A stretch of DNA of 64,000 bases. Source: Methanobrevibacter sp. Lineage in GTDB: Archaea > Methanobacteriota > Methanobacteria > Methanobacteriales > Methanobacteriaceae. The stretch is taken from positions 62,001-126,000 of the forward strand of contig NZ_JAFQXT010000027.1 in NCBI RefSeq assembly GCF_017406825.1, written 5' to 3'. Position 1 is the stretch's first letter. Each line of letters starts with the position of its first letter. The notes beneath the pieces were generated by a model. The model was given only the letters and a program-made list of their open reading frames with translations. It ran no database searches and was not told where the DNA came from. A program made the position numbers and the translations under genes. Shown piece after piece: positions 1-64,000 of this stretch.

Positions 1-795
1 ATCACGCAGGACAATCTCGGACCGGGAGCCGCAAGAAACAACGCTTTAAAGATAGCCAAAGGAGATTATATAATGTATCTTGACTCCGACGATTGGTTTT
101 GCTCTGAAGCACTGGAAATAGCTTACGGCGAGGCCACCAGATTCGGAACAGATTTGACATTTTTCCAGATGATCAACTGGGATGGTGAGGTTTTCTATGA
201 AAACGACTGGTTTGACATGAAGACTTTTGATGAGTCATTTGAAAATAGGGTGTTTTCACCTACTGAGACTCCAGGTTCAATTTTTGACCTTTCTGTTGGG
301 GTCTGCCAGAAGATATACAGAAAGGAATTCCTTAAATCAATCGATGCCAGGTTTCCCGAAGGAATATTTTTTGAGGACATGCCATTCTTTTATTATGTCT
401 ATCTTAAGGCCGATAAAATTTCCATCATCAAAAAGCATCTGTATGTCAGGCGTAAGCATACCAAGTCAATCACCAATGTCGTTGATGAGAAATTCTTCGA
501 TACCGTTCCTGCCGGACAGGTCTTGCTCGACATATTTATCAAAAATGGATGGTATGATGCATACAAGTTCGACCTGCTTGCCTATAAAATCAATGGCCCT
601 CGTTTTGCTTTAAGGGACTTGCCATTAAAAGACAAACCTCATATGTTTGACTTAATTAAAAAGGACTATGAACAAATTAAACAGGGTCAATATTATGATG
701 ACTTTTTGGCTGAGTTGGGTCCTGTAAAAAAGAAGTTCTTTTTGGATGTTTTGAGTTCAAAAGATTATGAGGAATTTAGTAAAACATCCCACTAA
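1..795 (+). CDS. Family 2 glycosyltransferase, 5' end cut by window edge
   Basis: The reading frame is open from base 1, so the start lies outside the window. The first visible residues (ITQDNLGPGAARNNAL) and the following YLDSDDW are the classic GT-A core of family 2 glycosyltransferases: the donor-binding stretch and the DxD-type metal site. Further on, FPEGIFFEDMPFF and LYVRRKHTKSIT match the acceptor-side motifs of the two complete GT2 proteins at 36180-38329, so all three are paralogues. It probably adds a sugar to a cell-surface polymer or glycoprotein; donor and acceptor cannot be read from sequence. It converges with the DUF2115 gene and the two coding ends overlap by 20 bases. Confidence 0.9.
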   Translation: MTQDNLGPGAARNNALKIAKGDYIMYLDSDDWFCSEALEIAYGEATRFGTDLTFFQMINWDGEVFYENDWFDMKTFDESFENRVFSPTETPGSIFDLSVGVCQKIYRKEFLKSIDARFPEGIFFEDMPFFYYVYLKADKISIIKKHLYVRRKHTKSITNVVDEKFFDTVPAGQVLLDIFIKNGWYDAYKFDLLAYKINGPRFALRDLPLKDKPHMFDLIKKDYEQIKQGQYYDDFLAELGPVKKKFFLDVLSSKDYEEFSKTSH

Positions 796-797
796 AT
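774..797. terminator. Inverted repeat shared by two convergent gene ends
   Basis: ATTTAGT (774-780) and ACTAAAT (791-797) form a 7-bp stem with a 10-base loop. The TAA stop of the + strand glycosyltransferase (793-795) and the stop of the - strand DUF2115 gene (776-778) both lie in the stem arms. There is no long T tract, so termination is only inferred. Confidence 0.35.
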
Positions 798-1243
798 CCC
801 ACATTTTTACATACGCAGTATCTACAAAGTGATTTTTCATCATGAATTGCAGTCATACGGGTTCTGCAATAATATGTTCCGTCCTGATAATAAACGTCAT
901 CCTTTTTGTCATCTGAAAATGGATGGAGAGGTTTTTTGGCAATCAGTGCCAGGTATAAGGAGATGTTTTCAGTGAATCGTTTTGTTTCATCATCGCCGCC
1001 GGCATACCTGTCAAAGTAAAACCCGATGTCTGAGCGAATATTTTTTATTACCTTGTCCTTGATTTCAAAGTCATCAGCAATTTCAATAGAATATATCTCA
1101 TCGTACACGCCGGAATTGTATTTGGCAAGCTTTTTTGTTAACGGATCCCTATATCTTGGATCAGTAACCTTATTTCTCAGATAGTCAATCGGATAGTTTT
1201 CCAAATCCTTTCTTATCATGGACAGTAATTTTGATGCTTTCAT
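776..1243 (-). CDS. DUF2115 (UPF0305) family protein
   Basis: A 155-residue soluble protein resembling the methanogen UPF0305/DUF2115 family, whose function is unknown. The C-terminal part carries clustered cysteines ([11 protein letters not shown] then CRYCVCKN), which suggests a bound metal or Fe-S cluster. The N-terminal part is charged and helical. Its start overlaps the end of the upstream PHP gene by 4 bases, so the two are translationally coupled and transcribed leftward together. Family assignment rests on the Cys-rich C-terminal pattern and length; no reaction can be assigned. Confidence 0.7.
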
Positions 1244-1905
1244 AAGATTCCTTTGCTTTTCAAAAGTTCTCTTGGATTATCGACAAGAGCTTTCATTGCT
1301 TCGTCGTGACTTAGTCCAGCACCCAATGCGATTTCATATGATTTGTCGAAGGTTATCAAATCACTTGGGGCGTGGGTATCGGTATCGACGAGCAGTCTGT
1401 TTCCAACTTCGCGTGCGATGTTTGCAACATGGCCGTTTCCCAAACAGTGGCCTTTACGTGCGGAAATTTCAAGATAAATGTCATTTTCAAGAGCGATTTC
1501 GGCTTCCTCTTTAGTGATTAAGCCAGGATGTCCGAGTATGTCCACGTTTTCGGATTCAACTGCGGCCCGGTTGGTTCCAGGGGTCACAGGTTCATTTAAT
1601 GTTTCTCCGTGCACAACCACTATCTTTGCACCCAAATCCTTTGCACGTGCAGCAATTCCGTCAATTGATTCGCATGGGGCATGGGTCACTTCAGCGCCCA
1701 ATACCACAGTAATGTCCCAGTTGGCGTTGATGTCGTCAATCGCATCCTGAATCGCAGGTATGGTATCCACATTTGACCAATCGACATGGTCTGTAATGGC
1801 AATCACTTCATGGTCTAGTTTCAATGCTCTTCTTGCAAGTTCGGAGGGCAGTAATTCCCCGTCGCTGAATAAACTGTGCATATGTAAATCGATTCTTTTA
1901 GTCAT
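1240..1905 (-). CDS. PHP domain phosphoesterase (histidinol-phosphatase-like)
   Basis: 221 residues, essentially a single PHP domain. The metal-binding motifs appear in order: DLHMHS near residue 6, AITDHVD near 37, GAEVTH near 70, VVHGE near 98, GHPGLI near 125 and DTDTHAP near 174. These are the His/Asp/Glu ligands of the trinuclear metal site in PHP phosphoesterases. Relatives are usually annotated as histidinol-phosphatase domain proteins, but no his genes lie nearby, so the substrate is open. First gene of a leftward pair with DUF2115, divergent from fprA. Confidence 0.82.
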
Positions 1906-1907
1906 AT

Positions 1908-1969
1908 AATAATTTATATAGAATATAGAATATATATTTATATAACTTAAATATTTTAGAGGTTTGAAA
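1908..1969. promoter_or_regulatory. Divergent promoter region between PHP gene and fprA
   Basis: The spacer is almost pure A/T and contains two TATA-like boxes, TTTATATA at 1913-1920 and TTTATATA at 1937-1944. The first would place a + strand transcript start near 1940 and leave an AGAGGT ribosome binding site (1958-1963) in the leader of fprA. No inverted operator resembling a published MsvR box was visible. Confidence 0.45.
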
Positions 1970-3193
1970 ATGAAAGCGAAAGCAGTTAAGATTGCAGACG
2001 GTGTTTACTGGGTTGGAGTTATCCACTGGCACAGCAGAACCTTCCATGGATATGGAATTCCAGGAACCACCTACAATGCATATTTAGTATTTGGACAAGA
2101 AAAGACTGTATTGATCGATAATGTTTATCGTGGAATGTTTGAGCAGTTCGATGCAAGAGTAAAGGATGCATTCGAACAAGAGGGTAAGGAATTCAAAATC
2201 GATGTATTTGTTCAAAACCACTCTGAAATGGACCATTCCACATTCTTACGTGAAACCATTGAAAAATACAATCCTGATGCTGAAATATATGCGTCAGCCA
2301 ATTGTATCAAATTCCTAGAAGCCCAATATCACAATTTCAGTAATCTGGAAATCAATGCCGTTCAAACTGGAGATGAATTGGATATCGGAGGCAGAACCTT
2401 AAAGTTCGTATCAGCCCCTATGCTTCACTGGCCGGACAGCATGTTCACTTTGCTTGCTGAAGATGGAATCCTGTTCTCAAACGATGCATTCGGACAGCAC
2501 GTAGCACGTTCAAAAAGGTTCGATGAGGATTATGATTTGGAATATCTTCTTAGAGAGGCACAGAAATACTATGCCAACCTTGTTACATTAGGCTCTCCAA
2601 TGCTTAGGATGAAACTGCAGGAATTGACTGACACAGGCTTAATCAATGACATCAAGATGATTGCACCATGTCACGGTCAAATCTGGAAAAACCCTGGAGC
2701 TATTGTTGAGAAATATTCCGAATGGGGATCAGGAGTATGCAAGGATAAAATCACTGTGATTTATGATACAATGCACCATTCAACCGAAAAGCTCGCTTAC
2801 CAGATAGCTGAAGGTATCATGAGCGAAGGTGTTGAAGTTGCAATGTACTTCATGCAGGAAGACGGACCTGATGATGTAATCACTGACATTTTGGATTCCA
2901 AGGCCATTGCGTTGGGCGCTCCTACCATGATGAACAAGCCGTTCCCAAGAATAGGTAACATGATGTACTGGCTTGATTGTGTCAACTTCAAAGGAACCGG
3001 CAGTGAAAAGAATGCATTAATCTTTTCATCCAAAGGTTGGGGCGGAGGTGCCGTCAAAAAACTTCAGGATGAATTGGAAACTGCAGGTTTCACAGTAACC
3101 GACACAATGGATGTATTGTTTGTTCCTGATGAGGATGTTTTGGCCGAGGCGTTCGAAAAGGGTGCGGAACTCGCAAGGTCAATTAAAGAATAA
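1970..3193 (+). CDS. fprA: A-type flavoprotein FprA, coenzyme F420H2 oxidase
   Basis: A 407-residue two-domain flavo-diiron protein. The N-terminal metallo-beta-lactamase-like half holds the diiron ligands (NHSEMDH near residue 85, LHWPDSM near 151, SNDAFGQH near 170, PCHGQ near 233). The C-terminal half is a flavodoxin fold beginning [13 protein letters not shown]. Characterised methanogen homologues reduce O2 to water with F420H2, protecting oxygen-sensitive enzymes in the cytoplasm. The frame also allows TTG at 1964, but that would leave no gap after the AGAGGT ribosome binding site, so ATG 1970 is preferred. It is monocistronic, ending in a strong hairpin. Confidence 0.93.
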
Positions 3194-3215
3194 TTTTATT
3201 TATTCTTATTTTTTT
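3186..3215 (+). terminator. Terminator of fprA
   Basis: AAGAATAA (3186-3193) pairs perfectly with TTATTCTT (3200-3207) around a 6-base loop and is followed by a T-rich run. The stop codon TAA (3191-3193) is inside the left arm. Confidence 0.7.
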
Positions 3216-3288
3216 CAAAAAAGAAATTGTTGTAAATAGCAACATTTATATGTCATATTATTTAAACAATAATTAAGGAGTTAATATT

Positions 3289-3795
3289 ATGTCAAGTTTA
3301 GTAATTTACTTTTCAAGAAACGGTGAAAACTACTTCGGTGGGGTACTTAAAAACATCGAAAAGGGAAACACTGAAGTGATTGCCGAATACATCCAGGAAT
3401 TGGATGGTGCAGACCTTTTTAAAGTAGAGCCTGCAGTGGAATACCCAGCAGATTACATGCAATGCATCGATGTTGCCAAAAAGGAACAGCAAAATGATGC
3501 AAGGCCTGAAATCAAACAGACACTGGAAAACATTGATGCATATGACACAATCTACATAGGTTTTCCTAACTGGTGGGGAACATTGCCGATGCCGATGTTC
3601 ACACAGCTTGAACAGCTGGACTTTACAGGAAAAACCGTAAAGCCTTTTGTTACCCATGAGGGCTCAGGTTTCGGGTCAAGCCAAAGGGACTTGGATAAGC
3701 TATGTGCAGGAGCCGAAATCAAAAAAGGCTTGTCAATTCCGGGTGCAAGTGTTGGCAGTGCAAAGGACACAGTCAAATTATGGATTGATGAATAA
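3289..3795 (+). CDS. Flavodoxin family protein
   Basis: 168 residues with a flavodoxin fold. The N-terminal LVIYFSRNGENY is an FMN phosphate-binding loop in which the usual T/S-x-T is altered; the middle stretch IYIGFPNWWGTLPMP is the typical loop over the flavin of the FldA_2-type flavodoxins (tryptophan pair), and THEGSGFGSS is the third loop. It probably carries electrons or reduces small molecules in the cytoplasm. A TATA-like TTTATATG (3245-3252) and AAGGAG (about 3274-3279) give it its own promoter and ribosome binding site. Its position after fprA fits the redox theme, though it is a separate transcription unit. Confidence 0.85.
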   Translation: MSSLVIYFSRNGENYFGGVLKNIEKGNTEVIAEYIQELDGADLFKVEPAVEYPADYMQCIDVAKKEQQNDARPEIKQTLENIDAYDTIYIGFPNWWGTLPMPMFTQLEQLDFTGKTVKPFVTHEGSGFGSSQRDLDKLCAGAEIKKGLSIPGASVGSAKDTVKLWIDE

Positions 3796-3807
3796 TACTT
3801 TTTTTTG

Positions 3808-3840
3808 TTTTTGTAGAAATCCCTTTGATTTCTGCAAAAA
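3808..3840 (+). terminator. Terminator of flavodoxin gene
   Basis: TTTTTGTAGAAAT (3808-3820) pairs with ATTTCTGCAAAAA (3828-3840) with one G-T pair and a 7-base loop. T tracts precede and the hairpin itself ends in A/T-rich arms. Confidence 0.65.
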
Positions 3841-3872
3841 ATTTTAATTAACTTGAAGACATAATTATAATC

Positions 3873-4718
3873 ATGTCAAATTCAGTTTTCGTACCAGGCC
3901 ACATTACTGGCTTTTTTACAATTGAAAACCATGAAGTTTCCCTAAAAAACGGATCTTGTGGTGCAGGCTTTCTGCTTTCCAGGGGAGTAAAGACTACAAT
4001 TTCAGAATCGGACGGATTGGAAATTGATATCAATCAAGGAAAAGAAAGCGTTATCAGGCAAGTTTTGGAGATTTTAGAGATAAAACCTGATTTTAAGATT
4101 ACCCAGGATATCCAGTTGCCGATTGGCGCTGGCTTTGGAACTTCAGCTGCTTCAGCATTAAGTCTGGCATTGGCCATAAACGAATTTTTGGATTTGGGTT
4201 ATTCAGCTGACTTGTGCGGACAGATTGCCCATATGGCCGAGGTCAATTTGGGAGGAGGTTTGGGTGACGTCATTGCTCAAACAGGCCACGGTATGGTTTT
4301 AAGAACCCAACCCGGTGCTCCGGGTGTTGGTGAAATCAAATCATTTGAGCATGATGTCAGCATCGCCTGGAAAACTTTTGGAGGCATTAATACCACAAGC
4401 ATCATTCAGGACCCTCATCACAGGCAGGTCATTTCAGATGCGGGTTTGAAATACTTGGAGTATTTTGAGGAAAAGCCCAGCCTAAGAAATTTCCTGGACT
4501 TTTCAAGGAGGTTTTCAACTGAGACAGGATTGATGTCTGCGGAAGTTAAGGAGCTTGTCGATTATTTCAATTCTCTGGATGATGTTTTGGGCAGTTCAAT
4601 GGCAATGCTTGGAAATACCGTTTTCGCATTCTCATTTAATGAAGATGTCTTCAGAACCCTTGAAATTGATGGATTGCATATGGATAAACTTAACAATGTT
4701 GGGATTTCTTATGATTAG
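3873..4718 (+). CDS. pok: Pantoate kinase (GHMP kinase fold)
   Basis: 281 residues matching the archaeal pantoate kinase family, which phosphorylates pantoate to 4-phosphopantoate as the first archaea-specific step to coenzyme A. The N-terminal VFVPGHITGFF is the family opening motif, and PIGAGFGTSAAS (near residue 89) is the GHMP ATP-binding loop. LGGGLGDVIAQTGHG is the following conserved segment. A ketopantoate-reductase-like gene lies at 20772-21725, so another enzyme of the same pathway may be present in the window. The 3' end overlaps the next gene by 8 bases. Confidence 0.88.
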   Translation: MSNSVFVPGHITGFFTIENHEVSLKNGSCGAGFLLSRGVKTTISESDGLEIDINQGKESVIRQVLEILEIKPDFKITQDIQLPIGAGFGTSAASALSLALAINEFLDLGYSADLCGQIAHMAEVNLGGGLGDVIAQTGHGMVLRTQPGAPGVGEIKSFEHDVSIAWKTFGGINTTSIIQDPHHRQVISDAGLKYLEYFEEKPSLRNFLDFSRRFSTETGLMSAEVKELVDYFNSLDDVLGSSMAMLGNTVFAFSFNEDVFRTLEIDGLHMDKLNNVGISYD

Positions 4719-5226
4719 GTTAAGTTATGATGTTAAAAGATATCGCCGGGATATCCTGGATTTGATTAAACCGGATGATACGGTCATTGAACTTGGATGC
4801 CATACAGGCGGAACAACAAGGCTGCTTCCCCAAACCTGCAACGTCATAGCCCTTGACAATTCGCCGGAGGCCGGTGATGAAATGAAAAAGCTGCCTCATG
4901 TGAACTTCATCAATGCTGATGTGAGATTGCATGATGTTTTAACTGAAGTCTACAGCATCACACAATCATGTAATCTGCTTATCATAGATTTGGGTGGAGG
5001 ATACCATCCTGACACTGTTTTTAAAGTATTTTATATCTGGTCCTCAACATTCAAACCGGAACACACAGTAATCAGAAACAGGGGTTTGCTGGAGTTTTTC
5101 AACTCGGCAAAAGGAAGCGGTGAGGATTATATTTCTGATAAAGGCTATCTTGAATCTTATTACGATTCAGGCATTCCACCCCAAATTAAGGAATTTGACC
5201 TGTGGACCTCTGCTTTGAAAAAATGA
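4711..5226 (+). CDS. Class I SAM-dependent methyltransferase-like protein
   Basis: 171 residues starting at ATG 4711, inside the last codons of pantoate kinase. A longer open frame reaches back to 4555 but would lie entirely within pok and is unlikely. The motif VIELGCHTGGTTRLL near residue 24 is the glycine-rich SAM-binding loop, VIALDNSP is motif II with the acidic ribose-binding residue, and LLIIDLGGGY near residue 90 is motif IV. The substrate is unknown; the tight coupling to pok is positional only. Confidence 0.65.
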   Translation: MIRLSYDVKRYRRDILDLIKPDDTVIELGCHTGGTTRLLPQTCNVIALDNSPEAGDEMKKLPHVNFINADVRLHDVLTEVYSITQSCNLLIIDLGGGYHPDTVFKVFYIWSSTFKPEHTVIRNRGLLEFFNSAKGSGEDYISDKGYLESYYDSGIPPQIKEFDLWTSALKK

Positions 5227-5289
5227 TATGTCAAATTTTAGAATATAATTATATATTAATTTTAATATATTATTAAATAGGTAATAAGG

Positions 5290-5703
5290 ATGACAGAAAA
5301 TAAACAAAATAACTACAATGACTTCATAAAGAACAATAAAATCCTCAAATCTAATGTAAACGGTTTATACAGGTTTTTAGTCTTATGGATTATCAAATAT
5401 CAAGGCAGTATACATGGCTATGGAATCATGAAGGAATTGGACAAGTTTTTCCAAAATCTAATAGAGGAGGGGGTTTTGAAAAAATCCAATCCAAGTAAGA
5501 TTTATCCTATTCTAAAACAGATGGAAGAATATGAACTGATTTCTGGTGAGGAAGTCATTCCGGACGATAAGAAGGTCACATTCTATAAAATCACCGATAA
5601 AGGATTGTATTTCATACAGTATATTTTCAAAAAATTCATGCTTCACAGTGAAAATTCCCAATGGAAACTGATCTATGAAGATATGATGGAAGCTGAAGAC
5701 TGA
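5290..5703 (+). CDS. PadR family transcriptional regulator
   Basis: 137 residues with the PadR winged helix: LWIIKYQGSIHGYGIMKEL is the recognition-helix region (the HGY.I pattern is typical), KIYPILKQMEEYELIS is the wing-preceding helix, and TFYKITDKG is the wing. PadR proteins are dimeric repressors that respond to small ligands. No obvious target is adjacent: the upstream gene is a methyltransferase-like protein and the next operon begins 220 bases downstream. It may be autoregulated from its AT-rich promoter at about 5245-5280. Confidence 0.85.
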   Translation: MTENKQNNYNDFIKNNKILKSNVNGLYRFLVLWIIKYQGSIHGYGIMKELDKFFQNLIEEGVLKKSNPSKIYPILKQMEEYELISGEEVIPDDKKVTFYKITDKGLYFIQYIFKKFMLHSENSQWKLIYEDMMEAED

Positions 5704-5730
5704 AAATCAAATATTGATTTTCTTTATTTT
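5702..5730 (+). terminator. Terminator of PadR gene
   Basis: GAAAATCAA (5702-5710) pairs perfectly with TTGATTTTC (5714-5722) around ATA, followed by TTTATTTT. The TGA stop (5701-5703) overlaps the first arm. Confidence 0.7.
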
Positions 5731-5926
5731 CAATTAGATATAATCTATTATAATTCATAATAGTTTAAATTCTTAATTTAATTTTTTTTATTATTTTGTT
5801 CAATTTATACAATAATTTTTTAATTAAATTTTTAATTAATATTAAACGCTTATCTATTTTTGTATAACTAATATTATATAGGTAAAAGGAGATAAATATA
5901 ATTCATAACTAATCGAGGTTAAAAAA

Positions 5927-6718
5927 ATGATAGGTAAAAAAATCCGTTTAGAAAGAATCATAAACAGAAATACTAAAAGAACAGTAATTGCACCAATGGA
6001 CCATGGTGTTTCAAGCGGTCCGATTCCAGGAATTATCGATATGGATGAAACAGTTGAAAGCATTGTTCAAGGAGGAGCAGACGCAATACTGATGCACAAA
6101 GGAATAGTGCAACAAGGTCACCGTGGTTACGGAGAGGATATAGGTCTAATCGTACACTTATCAGCAAGTACATCCCTTGCCCCTGATCCAAATGATAAGG
6201 TAACCGTAACAAGCGTTGAAAAGGCAATCCAATTGGGTGCGGATGCAGTTTCAATACATGTAAACCTTGGTTCAGACACAGAAAGCCAAATGTTGCAGGA
6301 ATTGGGTGAAATTGCCGAAACCTGTGATTACTGGGGAATGCCGCTTCTTGCAATGATGTACCCAAGAGGCCAAAAAGTCGAAAACGAACATGATGTTGAG
6401 TTTGTAAAACATGCAGCACGTGTGGGATCAGAACTTGGTGTGGATATCGTCAAAACCAACTACACAGGAGATCCGGATTCATTCAGGGAAGTTGTCGAAG
6501 GAGCAATTGTTCCTGTAGTTATTGCAGGCGGTCCGAAAATAGACACTGATGAGGAACTCTTGCAGATGGTTAAGGATTCCCTTGAAGTTGGAGGTGCAGG
6601 CGTTGCATTTGGACGTAACCTGTTCCAGGCTGAAAACCCTGGAAAAATCACCCGTGCAATTTCTGAAATCGTTCATCATGACGCTGAAGTCGATGAAGCT
6701 TTAAAATTCTTAGACTAA
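5927..6718 (+). CDS. 2-amino-3,7-dideoxy-D-threo-hept-6-ulosonate synthase
   Basis: 263 residues of the archaeal class I aldolase family (DeoC/LacD-like TIM barrel) that condenses 6-deoxy-5-ketofructose 1-phosphate with L-aspartate semialdehyde, the first step of the archaeal route to dehydroquinate. [13 protein letters not shown] near residue 25 and the Schiff-base lysine context DIVKTNYTG near residue 178 are recognisable, and VVIAGGPK and [13 protein letters not shown] form the phosphate-binding end. First gene of a rightward run; the next gene, dehydroquinate synthase II, is the next enzyme of the pathway 9 bases downstream. The 220-base upstream gap is AT-rich and holds the promoter. Confidence 0.93.
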
Positions 6719-6727
6719 GGTGGCATA

Positions 6728-7858
6728 ATGCAGAATAAATTCGCATGGATAAGCACCCCCGATGAGTTGTGGGAAGACAAAAAGGAAATGATTACCACAG
6801 CATTGGAATCAGGAATCGACCATGTGCTTGACTTGGAGGATATGGAGCAAATCAGAAAACTGGGCAATGTGAAAATCATTGCAAATTCTGATGATGCAGA
6901 CATATATCTCGTGGGAATTAATGGTGAAGGTGACGGATTTGTAGAGTTAAAAGAAGACTTTACCGACTCAGTCGATATTGCAGCCGCCAAAAAAGCAAAG
7001 GCCGAAGGAAGGCAGGTATGCGCTTATGTAGTAATCACCGACAAGGCACATGAACAGTTAGCGGTGAAATTAGGTTCAATTGTTGATTATGTGATTCTTG
7101 TAGGTACAGACTGGACAATTATTCCGCTTGAAAATATCATTGCTGATTTGCAGAAGGATGATGTTGAAATAATTGCTGCAGTACGTGATTTGGATGGCGC
7201 TCGCGTTGCCCTTGAAACTCTGGAACATGGAACTGACGGCATAATATTTGAAGCAAATGACTTCAATCAAATCAAAAAAATCGCACAGGAAGTTGTTGAG
7301 GCATCACAGGCAAAATATGAACTCAAGATTGCAACAATAACCAACGTAAAACCATTGGGCTCCGGCGACAGGGTATGTGTCGATACAACAGACATGATGA
7401 AGCCGGGCGAAGGAATGCTTATCGGATCCTATTCAAAATCAATGTTTCTAGTGCATTCCGAATCACTTGAAAGCGAATATGTCGCTTCCCGTCCGTTCAG
7501 AGTTAATGCAGGTCCTGTCCAGGCTTATGTGATGGTTCCCGGAAACAAAACAAGATACCTCTCAGAATTGGTTGCCGGTGATGAAGTGTTGATTGTCAAT
7601 ACCGAAGGTGAAACAAGAACTGCTTATGTCGGAAGAAGCAAGATTGAAAGAAGGCCTTTGATATTGATTGAAGCCGAATATGAAGGTCAAATCATTCGCA
7701 CATTGCTTCAAAATGCGGAAACAATTCGTATAGTTGACGAAAACAATGAACCATTGTCTGTAGCCGATGTAAAGATAGGAGATAAGGTAAAAGTTTACAT
7801 CGATACCAGTGCACGCCACTTCGGAATAGCGATTGATGAGACAATCATTGAACAATAG
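6728..7858 (+). CDS. 3-dehydroquinate synthase II
   Basis: 376 residues of the archaeal AroB-prime family, which oxidatively deaminates and cyclises the product of the upstream synthase to 3-dehydroquinate for aromatic amino acid synthesis. The opening NKFAWISTPDELWEDKKE and the central VGTDWTIIPLENIIA and GDRVCVDTTDMMKPGEGML segments are characteristic of the family, as is SRPFRVNAGPVQAYV. The length is normal. It lies 9 bases after the synthase with a GGTGG ribosome binding site (6719-6723) between them, so the two are co-transcribed. Confidence 0.93.
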   Translation: MQNKFAWISTPDELWEDKKEMITTALESGIDHVLDLEDMEQIRKLGNVKIIANSDDADIYLVGINGEGDGFVELKEDFTDSVDIAAAKKAKAEGRQVCAYVVITDKAHEQLAVKLGSIVDYVILVGTDWTIIPLENIIADLQKDDVEIIAAVRDLDGARVALETLEHGTDGIIFEANDFNQIKKIAQEVVEASQAKYELKIATITNVKPLGSGDRVCVDTTDMMKPGEGMLIGSYSKSMFLVHSESLESEYVASRPFRVNAGPVQAYVMVPGNKTRYLSELVAGDEVLIVNTEGETRTAYVGRSKIERRPLILIEAEYEGQIIRTLLQNAETIRIVDENNEPLSVADVKIGDKVKVYIDTSARHFGIAIDETIIEQ

Positions 7859-7866
7859 GTGTGATA

Positions 7867-8424
7867 ATGTCTGAAATAAGAGCATTTCTGGCAATAGATT
7901 TAGCCGATGATTTGAAGCCAAAGATAAATAGAATCATAAAAGAATTCAAACAAATCGATACTAAAATAAAATATGTGGAACTCACAAACCTTCATTTAAC
8001 CTTGAAATTCTTTGGCGATATCGATACAAACGGTTTAGACCTACTGGAAAATGCTATCAAAAATGTTGTAGGCGAATTTGAACCTTTCAAAATTAACATT
8101 ACCGGTTGCGGCGCATTTCCAAATAATAATCATATAAAGGTTATCTGGCTGGGCATCGAAGATGACACCCTCCTTAGGGATTTGCACGACAAGCTGGATA
8201 AGGAATTTGCACGAATAGGCATTGATAAGGACAGGAAATTCTCCACACATCTGACAATCGGACGCATGAAATCCGCAAAAAATAAAAATCAGGTCAAATC
8301 AACAATAGAGGAATTCGCTGATTTCGAAATTGGCGAGATGGAAGTTTCACAGATATCACTTAAAAAATCAACATTAACCCCAAGAGGGCCAATATATGAG
8401 GATATAAGCATATTTGAATTGTGA
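7867..8424 (+). CDS. thpR: RNA 2',3'-cyclic phosphodiesterase (LigT/ThpR)
   Basis: 185 residues of the 2H phosphoesterase family. The two H-x-T catalytic motifs are LHLTLKFFG near residue 41 and HLTIGRMK near residue 128. It hydrolyses 2',3'-cyclic phosphate ends on RNA and acts next to the CCA-adding enzyme gene, an association suggesting tRNA-end processing. An in-frame GTG at 7861 sits too close to the AGGTG ribosome binding site, so ATG 7867 is chosen. The gene ends 4 bases before the CCA enzyme start. Confidence 0.9.
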   Translation: MSEIRAFLAIDLADDLKPKINRIIKEFKQIDTKIKYVELTNLHLTLKFFGDIDTNGLDLLENAIKNVVGEFEPFKINITGCGAFPNNNHIKVIWLGIEDDTLLRDLHDKLDKEFARIGIDKDRKFSTHLTIGRMKSAKNKNQVKSTIEEFADFEIGEMEVSQISLKKSTLTPRGPIYEDISIFEL

Positions 8425-8428
8425 TTAT

Positions 8429-9781
8429 ATGGATTATGAATCTATCTTAAAAGACATTAAACCGACAGATGAAGAAAAGGAACATGTTGAAAATGTTTCA
8501 TTGAGAATAATGGACTTTCTTCAGGAAACCTGTTACAGCGAAGGGGTTGATGCAAGAGTAACATTAGTAGGTTCCGTTGCAAAAAACACTGCACTTAAAG
8601 GAAAATCCGACATAGATATTTTCATTGCTTTCCCGTTGGATACGGATAAAAAATGTTTAAAGGAAACCGGCCTTGATTTAGCCCATAAATGTTGCGATAA
8701 ATTCAACACTATAGCACAACATCATTTCGCTTCACACCCATATGTCACAACCGATATTGAGGGATGTGAAGTCGATATTGTCCCATGTTATGCTATTGAA
8801 GACGGATCCCAATTGAAATCTGCAGTTGATAGAACAATATTGCATACCCGTTACGTCAAAGACAATTTAAGCAAATCACAGGAAGATGAAGTGCTGCTCT
8901 TAAAGAGATTCATGGCAATGACAGGAACGTACGGCTCAGAATTTAAAGTCGGCGGATTTGCAGGTTACTTATGCGAATTATTGATTATCAATTATGGAAA
9001 TTTTGAAGACACCCTGAAAGCCGCCATCAATTGGAAATACGGTGAAATAATAAATCTGGAAAAACATGGAAAACCAAGCATCTTCAAAGATCCCTTGATA
9101 GTCATTGACCCAACCGATAAGAATCGAAACGTTGCAGCAGCATTAAGACTGGATAAAATGGCAGAATTCATCCAATCAGCGCGAAATTATATATTTTCAG
9201 GTAATAAAAAGGAGTATTTCTATCCATTGAAACGTAACTTAAACAGACAGGATATTCTAAACGAATTCAAAGACAGAAACAGTGATTTGATAGCAATAAA
9301 ATTCGACATTCCGGATATGCCGTTGGATACGCTCCATCCTCAGCTTAGAAAAACATGCCAGGCACTGGAGAGAAAGTTAAACAGTGAGGAATTCAATGTC
9401 TTTAGAGCCGATTACTGGAGTGACGAAGTGGAGACATGTATAATTCTACTGGAAATGGCATCATCAAAATTGAACAATGTCAAGGTCAATGTCGGCCCTA
9501 AAGTCTTCATCACACAGGCCTGCGAGAATTTTGTGGGCAAATACGGACGTGAAAACTGTTATATTCAGGATGATTTTTTAGTTCACACTCAGGAGAGGGA
9601 ATTCGCAGATGCCGTTGATTTGATATCACATATCTTCACAAAAGAGCATATAGGTTTGATAAAGGTTGGAAAAAACCTTAAAAACAATTTGATCAATACT
9701 TTCAAATTCATCGAGGTTGATGAAATCGATTTGGAGTTTCTGGATGATTTCATCAATCCCGGTCAGTATATCGTAAGGTGA
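8429..9781 (+). CDS. cca: CCA tRNA nucleotidyltransferase, archaeal class I
   Basis: 450 residues. The nucleotidyltransferase signature GSVAKNTALKGKSDIDIFI near residue 48 contains the catalytic DxD, with the third carboxylate in CEVDIVPCY near residue 112. HTRYVKDNL and VLLLKRFMAMTGTYGSE follow, as in the archaeal class I enzyme. It adds or repairs the CCA end of tRNAs. The open frame begins at TTG 8414, which overlaps thpR; ATG 8429 gives the usual N-terminus. Adjacent thpR and the same strand indicate an RNA-processing pair in the operon. Confidence 0.92.
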   Translation: MDYESILKDIKPTDEEKEHVENVSLRIMDFLQETCYSEGVDARVTLVGSVAKNTALKGKSDIDIFIAFPLDTDKKCLKETGLDLAHKCCDKFNTIAQHHFASHPYVTTDIEGCEVDIVPCYAIEDGSQLKSAVDRTILHTRYVKDNLSKSQEDEVLLLKRFMAMTGTYGSEFKVGGFAGYLCELLIINYGNFEDTLKAAINWKYGEIINLEKHGKPSIFKDPLIVIDPTDKNRNVAAALRLDKMAEFIQSARNYIFSGNKKEYFYPLKRNLNRQDILNEFKDRNSDLIAIKFDIPDMPLDTLHPQLRKTCQALERKLNSEEFNVFRADYWSDEVETCIILLEMASSKLNNVKVNVGPKVFITQACENFVGKYGRENCYIQDDFLVHTQEREFADAVDLISHIFTKEHIGLIKVGKNLKNNLINTFKFIEVDEIDLEFLDDFINPGQYIVR

Positions 9782-9785
9782 ATAA

Positions 9786-11150
9786 ATGGAAAAGACTGAA
9801 GAGATTGACATAATAGTAAATCATCCGAAAAAGGCGATCAATAAGTTAGCCGTACCCATCATCATCTCTAACTTGTTCATGATGCTGAATAACGTTATTG
9901 ATGGTATTTGGGTTTCCGGATTGGGACCTAATGCCCTTGCTGCAGTCGGGTTTGTAACTCCCCTGTTTTTGCTGATGGTGGGTTTTGCAAACGGTTTGGG
10001 AGCCGGTTCAAACAGCCTGATTGCAAGATATATCGGAGCCGAAGACTACCGAAATGCCGGAAACAGTGCTGTTCACTCAATGATATTAAGTGTAGTGGTG
10101 ACAGTATTTGTGACTGTTTCAATGTTGTTTGCTTTAAAGCCGTTGCTTTTGCTGATGGGTGCCGGTGAGGTCATAACAGAAACAATGTCCTATGGTACTT
10201 ATGTTATCGGAGGAATCTTTTCAGTATTTATCCCTGCAATGATGGCCGCTATTTTCAGGTCAGAGGGTGAAATCCGACGTGCATCATATCCTTTAATGTT
10301 TACTGCAATCATAAACATGATTCTGGATCCTATTTTTATCTATGCCTTGGGTTTGGGTATTGCCGGTGCTGCAATTGCCACAGTCCTGGCAGGTACAATC
10401 CCAATGTTTTTGATGATGTATTGGATGTTTTATCTGCAGGATAGTTTTTTAAAAGTTAAAATGAGTGAATACAAGAGAAATCTTGGAATCTACAAGGATA
10501 TTCTTGTTGTGGGTATTCCAGCCAGTTTGGAACAGGTTATTCTTTCTTCAGTTTCCATTCTAATGAACTATTGGCTGACATTGCTTTCAGGAACCGTGGC
10601 AGTAGCGGCATATACTGCAACCTGGAGACTGGTTGCCCTAGGCCTTGCTCCATTGATAGGAATTGGAATGGCTGCATTAACCGTAGGGGGAGCGGCATAT
10701 GGAGCACGCAATTTAACCAACTTCAAAATTGCCCTAAATTACGGTGTGAAATTGGGCTTGATTTCATCTGTTGTGATTTGTTCGTTATTATTCATTTTTG
10801 CAGAGCCGTTGTCGTTTATTTTTTCATATTCAACCGATGCTGCAGTCCTATCCGCAAGGGTAATTGAATGTATAAGGATTCTGTGTTTCTTCATATTGCT
10901 GATGCCGTTGGGAATCCTGGCGGGAAACCTTTTCCAGGCTATGGGAAAGGGAACAATTTCTCTTGGAATAACCTTTTTAAGGGCATTCATTTTAGAAATT
11001 GTTTTTGCAGGATTATTTGCCTTCGTATTTAACCTTGCAGATATTGGAATTTATCTGGGTATGGTTTGCGGAATGTCTGTTGGCGCAATTCTTGCCTATA
11101 TATTTATTAACTATTATTTACATAAACATGAGGATTACTTTGTCAAGTGA
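9786..11150 (+). CDS. MATE family efflux transporter
   Basis: 454 residues with about 12 hydrophobic segments in two homologous halves. The opening KAINKLAVPIIISNLFMMLNNVIDG and GFANGLGAGSNSLIARYIGA are typical MatE half-repeat motifs. Members export cationic compounds or, in some relatives, lipid-linked or other metabolites using Na+ or H+ gradients. The gene follows cca by 4 bases, so it is transcribed with the aromatic and RNA genes, though nothing ties its substrate to them. Confidence 0.88.
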   Translation: MEKTEEIDIIVNHPKKAINKLAVPIIISNLFMMLNNVIDGIWVSGLGPNALAAVGFVTPLFLLMVGFANGLGAGSNSLIARYIGAEDYRNAGNSAVHSMILSVVVTVFVTVSMLFALKPLLLLMGAGEVITETMSYGTYVIGGIFSVFIPAMMAAIFRSEGEIRRASYPLMFTAIINMILDPIFIYALGLGIAGAAIATVLAGTIPMFLMMYWMFYLQDSFLKVKMSEYKRNLGIYKDILVVGIPASLEQVILSSVSILMNYWLTLLSGTVAVAAYTATWRLVALGLAPLIGIGMAALTVGGAAYGARNLTNFKIALNYGVKLGLISSVVICSLLFIFAEPLSFIFSYSTDAAVLSARVIECIRILCFFILLMPLGILAGNLFQAMGKGTISLGITFLRAFILEIVFAGLFAFVFNLADIGIYLGMVCGMSVGAILAYIFINYYLHKHEDYFVK

Positions 11151-11151
11151 T

Positions 11152-11499
11152 ATGATGGAAGAGAAAACATATATTTACGAATACGGTCCGAAAGACCTGA
11201 AAGATTTAGAGGACATTGAATTAAGAACTTTTAGGAAAGCGTCAGAGCTGAATGACAAATTGCTTGACCTTAAAATATTAATAGATGAAATCGACTATGA
11301 TTGGACAGAGTTCATGGAGTATTTGGAGCATGAAAAAATCTCAAAAGTCCATGAATTCAGAGGTGGCGAATGCATTGATTTCGATGATGAACTCTTAAAT
11401 GCCATTGTAAACACTTTAAAAAAGTCTTTGAATGACACCAACAGATCCATCAATTATAATATGAAAAAAATCAGTTTAAACAGGGTATTGGATGGGTAA
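11152..11499 (+). CDS. Small charged protein of unknown function
   Basis: 115 residues from ATG 11152, immediately after the MATE stop. A longer frame to 10999 would lie inside the MATE gene and is rejected. The protein is acidic and predicted helical (GPKDLKDLEDIELRTF, KASELNDKLLDLKILIDEI), with no signal peptide or membrane segment and no catalytic motif recognised. A GTGAT just before the start could serve as its ribosome binding site. Last gene of the run that starts with ADH synthase. Confidence 0.6.
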   Translation: MMEEKTYIYEYGPKDLKDLEDIELRTFRKASELNDKLLDLKILIDEIDYDWTEFMEYLEHEKISKVHEFRGGECIDFDDELLNAIVNTLKKSLNDTNRSINYNMKKISLNRVLDG

Positions 11500-11543
11500 T
11501 ACTATAGAAAGTTTTATTATGTAAAATTTATATATTATCAACC

Positions 11544-12095
11544 ATGTCAGAGATTAAAAAGCTCACAGCCGATGTTGATGTTAAAGACTACTGTGAGTCC
11601 TATGTGAATTTTGAAGAGGTTTCAAAACTCTGCATAGAAGAGCAGGAAATGTTAGGATACAATTGGAACTATCCTCCATTTGATTTTGATGTGAATGATG
11701 TTTGGGACTCTTACAACAAACTTAAAATCATTGCCTTTAAGATAGATTTCAGTCCAGAAGAACTTGAACACACGTTCTCAGATCAGGAATTGGAATTTGT
11801 CCTGAAACGTTTTGAAAGAATAAAGGGCAGATTGATGAATGACATCTACATGCTGGAAGATGAAAATTCATTAGGCTTATTTTTGGGAAAATGCAACTTA
11901 TGCATGAGGTGTACAAGAGAAGTGGGCATTCCATGCAAAATGCCAATTAAGATGAGATATTCTCTTGAATCATTGGGTGCATATGTCGATAAAACAGTTG
12001 AGGATATCTTCGGATATAAGATACTTTACGCTCATGACGGCAAACTACCGGAATACCTGATATTCGTTGGTGGTCTGCTTTATGATAAAAAATAG
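11544..12095 (+). CDS. DUF2284-like metal-binding protein
   Basis: 183 residues. The central CNLCMRCTREVGIPCKMP near residue 117 followed by MRYSLESLGAYVDKT matches the DUF2284 pattern, a Cys-rich predicted metal or Fe-S binding site followed by a conserved helix. The N-terminal YNWNYPPFDFDVNDVW resembles the family start with its proline and tryptophan pair. Function is unknown. The downstream F420-dependent NADP reductase begins 9 bases later, implying co-transcription and a possible redox link. Confidence 0.65.
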   Translation: MSEIKKLTADVDVKDYCESYVNFEEVSKLCIEEQEMLGYNWNYPPFDFDVNDVWDSYNKLKIIAFKIDFSPEELEHTFSDQELEFVLKRFERIKGRLMNDIYMLEDENSLGLFLGKCNLCMRCTREVGIPCKMPIKMRYSLESLGAYVDKTVEDIFGYKILYAHDGKLPEYLIFVGGLLYDKK

Positions 12096-12104
12096 GTGAT
12101 TAAA

Positions 12105-12788
12105 ATGAAAATTAGTGTAATCGGAGGAACAGGTCCGCAAGGACTAGGTATTGCAGAAAGATTAGCTATTGCTGGTCTAGACGTTATCGTCGGATCAAGA
12201 AAAGAAGAAAAGGCATTGGACGTTGTTGCAAAAGCCAAGGAAGATTTGGCCGACTATGACCTGTCATTGGTCGGTATGGCAAATGAAGACGCGGCAAAAG
12301 AAGGTGACGTATTAATCATCACAGTGCCATTAGCTGCACAAAAACCAACAGTTGAAGGTATTAAGGAATTCTGTAAGGATAAAATCGTTATGGATGCAAC
12401 AGTACCTCTCGAAACTGCAATCGGTGGAAAACCATTCCGTTTCATTGACCTAATGGAAGGTTCCGCTGCTGAAAGAACAGCTTCCATATTGGAAGGAACA
12501 GGTGCAAAAGTAATCTGCGCATTCTGTAACATTTCAAATTCCCACCTCGCAAACATTCCGGAAGACATTGACTGTGACTGTCTGATTGCAGGGGATGACA
12601 AGGAAGCAAAAGAAACCGCAGCAGAAATCATCGATCAGATTCCTGGAGTCAAAACCATTGACTGCGGTATTTTGGAAAAAGCAAGAATCATTGAAAAAAT
12701 CACCCCATTGTTAATCGGATTGAACATCAAATACAAATCCCATTATGGTGGTTTGAGAATTACAGGAATTCCAGCTTTAGACAAATAG
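12105..12788 (+). CDS. npdG: F420H2:NADP oxidoreductase
   Basis: 227 residues with an N-terminal Rossmann fold: ISVIGGTGPQGLGIAERLA, then VIVGSRKEEKA, whose Ser-Arg pair contacts the 2'-phosphate of NADP. This is the soluble enzyme moving hydride between coenzyme F420 and NADP, giving methanogens NADPH for biosynthesis. ATG 12105 is chosen over the in-frame GTG 12096, which is part of the AGGTGA ribosome binding site (12094-12099). Follows the DUF2284 gene. Confidence 0.92.
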   Translation: MKISVIGGTGPQGLGIAERLAIAGLDVIVGSRKEEKALDVVAKAKEDLADYDLSLVGMANEDAAKEGDVLIITVPLAAQKPTVEGIKEFCKDKIVMDATVPLETAIGGKPFRFIDLMEGSAAERTASILEGTGAKVICAFCNISNSHLANIPEDIDCDCLIAGDDKEAKETAAEIIDQIPGVKTIDCGILEKARIIEKITPLLIGLNIKYKSHYGGLRITGIPALDK

Positions 12789-12799
12789 ATTTGATTAAT

Positions 12800-13276
12800 A
12801 TGGATTCATTTGAACAGTTGATTGGTAAGAATATCAATGAAATTAGTTTAAATGAATCAAATAATTTTTTTTTAGCTCCTCTGGAGTATAACACCAAACT
12901 CTGCGGCAGACCATATCCATCAACCAAATACAAGCTTGCAGACATTGACTATTTTGATTTGATTTCATTTTCCGATTTGTTCAAGCATGAAGCTATTTTA
13001 ATCATTTGGTACTTTGACGAAATCATCACAGGTCTGGAGATATATCATCTGAGCAATGACTTTGATGTTCTTTTTGAGGACTACTGCACCATCAAAAAGG
13101 CGATTGATGACGGCAAAGCCCATAATCTGACTGAAGGTGACACCAGATTCCTTGGAGCATCCAGACTCGATGAAAAGGTTGCTCAGCCGAACAGCGACAG
13201 GCTTGCAAACAAGAGGGAATTCGTGCTTAAAAAGAAGTATCTGCAGAAAATCATCAATGAAGTTGATTTTTTTTGA
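12800..13276 (+). CDS. MutH/Sau3AI-like domain protein lacking a visible catalytic core
   Basis: 158 residues. The N-terminal FEQLIGKNINEI resembles the L-x-GKTLGEI opening of the MutH/Sau3AI family. The C-terminal half resembles the MutH-like DNA-recognition portion: IKKAIDDGKAHNLTEGDTRFLGASR followed after a short loop by ANKREFVLKKKYLQKII. Those sections match the family order (E-G-D-T-x-x-L-G-A, then F-x-L-K-x-x-Y). The D-x-E-x-K nuclease residues expected between them were not found, and the protein is shorter than MutH. It may be a DNA-binding relic or regulator. No partner methyltransferase is adjacent. Based on motif memory only. Confidence 0.45.
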   Translation: MDSFEQLIGKNINEISLNESNNFFLAPLEYNTKLCGRPYPSTKYKLADIDYFDLISFSDLFKHEAILIIWYFDEIITGLEIYHLSNDFDVLFEDYCTIKKAIDDGKAHNLTEGDTRFLGASRLDEKVAQPNSDRLANKREFVLKKKYLQKIINEVDFF

Positions 13277-13359
13277 TTAAATTCCATCTCTTTCATAATC
13301 TTTTTATACTGATTTTAAGAATATATAATATTGTATAAATTATATATGGTTTTGTTAAA

Positions 13360-14691
13360 ATGAAAGTAGTAATAGTTGGTGGAGGAGCTGGAGGAATATC
13401 AACAGCTTCAAATATTCGTAAACTCGATAAGGACATCGAAATTACTGTTATCACAAGAGACAATAAAGTGGCTTATTCACCATGTGCCATTCCTTATGTA
13501 CTTTCCGGTACAATCGAATCCTTTGATGATATTGTAATGAGAACTCCTGAAGATTATAAAAAGAAAAACATCAATGTTATCATTGAAGCGGAAGTGACAG
13601 CAGTCGATTCCGATAAAAAAACAGTTACTTACGTGAAAAATAATAAGGATGTAGAAATCTACTATGATAAGCTGGTTCTTGCAACCGGAGGAAATCCATT
13701 CGTGCCTCCAATGGAAGGAGTGGATTTGGACGGAGTATACAGAATCCGCAATATCGATGACGGTATCAGAGTACAGGAAGCAATGAAGGATGCCAAAAGT
13801 GCAATCGTAACCGGTGCAGGTTTAATCGGTATAGAAATCGCTTTCGCCCTTAAGAAAAAAGGTTTGAACGTTATCTTAAGTGAAATGTTGCCTCAGATAG
13901 TTCCAAGATCACTTGACAAGGACATGTCCGATATTCTAGTCGAGTATCTGGAAATGGAAGGAATCAAGGTTGTTCTCGGCAAACCTATCACCAAACTGAT
14001 AGGCGAGGGCAAAGTGGAAAAGGCATGCTTCGGTGAAGAGGAGCTGTATGATGCAGATATGGTCATCATGGCAACAGGTGTAAGGGCCGAATTGGATTTG
14101 GCTAGAATGGCCGGTTGTGAAATCGGAAGATGGGCAATTCTTGTCAATGACCGAATGGAAACTTCAGTTGAGGACGTTTATGCTGTCGGGGACTGTGTCG
14201 AGTCCAAGGATTTGATTTTAGGTTCAAATACAATTTCCCAATTGGGTACCACTGCAGTTCGCGAGTCAAAAACATTGGCACGTACAATCTGCGGCAAGAA
14301 ATCCAAATTCAATCCCGTTTTGAACTCAATGGTTTCAAAAGTGGGAAAACTCGAGTTCGGTGCAGTCGGATACACCACAAGCTTTGCACAGCAAAACCGT
14401 ATCAGACCGGTAGTACAAAAGGTGCAGGCACTTACAAGAGCACGCTACTATCCTAATGCAAAACCGATGGATATCAAAGTTATATGTGATGGAAACGGAA
14501 CCATTATCGGCTGTCAAATCATTGCAGAGGAAAGGGTGGCTGAAAGAATCGATACAATGACATTGGCCATTACCGAAGGATTGACCTGCTTTGATTTAAG
14601 CAATATGGAATTTGCTTACGCACCGCCGGTGTCAATGGTTACAGATCCGTTAATCCTTGCTGTTGAAGAAGTAAGCAAGAAATTCAGTTAA
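13360..14691 (+). CDS. NAD(P)/FAD disulfide oxidoreductase, CoA-disulfide reductase / NADH oxidase type
   Basis: 443 residues. VVIVGGGAGGISTASNIRK is the FAD-binding loop. VAYSPCAIPYVLSG carries the single redox-active cysteine near residue 44 typical of CoA-disulfide reductases and NADH oxidases, rather than the CxxxxC of lipoamide dehydrogenases. VTGAGLIGIEIAFALKKKG near residue 151 is the NAD(P)H site, and VEDVYAVGDCVE is the second FAD segment. It likely reduces CoA disulfide, persulfide or O2 in the cytoplasm. Its own promoter lies at about 13300-13330. The reaction cannot be narrowed further from sequence. Confidence 0.85.
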   Translation: MKVVIVGGGAGGISTASNIRKLDKDIEITVITRDNKVAYSPCAIPYVLSGTIESFDDIVMRTPEDYKKKNINVIIEAEVTAVDSDKKTVTYVKNNKDVEIYYDKLVLATGGNPFVPPMEGVDLDGVYRIRNIDDGIRVQEAMKDAKSAIVTGAGLIGIEIAFALKKKGLNVILSEMLPQIVPRSLDKDMSDILVEYLEMEGIKVVLGKPITKLIGEGKVEKACFGEEELYDADMVIMATGVRAELDLARMAGCEIGRWAILVNDRMETSVEDVYAVGDCVESKDLILGSNTISQLGTTAVRESKTLARTICGKKSKFNPVLNSMVSKVGKLEFGAVGYTTSFAQQNRIRPVVQKVQALTRARYYPNAKPMDIKVICDGNGTIIGCQIIAEERVAERIDTMTLAITEGLTCFDLSNMEFAYAPPVSMVTDPLILAVEEVSKKFS

Positions 14692-14708
14692 AATTGAGGT
14701 GAGAGTAT

Positions 14709-15680
14709 ATGCCAGAACATGGACATGGTCATCATGGGCATGGGGGTCAGATGACTCCCGAACAACAAATGCAAATGATACAACAAGATATAAGATTAGC
14801 AAAGAATTTAGGTCAGATTAAACATAAAATCATTGTAATGAGTGGAAAAGGAGGAGTTGGAAAATCCACTGTAGCTGCAAACATCGCCGAAACCCTGCAG
14901 GCGATGGGTTACGAAACAGGTATTCTTGATGCGGATATACATGGTCCTAACGTTCCGAAGATGCTGGGGGTTGAAATGCTTGAAGAGGAATTCAACCAAT
15001 ACCAATTCGACGCATTTAAAGACATCGTTGAAGACGGCTTGGACACTACATTGCCTGAAGAGGAACAGCGCGAATACATTGAAGCTAAAAGAAAGGAATA
15101 TCAGCACTCTATTTTCCCGGTTAAAACCGCAAGCGGATTAAAGGTAATGTCAATGGCGTTTCTGATTGATGCGCTTGACAGGCCAATCATCTGGAGGGGA
15201 CCTCAAAAAACAGGTGCAATCAAACAGCTCGTTTCAGACTGCAACTGGGGGCAACTTGACTTTTTAATCATCGACAATCCACCTGGAACCGGAGATGAAC
15301 CGTTGACAGTTCTTCAAACCATTCCTGAAGCCGATTTGGTATTGATGGTCACCACACCTAATGTCGTTTCACAGGAAGACGTATTGAAATGCGTTAAAAT
15401 GGTTGAAATGATGAACATAGATAATATCGGCCTTATCGAGAACATGGCATACTATATCTGCCCTCACTGCGGTGAAAAATTAAACATTTTCGGTGAAGGA
15501 AACGGCGAGAAATTCGCTGAGGAAATGGAAATTACCTATTTGGGCGATTTGCCTATTGAGGAAAGCGTTTCAGATGCACCAAATAAGGATTCAGCCATTT
15601 CAGTGCTAGACCCTGAAGATGAAGTGTCTAAACGTTTCGTTGAAATAATTGAAGACATTAAAAAAGAGTTTTTAGAGTAA
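14709..15680 (+). CDS. Mrp/NBP35 family Fe-S cluster carrier ATPase with His-rich N-terminus
   Basis: 323 residues. The start is a His/Gly-rich tail (PEHGHGHHGHGG), followed by the deviant Walker A SGKGGVGKSTVAANIAE near residue 45 and the switch region DILDADIHGPNVPKMLG. Walker B is FLIIDNPPGTGDEP, and the cluster-binding CPHCG lies near residue 254. These are the Mrp/NBP35 carrier features; members assemble and transfer 4Fe-4S clusters. An insertion of about 40 charged residues follows the IHGPNVP segment. The His tail may bind metal. It starts 17 bases after the upstream flavoprotein with GAGGTGAGA before it, so they are co-transcribed. Confidence 0.9.
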   Translation: MPEHGHGHHGHGGQMTPEQQMQMIQQDIRLAKNLGQIKHKIIVMSGKGGVGKSTVAANIAETLQAMGYETGILDADIHGPNVPKMLGVEMLEEEFNQYQFDAFKDIVEDGLDTTLPEEEQREYIEAKRKEYQHSIFPVKTASGLKVMSMAFLIDALDRPIIWRGPQKTGAIKQLVSDCNWGQLDFLIIDNPPGTGDEPLTVLQTIPEADLVLMVTTPNVVSQEDVLKCVKMVEMMNIDNIGLIENMAYYICPHCGEKLNIFGEGNGEKFAEEMEITYLGDLPIEESVSDAPNKDSAISVLDPEDEVSKRFVEIIEDIKKEFLE

Positions 15681-16067
15681 GCTTGTATTGATGATATAGC
15701 TTACTGTACTTATATTTACCAGGTATCCTAAGAAATTAGGATCCTCCTTTAATTTTTTGAAATAATCAAGTTTCTCAATGATGTAGTCCTTGTTTTCATC
15801 CATCACGTTCAGTGAGAAGTACTGCATGCCCAGAACGTACTCCCTTTCATCCGTAAAGACCGGAACCACATATTCGCCGTCATTTCCGTAAGGTATTTTA
15901 ACCGCTTGACTGTCTTCGATGGATAGGATGAGAGGATTATCTTTGATATATTCTTTAATTTCCTGTTCCAATTTATCAATGGCTTCTTGGTTGTTGTTTT
16001 CGCCTTGCATGTAAACTAGATTGATGTAGTTTTTTAAATCGGGATTTTTTATTTCTTCTAATTTCAT
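15672..16067 (-). CDS. SseB-like small protein
   Basis: 131 residues, acidic. The middle VVPVFTDEREYVLGMQYF is close to the SseB N-terminal domain signature (a hydrophobic P-x-F-T-D-x-x-E segment), and the C-terminal FLGYLVNISTVSYII has the family's second block. Three other proteins at 19451-20594 share the same two blocks. Function of such proteins is not established. The 3' end overlaps the convergent mrp gene by 9 bases. Start at the first ATG; AT-rich promoter sequence precedes it on the minus strand. Confidence 0.55.
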   Translation of the reverse strand: MKLEEIKNPDLKNYINLVYMQGENNNQEAIDKLEQEIKEYIKDNPLILSIEDSQAVKIPYGNDGEYVVPVFTDEREYVLGMQYFSLNVMDENKDYIIEKLDYFKKLKEDPNFLGYLVNISTVSYIINTSLL

Positions 16068-16114
16068 TGAAGTAATATTTATTAAAAGTAGTATATAATT
16101 TTTAGATTTTAATT

Positions 16115-16142
16115 AAGAATGGGATTGGCCCATTCTTTTTTT
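16115..16142 (+). terminator. Isolated hairpin plus T tract
   Basis: AAGAATGGG (16115-16123) pairs perfectly with CCCATTCTT (16129-16137) around ATTGG and runs into seven Ts (16136-16142). It reads as a + strand terminator, yet no + strand gene ends just upstream, since the gene to its left is on the - strand. It may belong to an unrecognised transcript or a lost gene. Confidence 0.5.
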
Positions 16143-16360
16143 ACAAAATATAATCGTAGTTATATTGTGATAAATACGATTTAACATCAAAGATGTCTGA
16201 ATTAATTCATGTTTTTATAGTATTTAAAGTCTTTTATTATTTATTTTTCATTTAAATCATTATCATGTCTCTAAGACAATTTTGTTTTCAAAAAAACTGC
16301 TTTAATTATATATTATGTGAAATATAAGGTCATTTCTAAACTTTTACAAAATATAAACGT
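16140..16360. repeat. Pair of 18-bp near-identical direct repeats
   Basis: TTTACAAAATATAATCGT (16140-16157) recurs with one mismatch at 16343-16360, 203 bases apart, in a gene-poor stretch. The first copy abuts the isolated hairpin and the second lies 32 bases before a small ORF. They could be regulatory sites or the scars of a lost element; the sequence does not decide. Confidence 0.4.
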
Positions 16361-16391
16361 GATTAAATGAATAAATATTCAGGTGATAAAT

Positions 16392-16466
16392 ATGATTGAA
16401 GATATTTGTGTAGCGATTGCCTACTTTGTGATTGCCATACATCATCTTCACTTGGCTATTCAATAG
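16392..16466 (+). CDS. Possible 24-residue membrane peptide
   Basis: ATG 16392 is preceded by AGGTGAT (16381-16387), the strong ribosome binding site used by many genes here, at normal spacing. The peptide is MIEDICVAIAYFVIAIHHLH then LAIQ: a short acidic start, one hydrophobic stretch long enough to enter a membrane, and a His-rich end. It stops at TAG 16464-16466. No homologue is recognised. Support is the ribosome binding site and the membrane-like composition, so it is a candidate only. Confidence 0.4.
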   Translation: MIEDICVAIAYFVIAIHHLHLAIQ

Positions 16467-16575
16467 CGAATAGTTGCGGACTAAACATAGTTTCATATTT
16501 TAGACGGATGATATTAACTAATGTTAATGGACTAGTTTTCTCAAACATTCATAGTTTAGAAAGCAACTATTCTTA

Positions 16576-17451
16576 TCATTCTTCATCAAGTTCCTCTTTT
16601 GGAATGAACCTCAATGCAGCAGAGTTTATGCAATAGCGCGGAGATCCTCCTGGCCCGTCATGGAAGAGATGGCCCAAATGCGAGTTGGCCTTTGCGCTTC
16701 TAACTTCTATGCGTGTAGTTCCATGGGAGAAATCCCTGTGCTTGATGATTGCATCTTCTGTGATGGGTTTTGAAAATGCGGGCCAGCCGCATCCTGAGTC
16801 GAATTTGTCATCTGAAGAAAAGAGAACTTCACCATTTACAGCGTCAACATACACACCATCTTCAAAAAAGTCATCATATTTTCCACTGAATGGCGGTTCT
16901 GTTAAAGAAAGCTGTGTTATTTCATACTCTTCTTTTGACAAGTGACTGAATTCTTCATCGTTTATTAAATTTAAATCAACGTGACAGTAGCCCTGTGGAT
17001 TCCTTTCAAGGTACTTTTGATGATAGCCCTCCGCGGGATAGAAACTGCCTATTGCACGGGCCTCGACAACAATCCGTCTGGAGGATGACTTCTGCTTTTG
17101 CCTTAAAAAACCGATGACAATATCCCTTTGAGATTCCTCCTGCCAGTAGATTCCGGTGCGGTATTGCGTTCCGATATCCGCTCCCTGGCGGTTTCTGGTG
17201 TAGGGATCGATAATCCTGAAAAAGTTCTCTAGAATATCCTCCAGGGGGATGATTCTGGGATTGAATGTAACCTTTACAGTTTCCGCATGCCCGGTTTTGC
17301 CTGTGCAAACCTTTTCATAAGTAGGCGCCAAATCCATACCGTTTGCATAGCCCACTTCAGTATTGTTCACTCCTTTTAGACGAGAAATAAATGCTTCAAC
17401 GCCCCAGAAGCAGCCTCCGGCAAGATAGATTACCTGCTGTTTTTCAAACAT
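16576..17451 (-). CDS. msrAB: Fused methionine sulfoxide reductase MsrAB
   Basis: 291 residues. The N-terminal MsrA domain has the catalytic cysteine in [13 protein letters not shown] near residue 14 and the substrate pocket GYANG. The C-terminal MsrB domain carries [37 protein letters not shown] and the catalytic Cys in RYCINSA. Together they repair both stereoisomers of methionine sulfoxide. In MsrB the paired CxxC zinc motifs typical of some members are not seen. The A-B order is common in bacteria. This adds to the oxidative-stress set in the window. Confidence 0.95.
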
Positions 17452-17527
17452 GATTAATTATTTGTTCCTATACATAAAATATTTTTATTACATAAAACAA
17501 AGTTCTAACTAATTAGGAGGAAATCTA

Positions 17528-17722
17528 ATGTTTTATAGTACTATAATGAAAATTGATTCAATTGACAGATTAAGGGATATCAGGGATGCACTGCTTGTGG
17601 AACAAGGTATCAACCCTACTCGTCAAGGTGAACAAGCTATCAAGGTAGTAGTTGAAAGAATCGATGAGATTCAAGCTACTTTAGACAAATCCGCTACCAA
17701 AAACTTAAACAGAAGAAAGTGA
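17528..17722 (+). CDS. Small conserved-looking protein of unknown function
   Basis: 64 residues starting at ATG 17528 after AGGAGGAAA (17514-17522), a very strong ribosome binding site. The protein is helical and charged (IDSIDRLRDIRDALL, AIKVVVERIDEIQATLD) and ends in the basic NRRK. No family is recognised. The next gene starts 5 bases later and is strongly basic, so the two are probably made together and may interact. Confidence 0.6.
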   Translation: MFYSTIMKIDSIDRLRDIRDALLVEQGINPTRQGEQAIKVVVERIDEIQATLDKSATKNLNRRK

Positions 17723-17727
17723 TTTGA

Positions 17728-17997
17728 GTGATAAGACGCGTAACAACCAGCAGACGGCTTCTTAGAAAAAGAATGTACAAGGCACCACATTCAAGACACA
17801 GAATTTCCCAATTCAAACGTGAAAACAAAAATCTTGCAAAGCCGCATCAGGAGAAATTCAGGGAAATGAACGGTCCAAGAATCAAACGCAAAAGAAGGCC
17901 AAAAAGGGAAGTCATCTCAGGTTTTAAAATGTCTTACAGATACAAATATTATCAAAAGGATAAACCAGAAGAAAAAGACGAAGAGGAATTAGAGTAG
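17728..17997 (+). CDS. Small highly basic protein with acidic tail
   Basis: 89 residues from GTG 17728, with TTTGAG just upstream. Arg and Lys dominate the first 75 residues (RRVTTSRRLLRKRMYK, GPRIKRKRRPKREV) and the last twelve are acidic (KPEEKDEEELE). That composition suggests nucleic acid or ribosome binding with an acidic chaperone-like end. No family is recognised. It appears coupled to the 64-residue gene upstream. Confidence 0.6.
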   Translation: MIRRVTTSRRLLRKRMYKAPHSRHRISQFKRENKNLAKPHQEKFREMNGPRIKRKRRPKREVISGFKMSYRYKYYQKDKPEEKDEEELE

Positions 17998-18298
17998 CCT
18001 TTCAACTCTTAATTTAAAACAGGTAACGTTATCCATCCGATGATATTATGAGGTTGAAAAAGCAAATCTGCAGCTACAATTACCTACAATGGCAACAATG
18101 GGTTCGTAGCATATATTAACCATTCTCTTTTTAAAATCTGACAAGACCATTACACCATTTCAACATTATTTTAACATAAAGGTATTCATTTTGCTCATGC
18201 TTGATTAGATGGCAGCACTTTCAGCAAGTTCGTAATGTAGGAATTGTTATATACATATGATTGACACAAATTATAATATAATAATCAGGGAGCATATT
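17998..18298. other. Intergenic stretch with possible coding remnant
   Basis: No intact gene. One short + strand frame around 18070-18140 reads SAATITYNGNNGFVAYINHS before a stop, a wording that recalls the Ig-like repeats of the local surface proteins and may be a remnant of one. A TTATATACATATGA segment at about 18248-18261 is a plausible promoter for the following gene. Confidence 0.25.
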
Positions 18299-18751
18299 AT
18301 GGAAAACAATAAAATTATCATTGCTTTGCTTGTGATTATTATTGTCATTTTAGCGGGCATGATATTATCAATGACAAATTTTATGAATACGGATGCAACT
18401 GTTGAGGTTAATAATGACACCACAGTTGAAGAAACTACAAGCGATCCTGTTGTGCCGGACACCATTTCAGTGGAATTGCCGGAATATGATACTAGGGTTA
18501 CTAAAACTGTTGGCGAATACACTATGGAAGCAGAAAAGTGGATGGGCGGATCTGTTGGAGGATTCGAGGTTCATCTATATAAAAACGGTGAACCGGTTGA
18601 CAAAGATTCTTATTTGACTAGAGCCTATTTCTACATGGATGGAGAATGGAAATGGAGTGAATGGGGCAATGGTGAAGACGGTTATGAAGGCTATCATAGA
18701 TATCCAGTAGCCCAAGGTGTTGAAATCCAAGAAGTTGAAGTTAAATTTTAA
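18299..18751 (+). CDS. Membrane-anchored secreted protein, unknown function
   Basis: 150 residues from ATG 18299, with AGGGAG 7 bases upstream; the frame extends to 18257 but that start has no ribosome binding site. The N-terminus MENNKIIIALLVIIIVILAG is a single membrane anchor. A low-complexity Asp/Glu/Val/Thr linker (residues 32-55) follows, and then an extracellular domain rich in Gly, Trp and Tyr (EKWMGGSVGGFEVHLY, WKWSEWGNGEDGYEGYHRY). The first 20 residues closely resemble those of the next gene, so the pair shares an anchoring module. Confidence 0.65.
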   Translation: MENNKIIIALLVIIIVILAGMILSMTNFMNTDATVEVNNDTTVEETTSDPVVPDTISVELPEYDTRVTKTVGEYTMEAEKWMGGSVGGFEVHLYKNGEPVDKDSYLTRAYFYMDGEWKWSEWGNGEDGYEGYHRYPVAQGVEIQEVEVKF

Positions 18752-18774
18752 TTTTATTTACAAATGGGGTAAAA

Positions 18775-19347
18775 ATGGAAAACAAAAATATAATTATAAT
18801 ATTGCTTGTAATAATTGTCATTCTTGCAGTGGCTATTGGAATAGCATTATTTAATCCTATAACAGCAAAGGAACCAACTAAAATTAAAATTACAAGTGAT
18901 AAGGAACAGTATGAAGGTGGAGAACTGTCAATCAAATTAACTGACTTAAACAAAACTCCAATATCAAAAGAGATAGTCAACATTACAATTACCAACAGCA
19001 AAGGCAAGGTTGTTGTGGATGATGTTGTAAAAACCAATTCCAAAGGTAAAGCAAAACTTGATTTAGATTTAAAGAAAGGCAAATATAATGTCACTGTCAG
19101 TTATGGTGGAAATGAAAACTACACAGGAAACAACACAACACAGAAATTAACTATTAAAGAGGAAGTTGTTGAATTTACAGATTCATATTCTAGTGAACCA
19201 GAACAAATAGATTATAACAGTCCAGATAGTGAATATTATAGATGGGATACTGATGGCAGCTACCATAAAAAAGAAGAGGGCATGAACTATATCTATGCAC
19301 AAGATGAATATACAGGAGAATGGAGTTATTGGGCAGACAAAAGTTAA
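18775..19347 (+). CDS. Membrane-anchored protein with Ig-like domain
   Basis: 190 residues. N-terminal anchor MENKNIIIILLVIIVILAVA, then a beta-sandwich of the kind repeated in archaeal adhesins (ISKEIVNITITNSKGK, then TNSKGKAKLDLDLKKGKYNVTVSYGGN). The C-terminal tail is acidic and aromatic (SPDSEYYRWDTDGSYHKKEEG, WSYWADKS). It is likely exposed at the cell surface. 23 bases downstream of the similar 150-residue protein, with GGGGT as ribosome binding site, so probably co-transcribed. Confidence 0.7.
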   Translation: MENKNIIIILLVIIVILAVAIGIALFNPITAKEPTKIKITSDKEQYEGGELSIKLTDLNKTPISKEIVNITITNSKGKVVVDDVVKTNSKGKAKLDLDLKKGKYNVTVSYGGNENYTGNNTTQKLTIKEEVVEFTDSYSSEPEQIDYNSPDSEYYRWDTDGSYHKKEEGMNYIYAQDEYTGEWSYWADKS

Positions 19348-19450
19348 AGAATATATTAATAATTTTGTAGATGCAAATTTGAATCAAGCCGTATGCATAA
19401 ATGTGAAGCAAAAAAAGGGAGAGTACAGATTAACAAGTTTTTGTGAGGAA

Positions 19451-19717
19451 TTAGAGCAATTCCTCTTTTGATATTATTTTATTTTCTGAATGAATATTCA
19501 AAATCAGACCGCTGAAAGCATCATCATTCAAAGCCAATTCATGGAATAACTCGTCTGAAACCTCAGTAGGTCCATAATCAGCCAATTCCAGATATTCAAA
19601 GCCTTTTTTAAATTCATCCAGACTGGAAAAAACAATAATCTTAAAATCATCCGGACTTCCGCTTACAAGGAAGTCCTTTTCATGATTTTCGCCGATTGTG
19701 GGACATATGTACATCAA
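19451..19717 (-). CDS. SseB-like small protein
   Basis: 88 residues, a shortened SseB-like protein. KIIVFSSLDEFKKGFEYLE corresponds to the PIFTDxxE block of the others, and FSGLILNIHSENKIISKEEL is the C-terminal block almost intact. Its start overlaps the end of the 147-residue paralogue by 4 bases, so translation is coupled. Third gene of a leftward operon of three related proteins. Function unknown. Confidence 0.5.
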   Translation of the reverse strand: MMYICPTIGENHEKDFLVSGSPDDFKIIVFSSLDEFKKGFEYLELADYGPTEVSDELFHELALNDDAFSGLILNIHSENKIISKEELL

Positions 19718-20157
19718 AAATCACCGTTTTTATCGAAATTGAAGTTCTGTGAGTGGGGATTGACCACAAACCCTTCAAAATATTCATCATTTTCAGCCAG
19801 TTCAGCAATGTCTTCGGGTGTGATTACCTTCAAGTCCAATTTGTCCAGAAAGAGTTTAGATATCTTGGCGCTTCCTACAGCATATTCCCTCATATCCGTA
19901 AAGATTGGAATGATGTATTCCCTGCTGGTTTCTGTCAATGTCAATTTAACTGGCCTTTCAATCTCATCAACCAGTGTAAAGTAGATTTCTGTGGGATATG
20001 TGTCCTTGATGTTTTTCTTTACGGCTTCAAGCTCTATTGCATCTTCGCTTTTTAGCTTTTTTGCCATATCGGCATATATCCCAATATACTCTTTAAGCTG
20101 GCTTTTGGAAGCCTTAACGTTATTTTTTTGATAATCTTGGTAATCTTCTACTTTCAT
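19714..20157 (-). CDS. SseB-like protein
   Basis: 147 residues. Central YIIPIFTDMREYAVGSAKIS and C-terminal FEGFVVNPHSQNFNFDKNGD are the two SseB signature blocks. The N-terminal half is a basic helical region (QKNNVKASKSQLKEYI). Two bases separate it from the 144-residue paralogue and its own 3' end overlaps the 88-residue one. All three are intracellular by composition, with no signal peptide. Confidence 0.55.
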   Translation of the reverse strand: MKVEDYQDYQKNNVKASKSQLKEYIGIYADMAKKLKSEDAIELEAVKKNIKDTYPTEIYFTLVDEIERPVKLTLTETSREYIIPIFTDMREYAVGSAKISKLFLDKLDLKVITPEDIAELAENDEYFEGFVVNPHSQNFNFDKNGDF

Positions 20158-20159
20158 AC

Positions 20160-20594
20160 CTATTCACTGCAGTCGTGTACACTTTCGGCAAAAATAACAA
20201 AGTCGCATTGCGGAGCATCAACGGCAAGACCTAAAAATTCCTCATCGTCTGAGTATGCTTCAACAATATCGCAGCCGACAGCCTTGTCAAATGCGAAATT
20301 GTTTTCACCGGATTCCTCAACAAAGGTTTCGATTGCCTTTTCGGCTTCTTCCTGTGAGGTATAGACAGGTATGAAGAACTCTTCAGCTTCATCTTCCTCA
20401 TCGCTGATGATTAGAGCTACAACTTCTTCGTCTTCAGTGTCTGCATTGTATACGATGATGAACTCTTCGTTATAGACCGCGTGATCGATTTCATGGCCTA
20501 AATCATGCAATTTTTCGGCTTGCTCTTCGTTGTCTTCGTCAAAATTATCTTCAAGTTCAATATATTTTTCAATCAATTCTTTAAGTTCGCTCAT
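20160..20594 (-). CDS. SseB-like protein, very acidic
   Basis: 144 residues with a strongly acidic first half (LEDNFDEDNEEQAEKLHDLG, DEEDEAEE). FFIPVYTSQEEAEKAIETF and FLGLAVDAPQCDFVIF are degenerate forms of the SseB blocks. First gene of the three-gene leftward operon. A promoter is expected at 20600-20770, which is AT-rich and otherwise empty. The divergence of the signature from the 147-residue copy suggests an old duplication. Confidence 0.55.
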   Translation of the reverse strand: MSELKELIEKYIELEDNFDEDNEEQAEKLHDLGHEIDHAVYNEEFIIVYNADTEDEEVVALIISDEEDEAEEFFIPVYTSQEEAEKAIETFVEESGENNFAFDKAVGCDIVEAYSDDEEFLGLAVDAPQCDFVIFAESVHDCSE

Positions 20595-20771
20595 AATATC
20601 ACGTAAAAATAAGTTTTTAAAAACAAATGAACATTCTCTTCCTAAACACCACTAAAGGAATACAAACGAATGCTCATTTCAACCATCACCATTGTTCATA
20701 TTATAAAAAAATAGTACATAACAATATGAACAATAATATTTTACTTTTCCACATATATAAAGTTTTAGTTT

Positions 20772-21725
20772 TCAAAAGGTAGATTCAATAGCTTTAATGA
20801 GATTATAGATAAGCTTATTGGTACTTACATCGACATTGAATTCATTACCAAGTTGGATGACTTTGCCGTTCAACGAATCGATTTCCGTAGGTATTTTCCT
20901 TTTGATGTCCTGATGCGTTGATGAATAGTGATTGTAGGTATCCGGAACAAGCTTTGAGTAGAAAATGTCCTTGTAGTCATCTGATTTTTCCCAAAGGGTT
21001 TCATATGGAGATGCATTTATCACTTCAAATATCTCATCTATGATGCCGTCCATCACTTCTAAAGTATAGGGGTTTTCGGTAAGCTGTCCGTAGGTGACGT
21101 CCAGTATCGCTCCCAGGGGGTTCAATGTGCAGTTGTAGAGCATTTTTGCCCACAGGTATTTGTCCACTTCATTTGTAACTTCACAGTTGATTCCGGATTC
21201 TGTTATCAAATCGGCGATTTCCTGAAGGCATTCGGGGTTTTCATTTTGAAGCGATCCCAAAAGGATGGGTTCGGTGTAGACCGTGACTTCGCTGATGTAC
21301 CTTTCTGGCCTTGTAAAACCTGTGATGACCCTTGAAGAGAACACCTGCTTTTCGGTGAAGTATTTGAGATATGGCTCGTCGTTTCCAAATCCGTTCTGGA
21401 AAATTATGATCTTGGTAGTGTCCTTAAGGATGTCCTTGTGCAGGTTTAGGTTTTCTGCAATGTCCTCGTTTGCGGTTGTCTTTGAGGCTATGAAGATGTA
21501 GTCAAAATGATTTTTCGCTATTTCATCATATGATTCATAAACCGGCACATTTTCCAGTTCATAATGTGTGAAAAGGCCTGTTCTTTTTATTCCGTTTTCC
21601 CTAATTGCATTTGCGGTTTGGCCGCGTGCATAGATTGAGACGTCAGCGCCCTGTGAGCCGACAGATGCTGCAAGTCCTATTCCGACACCACCCGCACCTA
21701 TAACTAGAATATTCATGTAATTCAT
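20772..21725 (-). CDS. panE: Ketopantoate reductase family protein
   Basis: 317 residues. MNILVIGAGGVGIGLAASVG is the NADP-binding Rossmann loop, FIASKTTANEDIA resembles the family VK-type segment, and KMLYNCTLNPLGAIL near residue 190 is the conserved lysine/asparagine block of ketopantoate reductases, which make pantoate for CoA. Pantoate kinase occurs at 3873-4718, so the two steps may be represented here. Several members of this fold have other substrates. The start could be ATG 21716 instead of 21725; neither has a clear ribosome binding site. Confidence 0.78.
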   Translation of the reverse strand: MNYMNILVIGAGGVGIGLAASVGSQGADVSIYARGQTANAIRENGIKRTGLFTHYELENVPVYESYDEIAKNHFDYIFIASKTTANEDIAENLNLHKDILKDTTKIIIFQNGFGNDEPYLKYFTEKQVFSSRVITGFTRPERYISEVTVYTEPILLGSLQNENPECLQEIADLITESGINCEVTNEVDKYLWAKMLYNCTLNPLGAILDVTYGQLTENPYTLEVMDGIIDEIFEVINASPYETLWEKSDDYKDIFYSKLVPDTYNHYSSTHQDIKRKIPTEIDSLNGKVIQLGNEFNVDVSTNKLIYNLIKAIESTF

Positions 21726-21824
21726 TATGGATTTTATTGGTTATAACTGTTATTCATTTTTAATTTAGAAAAAAATCAAATTATATTTAAATATAATTTA
21801 TTTTTAATCAAACAAAGTTTAAAA

Positions 21825-21832
21825 TTTATATA
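21825..21832 (+). promoter_or_regulatory. Probable TATA box of the giant adhesin gene
   Basis: AAAATTTATATAGTA contains TTTATATA at 21825-21832. A start of transcription near 21853 would give a leader of about 60 bases ending in CAGGTG before ATG 21915. Confidence 0.45.
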
Positions 21833-21914
21833 GTATTTTTTGCAATATATTATAATATAAAGTTGAGTATTTTTTTATTTTAATTGACTTTATGAAAATG
21901 TTACAGGTGTGTTT

Positions 21915-24900
21915 ATGAAAGTGAATAAAAAGATTTTTATTTGCGCACTGTTGGTGCTGATAATGATGTGCGTTGTCAGTACGGCAAGTGCAACAGAACC
22001 ACTTAACGACAACTTGACTGCAACAGATACAGGGGGAGTAATTGGCAGCGATGTCAGTGAAAAATTGAGTATCTCGGATATTGAGGAAGAGTTAAGTGCA
22101 GAAGGCGATACCATTACAGTTGATTGTAATGGTGGCGGGGATTATACAACAATTTCTGATGCTGTTAGCGCCGCTAACGGTGGGGAAACTATTTTTATTA
22201 AGAACGGAGAATATACTGAGGCCCCTATTTCAGGGATTAGCAAACAGTTAACATTTACAGGTGAAAGCCAAAATGGAGTAATTATTAAAACAACAGGAAC
22301 TACTGGATTTCTAACTACCACAGAATCCGGTTATACCTCTTTAATATTTAACAATCTAACTTTTAAAGATGTGAACGGAGGATCTGGTGCCACAATTAAT
22401 ATTGGTGGAAATGGAAATGTAAACATACTTAACTGTACTTTTGATAGTTGTTATTCTAGATACGGTTCAATTCGTATTTTCACATCCGGAGCTTTGTTGA
22501 TTGAGGATTGTAAAATATTAAATTCACAATCTTCAACAGGTTCATATTCCAGTGCTATTGATTTAGGAGGAAGCGGAACAAATGATTATACAATAAAAAA
22601 TACTGTTATCGATAATTCTTCAATCAAAAGTACAAGTGCCGCAACTTACATCTTTGGTATGATATATAATGAAGCTACTTCTCGTACTCTTACATTGGAT
22701 AATGTGACATTGTCAAATTGTATTTGTGATAAAAGCAATGGATTAATATCTACAAAAGGTAATATGAAAATTAAAAATTCAAAATTGATTAACAATATTA
22801 TTTCAAGAGATGGAATTTTTGGATTAATTTTCATTAGTGGAGGTAAATCTGTAACCATTGAAACTACTCAAATTACTAATAACACTGAATCAAATTATCT
22901 TTTAACATCAAATAGTGCATCTGCTTCATTTGATTTATCATATAATAATATTCAGGATAATACTTTTAAAACAGCATGGGTGAATCCTAATTATGATGCA
23001 TATGTTTTAGATGCTAATTACTGGGGATCAAATTCTTTACCTGATGGAATAACCGCTTCTACCTGGATTGTTGAAGAAAATGGAGTTTACAAATTAAACA
23101 CAGGTGAAGAAATCGATGTCATTATTCCAGGTTTAAATGATGAAACAGAACCTGAGCCTGAAATCGAATATGATATATATGTTGATTGCTATGCTGCTGA
23201 TGGCGGTGATGGATCTAAAGAAAATCCATTCAATTCAATTTTGAATGCAATTACTGCAGCTGATGATGGAAAAACAATTTTCGTTAAAAATGGTGAATAT
23301 ATTGAAGATTCATTGTCATTCACCAAATCTGTTAATATCATTGGTGAAAGTAAGGATGGAGTAATTGTTAAAGCAAATGGTAATATTGCAATGTTGACTA
23401 CAACTTCCACAGGTATTGTTCTATCTTTTAATAATTTGACCTTTAAAGACTCTGCCAGAACTGGTGGAAGTGGATTAATGTTCTTTGGAGGAACTGTAGA
23501 TTGGAACTTTGATAATTGTAATTTTATTAATCTAAGTTCTAAATATGGTGCCATCCAAATGAATACTGCAGGCACAATAACTATCTCAAATTGTTTATTT
23601 GATAATGTAAAAGAAAAAAGTAATTCTCCAGGTGCCGGTTTAATGTATTTAAACGGTGGTGGAATAACCAATATAATTGATACTATTATTACAAACTGTG
23701 GATATGAAGCTGCATCTGGTCAAATGAATGGTCTTATTTATGTATATGGTTCTTCAAATGTTTTAAATATTGAAAGAACTGTAATCAAGAATAATAAAGG
23801 ACCTGGTAATGGACTCATACGTACTGCAGGTGAAGTTAACATTAGAAATTCAAGTATTGTTAATAACACTATTGAATTGAATCCATCAGGTGGTGTAGGA
23901 GATTCATTATTCTATGTCACAAAAACATTAAATATTGAGCAATCCATTATTGCAAACAATAGTGGTCCTAAAAATCTTGTGTACTCTGGTGCTGCAGGTT
24001 CCACCACTATGAATTATAATTATATTCAGAATAATACTTTCCCATCTGGATTTAAAACAGCAAATGGTGCTTTAGATGCGGAATACAATTACTGGGGAAG
24101 CAATGACAAACCGACTGATCCTAGTGTAACTCGTTATGCTATTATGGATGGTGAAGGTCATTTCACTGACGATGAGGGAAATGCTCTTGCAAAAGAAATA
24201 CCAGTACCAGGTGATGATGGCGATGAACCTCAACCTGCAGTCTTAGATATTATTTACGTATCTGACTCTACAGGAAGCGACGATAATGATGGATCAATTT
24301 CTGCTCCTGTGAAAACTATTGCAAAAGCTATTGAATTGGCTCAAAATGGTAAAGTTGTCATTTTAGTCGGCAATTACACTTTAACAGAAACATTGTCAAT
24401 TGATAAGGATTTGGACATTGAAGGTAGAGGGACTGTTTTAATAAAAAGCAATTTCCAAATAATCTCAACTTCAAAAGCTCTTAATCTGACTAACATTAAA
24501 TTCGATTCAACTGCCGACATCTCAGGTGCAGTTATCACAACCACCAATGATTTGAACATTGATTCTTGCGTATTCTATGCCAATACCGAATCAGGCAGTG
24601 CAATTCATGCTGATGGCGGAAACATTGTTATTGCAAATTCTGTTCTATTGAATCCAATCGGTTATGCTTTGACTGCAACTTCAAGTTCCACAGTCAACGC
24701 CAATAACAACTGGTGGGGTAAAAACCAATCTGCAAACACTGAAGTAGCTGTATCATCTTGGATTGTAATGGATGCCAGTGTAGATTTGGCTAAAATCAAT
24801 CCTGGTGATGAAGTGACAATCACTGTTTCATTCAACAAGACCAATGCCGGCAGCGATTATGCAGGTACCTTGCCTGAATTCGACGTGAAAATCACAGCTT

Positions 24901-26495
24901 CCAGTCTTGATACAAATGCCACAGTCAAAAACAACAAGGCATCTGTAAAATACACTGTAAACGCCGATGATGAAGCAACAGTCACTTCAGGAAGCGAACA
25001 AATAGTTGTTCCTCTTAAATTATATGACCCTCCTGAAGTCATTTACGTTGACGCCCTGAACGGTGCCGACACCAATGACGGTGATGAAGCCCATCCTGTT
25101 CAAAGCATTGCAAAAGCAATTGAACTTGCGATTAAAGGAAAAATCATCATCTTGGAAGGAACATACACAATTGACAGCACTTTAATTGTGAATAATGACC
25201 TGGATATCAAAGGTCAAGGAAATGTAATCATAGACGGAAATTCAAAAAGAATCTTAAACAATAACGCTAACCTGAACATTTCAAATGTCCAGTTCACTAA
25301 CGGATTTGACAGTTCAGCGGTTATTGTTAACAACGCTAACTTGACACTCAACAACACACTCTTCTATTCAAATGTCAATTTGAACGGATACGGTGCAAGC
25401 GTTGTTAGAAACAATAAGAAATTGATAGTTGACAATTCCAAATTCTACGAAAACAAGGAAAGATATGGAAATATCTACAACAATAATGGTGCAGAATTGC
25501 TGATCAACAATTCCGAATTCTATGACAATGACGTTACAGATGTCACAACCGTTGCAACAGGTATTGCACTCTACTCAGAAGGCGGAAATGCTGTAATTGA
25601 AAATTCCAAATTCTATAACAATAAAGGTAACTTTTCTGTTATCTATTTCCTGTCAAGAGATTCATTGAGTTCAACCGTCGTTAATAACTTGACCATAACA
25701 AATTGTATTTTCGACAATAACGAATTGGTAAGATATGGTGCCGTATACTCACAAAAAGCAAATACAACCATAAAAGATTCCACTTTCACAAACAATGTCG
25801 TTAAAAAATCCAGCATAGCCAACGGTGAAGGAGCTGCGATTTATGTGACAGGTGAAAAGGTAACAGTCGAAACATCAGTATTCAAAAACAACAATGCCGC
25901 TGACAGCGGTAAGGACATATATGTTTATGCTGGTGAATTGGACATTTCCGATTCAGTTTTAATCAATGAAAACGGTTATTCCATTGAAAAGGCATCAGCA
26001 GCTGTTGTAAATGCTAATGACAACTGGTGGGGTAACAATACTCCGAACACCGATATCGATGTTGAAAGATGGGTTGTAATGACCGTAAGCTCAAATGACG
26101 ATGACATACAAATCGGAGACGAAATCACAATCACCGCTTCATTCGACAAGACAAATGACGGTGCCGACTACACAGGTGATTTGCCTGAAGTGTTTGACGT
26201 GACATTCACTTCTACAAGCGGAAACCTAAATGAAGTAAAAGCAGTCGAAAACAAAAAGGCCGAAGTCACATACACTGTTGATTATGCAGATAAAAAGATT
26301 ACCGTAACTTCCGACAATGCCATTGAAACTTTAACCGTCAACAGAATCCTTGATATCATCTACGTATCAACTGAAGGTAGCGATGACAATGACGGTGATA
26401 GGGACGCTCCCGTCGCTACATTGGCAAAAGCAATCAGCTTGCTCAAAAAGGCCAAATCGTCATCCTTGCAGGTACTTATAAGACAGGTGATTTAG
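21915..26495 (+). CDS. Giant adhesin-like surface protein, N-terminal part, truncated by frameshift
   Basis: 1526 residues in this frame from ATG 21915 (CAGGTGT upstream). It begins with a secretion signal (KKIFICALLVLIMMCVV, then STASA), followed by tandem beta-helix modules rich in N-x-T/S sites. Modules start with VDCNGG..YTTI or IYVS..GSDDNDG..APVKTIAKAI and end with the motif N-x-W-W-G or N-Y-W-G (about 23,015, 24,086, 24,706, 26,016). This resembles the parallel beta-helix adhesins of gut methanogens. The last residues are off-frame: one base is missing near 26,441, where AISLAQKGQIVIL would be expected but AISLLKKAKSS is read. The continuing frame is the next entry. Confidence 0.85.
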   Translation: MKVNKKIFICALLVLIMMCVVSTASATEPLNDNLTATDTGGVIGSDVSEKLSISDIEEELSAEGDTITVDCNGGGDYTTISDAVSAANGGETIFIKNGEYTEAPISGISKQLTFTGESQNGVIIKTTGTTGFLTTTESGYTSLIFNNLTFKDVNGGSGATINIGGNGNVNILNCTFDSCYSRYGSIRIFTSGALLIEDCKILNSQSSTGSYSSAIDLGGSGTNDYTIKNTVIDNSSIKSTSAATYIFGMIYNEATSRTLTLDNVTLSNCICDKSNGLISTKGNMKIKNSKLINNIISRDGIFGLIFISGGKSVTIETTQITNNTESNYLLTSNSASASFDLSYNNIQDNTFKTAWVNPNYDAYVLDANYWGSNSLPDGITASTWIVEENGVYKLNTGEEIDVIIPGLNDETEPEPEIEYDIYVDCYAADGGDGSKENPFNSILNAITAADDGKTIFVKNGEYIEDSLSFTKSVNIIGESKDGVIVKANGNIAMLTTTSTGIVLSFNNLTFKDSARTGGSGLMFFGGTVDWNFDNCNFINLSSKYGAIQMNTAGTITISNCLFDNVKEKSNSPGAGLMYLNGGGITNIIDTIITNCGYEAASGQMNGLIYVYGSSNVLNIERTVIKNNKGPGNGLIRTAGEVNIRNSSIVNNTIELNPSGGVGDSLFYVTKTLNIEQSIIANNSGPKNLVYSGAAGSTTMNYNYIQNNTFPSGFKTANGALDAEYNYWGSNDKPTDPSVTRYAIMDGEGHFTDDEGNALAKEIPVPGDDGDEPQPAVLDIIYVSDSTGSDDNDGSISAPVKTIAKAIELAQNGKVVILVGNYTLTETLSIDKDLDIEGRGTVLIKSNFQIISTSKALNLTNIKFDSTADISGAVITTTNDLNIDSCVFYANTESGSAIHADGGNIVIANSVLLNPIGYALTATSSSTVNANNNWWGKNQSANTEVAVSSWIVMDASVDLAKINPGDEVTITVSFNKTNAGSDYAGTLPEFDVKITASSLDTNATVKNNKASVKYTVNADDEATVTSGSEQIVVPLKLYDPPEVIYVDALNGADTNDGDEAHPVQSIAKAIELAIKGKIIILEGTYTIDSTLIVNNDLDIKGQGNVIIDGNSKRILNNNANLNISNVQFTNGFDSSAVIVNNANLTLNNTLFYSNVNLNGYGASVVRNNKKLIVDNSKFYENKERYGNIYNNNGAELLINNSEFYDNDVTDVTTVATGIALYSEGGNAVIENSKFYNNKGNFSVIYFLSRDSLSSTVVNNLTITNCIFDNNELVRYGAVYSQKANTTIKDSTFTNNVVKKSSIANGEGAAIYVTGEKVTVETSVFKNNNAADSGKDIYVYAGELDISDSVLINENGYSIEKASAAVVNANDNWWGNNTPNTDIDVERWVVMTVSSNDDDIQIGDEITITASFDKTNDGADYTGDLPEVFDVTFTSTSGNLNEVKAVENKKAEVTYTVDYADKKITVTSDNAIETLTVNRILDIIYVSTEGSDDNDGDRDAPVATLAKAISLLKKAKSSSLQVLIRQVI

Positions 26496-26509
26496 GAACC
26501 ATTTCAGAT

Positions 26510-29500
26510 ATGACCTTAAACATTACCGGTGAAGGAAAAGTCATCCTTGATGCTGACAACAACAATAGAATCCTTTACGTCGGCAATGACAGCAAACTTG
26601 TTCTTAAGAATTTAATATTAATCAATGGTCTTGCTTCCGCAAGTTCTGATGAAAGTGGTGCGCTTTTAGGAAACAATGGTGATTTGACATTGATTAACTG
26701 TACCCTAGCCAATTCCACTTCACAGAAAAACGGCGGTGCAATATTCAATGCACGCAATTTAACTATTATTAATTCAACATTCGAAAACAATGTTGCTGAG
26801 AAAAACGGTGGGGCAATCTTCACTCAAAAATCAGGTGTCGGAACTCCAACATTAACCGTATCCAACTCCGTATTCAGAAACAACACCGCTAAAGGTGAAT
26901 CCAATTATGGCGGCGGAGCAGTATATGTTCAAAGTGCTGCTGACGGTGTGCTATTTGAAAATTCAATATTTGAAGACAACAAATGTTACGATTATGGTGG
27001 AGGAGCAATCGAAATTGCTCAGACAAATGTCGCTTTTATCAATAACTGTACATTCATAAACAACTCTGCTAATGGTGAAGACCATAAAACCAGATCAAAT
27101 TATGGTGGTGGAGCGATAAGCTTCAAAGGAGCATACGACAGTGCCCGTGAAACTTTAACAGTCACAAACTCCCTATTCATTGACAATTACGTTAACGAAT
27201 GTGGTGGCGGAGCAATATATGCAATGTATTCCACAGTCGATGTCCACAATTCAGTGTTAATCAATAACAATGACAAAAACGGAGTTGCAGTATACGGAAG
27301 GGATGCAGACGTTGCACCTGCAAAAATCACCGCCAACGACAATTGGTGGGGTTCAAATGATGATCCTAAATCATCCATCAACAGAGGAACCTTGACAAGA
27401 TGGGCTATCCTAACAGTTTCCAACGATACCGCAATCGCTGCTGGCGAAACAGTCAAATTGACTGTCAGCATCAACCAATACACAACCGGAAGTGAAAACG
27501 GAACATTGGCAAACACAATCAATGTCGAAAGACCTGTAACAATATACACCAATTTAGGAAATATCGAAGGAACATTGGTCAGTGGTGAATTCACAACCGA
27601 TTACCTTGTACCTGAAGGTTTGAAAATAATTTCCGCAACTGTTGACAGCGAAACTCAAGTATTATATGTAGTCACTACCAAAACAACTGTTGAAATTGAC
27701 AATATAACCGGTTTAATGGGTGACAGGTTGGAATACACAATTAAGGTAACGGCCAATGACGGCTCAATCGTAAACACAGGTGAAGTGATATTGCTCTTCG
27801 GCGATTCCTATATTACCACAATTCCTGTTTCAAACGGTGTGGCAAAAACCACTGTAATAATCAATCAGAAAACTGGCATTTACACAATTACCGCAAAATA
27901 CATTGATCCTACAGAGGAATTTGCAGACAATCAGGCAACCGCCACTTTAAATGTAACAGGCATTGACAATATTGTAACACCGGATACAATGGATAAATTC
28001 TTCAATGACGACGGCGTCGTTAAACATGATTTGCCATTTGATGAACTTATCTTCCAAGGCGAATTCAACGATTTAGGAACTCTCACAATCAACAAACGCA
28101 TTGCTGTCACAGGTGATGGCGCTTTATTCAACAACACTGCCCTTTACATAATGGGTAACGATGTTGCCGTTAAAAACATTGAATTTGTTGCAGATAAACA
28201 ATTCGATAATAATGCAGTCATCTACGTTGATGGTAAAAATGCTTTAATAGAAAACAATACAATCATCTATGATGCTCCAAATACAGATGATTCATTCGCA
28301 ATCTATCTGGACGGTGCAGACGGTGCTCAATTGATTGAGAATGACATTTTCTATGACGGCAAAGTGGGCGAAGGCATCAAGACCATGGCAATATATGCAA
28401 TTGACAGTGACAATGTGATTGTTCGTGACAATTATGTTGAAGCTTCAATCCCATCTGTAGATGTGGGCTACGGTCCTGGACCTGATTATGCACCTATGGT
28501 TTTATCTGCAGGCGTTGACTTTGAAATATGCAATAACCTAACCTTTGAGGAAAATACTCTTATCGTTGACTATAACGAATCCGCAGGATATTCAGATACC
28601 ACTTACGGATTGCTGTTTGCCGATGGCAATGACGCCAAAATCATAGGCAACGATATTGCACTCAACGGCCATGCTTATGCATACGGCGTTCAAATCAAAG
28701 GAAACAACATTGCATTTGAGGACAATTCTGTTGATGTAACATCAGATGACCATTATGCTGCCGCCATTGCTGTTCAAGCATCCACAACAGCAAACATTGA
28801 AGGAAATGATTTCACAGCTTCATCCGAAAATGTTGCATATGGTATATATGCTGACGATTGGGGAACCAAAACTTCTGATTTAACAATTAAGGACAATGTT
28901 GTCGATGTTGACTCCAATACCGCTTATGGCATGTCCATTGTAGCTAATAAAGCTGACATCAGTGATAATGAAGTTACCGCAAACGGTAATTACACTATTG
29001 CAATAGGCGTTAAAAACGCTGATGCGACAATTAAGGACAATGTCATTGTAGCCAACGGAACTAATGTCGGTGAATCTGCAGACAGTTATCCTATGGTTGA
29101 CCCTGTTGAAACCTTAGGCATTTATGCAAAAGATGCAAATGTTGATATCGAGGGAAACAACGTTTCTTCAACAAGCAAAAAGACCATTTCCCTAGACGGA
29201 TGCAATGGAACTATTGTAAACAACAAGTTGGTTGCTGACGGCGTTAAAGGAGATGCAAGCATCGCCTTGAACAACTCAGATGTTAAAGTCGATAACAACA
29301 AATCTTCTGAAGACCCAGTCACTCCAACAGAAGATGTCATAAAAGTAGTGGCAAGTAATGCAAACGTGGATTACGGATTTGGATATAAAGTTCGCGTCAC
29401 AATAAACGGCAAATCCGTTGGCGCGGGCAAAGTCGTGACTTTAAAAATAGCTGGAAAAACATTGAAAGCAAAAACAGATAAAAACGGTTATGCTACATTC

Positions 29501-29860
29501 TACCTGAAAGTAAAACCTAAAAAGTACACTGCTAAAGTAACTTACAATAAGGTTTCAAAAACTGTAAAAGTTACCGTTAAAAATGTTATCAAAGCTAAAA
29601 ACCAAAGCATCAAAAAATCAGCAAAAAGAGTAAGAGTTAAAGTAACCTTAAAAACATCTAAGAAAAAAGCGATTAAAGGTAAAAGGATTGTTCTTAAGAT
29701 TAAAGGTAAAAAAGTAACAGCAAAAACCAACAAGAAAGGTGTTGCAACCTTTAAGATTAAGAAAAGTATACTCAATAAACTTAGAGCTGGTAAAAAATAC
29801 AAATACCAAGTAATCTACGGAAAAGACACAGTTAAGAAAACTTTAAAAGTTAGAAGATAG
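26510..29860 (+). CDS. Giant adhesin-like surface protein, C-terminal part after frameshift
   Basis: 1116 residues from the first ATG in the second frame, but the open frame is continuous from 26,441, and the sequence before the ATG reads AQKGQIVILAGTYKTGDLG. There is no promoter or ribosome binding site for a separate gene. Beta-helix repeats continue with several right-handed stacks (NNRILYVGNDSKLVLKN, then repeated N-N-x-F motifs), one more NDNWWGSND motif near 27,340, and long helices of Ig-like sheets. The last 150 residues are Lys-rich Ig-like domains (AKTDKNGYATFYLKVKPKKY, AKTNKKGVATFKI) that probably anchor or bind the cell wall. Confidence 0.85.
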   Translation: MTLNITGEGKVILDADNNNRILYVGNDSKLVLKNLILINGLASASSDESGALLGNNGDLTLINCTLANSTSQKNGGAIFNARNLTIINSTFENNVAEKNGGAIFTQKSGVGTPTLTVSNSVFRNNTAKGESNYGGGAVYVQSAADGVLFENSIFEDNKCYDYGGGAIEIAQTNVAFINNCTFINNSANGEDHKTRSNYGGGAISFKGAYDSARETLTVTNSLFIDNYVNECGGGAIYAMYSTVDVHNSVLINNNDKNGVAVYGRDADVAPAKITANDNWWGSNDDPKSSINRGTLTRWAILTVSNDTAIAAGETVKLTVSINQYTTGSENGTLANTINVERPVTIYTNLGNIEGTLVSGEFTTDYLVPEGLKIISATVDSETQVLYVVTTKTTVEIDNITGLMGDRLEYTIKVTANDGSIVNTGEVILLFGDSYITTIPVSNGVAKTTVIINQKTGIYTITAKYIDPTEEFADNQATATLNVTGIDNIVTPDTMDKFFNDDGVVKHDLPFDELIFQGEFNDLGTLTINKRIAVTGDGALFNNTALYIMGNDVAVKNIEFVADKQFDNNAVIYVDGKNALIENNTIIYDAPNTDDSFAIYLDGADGAQLIENDIFYDGKVGEGIKTMAIYAIDSDNVIVRDNYVEASIPSVDVGYGPGPDYAPMVLSAGVDFEICNNLTFEENTLIVDYNESAGYSDTTYGLLFADGNDAKIIGNDIALNGHAYAYGVQIKGNNIAFEDNSVDVTSDDHYAAAIAVQASTTANIEGNDFTASSENVAYGIYADDWGTKTSDLTIKDNVVDVDSNTAYGMSIVANKADISDNEVTANGNYTIAIGVKNADATIKDNVIVANGTNVGESADSYPMVDPVETLGIYAKDANVDIEGNNVSSTSKKTISLDGCNGTIVNNKLVADGVKGDASIALNNSDVKVDNNKSSEDPVTPTEDVIKVVASNANVDYGFGYKVRVTINGKSVGAGKVVTLKIAGKTLKAKTDKNGYATFYLKVKPKKYTAKVTYNKVSKTVKVTVKNVIKAKNQSIKKSAKRVRVKVTLKTSKKKAIKGKRIVLKIKGKKVTAKTNKKGVATFKIKKSILNKLRAGKKYKYQVIYGKDTVKKTLKVRR

Positions 29861-29890
29861 GGATTATATAATCCCTATTTCTTTTTTCTT
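29857..29890 (+). terminator. Terminator of the adhesin gene
   Basis: ATAGGGATTAT (29857-29867) and ATAATCCCTAT (29868-29878) form a perfect 22-base palindrome that includes the TAG stop codon (29858-29860) and is followed by TTCTTTTTTCTTTTTTT. Confidence 0.75.
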
Positions 29891-29901
29891 TTTTTGGGGG
29901 A

Positions 29902-32900
29902 ATGAAATTGGCTAAATATCATAAAATAATCCTGATGGCATTGCTTTTGATGTTAGTAATTCCGTCATGCTACGCAATAAACGATGAAGCAAGCGACCTG
30001 AGTGAAATTGATGAAAACCAGACGGTCACTGCAATAGACAATCACGATGATACATTAACATCAAATAATGATTACTACTTCGATGCATCACTTGAAGATG
30101 ACAGCGGTGATGGATCCATTCATAATCCTTATAAATACTTGACAGCAGAAAGAATTAAGGGAAATTCCAATATTCATTTGGCAAATGGGGAATATGACCT
30201 GGATTATTCCAAATCAATCGAAATGGTGAATATTATTGGAACTGACCCGACACAAACAATAATCAGATATGACGGTGTCGGATTTACAGTTAATTCCCTT
30301 CTGACATTGACAAATGTTACATTGAGGGACATGTCAATTACTAATCTTGCAACAATCAATGCAACAAACACAATCTTCAATTTTGGCTATGGAAGTGCGC
30401 CGGATAGATATGGGAACAATTACGGAGGCGCAATATACACATCTAATACAAACGAAAACTCCAAAGTCACAATCACAAACTGCACATTCGAAAACGGATA
30501 TGCCGTATATGGAGGGGCAATATACATGGGCGCAGGTTACCTAAGCGTTTCAAATTCCCAATTCATAAACAACTATGCATATAACTTCGGAGGAGCCATT
30601 GCCTGTGAAAATACAGCCGATGTAACCATCTCCAGGTCAAAATTCATAAGATGTTACACCATTGACGATGCGGGAGGAGCGGTCTATATCAAATCATCTC
30701 CCCTTAAAATCGACCACAGTGATTTCATCAACTGTTCCGCGACATTTGGTGGAGCAATAACAACATTGAACAGTGATGTGACATTAAATTACAATAATCT
30801 ATATAACAATTCTGCAAAATGGGATGGAGGATCAGTTTATCATATGTATGGAACTTTTGCTTCCACATATGGAGTGTTCAACAATAATTCCGCAAGAAAC
30901 GGCGGAGCATTATTCATTGACAATTCTACCGATTTAGTTTTACTGTCTAATCTATTTGAAAATAACAGCGCTAAGATTCAGGCAGGTGCAATATATTCCC
31001 TTTTGAATAATCTACGTTTACCTATAAGAAATAATGCATATAAAAATAATTTTGCTCCTTTGGATAATGATTACGTTGACACAAATGATTTGAACGTCCA
31101 TCTCGGTGGAGAAAACTATACAATTTATACGGTGGAGGATATTGAAATCACCGACATTCCAAGTTATTACAGTCTAATACAGGAAGGTCTTGTAACACGG
31201 GTGAAAGACCAGCAATCCAGCGGCAACTGCTGGGCATTTACAGCAATGGCAGTTCTGGAATCCTGTCTTAAAAAGGCTACAGGAATAGAATTCGACTTGT
31301 CAGAGGAAAACATGAAAAACCTGATTGCATTATATTCAGATTACGGATGGAAAATGGACACCAACGAAGGGGGATATGATTCCATGCCGTTCGGATATTT
31401 CGCAGGTTGGCTTGGTCCTGTCGATGAAATGTCAGATTTGTTTGATGACAAGTCCGTCCTGTCCCCTGTTCTGGACAGCATATTGCATATCCAGAATATA
31501 CTGTTCCTGAAAAGGGACAATTATACGGATAATGATGCAATAAAAACTGCAATCCTGAAATACGGTGCCGTCGGTACTTCCATTTACTTTGATGACTATT
31601 ACCTGTATAATGGGTCAAATTACTATACTTGGGCATTGTATCCTTCAAATCATGCAGTTACCATCGTCGGATGGGATGATAACTATTCAAGAGACAATTT
31701 CTATTTCGGAAGCTATGCAGATGGTGACGGCGCATGGATTGTTAAAAACAGCTGGGGTCCGAATTGGGGCGATGACGGATACTTTTATGTATCCTATTAT
31801 GATGAATCATTTGCAAAACCTGGTGTTGAAGGAATCGCATATACATTTGTTTTGAATGATACAGTAAGATATGATAAGAACTATCAGTATGACATTGCAG
31901 GTAAAACTGATTATTTGCATGATAACAGGCTTGGCGTATGGTATAAGAACAAGTTTACTGCAACTGACTTTGAAATTTTGTCCGGAGTATCCACATACTT
32001 TGAAAAATTGACCAACTGGACAGTATCGGTGTATGTCAACAACGTCTTGAAATCAACCAAAAGCGGAACATCCTCTGCAGGTTATTACACATTCCATCTG
32101 GACGACATCATTCCCTTATATGAGGGCGATGTTTTTGAAATCGTATTCAATACCACAACCGATAAAATGTCAGGAGTTCCTATTTCAGAAATCGCATCAC
32201 TCAACAAGGCAATCTATTTCCCTGGAATATCTTATGTTAGCTATGACGGTGAAAATTGGGAAGACCTGTTTTATCTGTCAAAAACCTATGCTCTACATAC
32301 CTATAAATCTCAAGTGGCATGTATCAAGGCATTCACAGTGTTAGCCAGATATAACACAACCACTGCAATAGATATTGTTGGAAATAACTTTGTTGTAAGT
32401 GTTGTTGACCAATTCAATAATAGCGTTAAGAATGGCAGAATCGCTGTTGAATTTAACAACAGCACCCAAACATTTGATCTTACCGATGGGTGTGCATCAA
32501 TTCCATTCAGTTTGGCAGACGGAATCTACAATATTTCAGCCGAGTATTATTCAGATAATTATAACGGCTCAAAAGGCAATCTAAGCTTTGAAATATTGTT
32601 AAAGATCGATTTGCCTTCTTCAGCCACATATACCTTAAATTCAGATTACAGAATCATACTGCATGACCAGTTTGGAAACAGGATTGCAAACAAAAAAGTA
32701 ATTCTAAATGTCGACAATGCCGAATATGAAAAAACCAGTGACGATAACGGTGAAATATCATTCAGTATCAATTTGAATGTGGGAAACCATAAGGTTACAG
32801 TTTCAAACCCTTCCAATAATGAGAGCGTATTCCAGAATATTAGGGTGTCCGCCCGTTTAACTGATAATAGGGATATTGTCATGTATTATGGGGCGAATGA

Positions 32901-33366
32901 CTATTATAAGGTTAAAGTATATGGAGATTTTGGAAAGCCGATTTCAGGCGAATCAATTAAAATAATAATCAATGGAAAATCATATTCCGCCAAAACTGAT
33001 AAAAACGGTTTTGCATCTGTCAGATTAAACAGGTTAACTGCCAACAAATACACTGTCAGCGTTACCTATAAAGGGTTTAAGGTTTCAAATAAGATAACCG
33101 TTAAACCTACTTTGACCGCTAAAAACAAGTCAGTCAAAAAAGGAAAGACATTAACTTTCCAGGCAAAGCTGGTCAACACGAAAGGAAAGGCCCTGAAGGG
33201 CAAAAAAATTACTTTTGCAATTAAAGGTAAAAAATACAACGCCAAAACTAATAAGAGGGGTATCGCTAAAATCAGTATTAAAAAACTGAAAGTCGGCAGA
33301 TATACCATTAAATCCAGTTATGGCAGATTAAGCATTTCCAATAAAATTGTGGTTAAAAGCAAATAA
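29902..33366 (+). CDS. Adhesin-like protein with an internal papain-type cysteine peptidase
   Basis: 1154 residues. A secretion signal (MKLAKYHKIILMALLLMLVI) precedes beta-helix repeats (about residues 100-390). A C1 peptidase domain follows at about 420-640: QSSGNCWAF with Cys443, SNHAVTIVGWDD with His584 and VKNSWGPNWGDDGYF with Asn616 in papain order. Two C-terminal Ig-like domains (AKTDKNGFASVRL, AKTNKRGIAKISI) end it. The protein is probably secreted and cell-wall bound, with the peptidase exposed. Its start has a GGGGG ribosome binding site and follows the adhesin terminator. Substrates are unknown; a role in envelope remodelling or host contact is inference. Confidence 0.85.
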   Translation: MKLAKYHKIILMALLLMLVIPSCYAINDEASDLSEIDENQTVTAIDNHDDTLTSNNDYYFDASLEDDSGDGSIHNPYKYLTAERIKGNSNIHLANGEYDLDYSKSIEMVNIIGTDPTQTIIRYDGVGFTVNSLLTLTNVTLRDMSITNLATINATNTIFNFGYGSAPDRYGNNYGGAIYTSNTNENSKVTITNCTFENGYAVYGGAIYMGAGYLSVSNSQFINNYAYNFGGAIACENTADVTISRSKFIRCYTIDDAGGAVYIKSSPLKIDHSDFINCSATFGGAITTLNSDVTLNYNNLYNNSAKWDGGSVYHMYGTFASTYGVFNNNSARNGGALFIDNSTDLVLLSNLFENNSAKIQAGAIYSLLNNLRLPIRNNAYKNNFAPLDNDYVDTNDLNVHLGGENYTIYTVEDIEITDIPSYYSLIQEGLVTRVKDQQSSGNCWAFTAMAVLESCLKKATGIEFDLSEENMKNLIALYSDYGWKMDTNEGGYDSMPFGYFAGWLGPVDEMSDLFDDKSVLSPVLDSILHIQNILFLKRDNYTDNDAIKTAILKYGAVGTSIYFDDYYLYNGSNYYTWALYPSNHAVTIVGWDDNYSRDNFYFGSYADGDGAWIVKNSWGPNWGDDGYFYVSYYDESFAKPGVEGIAYTFVLNDTVRYDKNYQYDIAGKTDYLHDNRLGVWYKNKFTATDFEILSGVSTYFEKLTNWTVSVYVNNVLKSTKSGTSSAGYYTFHLDDIIPLYEGDVFEIVFNTTTDKMSGVPISEIASLNKAIYFPGISYVSYDGENWEDLFYLSKTYALHTYKSQVACIKAFTVLARYNTTTAIDIVGNNFVVSVVDQFNNSVKNGRIAVEFNNSTQTFDLTDGCASIPFSLADGIYNISAEYYSDNYNGSKGNLSFEILLKIDLPSSATYTLNSDYRIILHDQFGNRIANKKVILNVDNAEYEKTSDDNGEISFSINLNVGNHKVTVSNPSNNESVFQNIRVSARLTDNRDIVMYYGANDYYKVKVYGDFGKPISGESIKIIINGKSYSAKTDKNGFASVRLNRLTANKYTVSVTYKGFKVSNKITVKPTLTAKNKSVKKGKTLTFQAKLVNTKGKALKGKKITFAIKGKKYNAKTNKRGIAKISIKKLKVGRYTIKSSYGRLSISNKIVVKSK

Positions 33367-33400
33367 TTAAATTAATTATTTGCATACCTTTTCTTTTTTT
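33361..33400 (+). terminator. Terminator of the peptidase-adhesin gene
   Basis: AAATAATTA (33361-33369) pairs with TAATTATTT (33373-33381) around AAT, with the TAA stop (33364-33366) inside the left arm, and a T-rich run follows. Confidence 0.65.
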
Positions 33401-33721
33401 AACATTGTTCGGATTTTCAAGAGAAAGGTTCAAATCCTGAAGATATTCAGGGTAATAATAATAAGATGAGCATATTGTTGAAATAATTAAAGAAATCAAT
33501 ATGATTGTTTAAAAAAATTAATCGAATACTTTGCAAAATTATTAATTTTTTTCATTTTTCTCAATTTTCTTGTTTAATTATACAGTTTTTTAAAAATAAT
33601 ATTTTTATAGTATTAACAACCAATAATTAAATGTAGATAATAACGTTTGATGTGTATTATCTTGTTTATTTGAAATAATTAATTATTTTAATAAATGTAT
33701 AGGAAAATGGTGTGATAATAA
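33401..33721. other. Intergenic stretch, no gene
   Basis: AT-rich; no open frame of interest and no RNA gene was recognised. A GGTTCAAATCC at about 33427-33437 recalls a tRNA T-loop, but the arm does not pair and the rest of a tRNA is absent. The promoter of the downstream antiporter must lie in this stretch, most likely among the TATA-like runs at 33600-33700. Confidence 0.4.
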
Positions 33722-35458
33722 ATGAATGACAATATGAAATTAGGTTTAGTAGCCGCTGTTTCTATTATAGCCCTTTTTGTATTATCATTATGGATTACTG
33801 CCTTGCCTGAAAATTCAGATAATGCTGTTAGATTCGGTATATTAACATTATTACCGCCTCTTGTCGCTATCGGATTAGCATTCATAACAAAAGAGACAGT
33901 TTTATCTTTATTTATTGGGGTTTTCGTTGGGGAATTCATGTTGAATATTAATGATTTGAATATCATTAACACAGCAATCAATGCGTTCCTGGATTTAGGT
34001 TCACAAATCATTGCTTGTATGGCTGATCCTTGGAATGCAGGTATTATTCTTCAATGTCTGCTTATTGGAGGAGTTATCCAACTGATTACTAAAATGGGTG
34101 GAGCACAGGCTCTTGCTGATGCATTTGCAAAAAGAGCGGACACTCCAAGAAAAGCACAGCTATTCACTTGGCTTTTAGGATTATTTGTATTCTTTGATGA
34201 TTATGCAAATTCCTTAATCGTAGGTCCTATCATGAGACCTGTAATGGACAAACTTAAAGTATCTAGAGAAAAATTAGCATTTGTAGTAGATGCAACTGCG
34301 GCTCCTGTAGCTGGTATTGCAATTATTTCAACCTGGATTGGATTGGAAGTTAGTTTAATTGCAGCCGGTTTCCAATCAGTGGGAGTTAGTAACGTCACAG
34401 GATTTGGAATATTCTTGCAGACTATTCCTTACAGATTCTATAATATATTCATTCTGATATTCATTGTAATATCTGCATTGACATTATATGAATTCGGTCC
34501 AATGAAAAAAGCAGAACAAGCTGCTCGTAAAAGGAAAGAAGGAGAAGAAGTTATTGTTCCTGAAGCACCTGGTTTTGATGAAGTCAAACCTGTTGAAGGA
34601 ATCAAGCTTTCAGTATGGAATGCAATCATACCTGTTGCAACATTGATTATCGGTGCACTTATTGCATTTTACTGGAGCGGATACACCACCATCTTAGGTG
34701 GAGAAGACCAAGCTCTCATTACCTTAATGCACACTGCTCCATTATCATTCAATGGAATATTTGAAGCTTTAGCAGCTTCAGATGCATCCGTTGCATTGTT
34801 CCAGGCTGCACTTCTCGCATCTATAGTGGCTATCGTGATGGCTGTCGGCCAACACATATTGACTATTGAAGATGCAATCACCGAATGGATCGGAGGTATG
34901 AAAACCATTGTTATCACCGGCGTAATCCTGCTTCTCGCATGGTCCTTAGGAAGTGTTATCGGTGATGTCGGAACTGCCGACTATCTGGTTGGAGTTTTAG
35001 GCGGAACAATTCCAGCATGGATTGTACCTGCACTGATCTTCATTTTAGGTGCATTGATTTCATTTGCTACAGGTACAGCTTATGGTACAATGAGTATCTT
35101 AATGCCATTGGCCATTCCTTTAGGTTGGGCCGTAAGTACTGGTGATATGAACTTCACAATCGTCTGTACAAGTGGAGTATTGACCGGTGCAATTTTCGGA
35201 GACCACTGTTCACCGATTTCAGATACAACAATTCTGTCATCCATGGGTACCAGTTGTAACCATATTGACCACGTTCAAACACAAATCTACTATGCGATAT
35301 TCGTTGCGCTTGTAGCCGTATTCATTGGATACATCCCAGCAGGTTTAGGAGTACCGTTCTATATATCCCTGGTTGTCGGTATAATCGTACTCTTTGTTGG
35401 TCTTAGAATACTCGGTGAAAAAGTTGATTTTGACGAAGTTGAGGAAGCATCCTCATAA
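33722..35458 (+). CDS. NhaC-family Na+/H+ antiporter
   Basis: 578 residues with about 12-14 hydrophobic segments. LPPLVAIGLAFITKETVLSLFIGVFVGE and FVFFDDYANSLIVGPIMRP are NhaC-type motifs, the latter with the Asp pair and Asn of the ion site; GDHCSPISDTTILSS near the C-terminus is another family block. It exchanges Na+ for H+ across the membrane, which matters to methanogens that use Na+ gradients. ATG 33722 follows GGTGTGAT at normal distance. Monocistronic. Confidence 0.9.
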   Translation: MNDNMKLGLVAAVSIIALFVLSLWITALPENSDNAVRFGILTLLPPLVAIGLAFITKETVLSLFIGVFVGEFMLNINDLNIINTAINAFLDLGSQIIACMADPWNAGIILQCLLIGGVIQLITKMGGAQALADAFAKRADTPRKAQLFTWLLGLFVFFDDYANSLIVGPIMRPVMDKLKVSREKLAFVVDATAAPVAGIAIISTWIGLEVSLIAAGFQSVGVSNVTGFGIFLQTIPYRFYNIFILIFIVISALTLYEFGPMKKAEQAARKRKEGEEVIVPEAPGFDEVKPVEGIKLSVWNAIIPVATLIIGALIAFYWSGYTTILGGEDQALITLMHTAPLSFNGIFEALAASDASVALFQAALLASIVAIVMAVGQHILTIEDAITEWIGGMKTIVITGVILLLAWSLGSVIGDVGTADYLVGVLGGTIPAWIVPALIFILGALISFATGTAYGTMSILMPLAIPLGWAVSTGDMNFTIVCTSGVLTGAIFGDHCSPISDTTILSSMGTSCNHIDHVQTQIYYAIFVALVAVFIGYIPAGLGVPFYISLVVGIIVLFVGLRILGEKVDFDEVEEASS

Positions 35459-35475
35459 CTTCACTTTTTTTTATT

Positions 35476-36183
35476 TTAAAAATAGTCACAAATATCTTTA
35501 TATGTGCAGAATCTGCATAAATACTGTGGGTTTGCATCAAAGTTGCCGTTATTTATTTCATTTCTTACAAAATAGAATTTATCAATGGCTTCATCTATTT
35601 CACGGGAATGCAGAAATTTCCTTTTGTTTTCCTCATCACGCACATCAAGCAGTCTTAAACGGCCATTTCTAGTAAAGAATATTCCGACGCTTTTGACTTC
35701 CCTTTCATAAACATTTTCAACTAGAAGCTTATAGTAACACAGTTCTCTTCTGTATTTGTGAAATGAATTGGAATTGCTGGTCTTATAGTCAATAACTACC
35801 AGATTCTCATCATCATCTTCAAGGATAATGTCGCAAATCCCAGAAAAGCGATGGATTTTATCATGAAGGTATTCCTCCTGGCTGAATAGCTTGTAGTCAT
35901 TGTCAACAAACACCTCTTTGAAAAACAAGCTTAAATTATCGACGTGCTCTGAAATATCATAACCGATATCCAAATCGTCAGTGATCTTAAAAAGTTCATT
36001 CTTGATATTGACGTTATCCAGCTCATCTCCGAATCGGTCTGCAAATGTTTCGGCTACGGAATGGACGTCGCTTCCAAGAATCATGTATTTATTGGGTTCG
36101 GCTTCAATCTCATCAATATATTGAAACTTAAACTCCAGTGGACATTTCAGATATGTGTTGATTTTAGATTTAGATAGTTTCAT
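35476..36183 (-). CDS. Cas4-like PD-(D/E)XK exonuclease with Fe-S cluster
   Basis: 235 residues. The RecB/Cas4-type nuclease motifs are GSDVHSVAE (His 41 region), GICDIILE and VVIDYKTSNS with the catalytic Asp and Lys. Cysteines at 14 (KCPLEF), 223, 226 and 232 (CRFCTYKDIC) form the 4Fe-4S set that locks the fold in Cas4 and AddB-like enzymes. There is no CRISPR array or other cas gene in the window, so it is more likely a stand-alone repair nuclease. It overlaps the upstream glycosyltransferase by 4 bases, so it is coupled to it. Confidence 0.75.
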   Translation of the reverse strand: MKLSKSKINTYLKCPLEFKFQYIDEIEAEPNKYMILGSDVHSVAETFADRFGDELDNVNIKNELFKITDDLDIGYDISEHVDNLSLFFKEVFVDNDYKLFSQEEYLHDKIHRFSGICDIILEDDDENLVVIDYKTSNSNSFHKYRRELCYYKLLVENVYEREVKSVGIFFTRNGRLRLLDVRDEENKRKFLHSREIDEAIDKFYFVRNEINNGNFDANPQYLCRFCTYKDICDYF

Positions 36184-37205
36184 AGTAATTTTTTCCTTAA
36201 TCTTTTAAATCTGCTTTCAGCTGAATAGCTGTCGACGCATGATTCGAACTCATCTGCATTTCTTGATTTTATTGCGCATTCAAAAATGTGCCTGTATCTA
36301 GGCTTCAACTCTTTTTTAAAGTAATTGTCGTTTTCCCATTTTTCCTTATTCTTCAGATAATCCTGTCTGATTCTTTCAAAGAACAATTCTTTTTGTGATT
36401 CATCAGCCCTTTTGAATAATCGATAGATGTTGTGAAAAATCCTGTAGTATAATTCCTCTTTATGGTTTTCATGATGATATTCGTCACATAAATCCAGAAG
36501 CAGGCTGGCGATATCGATAATGTCAAGGGATTTCACCGTTAAGGGGGTTGTTGTCGAATCTGTATGTTTGCGTCTGTTGTATAGGAATTCATCATAAAAG
36601 TATATCTTTTCGGCTTTAAAAAGCGCATGTGTGAAAAACACGTTATCTTCAAAGAGCAAGCCTTCCGGAAATCTGACATCTGATATGAATTCACGCCTAA
36701 AAAGATTTCCCGGAGGACATACACACAACTCCAGTGCAAAATCCTTCACGTTATTATAATTGAATGAATCCAAACCGACGCGACTTTTTAAATAAGGCAT
36801 GTTGTAGTAGTCATCATCAATCAGTTTGCCTGTCTCGTCAAGGAAATTGCTTATCTTGAATATTATGAAATCAAATTCATTGTCATCTATAAACCCAATC
36901 AGTTTCTCGAAGGCATCAAAATCAAGATAATCGTCACTGTCCATAAAATAGATGCATTCCCCTGTTGCTTCGGACAATCCAATATTTCTGCTTGCTCCCG
37001 CACCCTTATTTTGCTGGTTGATGATTCTGATTCTTGAATCCCTCTTTTGATATTCATTCAGTATGTCTGAAGTGCCGTCGGTTGACCCGTCATTGACACA
37101 GATTATCTCGATATCGCCGAATGACTGGTTGACTAAACTATCAAGGGATTTCTCCAGATACTTTTCGCAATTATATACCGGCATGATGACAGATATCCTA
37201 ACCAT
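36180..37205 (-). CDS. Family 2 glycosyltransferase
   Basis: 341 residues. ISVIMPVYNCEKYLEKSLDSL opens the GT-A fold; ICVNDGSTDGT, NQQNKGAGASRNIGL and IYFMDSDDYLD with the DxD give the nucleotide-sugar and metal sites; LLFEDNVFF and LYNRRKHTDS are the acceptor-side motifs. The C-terminus is helical and charged. It is cytosolic, probably acting on a lipid-linked precursor. Second of three leftward genes (GT2, GT2, nuclease); the downstream coupling to the nuclease is by 4-base overlap. Confidence 0.9.
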   Translation of the reverse strand: MVRISVIMPVYNCEKYLEKSLDSLVNQSFGDIEIICVNDGSTDGTSDILNEYQKRDSRIRIINQQNKGAGASRNIGLSEATGECIYFMDSDDYLDFDAFEKLIGFIDDNEFDFIIFKISNFLDETGKLIDDDYYNMPYLKSRVGLDSFNYNNVKDFALELCVCPPGNLFRREFISDVRFPEGLLFEDNVFFTHALFKAEKIYFYDEFLYNRRKHTDSTTTPLTVKSLDIIDIASLLLDLCDEYHHENHKEELYYRIFHNIYRLFKRADESQKELFFERIRQDYLKNKEKWENDNYFKKELKPRYRHIFECAIKSRNADEFESCVDSYSAESRFKRLRKKLL

Positions 37206-37207
37206 GA

Positions 37208-38329
37208 TCAGTTCCCCTTAAGCTTTCTTAACGGTTTGGTGATTTTCCAACTTTTTGAGGATAACAGTTCCTGATTTTTTCGTTTCAACTCATTGTTTTC
37301 ATGTTTAAGTTTATTGTTTTCCTCTTTAAGTGCTTCTAATTTTGTTTTTAACTGATAAAATTTCAGATAAACATCAACTTCCTCAAATCTTTGGGATTCA
37401 ATAACCGCATTGAATATGTTTTTATGATACTCTTCGATTTCTTCCAATTTTAATTCAGTTTCATATTCATCCTTTTGCTCTAAAAATGATGATTTCATAT
37501 GATTGTAATAATATTGCTTGCATTCAGGCTTGATTAGACTAAATCTGTAATATATGCTGTCAATCTTTCTCATGAATAGCATTTCCCGAAATTCAGGATA
37601 CATGCCCTTGTCCTTGAACTTCCGATAGATGTGGTCATAGACTTCAATAATGTCAGCATGCTTTTTCGATGCCTTTGTAATGACGGAATCATTTCTGATT
37701 CTTCTGTAATAAAGTATTTCGTCTAGAAAATAGATTCTTTCGGCATCAAAAATGTAATCAATGTAGAATGCATTGTCTTCAAAAATCAAACCTTCCAGGA
37801 ATCTTTTGTTTTCAACCAATTCCCTTTTGAAAAACTTGTTGCAGGGACTTACATCAACCTTAAGCAGGTCATATTTAAAATCTTGATAGCTGAACACGTC
37901 TTTACCAATATCCAATAGAAACGGCATGTTGGAATAATCATAATCCTTTTCACCGGTTTTCTCATTGAAATTCAGCAATTTGAATAACACCAAATCAAGA
38001 TCATTTTCCTGTGATAGGGAATGCAGCTTATTCAGGCCGTCCAAATCCAAATAGTCATCCGAATCCATAAAATAAATATAATTGCCTTTGGAGTCGTTTA
38101 AGGCGGCATTTCTGGCGGATCCCGCTCCATGATTTTCCTGTGTGATGATTCTTATTCTTGAATCGTTATTCTGGTATTCGTTCAGGATGTCTGATGAGTT
38201 GTCGGTTGACCCGTCGTCAACGCAGATTATTTCGATATCCTTGAAACTCTGATTGACTATGCTGTCCAGACATTCTTCAAGATATTCCTCAACATTATAT
38301 ACAGGGATTATGACAGATATTTCAACCAT
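37208..38329 (-). CDS. Family 2 glycosyltransferase with coiled coil
   Basis: 373 residues. ISVIIPVYNVEEYLEECLDSI, ICVDDGSTDNS, TQENHGAGSARNAAL and IYFMDSDDYLD give a complete GT2 core, closely related to the neighbour. It differs in a long C-terminal coiled coil (LKEENNKLKHENNELKRKNQ) and the end LLSSKSWKITKPLRKLKGN, a tail often seen on glycosyltransferases of surface polysaccharides. It starts the leftward operon. The promoter must lie in 38330-38403, which also serves the divergent flavin oxidoreductase. Confidence 0.9.
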   Translation of the reverse strand: MVEISVIIPVYNVEEYLEECLDSIVNQSFKDIEIICVDDGSTDNSSDILNEYQNNDSRIRIITQENHGAGSARNAALNDSKGNYIYFMDSDDYLDLDGLNKLHSLSQENDLDLVLFKLLNFNEKTGEKDYDYSNMPFLLDIGKDVFSYQDFKYDLLKVDVSPCNKFFKRELVENKRFLEGLIFEDNAFYIDYIFDAERIYFLDEILYYRRIRNDSVITKASKKHADIIEVYDHIYRKFKDKGMYPEFREMLFMRKIDSIYYRFSLIKPECKQYYYNHMKSSFLEQKDEYETELKLEEIEEYHKNIFNAVIESQRFEEVDVYLKFYQLKTKLEALKEENNKLKHENNELKRKNQELLSSKSWKITKPLRKLKGN

Positions 38330-38403
38330 TTAAACACCTAAACAATAACTTATTTAAAATTTAAAGTATATATTTTTAATTACAATTTTAGGAGATTTAA
38401 AAA

Positions 38404-38946
38404 ATGAAAATTGTAGCACTTAACGCAAGTCCACGTGTCGGTGGAAACTGTGACGTATTAATGGATGAAATGATTAAAGGAATAGAGGAAAATGGAGGAG
38501 AAGTAGTCAAATACTACTTGGAAAAATGTGATATCGCACCTTGTAAAGCATGCATGTACTGCGCTGAAAACCCTGAATGCGTAAGGGCTGATGACGGAAA
38601 CAAGATTCTTGATGATTTGGTTGCAGCTGATGGCGTAATCTTTGCAACACCAATCTATTACGGTCAGATGTCCGCTCAAGGTAAATTAATAATCGACAGA
38701 TTTTATTCAATAGGCCAAAACCCTGATAAAAGCTTATCCGGTAAAGCAGCATTAATATTTACCGAAAACCAGCCTGAAGGAACATACGCAGACTATATTG
38801 AAATGACCAAGTTCTCACCTTTCACTTTCATGGGATATGAAGTGATTGGTCATGTCGATGCCGGTAGCGCAGGTCCTGCAGGTATTGTGGCCGACGAACA
38901 GGAAGAAAAGTTAAAAGAAGCTTACGAATTAGGTTTAAAATTCTAA
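38404..38946 (+). CDS. Iron-sulfur flavoprotein / NADPH-dependent FMN reductase
   Basis: 180 residues. MKIVALNASPRVGGNCDVLM is the FMN-binding loop of the NADPH-dependent FMN reductase fold, and CKACMYCAENPEC near residue 48 has CX2CX2CX5C, the compact 4Fe-4S motif of the iron-sulfur flavoproteins of methanogens. Characterised relatives transfer electrons from ferredoxin to small acceptors and are proposed to counter oxidative stress. GGAG of TTTAGGAG (about 38390-38397) serves as ribosome binding site. Monocistronic. Confidence 0.85.
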   Translation: MKIVALNASPRVGGNCDVLMDEMIKGIEENGGEVVKYYLEKCDIAPCKACMYCAENPECVRADDGNKILDDLVAADGVIFATPIYYGQMSAQGKLIIDRFYSIGQNPDKSLSGKAALIFTENQPEGTYADYIEMTKFSPFTFMGYEVIGHVDAGSAGPAGIVADEQEEKLKEAYELGLKF

Positions 38947-38968
38947 ACCTAATTAACTATTTTTTTTG
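38927..38968 (+). terminator. Terminator of flavin oxidoreductase gene
   Basis: AATTAGGTTTA (38927-38937) and TAAACCTAATT (38944-38954) form an 11-bp stem around AAATTC. The left arm is the end of the coding sequence and the TAA stop (38944-38946) begins the right arm. A long T run follows. Confidence 0.75.
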
Positions 38969-39038
38969 TTGTTCCAATCAACATTTATATAATATTTTTA
39001 ACAAAATGATTATTAACTGAAAATTTAAGTTGATAATT

Positions 39039-40013
39039 ATGGAATGTGAAAAACTAGTTTTGTGTGATGAATGGGATAAGGTATTTCCCAAATCCGATAA
39101 GATTTATCATGAAAAGGTAACTTTTGTAAATAGATATGGAATAACATTGGCCGCAGATTTGTACAAACCATTGGATGCTGATGAAAAATTACCTGCCATA
39201 GCATGTTGTGGACCATTCGGTGCAGTCAAGGAACAGGTTTCAGGATTATATGCCCAAACTTTGGCTGAAATGGGATTTTTAACAATTGCTTTTGATCCTT
39301 CATTCACTGGTGAAAGTGGAGGCCAGCCTCGCTTTATGGCTTCACCGGACATCAACACTGAAGATTTCCAAGCTGCAGTAGACTTCTTGGCCACCAATGA
39401 TGATGTGGATGCTGATAGAATTGGTATCTGCGGCATCTGCGGATGGGGAGGTATGGCTTTAAATGCAGCATCTCTGGATACCCGTATTAAGGCAACCGTG
39501 ACATCCACCATGTATAACATGACACGCGTAACCGCAAAGGGCTATTATGATGCAGATGATAATGCAGATTCAAGATATGAAATGAAAGTCGCCTTAAACA
39601 ATCAAAGGACAGAAGATTATAGAAATGGTGAATATGCAAGAGCAGGAGGGGTTGTAAAAGAGGTCACTGATGATTTCCCTCAATTTGTAAAAGATTATCA
39701 TGACTTCTATATTGAGGAATTGGGCTATCATGAAAGGTCACCGGGCTCAAATGACGGATGGAATGCTGTAGGATGCATGTCATTCATATCCCAGCCGATA
39801 ATCGCATACTCAGATGAAATCAGGTCAGCCGTTTTAATTGTTCATGGCGAAAAAGCACATTCAAGATACTTCTCAGAAGATGAATTTGCAAAATTAAAAG
39901 GTGACAATAAGGAACTAATGATTATTCCCGATGCTGTTCACACAGACCTGTACTATAAAACTGACGTAATCCCATTTGAAAAGATTGCAGAGTTTTTTAA
40001 TGAAAATCTTTAA
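39039..40013 (+). CDS. Alpha/beta hydrolase with Cys in the nucleophile elbow
   Basis: 324 residues from ATG 39039; TTG 39030 is in frame but lacks spacing from any ribosome binding site. CCGPFGAVKEQ is the oxyanion loop, FDPSFTGESGG follows, and GICGICGWGGMALNAA (residues 129-144) is the nucleophile elbow. Here the expected serine is replaced by cysteine (Cys134), as in dienelactone hydrolase relatives. VLIVHGEKAHSRYFSED and DAVHTDLYY near the C-terminus carry the Asp/His partners. The preferred substrate is unknown. The upstream TATA-like CATTTATATAAT (about 38982-38993) gives it its own promoter. Confidence 0.75.
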   Translation: MECEKLVLCDEWDKVFPKSDKIYHEKVTFVNRYGITLAADLYKPLDADEKLPAIACCGPFGAVKEQVSGLYAQTLAEMGFLTIAFDPSFTGESGGQPRFMASPDINTEDFQAAVDFLATNDDVDADRIGICGICGWGGMALNAASLDTRIKATVTSTMYNMTRVTAKGYYDADDNADSRYEMKVALNNQRTEDYRNGEYARAGGVVKEVTDDFPQFVKDYHDFYIEELGYHERSPGSNDGWNAVGCMSFISQPIIAYSDEIRSAVLIVHGEKAHSRYFSEDEFAKLKGDNKELMIIPDAVHTDLYYKTDVIPFEKIAEFFNENL

Positions 40014-40043
40014 AAATCCATTATGGATTTTAACTTTTTTTTT
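40013..40043 (+). terminator. Terminator of hydrolase gene
   Basis: AAAATCCA (40013-40020) pairs with TGGATTTT (40024-40031) around TTA, then AACTTTTTTTTT. The TAA stop (40011-40013) touches the stem. Confidence 0.7.
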
Positions 40044-40096
40044 AAATCCCGTTAATTTTATATTATTTAATACATAGTATATTTGGTGCAAAAAAT

Positions 40097-41542
40097 ATGG
40101 CAAATCAAAATCAATGGGATTCCTCACTTTCATTTTTATTGGCAATGATTGGTGCCGCTGTCGGATTAGGCAACATCTGGCGTTTCAGTTATGTTGTATA
40201 CTCTAATGGAGGAGGATCATTTTTCATTCCATATCTTGTTGCTATTGCAATAATGGGCATTCCATTTCTTGTTTTGGAATATGGCATAGGCTATAACTAC
40301 AAGGATTCATTTTCCAATATTTTAAAGGAAATCAATCCTAAACTTGAGTTTGTTTCTTGGATGCTGGTAATATTTGTTTTTATAGTTGTAATTTATTATG
40401 TGGTTATTTTAAGTTGGGATTTGATATATGTGGCTTCCAGCATAACTTTTCCTTGGGGAAATGACCCTGCGGCATTTTTTGTTCAAAATGTTGCGGGCGG
40501 TTCCAATTTATCCAATATGGCCATGCTAATGATTCCCACCTCAATCAGCTTGTTAATAATGGGGTTTTTGCTTTGGTTCATATCTCACAGGGATTTAAAT
40601 GAGGGCATTGGTAAAGCTTCAAGGATTTTGATACCTTTACTTTTTTGCTTGATGTTTTTCATTATAGTTTATGCTTTCACACTTCCAGGTGCCGGTGTCG
40701 GTATTGTGGCATTGTTAAATCCTGATTGGAGCATGCTTTTTAATATCAACATATGGCTTGCAGCCTTTTCACAGATAATCTTCTCATTAAGCATAGGTCA
40801 GGCCATTGCACTTACTTATGCTAGCTATTTGCCTGAAGGATCTAAATTGAATGATAATGTTTTGATAGTTGTTTTAGCCAACTGCTCATTTGAAGTATTT
40901 ACAGCTTTGGGAATATTTTCCATTTTGGGTTATATGTCTGCAACCGCTGGAACTCCTATTGTTCAATTGGTCAGTGAGGGAACTGGATTGGTATTTGTCG
41001 TATTCCCTATGATATTTAACGTTATGGGGCCAATAGGACATATTCTTTCACCGTTATTGTTCCTTTCAATCTTATTTGCAGGAATAACCTCCGCTGTAGC
41101 GATTTTTGAACCTATGGTTAATTCAACATTGCACAAATTTGATTGGTCACGTAAAAAAACCGTAACTGTCTTATCAGTTATAGGATGTGCATTTTCTTTA
41201 TTGTTTACAACAGGCATCAGCAGTTATCTTGTTGGTGTTGTTGACGGATTTGTAAATGAATTCTGCATTCTTTTTTTGATTGTAGTTCAAAGTATAATCT
41301 TCGCATGGATATATGATCTCGATTCTTTGATACCAGTATTAAATGAAAACAGCAAATTCAAAGTCGGAAAAATTTGGAAATTTAATCTTAGATACGTTTT
41401 GCCTGTATTTGTTCTTTTAATGTGGGCGATTGGGGTATTTGAGTTAATTTCAAATTCAAATAATTTTGAAATGACAATCTATGTTGTCATTGCAGTTGCG
41501 GTTCTCATTGTTAGTGGAATTTTTTCAAAAATCAAATCTTAG
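40097..41542 (+). CDS. Sodium-dependent amino acid transporter, NSS/SNF family
   Basis: 481 residues with about 11-12 membrane segments. MIGAAVGLGNIWRFSYVVYS is the TM1 unwound motif that binds Na+ and substrate in LeuT-type transporters, and GGGSFFIPYLVAIAIMGIPFLVLEYGIG is TM2. The later SIGQAIALTYASYLPEGSKLND and GPIGHILSPLLFLSILFAG are further family blocks. It imports an amino acid or analogue with Na+. The TTTGGTG sequence near 40083-40089 is the ribosome binding site. A very short ORF with its own strong site follows. Confidence 0.92.
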   Translation: MANQNQWDSSLSFLLAMIGAAVGLGNIWRFSYVVYSNGGGSFFIPYLVAIAIMGIPFLVLEYGIGYNYKDSFSNILKEINPKLEFVSWMLVIFVFIVVIYYVVILSWDLIYVASSITFPWGNDPAAFFVQNVAGGSNLSNMAMLMIPTSISLLIMGFLLWFISHRDLNEGIGKASRILIPLLFCLMFFIIVYAFTLPGAGVGIVALLNPDWSMLFNINIWLAAFSQIIFSLSIGQAIALTYASYLPEGSKLNDNVLIVVLANCSFEVFTALGIFSILGYMSATAGTPIVQLVSEGTGLVFVVFPMIFNVMGPIGHILSPLLFLSILFAGITSAVAIFEPMVNSTLHKFDWSRKKTVTVLSVIGCAFSLLFTTGISSYLVGVVDGFVNEFCILFLIVVQSIIFAWIYDLDSLIPVLNENSKFKVGKIWKFNLRYVLPVFVLLMWAIGVFELISNSNNFEMTIYVVIAVAVLIVSGIFSKIKS

Positions 41543-41555
41543 GAGCAGGTGAGTT

Positions 41556-41603
41556 ATGATCGGCCTTCTCAATTTGTTAGGCGATTATCCATATTTTTCA
41601 TAG
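41556..41603 (+). CDS. Possible 15-residue peptide after the transporter
   Basis: ATG 41556 is preceded by GGAGCAGGTGAG (41542-41553), a strong ribosome binding site 8-13 bases after the transporter stop. It encodes MIGLLNLLGDYPYFS and a TAG stop. Some NSS transporters have tiny partner subunits (MetS), but those have a clear membrane segment and this does not. It may be a leader peptide or a truncated partner; a chance ORF cannot be excluded. Confidence 0.3.
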   Translation: MIGLLNLLGDYPYFS

Positions 41604-41627
41604 GGAAAATCCAAATAATAATAAGGC

Positions 41628-41888
41628 ATGATTTTAATATATATTGATATGGGTTTAGGTTCACTTTTTAAAAGAGGCAAAAAGAAAGAGAAAACTGAAG
41701 AGATTGAGGATTGCCATATTGATATTAACGTTGAAGATTGTGACGGATGTGAAAAATGCACTATTGCATGTCCTAACAATGTCTTAATCATCATTGATGA
41801 CGTATCTTCTGTTCGTGACTCTCAGGTTTGCAAGAGCTGTAGGGTATGTGTGGCGATTTGTCCAAATGACTGCATCACTGTAAACTGA
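41628..41888 (+). CDS. 2x[4Fe-4S] ferredoxin
   Basis: About 80-86 residues. Two cluster motifs, CDGCEKCTIACP and CKSCRVCVAICP, of bacterial-type ferredoxin, after a Lys-rich linker FKRGKKKEKTEE. The start is unclear: ATG 41628 has AAGG nearby, while ATG 41649 (MGLGSLFKRG) lies 20 bases on within TATA-like sequence and would be almost leaderless. Cytosolic electron carrier; the next genes, the scaffold/GGGtGRT pair, are 220 bases downstream and a link is possible. Confidence 0.85.
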   Translation: MILIYIDMGLGSLFKRGKKKEKTEEIEDCHIDINVEDCDGCEKCTIACPNNVLIIIDDVSSVRDSQVCKSCRVCVAICPNDCITVN

Positions 41889-42107
41889 CTGAAAAGTCAC
41901 CCAACAAATATTGATTTTACATTTAATAATTCTGATAGTTATTAGTCTTAACTATAATTAAATTAACTTCTTTTTAATTTTAAATAATATGCATGTAAAA
42001 AAAACATTGTTTAAATGACCATTATCTACATTAATTTAATCAAATATGCAAAAATACATTAATCAAAAAACAGAAAAATAATTCTAGAAAAAAAATTTTG
42101 GAGAAAT

Positions 42108-42803
42108 ATGATGATATATTCAACAGAAATCGAAAATATGTGTCCTGTACGAAAAGGCGCAAATCATGACCCTGCTCCAATACCTGAAGAAGGCAAATGG
42201 GTAAAAGCAAAACAGATCGGAGACATTTCCGGTTTTACTCATGGAATAGGATGGTGCGCACCTCAACAGGGATGCTGCAAATTAACATTGAATGTTAAAG
42301 AGGGCATTATTGAAGAAGCATTGGTGGAGACATTGGGATGTTCCGGAATGACCCATTCAGCCGCAATGGCCGGCGAAATACTTGTCGGAAAAACCATCCT
42401 TGAAGCATTGAACACAGATTTGGTATGTGATGCGATAAACACTGCAATGCGCGAATTATTCTTACAGATTGTTTATGGAAGAACACAATCCGCATTTTCA
42501 GAAGGAGGGCTACAAATCGGTGCAGGCCTTGAAGATTTAGGAAAAGGCCACAGAAGCCAAGTAGGAACAATCTATTCAACAAAATCAAAAGGACCAAGAT
42601 ATCTTGAATTGACAGAAGGCTACATTATCGAAATTGGCCTTGATGAGGATAATGAAATAATAGGATACAAATACATCAACTTAGGTGTAATGCTGGATGC
42701 AATCAAGGACGGAGTTGACCCACTTGAAGCCATTGAAAAGGCAACAGGCCAATACGGAAGATTTGATGATGCAGTAAAAAAAATAGATCCGAGGAGTGAA
42801 TGA
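42108..42803 (+). CDS. Fe-S cluster assembly scaffold-like protein, partner of GGGtGRT protein
   Basis: 231 residues. GIGWCAPQQGCCKLTL near residue 45 and ALVETLGCSGMTHSAAMAGEIL near residue 72 resemble the NifU-like scaffold fold with its conserved cysteines. These proteins are found beside the GGGtGRT family, as here, and the exact function of the pair is not established. GGAG (42100-42103) fits either ATG 42108 or ATG 42111. The final codons overlap the start of the next gene (ATGA), indicating translational coupling. Confidence 0.8.
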   Translation: MMIYSTEIENMCPVRKGANHDPAPIPEEGKWVKAKQIGDISGFTHGIGWCAPQQGCCKLTLNVKEGIIEEALVETLGCSGMTHSAAMAGEILVGKTILEALNTDLVCDAINTAMRELFLQIVYGRTQSAFSEGGLQIGAGLEDLGKGHRSQVGTIYSTKSKGPRYLELTEGYIIEIGLDEDNEIIGYKYINLGVMLDAIKDGVDPLEAIEKATGQYGRFDDAVKKIDPRSE

Positions 42804-43807
42804 GCATGAGTTTATTTGAAAGCTATGAAAGAAGAATCGACCAGATCACTCCAGTACTTGAAAAATACGGTATTAAAGACCTCCAGGAAGCAAAGCAGAT
42901 ATGTCTTGATAAAGGATTTGACCCATATGATATTGTAAAAGGGGTTCAGCCGATTTGTTTTGAAAATGCATGTTGGGCATACACTCTTGGAGCTGCAATA
43001 GCCATAAAGCAGGGCTGCACAAAGGCATCCGATGCTGCAAAAGCTATTGGTGAAGGACTGCAGGCATTCTGCATTCCTGGAAGTGTTGCTGATGACAGGC
43101 AAGTCGGTTTGGGTCATGGAAATTTAGCATCAATGTTATTGAGCGATGAAAGTGAATGTTTTGCTTTTTTAGCAGGCCATGAAAGTTTCGCGGCAGCTGA
43201 AGGAGCAATAGGCATTGCCAACTCAGCAAATGAAGTTCGTGAAAAGCCATTAAGAGTAATTCTGAATGGGCTTGGAAAAGATGCCGCTTTAATCATCTCC
43301 AGAATCAACGGTTTCACACATGTTGAAACAGAATTCGATTATTTCACTGGTGAGGTGAAAATCGTTAAGGAAAAGGCATATTCAGATGGTGAAAGAGCAA
43401 AAGTAAGATGTTATGGTGCCGATGATGTTCGTGAAGGCGTAGCTATTATGCATCTTGAAGGAGTTGACGTTTCCATCACAGGTAACTCAACAAATCCTAC
43501 ACGTTTCCAGCATCCTGTTGCAGGAACATATAAGAAAGAATGTATTCTGCAAGGTAAAAAGTACTTCTCTGTTGCTTCAGGTGGAGGAACAGGCAGAACC
43601 TTGCATCCGGACAATATGGCGGCAGGTCCTGCATCATATGGTATGACAGATACATTAGGACGCATGCACTCAGATGCCCAGTTTGCCGGTTCTTCATCCG
43701 TACCTGCCCATGTTGAAATGATGGGTTTGATCGGTATGGGAAACAATCCTATGGTTGGAGCATCAGTTGCTGTAGCGGTCGCTGTTGAAAAGGCAATGAA
43801 ACAATAA
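42800..43807 (+). CDS. GGGtGRT family protein
   Basis: 335 residues containing the naming motif VASGGGTGRTLHPDN near residue 254, after SITGNSTNPTRFQHPVAGTY. It is alanine- and glycine-rich, with hydrophobic stretches (VGASVAVAVAVEKAM) but no clear membrane span. Family function is unknown. Starts ATG 42800, overlapping the scaffold stop, or ATG 42806, six bases later; both follow GAGGAG (42791-42796). The two-gene unit ends in a strong terminator. Likely acts with the scaffold in a metal-cluster pathway; this is inference from co-occurrence. Confidence 0.85.
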   Translation: MSMSLFESYERRIDQITPVLEKYGIKDLQEAKQICLDKGFDPYDIVKGVQPICFENACWAYTLGAAIAIKQGCTKASDAAKAIGEGLQAFCIPGSVADDRQVGLGHGNLASMLLSDESECFAFLAGHESFAAAEGAIGIANSANEVREKPLRVILNGLGKDAALIISRINGFTHVETEFDYFTGEVKIVKEKAYSDGERAKVRCYGADDVREGVAIMHLEGVDVSITGNSTNPTRFQHPVAGTYKKECILQGKKYFSVASGGGTGRTLHPDNMAAGPASYGMTDTLGRMHSDAQFAGSSSVPAHVEMMGLIGMGNNPMVGASVAVAVAVEKAMKQ

Positions 43808-43840
43808 AAAGGGAACATATCCCTTTTTTTTATCTTTTTT
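43806..43840 (+). terminator. Terminator of scaffold/GGGtGRT operon
   Basis: AAAAAGGGA (43806-43814) pairs with TCCCTTTTT (43820-43828) around ACATA, then more T. The stop TAA (43805-43807) overlaps the left arm. Confidence 0.75.
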
Positions 43841-43853
43841 TGGAGTTTTTCGC

Positions 43854-44267
43854 ATGACAATGTGGGGATTAACAGTAAGAGGAATATGTGAACTTAATGA
43901 AAAGGTTTTGCTTTTAAAAATAAGGTCCCGTTCAGCTCATGATGCCGGTAGATGGGAAATTCCGGGCGGAAAAGTAAAAAAATGCGAATTTTTCGATGAA
44001 GCATTGAAAAGGGAATATCTTGAAGAAACAGGACTTGAAGTTGATGTTGATTCATTGTATAATGTTGTTAGAAACGATTATACCGCCTGTAAAACATCTG
44101 AAGAAATCAAATCCATTCAACTGATTATGAAAGTGGCTTGTGAAAGTGATGAAGTTGTTATCAGTGATGAACATGATGACTACGGATGGTTTAGTTGGGA
44201 TGAAGTTAATGATATGATTTCAAAAGACCTGCTGACCGTTCCGGCAGTTAACGCTTTCAAAAAATAG
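43854..44267 (+). CDS. NUDIX hydrolase
   Basis: 137 residues with a full Nudix box: GGKVKKCEFFDEALKREYLEETGLEVD fits GX5EX7REUXEEXGU, with the metal-binding glutamates in REYLEETG. It removes nucleoside diphosphates linked to another moiety, either cleaning damaged nucleotides or an unknown sugar or cofactor diphosphate. The start ATG 43854 follows TGGAG; ATG 43860 is an alternative. Monocistronic and closed by a strong hairpin. Confidence 0.9.
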   Translation: MTMWGLTVRGICELNEKVLLLKIRSRSAHDAGRWEIPGGKVKKCEFFDEALKREYLEETGLEVDVDSLYNVVRNDYTACKTSEEIKSIQLIMKVACESDEVVISDEHDDYGWFSWDEVNDMISKDLLTVPAVNAFKK

Positions 44268-44296
44268 TAGATGATGAATCACCTACTATTTTTCAT
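44261..44296 (+). terminator. Terminator of NUDIX gene
   Basis: AAAATAGTAG (44261-44270) and CTACTATTTT (44283-44292) make a 10-bp stem around a 12-base loop, then TTT. The TAG stop (44265-44267) lies inside the left arm. Confidence 0.75.
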
Positions 44297-44301
44297 TTAA
44301 T

Positions 44302-44445
44302 TCATTTGCCTGCATTGCAGGACGGTATCATAAGATCTATAGGATCTCCGTATCTTGTCTGGGAATTATCAACAATCATATGGGGAGGTACTTTCAATAT
44401 CGGGGGGATATCGTATATTTTGTTGCATATGTGTGGATTGACCAT
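44302..44445 (-). pseudogene. Possible coding remnant
   Basis: An open minus-strand frame reads from a stop near 44461 to TGA 44302 and includes ATG 44445: about 47 residues, ending GDPIDLMIPSCNAGK. The amino acid pattern is protein-like (VPPHMIVDN, PHICNKIYDIPP) rather than random AT sequence, yet no start signal or ribosome binding site was seen. It could be the 3' end of a lost gene. No family is recognised. The rest of 44,293-44,753 is AT-rich with nothing else visible. Confidence 0.3.
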
Positions 44446-44753
44446 CTGATTGTTAAATACATCTGTCTATTCAAAACAATTGTATTCTTTTTGTTGTGGG
44501 TTTCAATTTTCGATTAATCGGTGTTGTTTTCAATTTCTCATTGAATATTGAATCCAAAATCCCATAAATCTTTATGAAAATGATTTTTCTAAGGTTTCAT
44601 TAGCCAAATTGTATGATGGAGGCAGATATAATGATGGAGAATAGACGGTTCATTTCTATTTTTTTCATAAATATTGCCTCATTGTCTTTAATATTCATTG
44701 ATTTGATATAAATATGGGCTTTTTAGATAAATTGTCAAGGCTGAACTGAATAA

Positions 44754-45521
44754 TTAAGGTTCAAGCTCATACACACATCTATCATCGCCCATTGAGTAGC
44801 ATTTGGTTTCTAAAATTTTCAGATTAAATTTAAAATAGTTATTGAATAATGTCTCCAACATGCCTTTTTCTAAAAAACAGGAAGGCAAACCTATTTTTGC
44901 ACTGTTCATTGATTCGAAACAATCAAAACAGGTTATTTCAATATTATTTTTTATATTAAAAGATAAAACTCCCAGATTGTTATCGTACCAATATTTTGAA
45001 ATGTTTTTTATGAAGACGTCCAAATCATCGTCCTTCAGCTGTTCATATAGGTATTCTCCAATATGGTTTCCGACTTTTTGAAGCACTGGTGAAATGTCCA
45101 TTCCGAATTCAAATAATAATGATTTGAATGTATGGGTTAAAAGAATAATATATTCAATTTCCCCATTCTGGATAAATTCATCGATTAATAATTTGGTCTG
45201 TTCCTTTTCTGCCAGCTTGATTCTATTTGAATCGATTGATCCCAGATATTCAGAATTCAGGTAGAAAATTTTTTTTCTGTTATCCAGGGGGTCCGCTTTA
45301 TATTGTACAATTCCCTCTTTTCTTAAGTCCCTGAGATGCATTGAAACACTGGCTTTGGATTTTGAAGTATTCTTCACGATGTCTTCAAAATTCATTTCAT
45401 CGTGTCTTAACAGCTCTAAAATCTCATATTTCATGGGACTTTTGATAATGTCAATATCTACCATTGGATGGTTAGTCTTATTGTTGTTTAATATAATTTG
45501 TATTGGGTTTGAGATAGTCAT
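44754..45521 (-). CDS. MsvR-like regulator: winged helix plus V4R domain
   Basis: 255 residues. The N-terminal winged helix (IIKSPMKYEILELLRHDEMN, NTSKSKASVSMHLRDLRKEGIV) is ArsR/MarR-like. The C-terminal domain (EITCFDCFESMNSAKIG, LPSCFLEKGMLETLF, ETKCYSMGDDRCVYELEP) has the cysteine and glutamate pattern of V4R domains. This architecture is that of MsvR, a methanogen regulator whose thiols sense redox state; in Methanothermobacter it controls fprA. fprA is 43 kb away here. The longer frame starts at TTG 45536, but GGGAGA upstream of ATG 45521 makes the latter the start. Confidence 0.7.
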   Translation of the reverse strand: MTISNPIQIILNNNKTNHPMVDIDIIKSPMKYEILELLRHDEMNFEDIVKNTSKSKASVSMHLRDLRKEGIVQYKADPLDNRKKIFYLNSEYLGSIDSNRIKLAEKEQTKLLIDEFIQNGEIEYIILLTHTFKSLLFEFGMDISPVLQKVGNHIGEYLYEQLKDDDLDVFIKNISKYWYDNNLGVLSFNIKNNIEITCFDCFESMNSAKIGLPSCFLEKGMLETLFNNYFKFNLKILETKCYSMGDDRCVYELEP

Positions 45522-45743
45522 TTTTGTGTCTCCCAAAATTTGATTAAACTGAATAGTTAATTTAATTATTAAGCTTTTAATAGTATATAAATCTTTGTTT
45601 TATTCTTTAATTTTAGTTTAGGTCAATCTTAATTATTAAAATTAATTTTTACTAATTTTAATGTTTAATTAGATTATTTCAAGTAATCTTTATAATTTTA
45701 AAAAATAGATATTGTTTAAATTTTAGTTCAAAAAAAAGTAAAA

Positions 45744-45778
45744 CGCTAAACAATCATTCAATCTTCAATAGTTTAGCG
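45744..45778 (-). terminator. Terminator of amidohydrolase operon
   Basis: CGCTAAAC (45744-45751) and GTTTAGCG (45771-45778) form an 8-bp stem with the amidohydrolase stop (45754-45756) in its loop. On the minus strand it is followed by a run of eight T (the A tract at about 45,730-45,738). Confidence 0.65.
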
Positions 45779-46551
45779 GCATTGTCATAAAGAATTTGGG
45801 AGCGTTCCTCATCAGTGAGGTCAATCCTGTTGAAATATTCCATTTCACTTACGGACTCCCACATAGGATAATCAGTTCCCCAAAGAACCCTGTCGCTTCC
45901 ATATGCATGAATCAGCCTTAAAGCAGTTTCAGGACTAAGCGCATATAGGCTAGAGCTCAAATCAACATAAAGATTATCATAACCGGATAGTTTATCTGTA
46001 GCTTCCTCCCATAAACTCCAGCCGGCAAAATGAGCCCCAATAAAAGTTATATCTGGGAACTTATCTAAAAAAGCCTTGATTTGTTCGGGATTGGAGTAGT
46101 TGTATCTGAAGTCCCCGCAGTGTACAAGCATAGGCACTCCGCCTTCGCTTACAACTTCACCTATCTTGAATGCACGTTCTTCATCCATGGCAAACTGCTG
46201 AAAATCGGGATGCAGCTTAACTCCCTTCAACCCTAATTCAATCAGATAATCAAAATCGCCCTGAATATCTTCGCTGTCAGGGTGAAGAGTTCCAAAACCT
46301 GTGAACAGATTAGGATGGCTGTCAACGGACTGAGCAATAAATTCATTAATTGACTGGACCTGCTTTGGTGTTGTAGCAACAGAATGGACAAGGTAATGTG
46401 TTACTCCAACCAGATTTCCATCTCTAATCAAATCATCCAATTTGCCGTTTAATGACATGTCCAAGTCATAGAAATCTCTAATTCCCATGACTGCCTTGTC
46501 CGCTATCTTTTCAGGATAAATATGACAATGTGCGTTAATAACTTTCTGCAT
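45754..46551 (-). CDS. Amidohydrolase-2 family metal hydrolase
   Basis: 265 residues, a TIM barrel with the amidohydrolase motifs INAHCHIYP at residue 5, GVKLHPDFQQF near residue 129, MLVHCGDFRY near 161, FIGAHFAGWS near 191 and WGTDYPMWES near 243 (the catalytic Asp). These give the metal-binding His set of the amidohydrolase 2 family. Substrate unknown. It is the second gene of a leftward pair with a 14-base gap after the upstream unknown protein. Confidence 0.85.
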   Translation of the reverse strand: MQKVINAHCHIYPEKIADKAVMGIRDFYDLDMSLNGKLDDLIRDGNLVGVTHYLVHSVATTPKQVQSINEFIAQSVDSHPNLFTGFGTLHPDSEDIQGDFDYLIELGLKGVKLHPDFQQFAMDEERAFKIGEVVSEGGVPMLVHCGDFRYNYSNPEQIKAFLDKFPDITFIGAHFAGWSLWEEATDKLSGYDNLYVDLSSSLYALSPETALRLIHAYGSDRVLWGTDYPMWESVSEMEYFNRIDLTDEERSQILYDNAAKLLKIE

Positions 46552-46565
46552 ATCCTAAACCACCA

Positions 46566-47225
46566 TTAATATAATTTTTCACCGGTATATAAATTCTCTT
46601 CAGTGTAAATCCTGATTAATCTGTCAATCAAATCATCATACATTAGTCTGTGACCAACAGCTCCTCCTTTGGCTGTTTTAACATTATTCAATGACTTATT
46701 TGAATTTTCTCCGCAGTTATTGATTATGTACCACATTCCATGGGGCGTATAGATGAACAATTCCCCTTCACCATCTTCAGCACCGTTTTTAAAGCTGTCT
46801 TGGGGGTCATATATCTTGGTTGAGTGAACTTCAAGACGGGACAGGTCCTGTTCCGGACGGGTGCCGGATTTTTCAAATAGCATTTTCAGCCATTCATAAG
46901 ATTGGTCAATGAGGTTTGATTTTTTAATAGGATCTTTAAAGGCTTCCTTAATCTTATTCTGTCTTTTTTCAAGAGTGTTTGTTATTCCAAGTATTTCTTC
47001 GACTTTCGGGACATCTTTTTCCAGACATCTCCATCCTTCCGGCCTTCCGGTTACCTGAACATTGCCCTCTACAAAATCCATTCTTTTGAACTTTCTGAAA
47101 TAGGGCTTGACTTTTTCAAATTCCTCATCTGGTATTTTTTTGTTTAAACCGTAAAGGTAACCGTATTCGTTGGCATCGTAACATTTTGTTTCAAGTTTTA
47201 ATTCTTCATTCACCATAACATCCAC
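46566..47225 (-). CDS. Conserved-looking protein of unknown function
   Basis: 219 residues, soluble and charged. Short recognisable segments are DANEYGYLYGLNKKIPDEEFEKV, GRPEGWRCLEKDVPKVEE, and IYTPHGMWYIINNCGEN. No family was recognised. In-frame ATGs are at 47225 and 47216; the second follows GAGTGG at more usual spacing. Pairs with the amidohydrolase downstream, so both may act on one substrate. Confidence 0.6.
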   Translation of the reverse strand: MDVMVNEELKLETKCYDANEYGYLYGLNKKIPDEEFEKVKPYFRKFKRMDFVEGNVQVTGRPEGWRCLEKDVPKVEEILGITNTLEKRQNKIKEAFKDPIKKSNLIDQSYEWLKMLFEKSGTRPEQDLSRLEVHSTKIYDPQDSFKNGAEDGEGELFIYTPHGMWYIINNCGENSNKSLNNVKTAKGGAVGHRLMYDDLIDRLIRIYTEENLYTGEKLY

Positions 47226-47305
47226 TCAAATAAATATATTATTAATTATCCATTAAAAATCTATCTGATTTTCAAAGTATTGTTGGAAAGCATTTTAGTA
47301 AGATA

Positions 47306-47314
47306 TTTTTATAT
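47306..47314 (+). promoter_or_regulatory. TATA box of malate dehydrogenase, leaderless
   Basis: TTTTTATATAG at 47305-47315 lies about 24 bases before ATG 47334. With normal archaeal spacing the transcript would begin at or within a few bases of the start codon. No ribosome binding site precedes the ATG. Confidence 0.45.
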
Positions 47315-47333
47315 AGAAATACAATATTATTAT

Positions 47334-48284
47334 ATGGTAAAAGTAACTATTATCGGTTCAACTGGAATTATAGGCAAGAATGTGGCATTCACCCTTGCAC
47401 GTGAAGATACAGTTGATGAGATTGTCATGTTTTCAAGACCTCAAAGTCTCGATAAAGCCAAAGGCGAAACTTATGATATGTATGATGCCCTAGCTTCACG
47501 GGATATTGATTGCAGGTTAACCCCATCATGTGATTTTAATGACATAACAGGCTCACAGATAGTGCTGATTGCGGCTGGAGTTCATAGGGAAAAGGGAATG
47601 AAAAGACTGGATCTCGCAAGTACAAATGCCGAAATCGTGTATTATTATTCCAAAAAAATTGCAGAATATTCTCCTGATTCAATCATACTGGTTGCAACAA
47701 ATCCTGTTGATGTGATGACCACTGTTGCTTTGAAGGCATCAGGATTTAAAAAATCCAAAGTCATAGGGGTTGGAAACCACCTTGATTCATTGAGATTAAA
47801 GAATTATTTTTCAAGACAAATTGACATTAACAGTTCTGAAGTACATACAAGGGTAATCGGTGAACACGGAGATCATATGGTTCCACTTTTAAGTTCAACC
47901 ACAATCGGAGGTATTCCTCTTAAATATTTCGTTACTTACGTTGATCTGGATGTTAGGGGACTTATTGAACAATTGAAGCATGCTGGAAATACTATTATTT
48001 CCAAGAAAGGGGCAACAGAATATGGCCCTGCATTCGCGATTTCAAATCTCATATCAACAATGATTACTGATTCGCATAGGGTTTTGACTGTCAGTAATTA
48101 TCTTGAAGGTGAAATTGAAGATGTTAATGATGTTTCCCTTGGTGTTCCTGCGGTTATTAGCAAAAATGGAGTTGCAATGATTGTTCCTATTCATATGAAT
48201 GAATTTGAGAAAAAGATGTTTCTTGAAGCTTCAAAAACAGTTAAAGAAGTTACCGATGATGTATTCAATCATTTAAATATATAG
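47334..48284 (+). CDS. mdh: Malate/lactate dehydrogenase family enzyme
   Basis: 316 residues from ATG 47334; the longer frame from 47280 has AT-rich coding of low quality and is rejected. VKVTIIGSTGIIGKNVAFTLA is the NAD(P) loop, IAAGVHREKGMKRLDL contains the substrate arginines, LVATNPVDVMTT is the nucleotide loop and RVIGEHGDHMVPLLS holds the catalytic His. It interconverts malate and oxaloacetate in the incomplete reductive citric acid cycle. Specificity for malate versus other hydroxyacids is not settled by the sequence. The next gene follows 8 bases later with AGGTGC as its ribosome binding site. Confidence 0.88.
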   Translation: MVKVTIIGSTGIIGKNVAFTLAREDTVDEIVMFSRPQSLDKAKGETYDMYDALASRDIDCRLTPSCDFNDITGSQIVLIAAGVHREKGMKRLDLASTNAEIVYYYSKKIAEYSPDSIILVATNPVDVMTTVALKASGFKKSKVIGVGNHLDSLRLKNYFSRQIDINSSEVHTRVIGEHGDHMVPLLSSTTIGGIPLKYFVTYVDLDVRGLIEQLKHAGNTIISKKGATEYGPAFAISNLISTMITDSHRVLTVSNYLEGEIEDVNDVSLGVPAVISKNGVAMIVPIHMNEFEKKMFLEASKTVKEVTDDVFNHLNI

Positions 48285-48292
48285 GTGCTTAG

Positions 48293-48733
48293 ATGAAACT
48301 CGTAGTTCAAAGGGTAACTTCAGCCAGTGTCGAAGTCGAAGACCAGATTTGCGGTGAAATCGAAGATGGTTTGATGGTTCTGGTCGGTTTTGGAGAAAAC
48401 GACACAACAGAAGAAGCCGATTATTTGGCCCGTAAACTTGCTAAACTAAGAATTTTTGAAGACGAAAACGGCAGAATGAACAAATCAGTAATGGACATTA
48501 ACGGCAAACTATTGCTGGTTCCCCAATTTACTTTATATGCTCATACTAAAAAGAACAGACCTTCTTTTCACAAAGCTTTGGCTCCGGATAAGGCAACTGA
48601 ATTGTTTGATTATTTTGCAGACAAGTGTCGGGAATTCGTCAATGTCGAAACAGGCGAATTCGGCGCATTCATGAAAGTCAGACTATTAAATAATGGTCCC
48701 GTTACAATTCTTTTGGAAAAGGAATTTGAATAA
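48293..48733 (+). CDS. dtd: D-aminoacyl-tRNA deacylase, bacterial/eukaryotic type
   Basis: 146 residues. MKLVVQRVTSASVEV opens the DTD fold, LLVPQFTLYAHTKKNRPSFHKA is the substrate-binding S-Q-x-T-L type motif with Pro instead of Ser, and NGPVTILLE is the Gly-cisPro loop that rejects L-amino acids. It removes D-amino acids wrongly attached to tRNA. Most archaea use an unrelated DTD2 type, so a gene of this type may have come by transfer. Follows malate dehydrogenase. Confidence 0.88.
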   Translation: MKLVVQRVTSASVEVEDQICGEIEDGLMVLVGFGENDTTEEADYLARKLAKLRIFEDENGRMNKSVMDINGKLLLVPQFTLYAHTKKNRPSFHKALAPDKATELFDYFADKCREFVNVETGEFGAFMKVRLLNNGPVTILLEKEFE

Positions 48734-48812
48734 TAATAACAAGTTAAATACAAAAATTTAAAAACCCTTACTATAATATATATCTTTACAATAATTATGG
48801 AAGTACAGTTCA

Positions 48813-49703
48813 ATGACTATTGAAACACCAAAATCCAGTGAAATCAAAAGATTAACCACTCCCTTAAAATTTAAAGATTCCAAAGCCTACGACAGCAGTG
48901 GGAATCTTATCAAGTATAGCGAAACCCTATCTGATGTTAGACTGATTGTCGAACCGAAGGAAAATGTCCTGTCAGATGAGGAGATATTGCAGTTCGCCCC
49001 ACTGTCGAAGGCCGCTTCAAGGGTCAGACTCAAACGTGGGTTTGGAAACGTTCAGGATATTTTATACATTCATGAGCCAATTCCATGGATTATAGGATTA
49101 TATTATGTAATCTTAATATGCATAGCCATACCGGTCTTCTATGCGAATATGACAACACTGATGTATGTTTTGTTAATCTTATCAATCGTTCCTTTAGTTT
49201 ATTTATATCACATTTTCAGATTAAACACATATCAGCAGGTTGATAAAGATAATAATGTTGATATACATCAAACACAAAATAAAATAGATGCAAAACATAG
49301 TAATGGAGTCGAGTCCCTTAAGGTATATGAAAAGGATATAAATAACTTAAAGGTGCTGTTTGATGTTAAACAGGAGGTTGCCCGTGAACTAATAAAAAAA
49401 CGATTTGAGCCTCCACAAATTACTTATGATAAATTCATCGCCACAATAGACAAATCAGAAGAATTGTTCAATAAACAGGCTGAAGCTGCATCAAACATTG
49501 TTAACTTGGCTGCTGAAGACACTCCAAGAATTCAAAATGAACTGAAAAGCAAGATAGATGCCATGAAAACTATCATAAATCAGATAGAGGATTTGATAAA
49601 TGAACTGGTGATAAACATCAGTGCATCTGAACAGTCAAGCGAAGACGTTAAAACGTTGTTGGAGGATATGGAAAACTTAACAACATCCGTTAAAGATTAT
49701 TAG
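48813..49703 (+). CDS. XpaC-like membrane coiled-coil protein
   Basis: 296 residues. Two membrane segments (WIIGLYYVILICIAIPVFY and LMYVLLILSIVPLVYLY, about residues 90-130) separate an N-terminal basic region from a long cytosolic helical part (YEKDINNLKVLFDVKQEV, TYDKFIATIDKSEELF, QIEDLINELVINI). The layout and its position before a TelA gene match the bacterial XpaC-YaaN gene pair. Function of XpaC is not settled. First gene of a four-gene rightward run; its promoter TATA-like TATAATATATATC lies near 48,771-48,783. Confidence 0.5.
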   Translation: MTIETPKSSEIKRLTTPLKFKDSKAYDSSGNLIKYSETLSDVRLIVEPKENVLSDEEILQFAPLSKAASRVRLKRGFGNVQDILYIHEPIPWIIGLYYVILICIAIPVFYANMTTLMYVLLILSIVPLVYLYHIFRLNTYQQVDKDNNVDIHQTQNKIDAKHSNGVESLKVYEKDINNLKVLFDVKQEVARELIKKRFEPPQITYDKFIATIDKSEELFNKQAEAASNIVNLAAEDTPRIQNELKSKIDAMKTIINQIEDLINELVINISASEQSSEDVKTLLEDMENLTTSVKDY

Positions 49704-49711
49704 GTGATATA

Positions 49712-50287
49712 ATGACAAAAAATTGTCCTAAATGCGGAAAAGAATTGCCCGACAATGCTAAATTTTGCATGGACTGCGGATACAGTTTTGATAATACAAA
49801 GAGTGTAGGCTCAAGTATATTTTCAAATGGATCCATATTCATAATTCTGATTGCAGCAATACTTGTCATTGGAGGAATATTCATATTAACCACAAGCATG
49901 GGAGGAAATGACTCACCGGATGATGTGGTTGATGATGTGGAACATGTTGATTTGACAATCACTGATGTAGGTGGCTGGGACAGTGACAGCGGCAAGGAAA
50001 GTTATACATTATATACTTCAGCCATATTCAATGGCATTCCGGATGATTCAAAAGGATATAATATAAAAACAACATATTTTGACAGTAAAGGTAATGAAAT
50101 TGGTCATGAGACAGAAACTTTAGAAAGCGTATATTATGAAACTAATTACGATATCAGTTTCGGATTTTATACAACATATAAGTTGCCTGACCCTGACCAT
50201 GTGACAGTTGACGTTATAAAAAATGGAAAAGTAATTGATTCTTATACAGAAACTATAAATAAAAACAAGATTGATTTTTTAAATTAA
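49712..50287 (+). CDS. Zinc-ribbon membrane protein with extracellular domain
   Basis: 191 residues. An N-terminal zinc ribbon, CPKCGKELPDNAKFCMDCG, is cytoplasmic. A single membrane segment follows (IFIILIAAILVIGGIFIL), then a beta-rich domain beginning VDLTITDVGGWDSDSG. AGGTGAT (49704-49710) is the ribosome binding site. Lies between the XpaC-like gene and TelA, tightly spaced (9 bases on each side), so the three probably form one complex or response. Function unknown. Confidence 0.75.
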   Translation: MTKNCPKCGKELPDNAKFCMDCGYSFDNTKSVGSSIFSNGSIFIILIAAILVIGGIFILTTSMGGNDSPDDVVDDVEHVDLTITDVGGWDSDSGKESYTLYTSAIFNGIPDDSKGYNIKTTYFDSKGNEIGHETETLESVYYETNYDISFGFYTTYKLPDPDHVTVDVIKNGKVIDSYTETINKNKIDFLN

Positions 50288-50296
50288 GGTGATATT

Positions 50297-51436
50297 ATGG
50301 CAGAATTCTCATTAGATGTAGACGGCATTAAAGAAGACGTAGAAAATTCATTAAATGAAGAAAAAACCAAATTGGAAAATTCAAATCTCAAAAACCAGGC
50401 AGATGATAATGCTGTAGCAATATTTGATGCGGATTTGGATAATCCTCAGGAAAGAGAAAGCATTTTAAAACCGTTGGATAACTTCGGTTTGAATGAAATG
50501 TCAAAATCAGCATCCCATAATGAAATGTTGTCAACAAGATTCGTTGATTTAACAAAAGGCGGAAAAGATGCAGATAATATAGGCGAACAGCTAATCGAAC
50601 TGAACAAACAGATGAAAGACCTCGACCCAAGTAAAGTCGATTTTGCAAAAAAGGGAGTCATCGGAAACTTCATGAATCCAATCAGAAAATACTTTGCGAA
50701 ATATGAAAAGGCTGAAGTTGCCATCTCTGACATTGTACAATCTCTTGAAAAAAGCAGTAAAGTATTGCAGAATGACAATACCACACTTTTGAATGAAGAG
50801 AACTATCTTAGAGAAGTGACCAATAAGCTACTTGCCGACATTGAACTTGGTAAACAGATGGATGCATCCATCGAAGCGCAAATACAGACTGCTGAAATCG
50901 AAGGTGTTGACCAGAACAAAATAGATTTCGTGCGTGAAGAGGTCCTATTCCCGTTAAGGCAAAGAATCATGGACATGCAGCAGATGATTGTTGTAAACCA
51001 GCAAGGAATCGTTTCACTTAATGTTATAAGACGCAACAACAAGGAACTGATTCGTGGTGTAAACCGTGCTAAAAACGTAACCGTATCCGCTTTAAGAACA
51101 GGGGTCATGGTTGCAAGTGCATTATATGATCAGAAAATCGTCATGGAAAAAATCAACGTTTTAAACCAGACAACTGAAAACATCATAGAATCCACATCCC
51201 ACATGCTTAAGGAACAGGGCAGTGAAATCCAAAAGCACAGTGCGGAGACTATGATTTCACCTGATGTATTGAAAGCGTCATTTGCCGAAGCTCTCCAAGC
51301 CATTGAGGATGTAAGCACATATAAAGTTCAGGCATTGCCTCAGATGAAGGAAACAATTGACATGTTCAGTGAAATGGCCCAGGACGGTCAGAAGGTTGTT
51401 GAAAAGATTGAAACAAACAATAATTTAATTGAATAA
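50297..51436 (+). CDS. TelA/KlaA-like toxic anion resistance family protein
   Basis: 379 residues, almost wholly alpha-helical with long coiled-coil stretches, and no signal or membrane segment. The core has the TelA pattern: LDPSKVDFAKKGVIGNFMNP, IVQSLEKSSKVLQNDNTTL, then REEVLFPLRQRIMDMQQMIVVNQQG and NNKELIRGVNRAKNVTVSALRTGVMVASAL. Bacterial TelA proteins are linked to tellurite, antibiotic or envelope stress. Starts with AAGGTGAT 5-10 bases upstream. Follows the zinc-ribbon gene in an operon with the XpaC-like gene. Confidence 0.82.
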   Translation: MAEFSLDVDGIKEDVENSLNEEKTKLENSNLKNQADDNAVAIFDADLDNPQERESILKPLDNFGLNEMSKSASHNEMLSTRFVDLTKGGKDADNIGEQLIELNKQMKDLDPSKVDFAKKGVIGNFMNPIRKYFAKYEKAEVAISDIVQSLEKSSKVLQNDNTTLLNEENYLREVTNKLLADIELGKQMDASIEAQIQTAEIEGVDQNKIDFVREEVLFPLRQRIMDMQQMIVVNQQGIVSLNVIRRNNKELIRGVNRAKNVTVSALRTGVMVASALYDQKIVMEKINVLNQTTENIIESTSHMLKEQGSEIQKHSAETMISPDVLKASFAEALQAIEDVSTYKVQALPQMKETIDMFSEMAQDGQKVVEKIETNNNLIE

Positions 51437-51437
51437 T

Positions 51438-51878
51438 ATGAATGTATTTGAAAAATTAATAAGATTATGGTGGGTAATCCTCTCATTTATAAGTTTCTTC
51501 AATGGGTTAGGGTTTATTTATATCGGTTCCAAACACAGCAACAGGAATTGGACTATTGAAGGAATTGCATACGAGACACCATGGTTTTTTTATTTAATTT
51601 ATAGTATAATCTTTGGATTTGATATTTTTAAGTTTAATCAAACAGATTATGTTCTTATAATTGCATTGCTGTTGCAGCTGATTTGTATAGTAAGGTCCTT
51701 TTGGGTTGCAATCAAACTCTGGGATGTATATGACAATAATGATAAATATGCCCACAATCCTGTTGAGTTAATAAATCCATTCAAAAGCAAAGAAAATAAT
51801 GGTCCTTCAATTCATTCTGTATGCTGCTTATGCATTGCAGTAATATTTTTCATATTTGCAATTATTGCTATTCCTTAG
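51438..51878 (+). CDS. Multi-span membrane protein, unknown function
   Basis: 146 residues from ATG 51438, just after the TelA stop. Four hydrophobic segments (IRLWWVILSFISFFNGLGFIYIG, FFYLIYSIIFGF, YVLIIALLLQLICIVRSFWVAI, VCCLCIAVIFFIFAIIAIP). No family recognised. The position suggests it belongs to the TelA operon, perhaps as its membrane partner. Confidence 0.6.
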   Translation: MNVFEKLIRLWWVILSFISFFNGLGFIYIGSKHSNRNWTIEGIAYETPWFFYLIYSIIFGFDIFKFNQTDYVLIIALLLQLICIVRSFWVAIKLWDVYDNNDKYAHNPVELINPFKSKENNGPSIHSVCCLCIAVIFFIFAIIAIP

Positions 51879-51883
51879 ATATT

Positions 51884-52354
51884 ATGTTTAGAAAGATGAG
51901 AAGACACAGACAGGAACTCACCGCTGAAGAATGTGTTGAAATACTGATTAATGAACCAAGGGGAGTTCTGGCCCTTTTGGGCGATTATGACTATCCATAT
52001 GCTATTCCTATGAGTCATGTATATGTGGACGGTAAGATATACTTTCACGGAGCGATGAAAGGACATAAAAACGATGCAGTTCAAAGACATGATAAGGTAT
52101 CCTATTGTGTTATGGATAAGGGAGTGAAAAATGATGACGGATGGTCATACACTTTCAAAAGCGTCATAGTGTTTGGAAAAATCAGGACATTGTCCGATGA
52201 TGATGAAAAAGTCGAAAAACTAACTCACTTGGGAGACAAGTTCTTCCCCACTCATGAAGAAACAGTTGATGAAATCTCAAGACTGCTGCATAGAACAGAG
52301 GTATTTGAAATAACCATAGAACATATGAGCGGAAAAATAGTGGAGGAAAACTAA
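51884..52354 (+). CDS. Pyridoxamine 5'-phosphate oxidase-like flavoprotein
   Basis: 156 residues from ATG 51884 (5 bases after the previous stop); the open frame extends back to 51821 inside the upstream gene and is rejected. RRHRQELTAEECVEILINE, then GVLALLGDYDYPYAIPMSHVYVDGKIYFHGAMKGHKNDAV is the split-barrel flavin-binding core of the family often annotated as nitroimidazole resistance NimA-like. VSYCVMDKG and YTFKSVIVFGKIRTL complete it. Binds FMN or F420; reaction unknown. Confidence 0.82.
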   Translation: MFRKMRRHRQELTAEECVEILINEPRGVLALLGDYDYPYAIPMSHVYVDGKIYFHGAMKGHKNDAVQRHDKVSYCVMDKGVKNDDGWSYTFKSVIVFGKIRTLSDDDEKVEKLTHLGDKFFPTHEETVDEISRLLHRTEVFEITIEHMSGKIVEEN

Positions 52355-52366
52355 TCGGGGAATAAC

Positions 52367-53026
52367 ATGATAGGAAATGACTGGGATTTAGTCTTAAAAG
52401 AGGAATTTGAAAAGGACTACTTTTTAAATATAAAAGAGTTCATTGATGAGGAATATAAGACAAAAACAGTATATCCTCCCTATGATGAAATCTTCAACGC
52501 TTTCAGATTAACACCAATAGAAAATGTAAAAGTGGTTATCCTAGGCCAGGACCCATATCATGAAAAGGGTCAGGCTCATGGACTTGCATTTTCCACACCT
52601 GACGGCAGACCGATACCAAAATCGCTTAAAAACATCTTTAAAGAAATAAATGACGAGTATGATTATCCCATTCCGGAATCAGGTTGTCTGGATTCATGGG
52701 CAAAACAGGGTGTTTTTCTATTGAACACAGTTCTTACAGTTGAAGACGGAAACGCTAATTCCCATAGCAAATGCGGATGGCAGACATTTACAGATAAAGT
52801 CATTGAGATTTTAAATAATCATTCACAACCCATTGTCTTTTTGCTTTGGGGAAAACAGGCTGAAAAGAAAAAGGAATTGATTACAAATCCAAATCACCTT
52901 GTCTTAATCACCTCTCACCCTTCACCTTTCTCTGCAAGACGCGGCTTTTTAGGCTGCAATCATTTCAAATTGGCAAACGAATATCTTGCCAGAAATGATA
53001 TTGAAGAAATAAACTGGAAATTATGA
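52367..53026 (+). CDS. ung: Uracil-DNA glycosylase, family 1
   Basis: 219 residues. VVILGQDPYHEKGQAHGLAFS (catalytic Asp62 in GQDPYH), VFLLNTVLTVEDGNANSH and TSHPSPFSARRGFLGCNHF with the HPSP loop are the diagnostic motifs of the family 1 UNG enzymes that remove uracil from DNA. Archaea generally carry families 4 to 6, so a family 1 UNG suggests acquisition from bacteria. The last codons and those of the convergent gene lie in an inverted repeat. Confidence 0.93.
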   Translation: MIGNDWDLVLKEEFEKDYFLNIKEFIDEEYKTKTVYPPYDEIFNAFRLTPIENVKVVILGQDPYHEKGQAHGLAFSTPDGRPIPKSLKNIFKEINDEYDYPIPESGCLDSWAKQGVFLLNTVLTVEDGNANSHSKCGWQTFTDKVIEILNNHSQPIVFLLWGKQAEKKKELITNPNHLVLITSHPSPFSARRGFLGCNHFKLANEYLARNDIEEINWKL

Positions 53027-53041
53027 GTTCATGTCATAATT
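53019..53041. terminator. Inverted repeat between convergent genes
   Basis: AATTATGA (53019-53026) pairs with TCATAATT (53034-53041). The UNG stop TGA lies in the left arm and the opposite gene's stop (53029-53031) in the loop. No T tract, so its role in termination is uncertain. Confidence 0.35.
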
Positions 53042-53628
53042 CCAAAATTAACACCATTGCTTCCTAGAGATACAAAAGTATGATGGCCGCTGTCGCTTCT
53101 CGGGTAATCATATCTCTGTGATTCAATTGAATTTACAATTTTATAGTTGTGATATTCCTCATTCAATATATCATAGAATTCTTCATGGGTGTAATTGGAA
53201 TCTGAAGAGCTCTTTACTACTTCTTCAATGTTTTCGGTGATGTTTGTTCCCCTCCAAGCGACATAGTAAAACTCTTCACCGGCTGAAAACCATAATTTTG
53301 AATTGTTTTTCTCATCATATCTGTCGTATGATGTAAAATGAATGGCGTCATGGCCTGCAACTTCAACCTTTTTGGCGGTATTGTGCTCTAGAAAGTATCC
53401 GTATAAGCTCATTATAGCCGGATTAACATATCTTACTGTGAAAACATCAATGTCCTCATCGTATTCATACATATGAAAGTTGCTGCTGTATGGATTTTCA
53501 TATTCAGGAGGTATTCTGAATTCTTCATAGCCTACATTTGCAGTAGTCCAGTTTGATGAGTCGACAGCACTCACCGCACTAATTAAAAAGAATAAGACTA
53601 AAATAGAAATTATGATTTTGCGGTACAT
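53029..53628 (-). CDS. Secreted protein of unknown function
   Basis: 199 residues. The first 22 (MYRKIIISILVLFFLISAVS) are a signal peptide. The rest is a polar secreted domain with N-glycosylation-type sites (NWT, NYT, NIT) and many tyrosines (EYENPYSSNF, NEEYHNYKIVNS). No family recognised. Convergent with UNG, three bases apart at the stops. Confidence 0.65.
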   Translation of the reverse strand: MYRKIIISILVLFFLISAVSAVDSSNWTTANVGYEEFRIPPEYENPYSSNFHMYEYDEDIDVFTVRYVNPAIMSLYGYFLEHNTAKKVEVAGHDAIHFTSYDRYDEKNNSKLWFSAGEEFYYVAWRGTNITENIEEVVKSSSDSNYTHEEFYDILNEEYHNYKIVNSIESQRYDYPRSDSGHHTFVSLGSNGVNFGIMT

Positions 53629-53664
53629 AATACTAATTTGTTAATAACTTAAATATAAGTATTT

Positions 53665-54231
53665 TCAGATGACTATTTCATAATCGGTTTTCCGATTGTC
53701 CCTCATTCTTGAATCCATATCTATCAAGTCATAGACCAATGGATTGGCCATGAGCGCCATCCATATCTCATAGGTTGTTTTTACAAAATCGTCATTCAAT
53801 CTGATATGGTCATGGACGATAGGGCATTCATAGGGGAATTCGCTTTCATCAAATATTAAATGAAATTCGCCTTTCCTGTCAAGATGAGGTATTAATGGAA
53901 ATGTCCTGCATTGAATCGGCCGGATTGATCTGTCACATTTCGGAGGATTGGTGCATTTAACCAGATAAATCTGGCCCTTCCATGAATGTGGATATTTGAT
54001 TTCGGATGAATCCATATAATACAGGTCAAAATCAGGACTTCCTTCATACATCAGCTCCTCACCCGGAAGCAGATACAGTGCCAGTTCCTCATTTCTGTAG
54101 TCTTCAGCATCATAAACGCAGCATACCTCTCCGCATAATTTCCCACAGTCAAAATCAACAGGTGAAACTTCATCCAACCTTTTATAGATTCTTTCAATCG
54201 TCCTTTTCATTTCATCAGCACTTATTTCCAT
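53665..54231 (-). CDS. YkgJ-like Cys-cluster protein
   Basis: 188 residues from ATG 54231. Cysteines in FDCGKLCGEVCCVYDAED, then KCTNPPKCDRSIRPIQCRTFPLIP and YECPIVHD form the pattern of the YkgJ/CxxCxxCC zinc or Fe-S cluster family. A GTG at 54240 is in frame but sits inside the GGTGT that serves as ribosome binding site. Function unknown. 12 bases lie between this gene and the alpha/beta hydrolase upstream on the same strand. Confidence 0.72.
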   Translation of the reverse strand: MEISADEMKRTIERIYKRLDEVSPVDFDCGKLCGEVCCVYDAEDYRNEELALYLLPGEELMYEGSPDFDLYYMDSSEIKYPHSWKGQIYLVKCTNPPKCDRSIRPIQCRTFPLIPHLDRKGEFHLIFDESEFPYECPIVHDHIRLNDDFVKTTYEIWMALMANPLVYDLIDMDSRMRDNRKTDYEIVI

Positions 54232-54243
54232 ATTATACACCAG

Positions 54244-54972
54244 TTAATTTAATCCGTCAATGAATCGGATTATCTCATCTGCAATCTCTTTCTGCTGCTT
54301 TTGAGGGGATATTTTAGCAATTCCATCTTTAGGCTGATTGCCGTAATTGCCTATTTGTGCATGGTTTCCACCATCGATTATGACTTCAGACAGGTTATTG
54401 CTTATAAAAGGAAGATTTTCATTATATGTTTCCATATTCAGGACTTTATCTTCAGTTGCATAGATGGACAGGACGGGTTTATTTATTTGCTTGTCGCTAT
54501 ATGCCGCCAACAAAATCAGTGCATCTGTATTGTTTGTTTCATTCAGATATTGGGCTGCCATCACTCCTCCCAATGAATGGCCGGACATCACATATTCAGT
54601 ATAGTTATACTGGTTGATGATGTCATCCGCTGAATTCTTTCCGAAAATCGCAAGATTAAGTGGCATCTCAACTAAAAAGCAATCAACTCCTTCAGTTGAT
54701 ATCTGTGTCAATAATGGCAAGTATGAGATATATTCGATTTTGGCTCCAGGATAAAAGATTAATGCCGTATCATTTCCTGGCCCATCAAGAAGCAGTCCGT
54801 TTTCTGTTTTAATAACTGCAACATCATCCGTGCCGTTCATATATTTAAGTGCGGTTTCATCTGCATGGTATGTATCGCTTATATAATATGCACCATATGC
54901 AGAAATGGCCAATATAACAATGGCAATCAATATAATCACTTTCTTATTCATACCTAAATATTTCTCTTTCAT
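54244..54972 (-). CDS. Membrane-anchored alpha/beta hydrolase
   Basis: 242 residues. An N-terminal membrane anchor (KKVIILIAIVILAISAYGAYYI) is followed by an extracellular alpha/beta hydrolase: ALIFYPGAKIEYISYLPLL is the oxyanion region, VMSGHSLGGVMAAQYL the nucleophile elbow with Ser, PVLSIYATEDKVLN the Asp, and GGNHAQIGNYG the His. Relatives of this type cleave esters or peptides outside the cell. Start could be ATG 54951 (MNKKVI) rather than 54972. Operon with the YkgJ-like gene. Confidence 0.75.
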   Translation of the reverse strand: MKEKYLGMNKKVIILIAIVILAISAYGAYYISDTYHADETALKYMNGTDDVAVIKTENGLLLDGPGNDTALIFYPGAKIEYISYLPLLTQISTEGVDCFLVEMPLNLAIFGKNSADDIINQYNYTEYVMSGHSLGGVMAAQYLNETNNTDALILLAAYSDKQINKPVLSIYATEDKVLNMETYNENLPFISNNLSEVIIDGGNHAQIGNYGNQPKDGIAKISPQKQQKEIADEIIRFIDGLN

Positions 54973-55054
54973 AGTATTAAACGATTAGTTTAAATATTAA
55001 TGCAGATATAATTTTAGATAGGCATTTTTAAAGTAATTACTTGGAGGATTAAGA

Positions 55055-55366
55055 ATGAGTGAAAAGAGTCCAACCATTGCAGTATTATGGTCATTTTTAT
55101 TTACAGGCATTGGCCTTGTTTATCTTGGGGATAAAACAAAGGGAATAATGTTTTTTGCAATTGGTGTGCTTTTCAATATTTTAGGAATGTTCATTATTGG
55201 TTTTTTCCATTATTTTTCAATATTGACATGGATTCTGGGAATCTATATCACCTACAAGGATTCCAAAAAGATTAAGCCGAAACCTGCTAAGTACCAATAC
55301 ACCAGAAGGGTCAGGCATTACGACAGGGGTAATGATGGCTATCGTTATGATGACGGATACTTATGA
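55055..55366 (+). CDS. Small membrane protein, TM2-like
   Basis: 103 residues starting at ATG 55055 after GGAGGA (55043-55048). Two or three membrane segments (IAVLWSFLFTGIGLVYLGD, IMFFAIGVLFNILGMFIIGFF, FSILTWILGIYITY), then a Lys/Arg/Tyr-rich cytosolic tail. The GIGLVYLGDKTKG motif is the hairpin of the TM2 domain. Function unknown. Monocistronic. Confidence 0.65.
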   Translation: MSEKSPTIAVLWSFLFTGIGLVYLGDKTKGIMFFAIGVLFNILGMFIIGFFHYFSILTWILGIYITYKDSKKIKPKPAKYQYTRRVRHYDRGNDGYRYDDGYL

Positions 55367-55787
55367 ATTTTTTTTAATTATCCATAAAAAAAATTTCAAA
55401 ATTTTTTAATTTTATTAAAATTCTTATTTTTTACAGATAATAGGTAATTGTTAGCGAATATCTTATTTTATAGTATAAATTATCTTATTTTTCATTAAAC
55501 TACTTAAAACTTTATGTAATTTTATATTAATCGATGTAAGATTAAGTTTTTAAATTTTATATATTGAATTAGCTTTATAAATAGTTTCATATGATTTAAC
55601 CTTTTTATAGCATAATTTAAGTAAATATCACTTTAATTCAATATTTTAATAATATTTCAATCTTATTTTTTAAAATTAAACTTATTTAATGGGATTTAGC
55701 TAATAAAAATGTTTATATAAGATATTTGTATAAAATATATTTGTACGAGATTTTTATAGCTCGAAATTGTTATGGAGGTAAAATATT
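55367..55787 (+). promoter_or_regulatory. Long AT-rich leader region of the wall-binding protein gene
   Basis: No gene. A promoter with TTTATATAA at 55712-55720 would start transcription near 55740, and GGAGGT at about 55771-55776 precedes the TTG start. The rest is AT-rich without repeats of note. Confidence 0.45.
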
Positions 55788-58400
55788 TTGAACAAAAAAA
55801 TATTACTCACTTTCATGTTCGTACTGATTATTGCATTATCGATTGGTACAATCTATGCGAGTGATGTAAATGTAACGGATTCATATTCTACAACTCCGGA
55901 TGATCAATTGGACTATCAGATAGAAGTTGATCCATCTCAAGACAATACATATGAGTCCATCGTTGATAATGATGCATCAATCGATGTATTAGAATCGGAA
56001 AATTCAAGTACTTTATCAACTAACACTGATGACAGTAATATAATAACAAGTGATAATAACGGTTCATTCGTGAGCCTTGCAAAATCAATCACTGCAAAGG
56101 ATATTACTAAATATTACAAGGGAAGCACTAAGTATACTGTAACCTTTGTTGATTTGAATGGAACTCCATTGGTCAATACACTGGTTAAAATCACTGTACA
56201 TGGTGTTACCTATTCTGTGAAAACCAATAATAAAGGCGTTGCCACATTGGCAATCAATCTTAAGCCTGGAACTTATAAAGTTGTTGCTGAAAATCCGGTA
56301 ACAGGTGAAAAGTTAACTACAAACTTTAAAATTTTATCCACCATTACTGCTTCCAATGTTAAAAAGGTTCGCACAGACGCAAGAAAATTTACTGCGACAT
56401 TTTTAAAAAGTAATGGTAAGCCATTAGCCAAAAAAACAATTAAATTTAGGCTTAACGGCAGAACATATAATGTAAAAACTAATGCTAACGGAGTAGCTAA
56501 ACTATCTTTAACATCTCTTGCAAGAGGGGTTTATAAGATCATATCAATCAATAGTGACGGTTTGCAGGTAACTAATACTATTAAAGTTTATAACAATGCA
56601 AGAACTACTTTAACCACTAACGCTTACACTTTCCTTAAAAATGCATCAAGCAAAGTGATTAGAGTAAAACTGCTTAACAGTTTTGGTTATGCGCCAGGCA
56701 AAGGTCAAAAAATCACATTTAAAGTGAACGGTAAGAAATATACTGGAACTACTAACGCTTATGGTGTTGCTAGCCTTAAATTGCCGAATTTGGCGGCAGG
56801 TAAATATAATGTATATTATTACTTTACAAAGACTAGCTTCTACAAGGCATCCAGTGCTTCAAATAAGCTATATATTATTCCAAGCAAAAACCCAACTTTT
56901 ACTGTTAAAAGTACAACCACTTTTGGTCATGGTGCAGGAACACCATTTAAGGTTGCTTTAACTTCAGGATCTGTTCCTTTAGTCAATAAAAAAGTAACAC
57001 TCACAGTCAATGGTGTGAAATCCACATTAACTACTGACAGTAACGGTATCGTTTCACTTCCAATCAATTTGGCCATTGGTACATACGAAATAACCTATAC
57101 CAATAATGCTGATTCAAAAATCAATTCGAAAACAGGTTCATGCACTATCAATGTTGTTGAAAGAGCACCTACCACTATAAAATGGACAAGTTCAACCTCA
57201 TTCTATCAAGGAACTCAAAAGGTTCAAATTCAGGTACTGGACTCTAACAACAAGGCAGTTTCCGGTGGAACTGTTAAATTGATTGTAAACTCAAAAACTT
57301 ATACTGCTACAACCTCCTCTACAGGCTATGCGACATTCAGCATATCTTTCCCTGTAGGAGATTACAGCGTTTCATTCAGTTATGCCGGTGACAACACTAA
57401 TGCGCCAAATTCAGGTTCCGCTACACTTAATGTGAAAAAGATTCCTACTATTTCCATTAAGGATATAATAAGTGCAGCTAAAACCGTGAAAACTTATTAT
57501 CAAAACAATAAGAAATTACCGGCTTCCGTGACTGCTGGAGGAGTTACTCTAACAATGCCTGAATTCCTTTATCTAATGAGTCAGGCTATCGTTCAGCTTG
57601 GAAACTCCAATACAAAAGATATTGCCTATAAAAGTGGAATTGCAGCACCTGCTTCTCCAACTGGAGATAATATAAACTCAAGACAATTAACTAAAGATAA
57701 CTATTTAAGATTGGCGAACAATCTTGTAACTTATATGAACAACCACAACAGAGCACCTAATTATGCTTCCACTGGTGTTGGTAAAATTATCTTTGAAGAA
57801 TTGATTGACGCAAGTGCTAGAATATTGGCTTTCTACGGAGACAATAATAATCAGCTACCTAATTATGTGACTATCACATATGGGTCCAGTGATTCTTCAC
57901 CGTCCGGAACAGGTCTTAATGAGAAAAACACTCTTTCCCTTAAAGAATTGGCGGAATATCTCAAATCCACTACCAACTGTCAAGTGGGCAACTCAAAGAT
58001 TAAGACAGTCGTTCATTCTTTAACCAAAGATTTAACTTCTGATAGGGCCAAAGCTGAGGCAATCTACAATTATGTTAGAGATAAAATTTCATATAGTTTC
58101 TATTATGATACTAAACACGGTGCAGTCGGTACATTAACTGCAGGATCAGGTAATTGTGTTGACCAGTCACATTTATTGGTTGCAATGTTTAGGACCGCAG
58201 GTCTTTATGCCAGATATGTTCACGGAACTTGTAAGTTTTCTAGTGGCAGTACCTATGGTCATGTATGGACACAAGTATTGATTGGTGATACATGGACTGT
58301 GGCGGACGCTACCAGTAATAGAAATTCATTTGGAAAAATTGTTAATTGGAATACAAACTCCTTTACTCTAAAGGGCATTTATAGAGAGATAACATTCTAA
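55788..58400 (+). CDS. Pseudomurein-binding transglutaminase-like surface protein
   Basis: 870 residues beginning at TTG 55788, supported by GGAGGT 8 bases away. A signal peptide (MNKKILLTFMFVLIIALSIG) leads to several Ig-like repeats (AKSITAKDITKYYKGSTKYTV, FKVNGKKYTGTTNAYGVA). Two pseudomurein-binding repeats follow near residues 560-690 (IISAAKTVKTYYQNNKKLPASV; RLANNLVTYMNNHNRAPNYAS). The C-terminal transglutaminase domain has Cys790 (GNCVDQSHLL), His825 (YGHVWTQV) and Asp840 (VADATSN) in catalytic order. It may remodel pseudomurein cross-links at the surface; isopeptidase versus transpeptidase action is unresolved. Confidence 0.85.
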   Translation: MNKKILLTFMFVLIIALSIGTIYASDVNVTDSYSTTPDDQLDYQIEVDPSQDNTYESIVDNDASIDVLESENSSTLSTNTDDSNIITSDNNGSFVSLAKSITAKDITKYYKGSTKYTVTFVDLNGTPLVNTLVKITVHGVTYSVKTNNKGVATLAINLKPGTYKVVAENPVTGEKLTTNFKILSTITASNVKKVRTDARKFTATFLKSNGKPLAKKTIKFRLNGRTYNVKTNANGVAKLSLTSLARGVYKIISINSDGLQVTNTIKVYNNARTTLTTNAYTFLKNASSKVIRVKLLNSFGYAPGKGQKITFKVNGKKYTGTTNAYGVASLKLPNLAAGKYNVYYYFTKTSFYKASSASNKLYIIPSKNPTFTVKSTTTFGHGAGTPFKVALTSGSVPLVNKKVTLTVNGVKSTLTTDSNGIVSLPINLAIGTYEITYTNNADSKINSKTGSCTINVVERAPTTIKWTSSTSFYQGTQKVQIQVLDSNNKAVSGGTVKLIVNSKTYTATTSSTGYATFSISFPVGDYSVSFSYAGDNTNAPNSGSATLNVKKIPTISIKDIISAAKTVKTYYQNNKKLPASVTAGGVTLTMPEFLYLMSQAIVQLGNSNTKDIAYKSGIAAPASPTGDNINSRQLTKDNYLRLANNLVTYMNNHNRAPNYASTGVGKIIFEELIDASARILAFYGDNNNQLPNYVTITYGSSDSSPSGTGLNEKNTLSLKELAEYLKSTTNCQVGNSKIKTVVHSLTKDLTSDRAKAEAIYNYVRDKISYSFYYDTKHGAVGTLTAGSGNCVDQSHLLVAMFRTAGLYARYVHGTCKFSSGSTYGHVWTQVLIGDTWTVADATSNRNSFGKIVNWNTNSFTLKGIYREITF

Positions 58401-58513
58401 TTAACTATCTCTTTTTTCTTTTTTTTTAAACATATTTTTGATAATTTTCTAAAACTATAAATAATAGTCTTGCCAAAATATATTTAGGCATACCAAAATT
58501 TGAGGTGATTATC

Positions 58514-58636
58514 ATGGATAACATGGTTGAAGCAAGAAAAAATATGCATGAAAGAAATAAGAGGGAAGAAAAAAATAAAAATTCAAAAACCAAAAAAGTA
58601 AAGAACTTTTTTTTCGGATGCTGCAAAAACAAATAA
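58514..58636 (+). CDS. Small lysine-rich protein with C-terminal Cys pair
   Basis: 40 residues from ATG 58514, preceded by GAGGTGAT (58502-58509), a very strong ribosome binding site. The sequence is Lys/Glu/Asn-rich (EARKNMHERNKREEKNKNS) and ends FFFGCCKNK. It is shorter than most gene callers accept. No family recognised; the adjacent cysteines after a Phe run could bind metal or associate with membranes. Confidence 0.6.
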   Translation: MDNMVEARKNMHERNKREEKNKNSKTKKVKNFFFGCCKNK

Positions 58637-58735
58637 CTTATTTTTCTTTTTTTAGATACCAAAACCAATATTTTTACCATTTAAAAAATTATCTTTTTAT
58701 ATCATATTGAACAAATTTAATTAAGAGGTTAAAAT

Positions 58736-60190
58736 ATGGATTATGATGTAATATATATTGGTAGTGGAAACGCAGCATGGCAAGGTGGTCGATTTGTAAG
58801 AAAAGCAGGACTCAAAGTGTTAATCATCGAAGAGGGATTATATGGAGGAGCATGTGCCAATAGAGGATGCAACTCAAAGGCAATTGTAGACTCACCATAT
58901 GAAGTAAAAGCATTGGCCGATAATTTTGAAGGTTACGGCAAATCAGGTAATTTTGATGTAAACTGGCCCGATTTGATGAAACTGAAAAGAGAGCGCATTG
59001 CCAATATGTCAGTATTCCTTGACGGCAAATTCAGGGAATATGATTTGGACGTGGCACACGGAAAAGGAGTAATATTGGATGAACACACAGTCCAGGTCGC
59101 AGATAAAACATTCACTACAGACAAGATTGTAATATGCACTGGATTAAAGCCTGTAATTCCAGATATTAAAGGAAAGGAATATCTGCATAACAGTAATGAC
59201 TTTTTGGATATTGATGAACTTCCAAAACATACGATAATCATTGGAGGGGGCTTTGTAGGAATGGAATTCGCATCCATTATTGCGGAAGCCGGCCTCGAGG
59301 CCGATGTCATTATCAGAGGGGATATGGCCTTGAAATACTTCCACCAGCCATATGTGCAAAATGTCATCGAAATCCTTAAAGAGAAAAATATACGATTCCA
59401 TTTTAACCAGACAGTAAAGGAAGTCATCAAAAGTGACAATGTAATTATTGATAATCCTGAAGAAAAGGTTTTAAACGTCAAAGATGCAATGAACAGTGAT
59501 GATGATTTAAGGGACCCTGAAGCAAAAGTTGACAATAAGGGTTATGAAAATGCATTCACCGTCAACTGTGAAAGCGGACTGAGAATTACCGGAGATTATG
59601 TAATTGCAGGAATGGGAAGAACAGCAAATGTCGAGGACATAGGCCTTGAAAATGTGGGTTTGACATACACAAGCCAGGGAATAAAAGTCAACGGGCACCT
59701 GCAGACCGATGTTCCAAACATTTATGCCTGTGGTGATGTTGCAGATACAGGAATTGCAAAACTGGTAACTGTAGCCATTCACCAGTCCAAATATCTTGCA
59801 AAGGAACTGCTGGGCGAGGCTGATGAGATAACATATCCTGTTGTTCCGGCAGTTGCCTATACCATACCAAGAATAGCTACTGTTGGAGTGCCGGCATATG
59901 TGGCTGAAAAGAGCGATGAATATGAAGTTCACACAATTAGATACGGCAGATCATATTCTCCAGTACTCAAAAACGACGGCAGAGCTGAAGCAAAGGTGAT
60001 CGTTGATAAAGATTTGAACATTGTCGGTGCCGAAATATTTGCAGCCGATGCTGAAAACGTGGCGAACATGTTCTCATTCATCATAAACAAGAATATCACC
60101 CTTGAAGAACTTGACTATATGATTTATACATTCCCTTCAAGCAGTTCAGTATGTCTGTATAAGTTGCATAACATTCATTACGACTTGTAA
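58736..60190 (+). CDS. FAD-dependent pyridine nucleotide-disulfide oxidoreductase
   Basis: 484 residues. YDVIYIGSGNAAWQGGRFVRK is the FAD loop; EEGLYGGACANRGCNSKAIVD has the redox-active CxxxxC; TIIIGGGFVGMEFASIIAEAG is the NAD(P) loop; VPNIYACGDVADTG is the second FAD site. Class resembles dihydrolipoamide dehydrogenase or mercuric reductase, but the usual C-terminal HxHPT segment reads YTFPSSSSV, with no His, so the partner disulfide is different. An insertion of about 40 charged residues (residues 245-285) lies before the second FAD site. The next gene begins 2 bases later. Confidence 0.85.
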   Translation: MDYDVIYIGSGNAAWQGGRFVRKAGLKVLIIEEGLYGGACANRGCNSKAIVDSPYEVKALADNFEGYGKSGNFDVNWPDLMKLKRERIANMSVFLDGKFREYDLDVAHGKGVILDEHTVQVADKTFTTDKIVICTGLKPVIPDIKGKEYLHNSNDFLDIDELPKHTIIIGGGFVGMEFASIIAEAGLEADVIIRGDMALKYFHQPYVQNVIEILKEKNIRFHFNQTVKEVIKSDNVIIDNPEEKVLNVKDAMNSDDDLRDPEAKVDNKGYENAFTVNCESGLRITGDYVIAGMGRTANVEDIGLENVGLTYTSQGIKVNGHLQTDVPNIYACGDVADTGIAKLVTVAIHQSKYLAKELLGEADEITYPVVPAVAYTIPRIATVGVPAYVAEKSDEYEVHTIRYGRSYSPVLKNDGRAEAKVIVDKDLNIVGAEIFAADAENVANMFSFIINKNITLEELDYMIYTFPSSSSVCLYKLHNIHYDL

Positions 60191-60192
60191 TC

Positions 60193-60918
60193 ATGATAAA
60201 AAAAGAACACCTTGTCATTTCAATATTGCTGATAATAATTCTGGTCTTCAGCATTCTCATCATTTCCAATATTGAAGACAAGACTGAAGCCCCTCAGATG
60301 CCATGTAGAGTTACATTGGCAAATGACAGTGATGATCCGGGCACTGTTGAGGTTATCAGGGGCATCGGCAATCCTGATGGCGAAAGAATAGCTTATGTTG
60401 TAGGCGTTCATCCGTTGGAGCATCTCACCCATGAGACATTGGTCCGACTGCTACCGACTGTGGATGGCCTCAACTGTTGCTATGACATATATATAATCAA
60501 TGTAACAGAGGATGTGGGATCCTATGGAGGTTCGTTCAATGATTACGATGACCCTGGAAGACAGAACGGTCAAAATTTAGCCTTGAAATATATTTATCCG
60601 CAGATACAAAGCGGAAATTACAGTTTGGCTATTGACGTTCACTCGAATGTCGGAGCATATGATTATAAAACATTCGTATTCAGCCCAGTGGAAGGGGGAT
60701 TGGGCGAGAGGTATGCACGGGAGGTTGCCGACAACTGTGCGGATATTGCATATTATGCGCCTGATTCAACTACAAGCGGCCCCTATTTGACAATTCCATT
60801 AAATGAAAACGGCATTCCCGCTTTTTATTTTGAGGAATACAGTTTTGCCGAACAGGAAATAAAAGACCAACATATGTTGGAGTTGATTTCAGCGGTAGAC
60901 AATATTTATATTGTCTAA
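60193..60918 (+). CDS. Membrane-anchored M14/AstE-like zinc hydrolase
   Basis: 241 residues. N-terminal anchor (MIKKEHLVISILLIIILVFS), then a zinc hydrolase. Zinc ligands are H73-x-x-E76 in VVGVHPLEHLTHE and H150 in SLAIDVHSNVGAY. The catalytic glutamate is probably E214 or E215 in FYFEEYS. This is the arrangement of carboxypeptidase M14 and succinylglutamate desuccinylase relatives. Lying outside the cell, it could trim peptides of pseudomurein. It begins 2 bases after the disulfide oxidoreductase and its end overlaps the open frame of the MFS gene. Confidence 0.75.
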   Translation: MIKKEHLVISILLIIILVFSILIISNIEDKTEAPQMPCRVTLANDSDDPGTVEVIRGIGNPDGERIAYVVGVHPLEHLTHETLVRLLPTVDGLNCCYDIYIINVTEDVGSYGGSFNDYDDPGRQNGQNLALKYIYPQIQSGNYSLAIDVHSNVGAYDYKTFVFSPVEGGLGERYAREVADNCADIAYYAPDSTTSGPYLTIPLNENGIPAFYFEEYSFAEQEIKDQHMLELISAVDNIYIV

Positions 60919-60934
60919 AAATAAATATTACCTC

Positions 60935-62062
60935 ATGGTGGAAAAAACTGTATGGTCATTATCTTTTGTATGCTTTGCAATGTCAACGCTTTTAAGTTTG
61001 GTGGGGATTATTTCAGTCATCCAACTGTATTTTAATGTTTCCATTGGTTTTGCGAGTTTATATGCAAGCATATTTGCAGGGACATTGGGCGTATCCAGTT
61101 TAATCACACCTGCTCTTTTTTCAAGATTTGAAAAGAAGAAGATGATGCTGATTATTTTGATAATCACATCAGTATGCAATCTATTCGAATTATTCATCAC
61201 TGATTATTATGTTGCCCTGATTTTCAGAATCATTCCCGCATTCCTATATCCGATTGCAGTAAGTACAGCTTTGACTGTAGTTGAAAGAATAAATCCTGAA
61301 TATACAAATAGGGTAGTTTTGGGTATTTCTGCAGGAAGTATTGTGGGACTTTCCATAACCTCCTATCTGGGGCTTGCCTACGGATATCAGGCAGCAATGC
61401 TCTGGCTGTGCGTTATTGATATTATAGCAGTATTGTTAACAATATCATTTGTTCCTAGTTATGAAGGAAACAAGGAGTCTGTTGTCATTCAAATCAGTCA
61501 TGCAAAATCCAAACTCTTTTTGTATTCGATTATTTACGTATTCTGTATGGTCGTGGGCATAAGTATCACATACAACTTCATCCCAACATATCTAGACCAG
61601 GTTACACATATGAATGCGGAAATGCTGTTCATAACTTTATTCCTGATGGGAATGATGTCTCTTGTCGGAACAACACTTTTCGGGCATCTCATCAATAGGG
61701 ACGGTAATAAAACGGTATTCCTGTACCCAATCGGATTTGCGATAGTGATGTTTGTTGTTGGCAGTTTTGCAAGATTTCCATTCTATGAGTTCTGTATCCT
61801 GATGGTATTTTCAATATTTGACGGATCCGCTTATACAGTTTCCCAATATTGGGTTACATCATCAATCCGTGACGCTCCCGAATTTGCCAATGGAATATTC
61901 CTGCTAATGTGTAACGTATCCATATTTATCGGAACGATGGTTGGAAGTTTCATTATTGACCAAATCAACATATTATACATCTTCTTCGGTTCAATAATCA
62001 TGATGCTTCTGGCAATTCCATTTGTTGCAATCAGGATTAAAACCAATCCAAACATTATATGA
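60935..62062 (+). CDS. MFS transporter
   Basis: 375 residues from ATG 60935; the open frame begins at TTG 60911, which overlaps the previous gene. Twelve hydrophobic segments, with two six-segment halves. LYASIFAGTLGVSSLITPALFSRFEKKK is the loop 2-3 type motif and RIIPAFLYPIAVSTALTVVERINPE is the middle. Likely a drug or metabolite exporter; substrate unknown. Lies between the zinc hydrolase and an acyltransferase. Confidence 0.85.
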   Translation: MVEKTVWSLSFVCFAMSTLLSLVGIISVIQLYFNVSIGFASLYASIFAGTLGVSSLITPALFSRFEKKKMMLIILIITSVCNLFELFITDYYVALIFRIIPAFLYPIAVSTALTVVERINPEYTNRVVLGISAGSIVGLSITSYLGLAYGYQAAMLWLCVIDIIAVLLTISFVPSYEGNKESVVIQISHAKSKLFLYSIIYVFCMVVGISITYNFIPTYLDQVTHMNAEMLFITLFLMGMMSLVGTTLFGHLINRDGNKTVFLYPIGFAIVMFVVGSFARFPFYEFCILMVFSIFDGSAYTVSQYWVTSSIRDAPEFANGIFLLMCNVSIFIGTMVGSFIIDQINILYIFFGSIIMMLLAIPFVAIRIKTNPNII

Positions 62063-62086
62063 ATGCTATGATACAAATATAATCAT

Positions 62087-63166
62087 ATGAACCAATCAAA
62101 AAGAATATTCTATTATGATGTTTTAAGGGCATTGGCCATAATCGGAATAGTGTTTTGCCATGCATCAGTCGTATTCGTCATAACTGGAATCAATAACCCT
62201 GATTTCTATATATCTGCATTTTTTGATTGCTTCAGAGATTTTTCAATACCTGTCTTTGTAATGCTCAGCGGAGCATTGCTTCTAAATAGGAAGGATTCGC
62301 TGAAAACGTTTTTCAAAAAGAGACTTTCAAGAATTTTCATACCATTCCTATTTTGGGTCATGATTTATATAATCTATTCATCTTTTTATGTAACACACGG
62401 ATTTAACTTAAGCAATGCAATCGATATCTTTTTTGGAACATCATCCACGCTCGGCGTCGCATTCTGGTTTATATGGATGATTATTATTGCATATGTTTGC
62501 ATTTTTTTAGTTAACCAAATTTCATTTGTTTTGAAGAAATATTCATTGGACAATAACTTCATCAATGCATTGGCATTGATATCCCTGATTTACATAATGA
62601 TTGTGCAGTTTGGTTTGTTCAATCCATACCCTTCAAGGATAACCTATTTCATTTCTTTCATGTCATATATCCTCATCGGGTATTTCATAGCCAATACAAA
62701 CTATCTTGAATCAAAGATTTCCGCAAACAGGTTAGTTTTAATAACTGCTTTCCTGTTCATTGTTAGCTACTTCCAATACATTTTTGGCTATGTTGTGCCG
62801 ATGTCCCAGTCCCACAGTCATTTCATCGCTTCAGGATATTTCAATTTAAGAACATTATTCATGTCAGTCAACTTCTTTTTGATGTTCAAATATCTATCTA
62901 AAACAGAATTAATGGACAAATTGGAAAATAATTCCCTTGGAAAGGCATTGACATATATAAGCAATTACAGTTTCGGCATCTACCTGGTTCATTATATGGT
63001 TCTGCATTCATTGAAAATGAATCTGTTAAGACTCACCGACTATACGCAACAAAGTCCTCTGCTGTGGATTCCGTTGTTTGTCAGTTTAACATTATCGATT
63101 TCATTATTGATTTTATCCGTTATAAATAAAATTCCATACCTTAAAAAAGTGTCAGGTAGCAATTGA
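62087..63166 (+). CDS. Membrane-bound acyltransferase (Acyltransferase 3 family)
   Basis: 359 residues with about 10 membrane segments. FYYDVLRALAIIGIVFCHAS carries the conserved Arg and His of the acyltransferase 3 family, and SIPVFVMLSGALLL with FFKKRLSRIFIPFLFWVMIY are the family's next blocks. It probably transfers an acetyl or other acyl group from the cytoplasm to surface sugars. Follows the MFS gene by 24 bases. Confidence 0.9.
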   Translation: MNQSKRIFYYDVLRALAIIGIVFCHASVVFVITGINNPDFYISAFFDCFRDFSIPVFVMLSGALLLNRKDSLKTFFKKRLSRIFIPFLFWVMIYIIYSSFYVTHGFNLSNAIDIFFGTSSTLGVAFWFIWMIIIAYVCIFLVNQISFVLKKYSLDNNFINALALISLIYIMIVQFGLFNPYPSRITYFISFMSYILIGYFIANTNYLESKISANRLVLITAFLFIVSYFQYIFGYVVPMSQSHSHFIASGYFNLRTLFMSVNFFLMFKYLSKTELMDKLENNSLGKALTYISNYSFGIYLVHYMVLHSLKMNLLRLTDYTQQSPLLWIPLFVSLTLSISLLILSVINKIPYLKKVSGSN

Positions 63167-63187
63167 TTGATTAATTCGATGCTAAAT

Positions 63188-63197
63188 TATTATATAC
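63188..63197 (+). promoter_or_regulatory. TATA box of Mur ligase gene
   Basis: ATTATATACT (63188-63197) lies 27 bases before ATG 63220, which would make this transcript nearly leaderless. No ribosome binding site precedes the ATG. Confidence 0.4.
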
Positions 63198-63219
63198 TAA
63201 ATAAACATAATATATACTG

Positions 63220-64000
63220 ATGGTTAATTTATTGAAATTTAATATAGCAAAATTATCAGGAAAAGTCGTAGCTTCATTAGCAAAAAGAGGTTCCGGAAGT
63301 GGCGGAACCTATGCAGGCCACATTTTTACCAAAATTGGAGGCTATGATTCAATTAAGGAGTTGGCTTCACAATTGAAGATCGGCTCTGTTCTTATAACAG
63401 GTACAAATGGTAAAACAACCACAACAACTCTCTTGATTAAACTGATGTCAAATGATATTCAAATCAGACAGACATATGAGAATAACATTCTTAATTCAAT
63501 GGTCACTTCTCTTCTAACGCAAAAAGGCGATTTGGGCATATTCGAATATGGTATTCGGAACATGACTTACGGAATCCCTGACACCGTTGAAAAGCTCATC
63601 AAACCTATTGGGGTTGTATATACCACCATCTCCCAGGAGCATACTCAGGTTGCAGGTGTTAAAAATCCGTTCGAAGATTATTTCAAAGCTAAAAAACTAT
63701 TATCCCAGGGAATGGAAAGGGGAACCGTAGTGACCAATGCAGATGATCCAAGAACCGCTTTGATAGGCCTTGAAAAGGAAAAGGATGTGAACGTTAATTA
63801 TTACGGCATTTCAACAGATGGCATTGAGGATATCGGCGCAGAAACTGTAAGCTGTCCTAAATGCGGTGAAAAGTTAACCTACACCAAACATTATCTTAAC
63901 CATAGGGGAATTTATTCCTGCAGTTGCGGATTCAAACGCCCTGAACCTAATGTAAAATTGATTAATGCACAATTCAATCCTGACGAATGGATTTTAAGCA
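63220..64000 (+). CDS. MurT-like Mur ligase with zinc ribbon, cut by window end
   Basis: 260 residues are visible, open at the right edge. KVVASLAKRGSGSGGTYAGH and LITGTNGKTTTTTLLIKL (ATP P-loop GTNGKTT near residues 61-67) are Mur ligase motifs. Cysteines 212, 215, 234 and 236 (CPKCGEK, then YSCSCGF) form the inserted zinc ribbon of MurT-type ligases. Bacterial MurT works with GatD to amidate lipid II; in a pseudomurein-walled archaeon a role in pseudomurein peptide synthesis is likely. Start ATG 63220; TTG 63232 is an alternative. It lies after a surface-modification gene set, though its own promoter suggests a separate transcript. Confidence 0.85.
   Translation, partial: MVNLLKFNIAKLSGKVVASLAKRGSGSGGTYAGHIFTKIGGYDSIKELASQLKIGSVLITGTNGKTTTTTLLIKLMSNDIQIRQTYENNILNSMVTSLLTQKGDLGIFEYGIRNMTYGIPDTVEKLIKPIGVVYTTISQEHTQVAGVKNPFEDYFKAKKLLSQGMERGTVVTNADDPRTALIGLEKEKDVNVNYYGISTDGIEDIGAETVSCPKCGEKLTYTKHYLNHRGIYSCSCGFKRPEPNVKLINAQFNPDEWILS

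Follow-up and report, generated by a model that had tools for sequence, protein, structure and literature searches.

A telA operon of Methanobrevibacter and a helical domain that accompanies TelA in Methanobacteriales

TelA and its described partners

TelA proteins are widespread and, to our knowledge, no mechanism has been established for them. A known gene arrangement is the xpaC-yaaN pair of Bacillus and Listeria, in which a gene for a membrane-helical protein is followed on the same strand by telA. In B. subtilis, xpaC-yaaN belongs to the core sigma-W regulon of envelope stress (PMC3498285). In Listeria, a bacteriocin raises lmo1966-1967 (XpaC/TelA), and cells become more sensitive to nisin and tellurite when lmo1967 is disrupted, both as reported in PMC12791056, while Lactococcus orf53-telABC is associated with tellurite tolerance (PMC13109727). 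The TelA family (PF05816) has other genetic contexts, such as proteobacterial plasmids where telA lies near genes for VWA proteins. Jumbo phages of Staphylococcus and Lak megaphages of Prevotella also have distant TelA relatives.

Here we describe a telA operon found at positions 48813 to 51878 of a 64,000-nucleotide stretch of Methanobrevibacter sp. DNA (the window), which is part of a 1.7 Mb assembly in 54 contigs.

Organization of the operon and its gene products

Four ORFs named A, B, telA and D follow each other on the forward strand, as listed in the first-pass annotation. Intergenic gaps are 8, 9 and 1 base for A/B, B/telA and telA/D, respectively; the last two had been given correctly, whereas 9 bases had been counted for the first. 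A GGTGAT motif resembling a ribosome site precedes both B and telA. The A+T-rich segment 48760-48812 (+), with the TATA-like sequence ACTATAATATATATC some 30-43 nt ahead of the first ATG, was read directly as a candidate archaeal promoter and leader; a sigma-70-type promoter scan is uninformative for archaeal DNA.

Gene A (48813-49703) codes for a 296-long protein composed of a small N-terminal domain (residues 1-86), a transmembrane hairpin (residues ~89-135) also supported by hydropathy, a low-confidence linker (residues 144-165) and a carboxyl-terminal domain (residues 167-296, positions 49311-49700). The AlphaFold2 model of the protein, of moderate confidence (pLDDT 74), gives this last domain three long helices and a short fourth one (residues 167-197, 203-232, 238-271 and 276-295), and the domain is also supported by alignments and by the genome survey presented below. 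The domain has about 125 amino acids with the conserved motifs F.PPQ.TY..F, NEL.I and DSVK.Y, and it is the part of gene A product common to all TelA-linked relatives. The complete protein matches no curated Pfam or NCBIfam family above cut-off, its model no solved fold at E<=0.001 in Foldseek, and a scan of viral contigs with the domain gave no confirmed match. The domain is previously undescribed and absent from Pfam and NCBIfam; no earlier description was found in the open-licence literature searched. Sub-threshold Pfam matches of A and D (LXG, COMMD1, HA-17 and others, E 0.01-0.5) were dismissed as noise because they lie below the cut-offs and differ between members. Searches of solved structures with the sequences of A, B and TelA gave nothing useful except for the zinc ribbon.

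This zinc ribbon (C5, C8, C19, C22; PF13240, E=4.4e-9, 36.3 bits for a cut-off of 25) occupies the amino terminus of the 191-long product of gene B (49712-50287). Its four cysteines are conserved and it is followed by a single transmembrane segment (residues 42-60) and by a domain of about 130 residues predicted to lie outside the cell, in agreement with the first annotation of B as a zinc-ribbon membrane protein. Neither Pfam nor the PDB has a match to the outer domain, which was seen only in B-type proteins in the fusion survey. TcaA-type proteins likewise have an N-terminal zinc ribbon, one transmembrane segment and a C-terminal domain outside, but the similarity of B to the TcaA model is restricted to the zinc ribbon (14.8 bits for a cut-off of 550).

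The third gene (50297-51436) encodes a full member of the TelA family, 379 residues long, with a match to PF05816 (E=4.2e-68, 230 bits for a cut-off of 30) that covers profile positions 17-329 of 332 and settles its identity. The protein is soluble, without transmembrane segments by hydropathy, and all-helical. Its model, likewise of moderate confidence (pLDDT 71), is dominated by helices 128-202, 206-317 and 322-373 (75, 112 and 52 residues) and matches no solved structure at E<=0.001 in Foldseek. The best hits, to ClyA-type long helical bundles (E 0.015, TM-score ~0.3, rmsd ~17-22 Å), were rejected as generic.

Gene D (51438-51878) codes for a 146-long membrane protein with three to four transmembrane segments by hydropathy, consistent with the four spans assigned initially, and without a curated family above cut-off. 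Its start is most likely ATG 51438 and not TTG 51429, given that 21 relatives are conserved from the former onwards (MN..EK). The aligned relatives share the motif NG(L/F)GF.Y.G.K...NW..EG..YE.PW. A nearly invariant CC.C at the last membrane span (51813-51875), which is unusual for a membrane protein of this small size, may be where a metal or a lipid is attached.

The name of the family and the link of Lactococcus orf53-telABC to tellurite tolerance (PMC13109727) evoke a literal tellurite or toxic-anion resistance operon. This is very improbable considering that none of the four genes codes for a recognisable reductase, efflux pump or methyltransferase and that the phenotypes in bacteria include envelope stress.

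Relationship between gene A product and XpaC

The first-pass annotation had taken A for an XpaC-like protein within an xpaC-yaaN type pair enlarged by two new components. The position and layout of this comparison hold: the gene immediately before telA codes for a membrane-anchored helical protein, as xpaC does in Bacilli, both proteins have a transmembrane hairpin followed by a helical bundle (in Bacilli XpaC by reading of the sequences), and the TelA partners are homologous. Homology to XpaC found no support. PF10112 (XpaC) matches neither A nor any of 60 archaeal A relatives scanned, and gives nothing over cut-off in 152 genomes of the phylum. Profile-profile comparison (hhalign) of the A domain with 14 Bacilli XpaC proteins encoded beside telA, taken from genomes obtained through a Bacillus HPr query, yields probabilities of 0.4% (60 domain sequences) and 0.7% (108 sequences) with E ~0.1; controls were reversed and shuffled, and column-shuffled ones reach similar values. 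HMM searches between the A domain and Bacilli XpaC were negative in both directions. A protein of the same origin, fold, partner and function as XpaC whose sequence similarity was lost would explain the identical place directly upstream of telA and the shared layout, and the best hhalign path does align the same helices (XpaC F..HLDS.VEL.EKY with F..Q.DSALNII.LA). Such a diverged XpaC appears nonetheless rather unlikely, since the hhalign score is within the range of the shuffled controls, the HMM and PF10112 searches are negative, and an archaeal-led TelA profile still detects Bacilli TelA at 1e-29 across the same evolutionary distance. At most, A may work like XpaC, in a relationship that sequence does not demonstrate. 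Archaeal A also differs from XpaC by its extra N-terminal domain and by the nature of its carboxyl-terminal domain, a multi-copy modular family. The operon does add B and D to the pair as new components in this lineage, but zinc ribbons and D-type modules are also found in one protein with the domain of A in other genera.

Conservation of the A-B-telA-D unit

TelA was found in 84 of 150 genomes of the window's order and the genes were called around 80 TelA loci; gene calls are mechanical and the genomes are in part incomplete. The order A-B-telA-D is present in 38 Methanobacteriaceae loci among the 80 regions, with A-B gaps mostly of ~8 nt and B-telA gaps mostly of ~9 nt. The flanks of the unit vary: dtd is found upstream, downstream (L036, L039, L044, L046, L056, L058) or not at all, and two loci of another genus (L035, L038) have the four genes in identical order without dtd. 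Four constant genes within changing flanks indicate that the unit is maintained by selection and not by local synteny alone. The neighbourhood survey proposed in the first-pass annotation thus uncovered a conserved operon-like arrangement in Methanobacteriaceae.

Conservation is not uniform among the four genes. Several genera have no B, and neither do four TelA loci within the same genus (L054, L062, L074, L087) that also have no A beside telA. B, suggested as a possible sensor in the first-pass annotation, is therefore not a core component; many TelA loci lack it, and this counts against its being the essential sensor. In those four loci, as in a second-strain copy (L034), the domain of A is encoded elsewhere in the genome. 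This copy belongs to a slightly different second telA locus of the window's assembly, found twice (contigs C24 and C42; L002, L003, L034) with copies scoring alike. Its order is dtd-B-telA-hydrolase, without A and D, and it apparently comes from another strain or species admixed with this assembly (contamination 4.58%).

The helical domain accompanies TelA

A survey of the 150 genomes with the carboxyl-terminal domain of A alone found it in 92 of them: 83 of the 84 genomes with TelA against 9 of the 66 without (Fisher p 1.6e-30, a value inflated by shared ancestry). The only TelA-positive genome without the domain (G136) has no telA but a broken one, while among the nine TelA-negative genomes with the domain two have only fragments and seven an intact copy. 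The split is repeated within the genus of the window (55/55 against 2/11, p 1.5e-9, also inflated by shared ancestry) and within a second genus (8/8 against 1/6 among the genomes listed). TelA is nearly always single whereas copies of the domain number from one to seven per genome. The Methanosphaera plasmid pNP174 carries a telA cluster with the domain. On a 136-kb contig (IMG/VR 3300006045_000004, 4449-6011; L120), a gene for a protein with transmembrane segments and the domain is followed by telA 9 bases away. The plasmid cluster and this minimal pair suggest that domain and telA stay together when mobile.

In other genera the domain is found on different protein architectures. It is combined with a zinc ribbon alone (L085, L267), with a zinc ribbon and two D-type modules (L093 and plasmid pNP174), with two D-type modules (L270, L272, L273) or with a single one (L271, L279). 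Gene D thus encodes as a free-standing protein a module that in other genera forms the N-terminal part of proteins with the domain of A, and such Rosetta-stone fusions with zinc ribbons and D-type modules support that A, B and D act together. The window's genome has a second domain protein with a zinc ribbon, transmembrane repeats and the domain (L265, 6368-7438). Its gene is part of a cluster on contig C51 (L265, 3018-9853), where it is flanked by the gene of an XPD-like helicase on one side and that of an AAA ATPase with a zinc ribbon (AAA_lid_6) on the other. SseB-like genes are close by, and clusters resembling this one are found at L266 and L274.

The domain could also be a generic coiled-coil oligomerisation module without any special tie to TelA, its presence in operons and fusions being due to hitch-hiking. 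Foldseek, which finds only generic three-helix bundles for the A model, and the presence of the domain in some TelA-negative genomes fit with this explanation. We consider it unlikely because the motif-rich conservation of the domain is atypical of a generic coil, because the domain follows TelA inside single genera, and because defence enzymes bear it mostly in telA clusters while BrxL found elsewhere has no such domain.

Association with defence enzymes

Six genomes, from three genera, have large enzymes with the domain as their carboxyl terminus. These are helicase-nucleases of the UvrD-PDDEXK (G066, G091, G147) and Hhe/AAA_12-MTES_1575 (G092, G098) types and, in a single genome at 68% completeness (G148), BrxL. 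In G066, G098, G147 and G148, four of these six genomes, the fusion sits inside a telA cluster. The cluster of G148, brxA-brxB-brxC-pglX-pglX'-pglZ-brxL::domain-telA, is a complete BREX system with telA as its last gene. BrxL serves as a control: among the 21 of 150 genomes that code for it, only one has the domain on BrxL, and its brxL gene immediately precedes telA. This BrxL frame has 1214 aa whereas the other complete BrxL frames have 478-699 aa and are domain-free. TelA is not mentioned in a survey of BREX systems (PMC12839542).

The G148 BREX cluster (L287, contig C1, 5117-12211) also has a recombinase-like gene, a full-length PglX gene and a truncated second one on the opposite strand, an arrangement that suggests phase variation by inversion. 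In G147, a 1998-aa frame (L290, 1-3746, minus strand, running into L065 on contig C202) lies beside the gene of a STAND-type ATPase. It combines a caspase-like amino terminus recognized by eye (SGHG motif), a UvrD helicase and a PDDEXK nuclease, and it contains the domain three times.

TelA and the domain might then serve mainly in antiviral defence, the operon of the window being a simplified form. The complete BREX cluster of G148, the Hhe-type and UvrD-PDDEXK fusions within the telA clusters of G066, G098 and G147, and the helicase and AAA ATPase genes that adjoin the second domain gene of the window's genome all point in this direction. It is quite unlikely, though, as a primary role: the operon of the window and of the main clade has no defence enzyme, PADLOC identifies no known defence protein among the four window proteins, the window has no BREX genes, and bacterial TelA is tied to envelope stress.

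Proposed function and implications

We incline slightly to the interpretation of this locus as an archaeal TelA operon in which A is a membrane partner with a domain that docks onto or assembles together with TelA, forming an envelope-stress unit akin to XpaC-TelA. This interpretation is based on the conserved gene order with short gaps, the co-occurrence of domain and TelA, the fusions, the mobile pairs, the BrxL control and the stress data from bacteria. It is weakened by the seven TelA-negative genomes with an intact domain, by the five TelA loci that have no A beside telA, by the shared ancestry behind part of the co-occurrence, and by the moderate confidence of structure models that resemble no solved fold. 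TelA would be a soluble, elongated helical scaffold in the cytoplasm, according to its predicted fold and to the role attributed to its bacterial relatives. The transmembrane hairpin of A probably holds the carboxyl-terminal domain in the cytoplasm, where it would contact TelA, so that A, along with D and B, would tie TelA to the membrane. The latter two, B with its zinc ribbon inside, one transmembrane segment and a domain outside, and D with its four spans, may belong to the same membrane assembly. The unit would act most likely in envelope stress like XpaC-TelA of Firmicutes, a function carried over from distant bacterial TelA. The docking domain would be a reusable module that relatives put on other membrane anchors, zinc ribbons, helicase-nucleases and BrxL. 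The best reading of the domain is that it links membrane or enzyme modules, which vary, to TelA through a presumed binding. A bolder and tentative extension, to which we give less than even credit, is that the domain is a portable TelA-docking tag by which clients (membrane anchors, zinc ribbons, BrxL, helicase-nucleases) are brought to a TelA scaffold at the membrane.

Throughout an archaeal family, TelA is thus tracked by one small domain carried by very different proteins. Should this domain bind TelA, the proteins fused to it would name the clients of TelA, whose function would become testable, and the defence enzymes among them would be a first hint of TelA in antiviral systems. Were the domain a portable tag, TelA would be a general assembly platform that joins envelope stress and defence.
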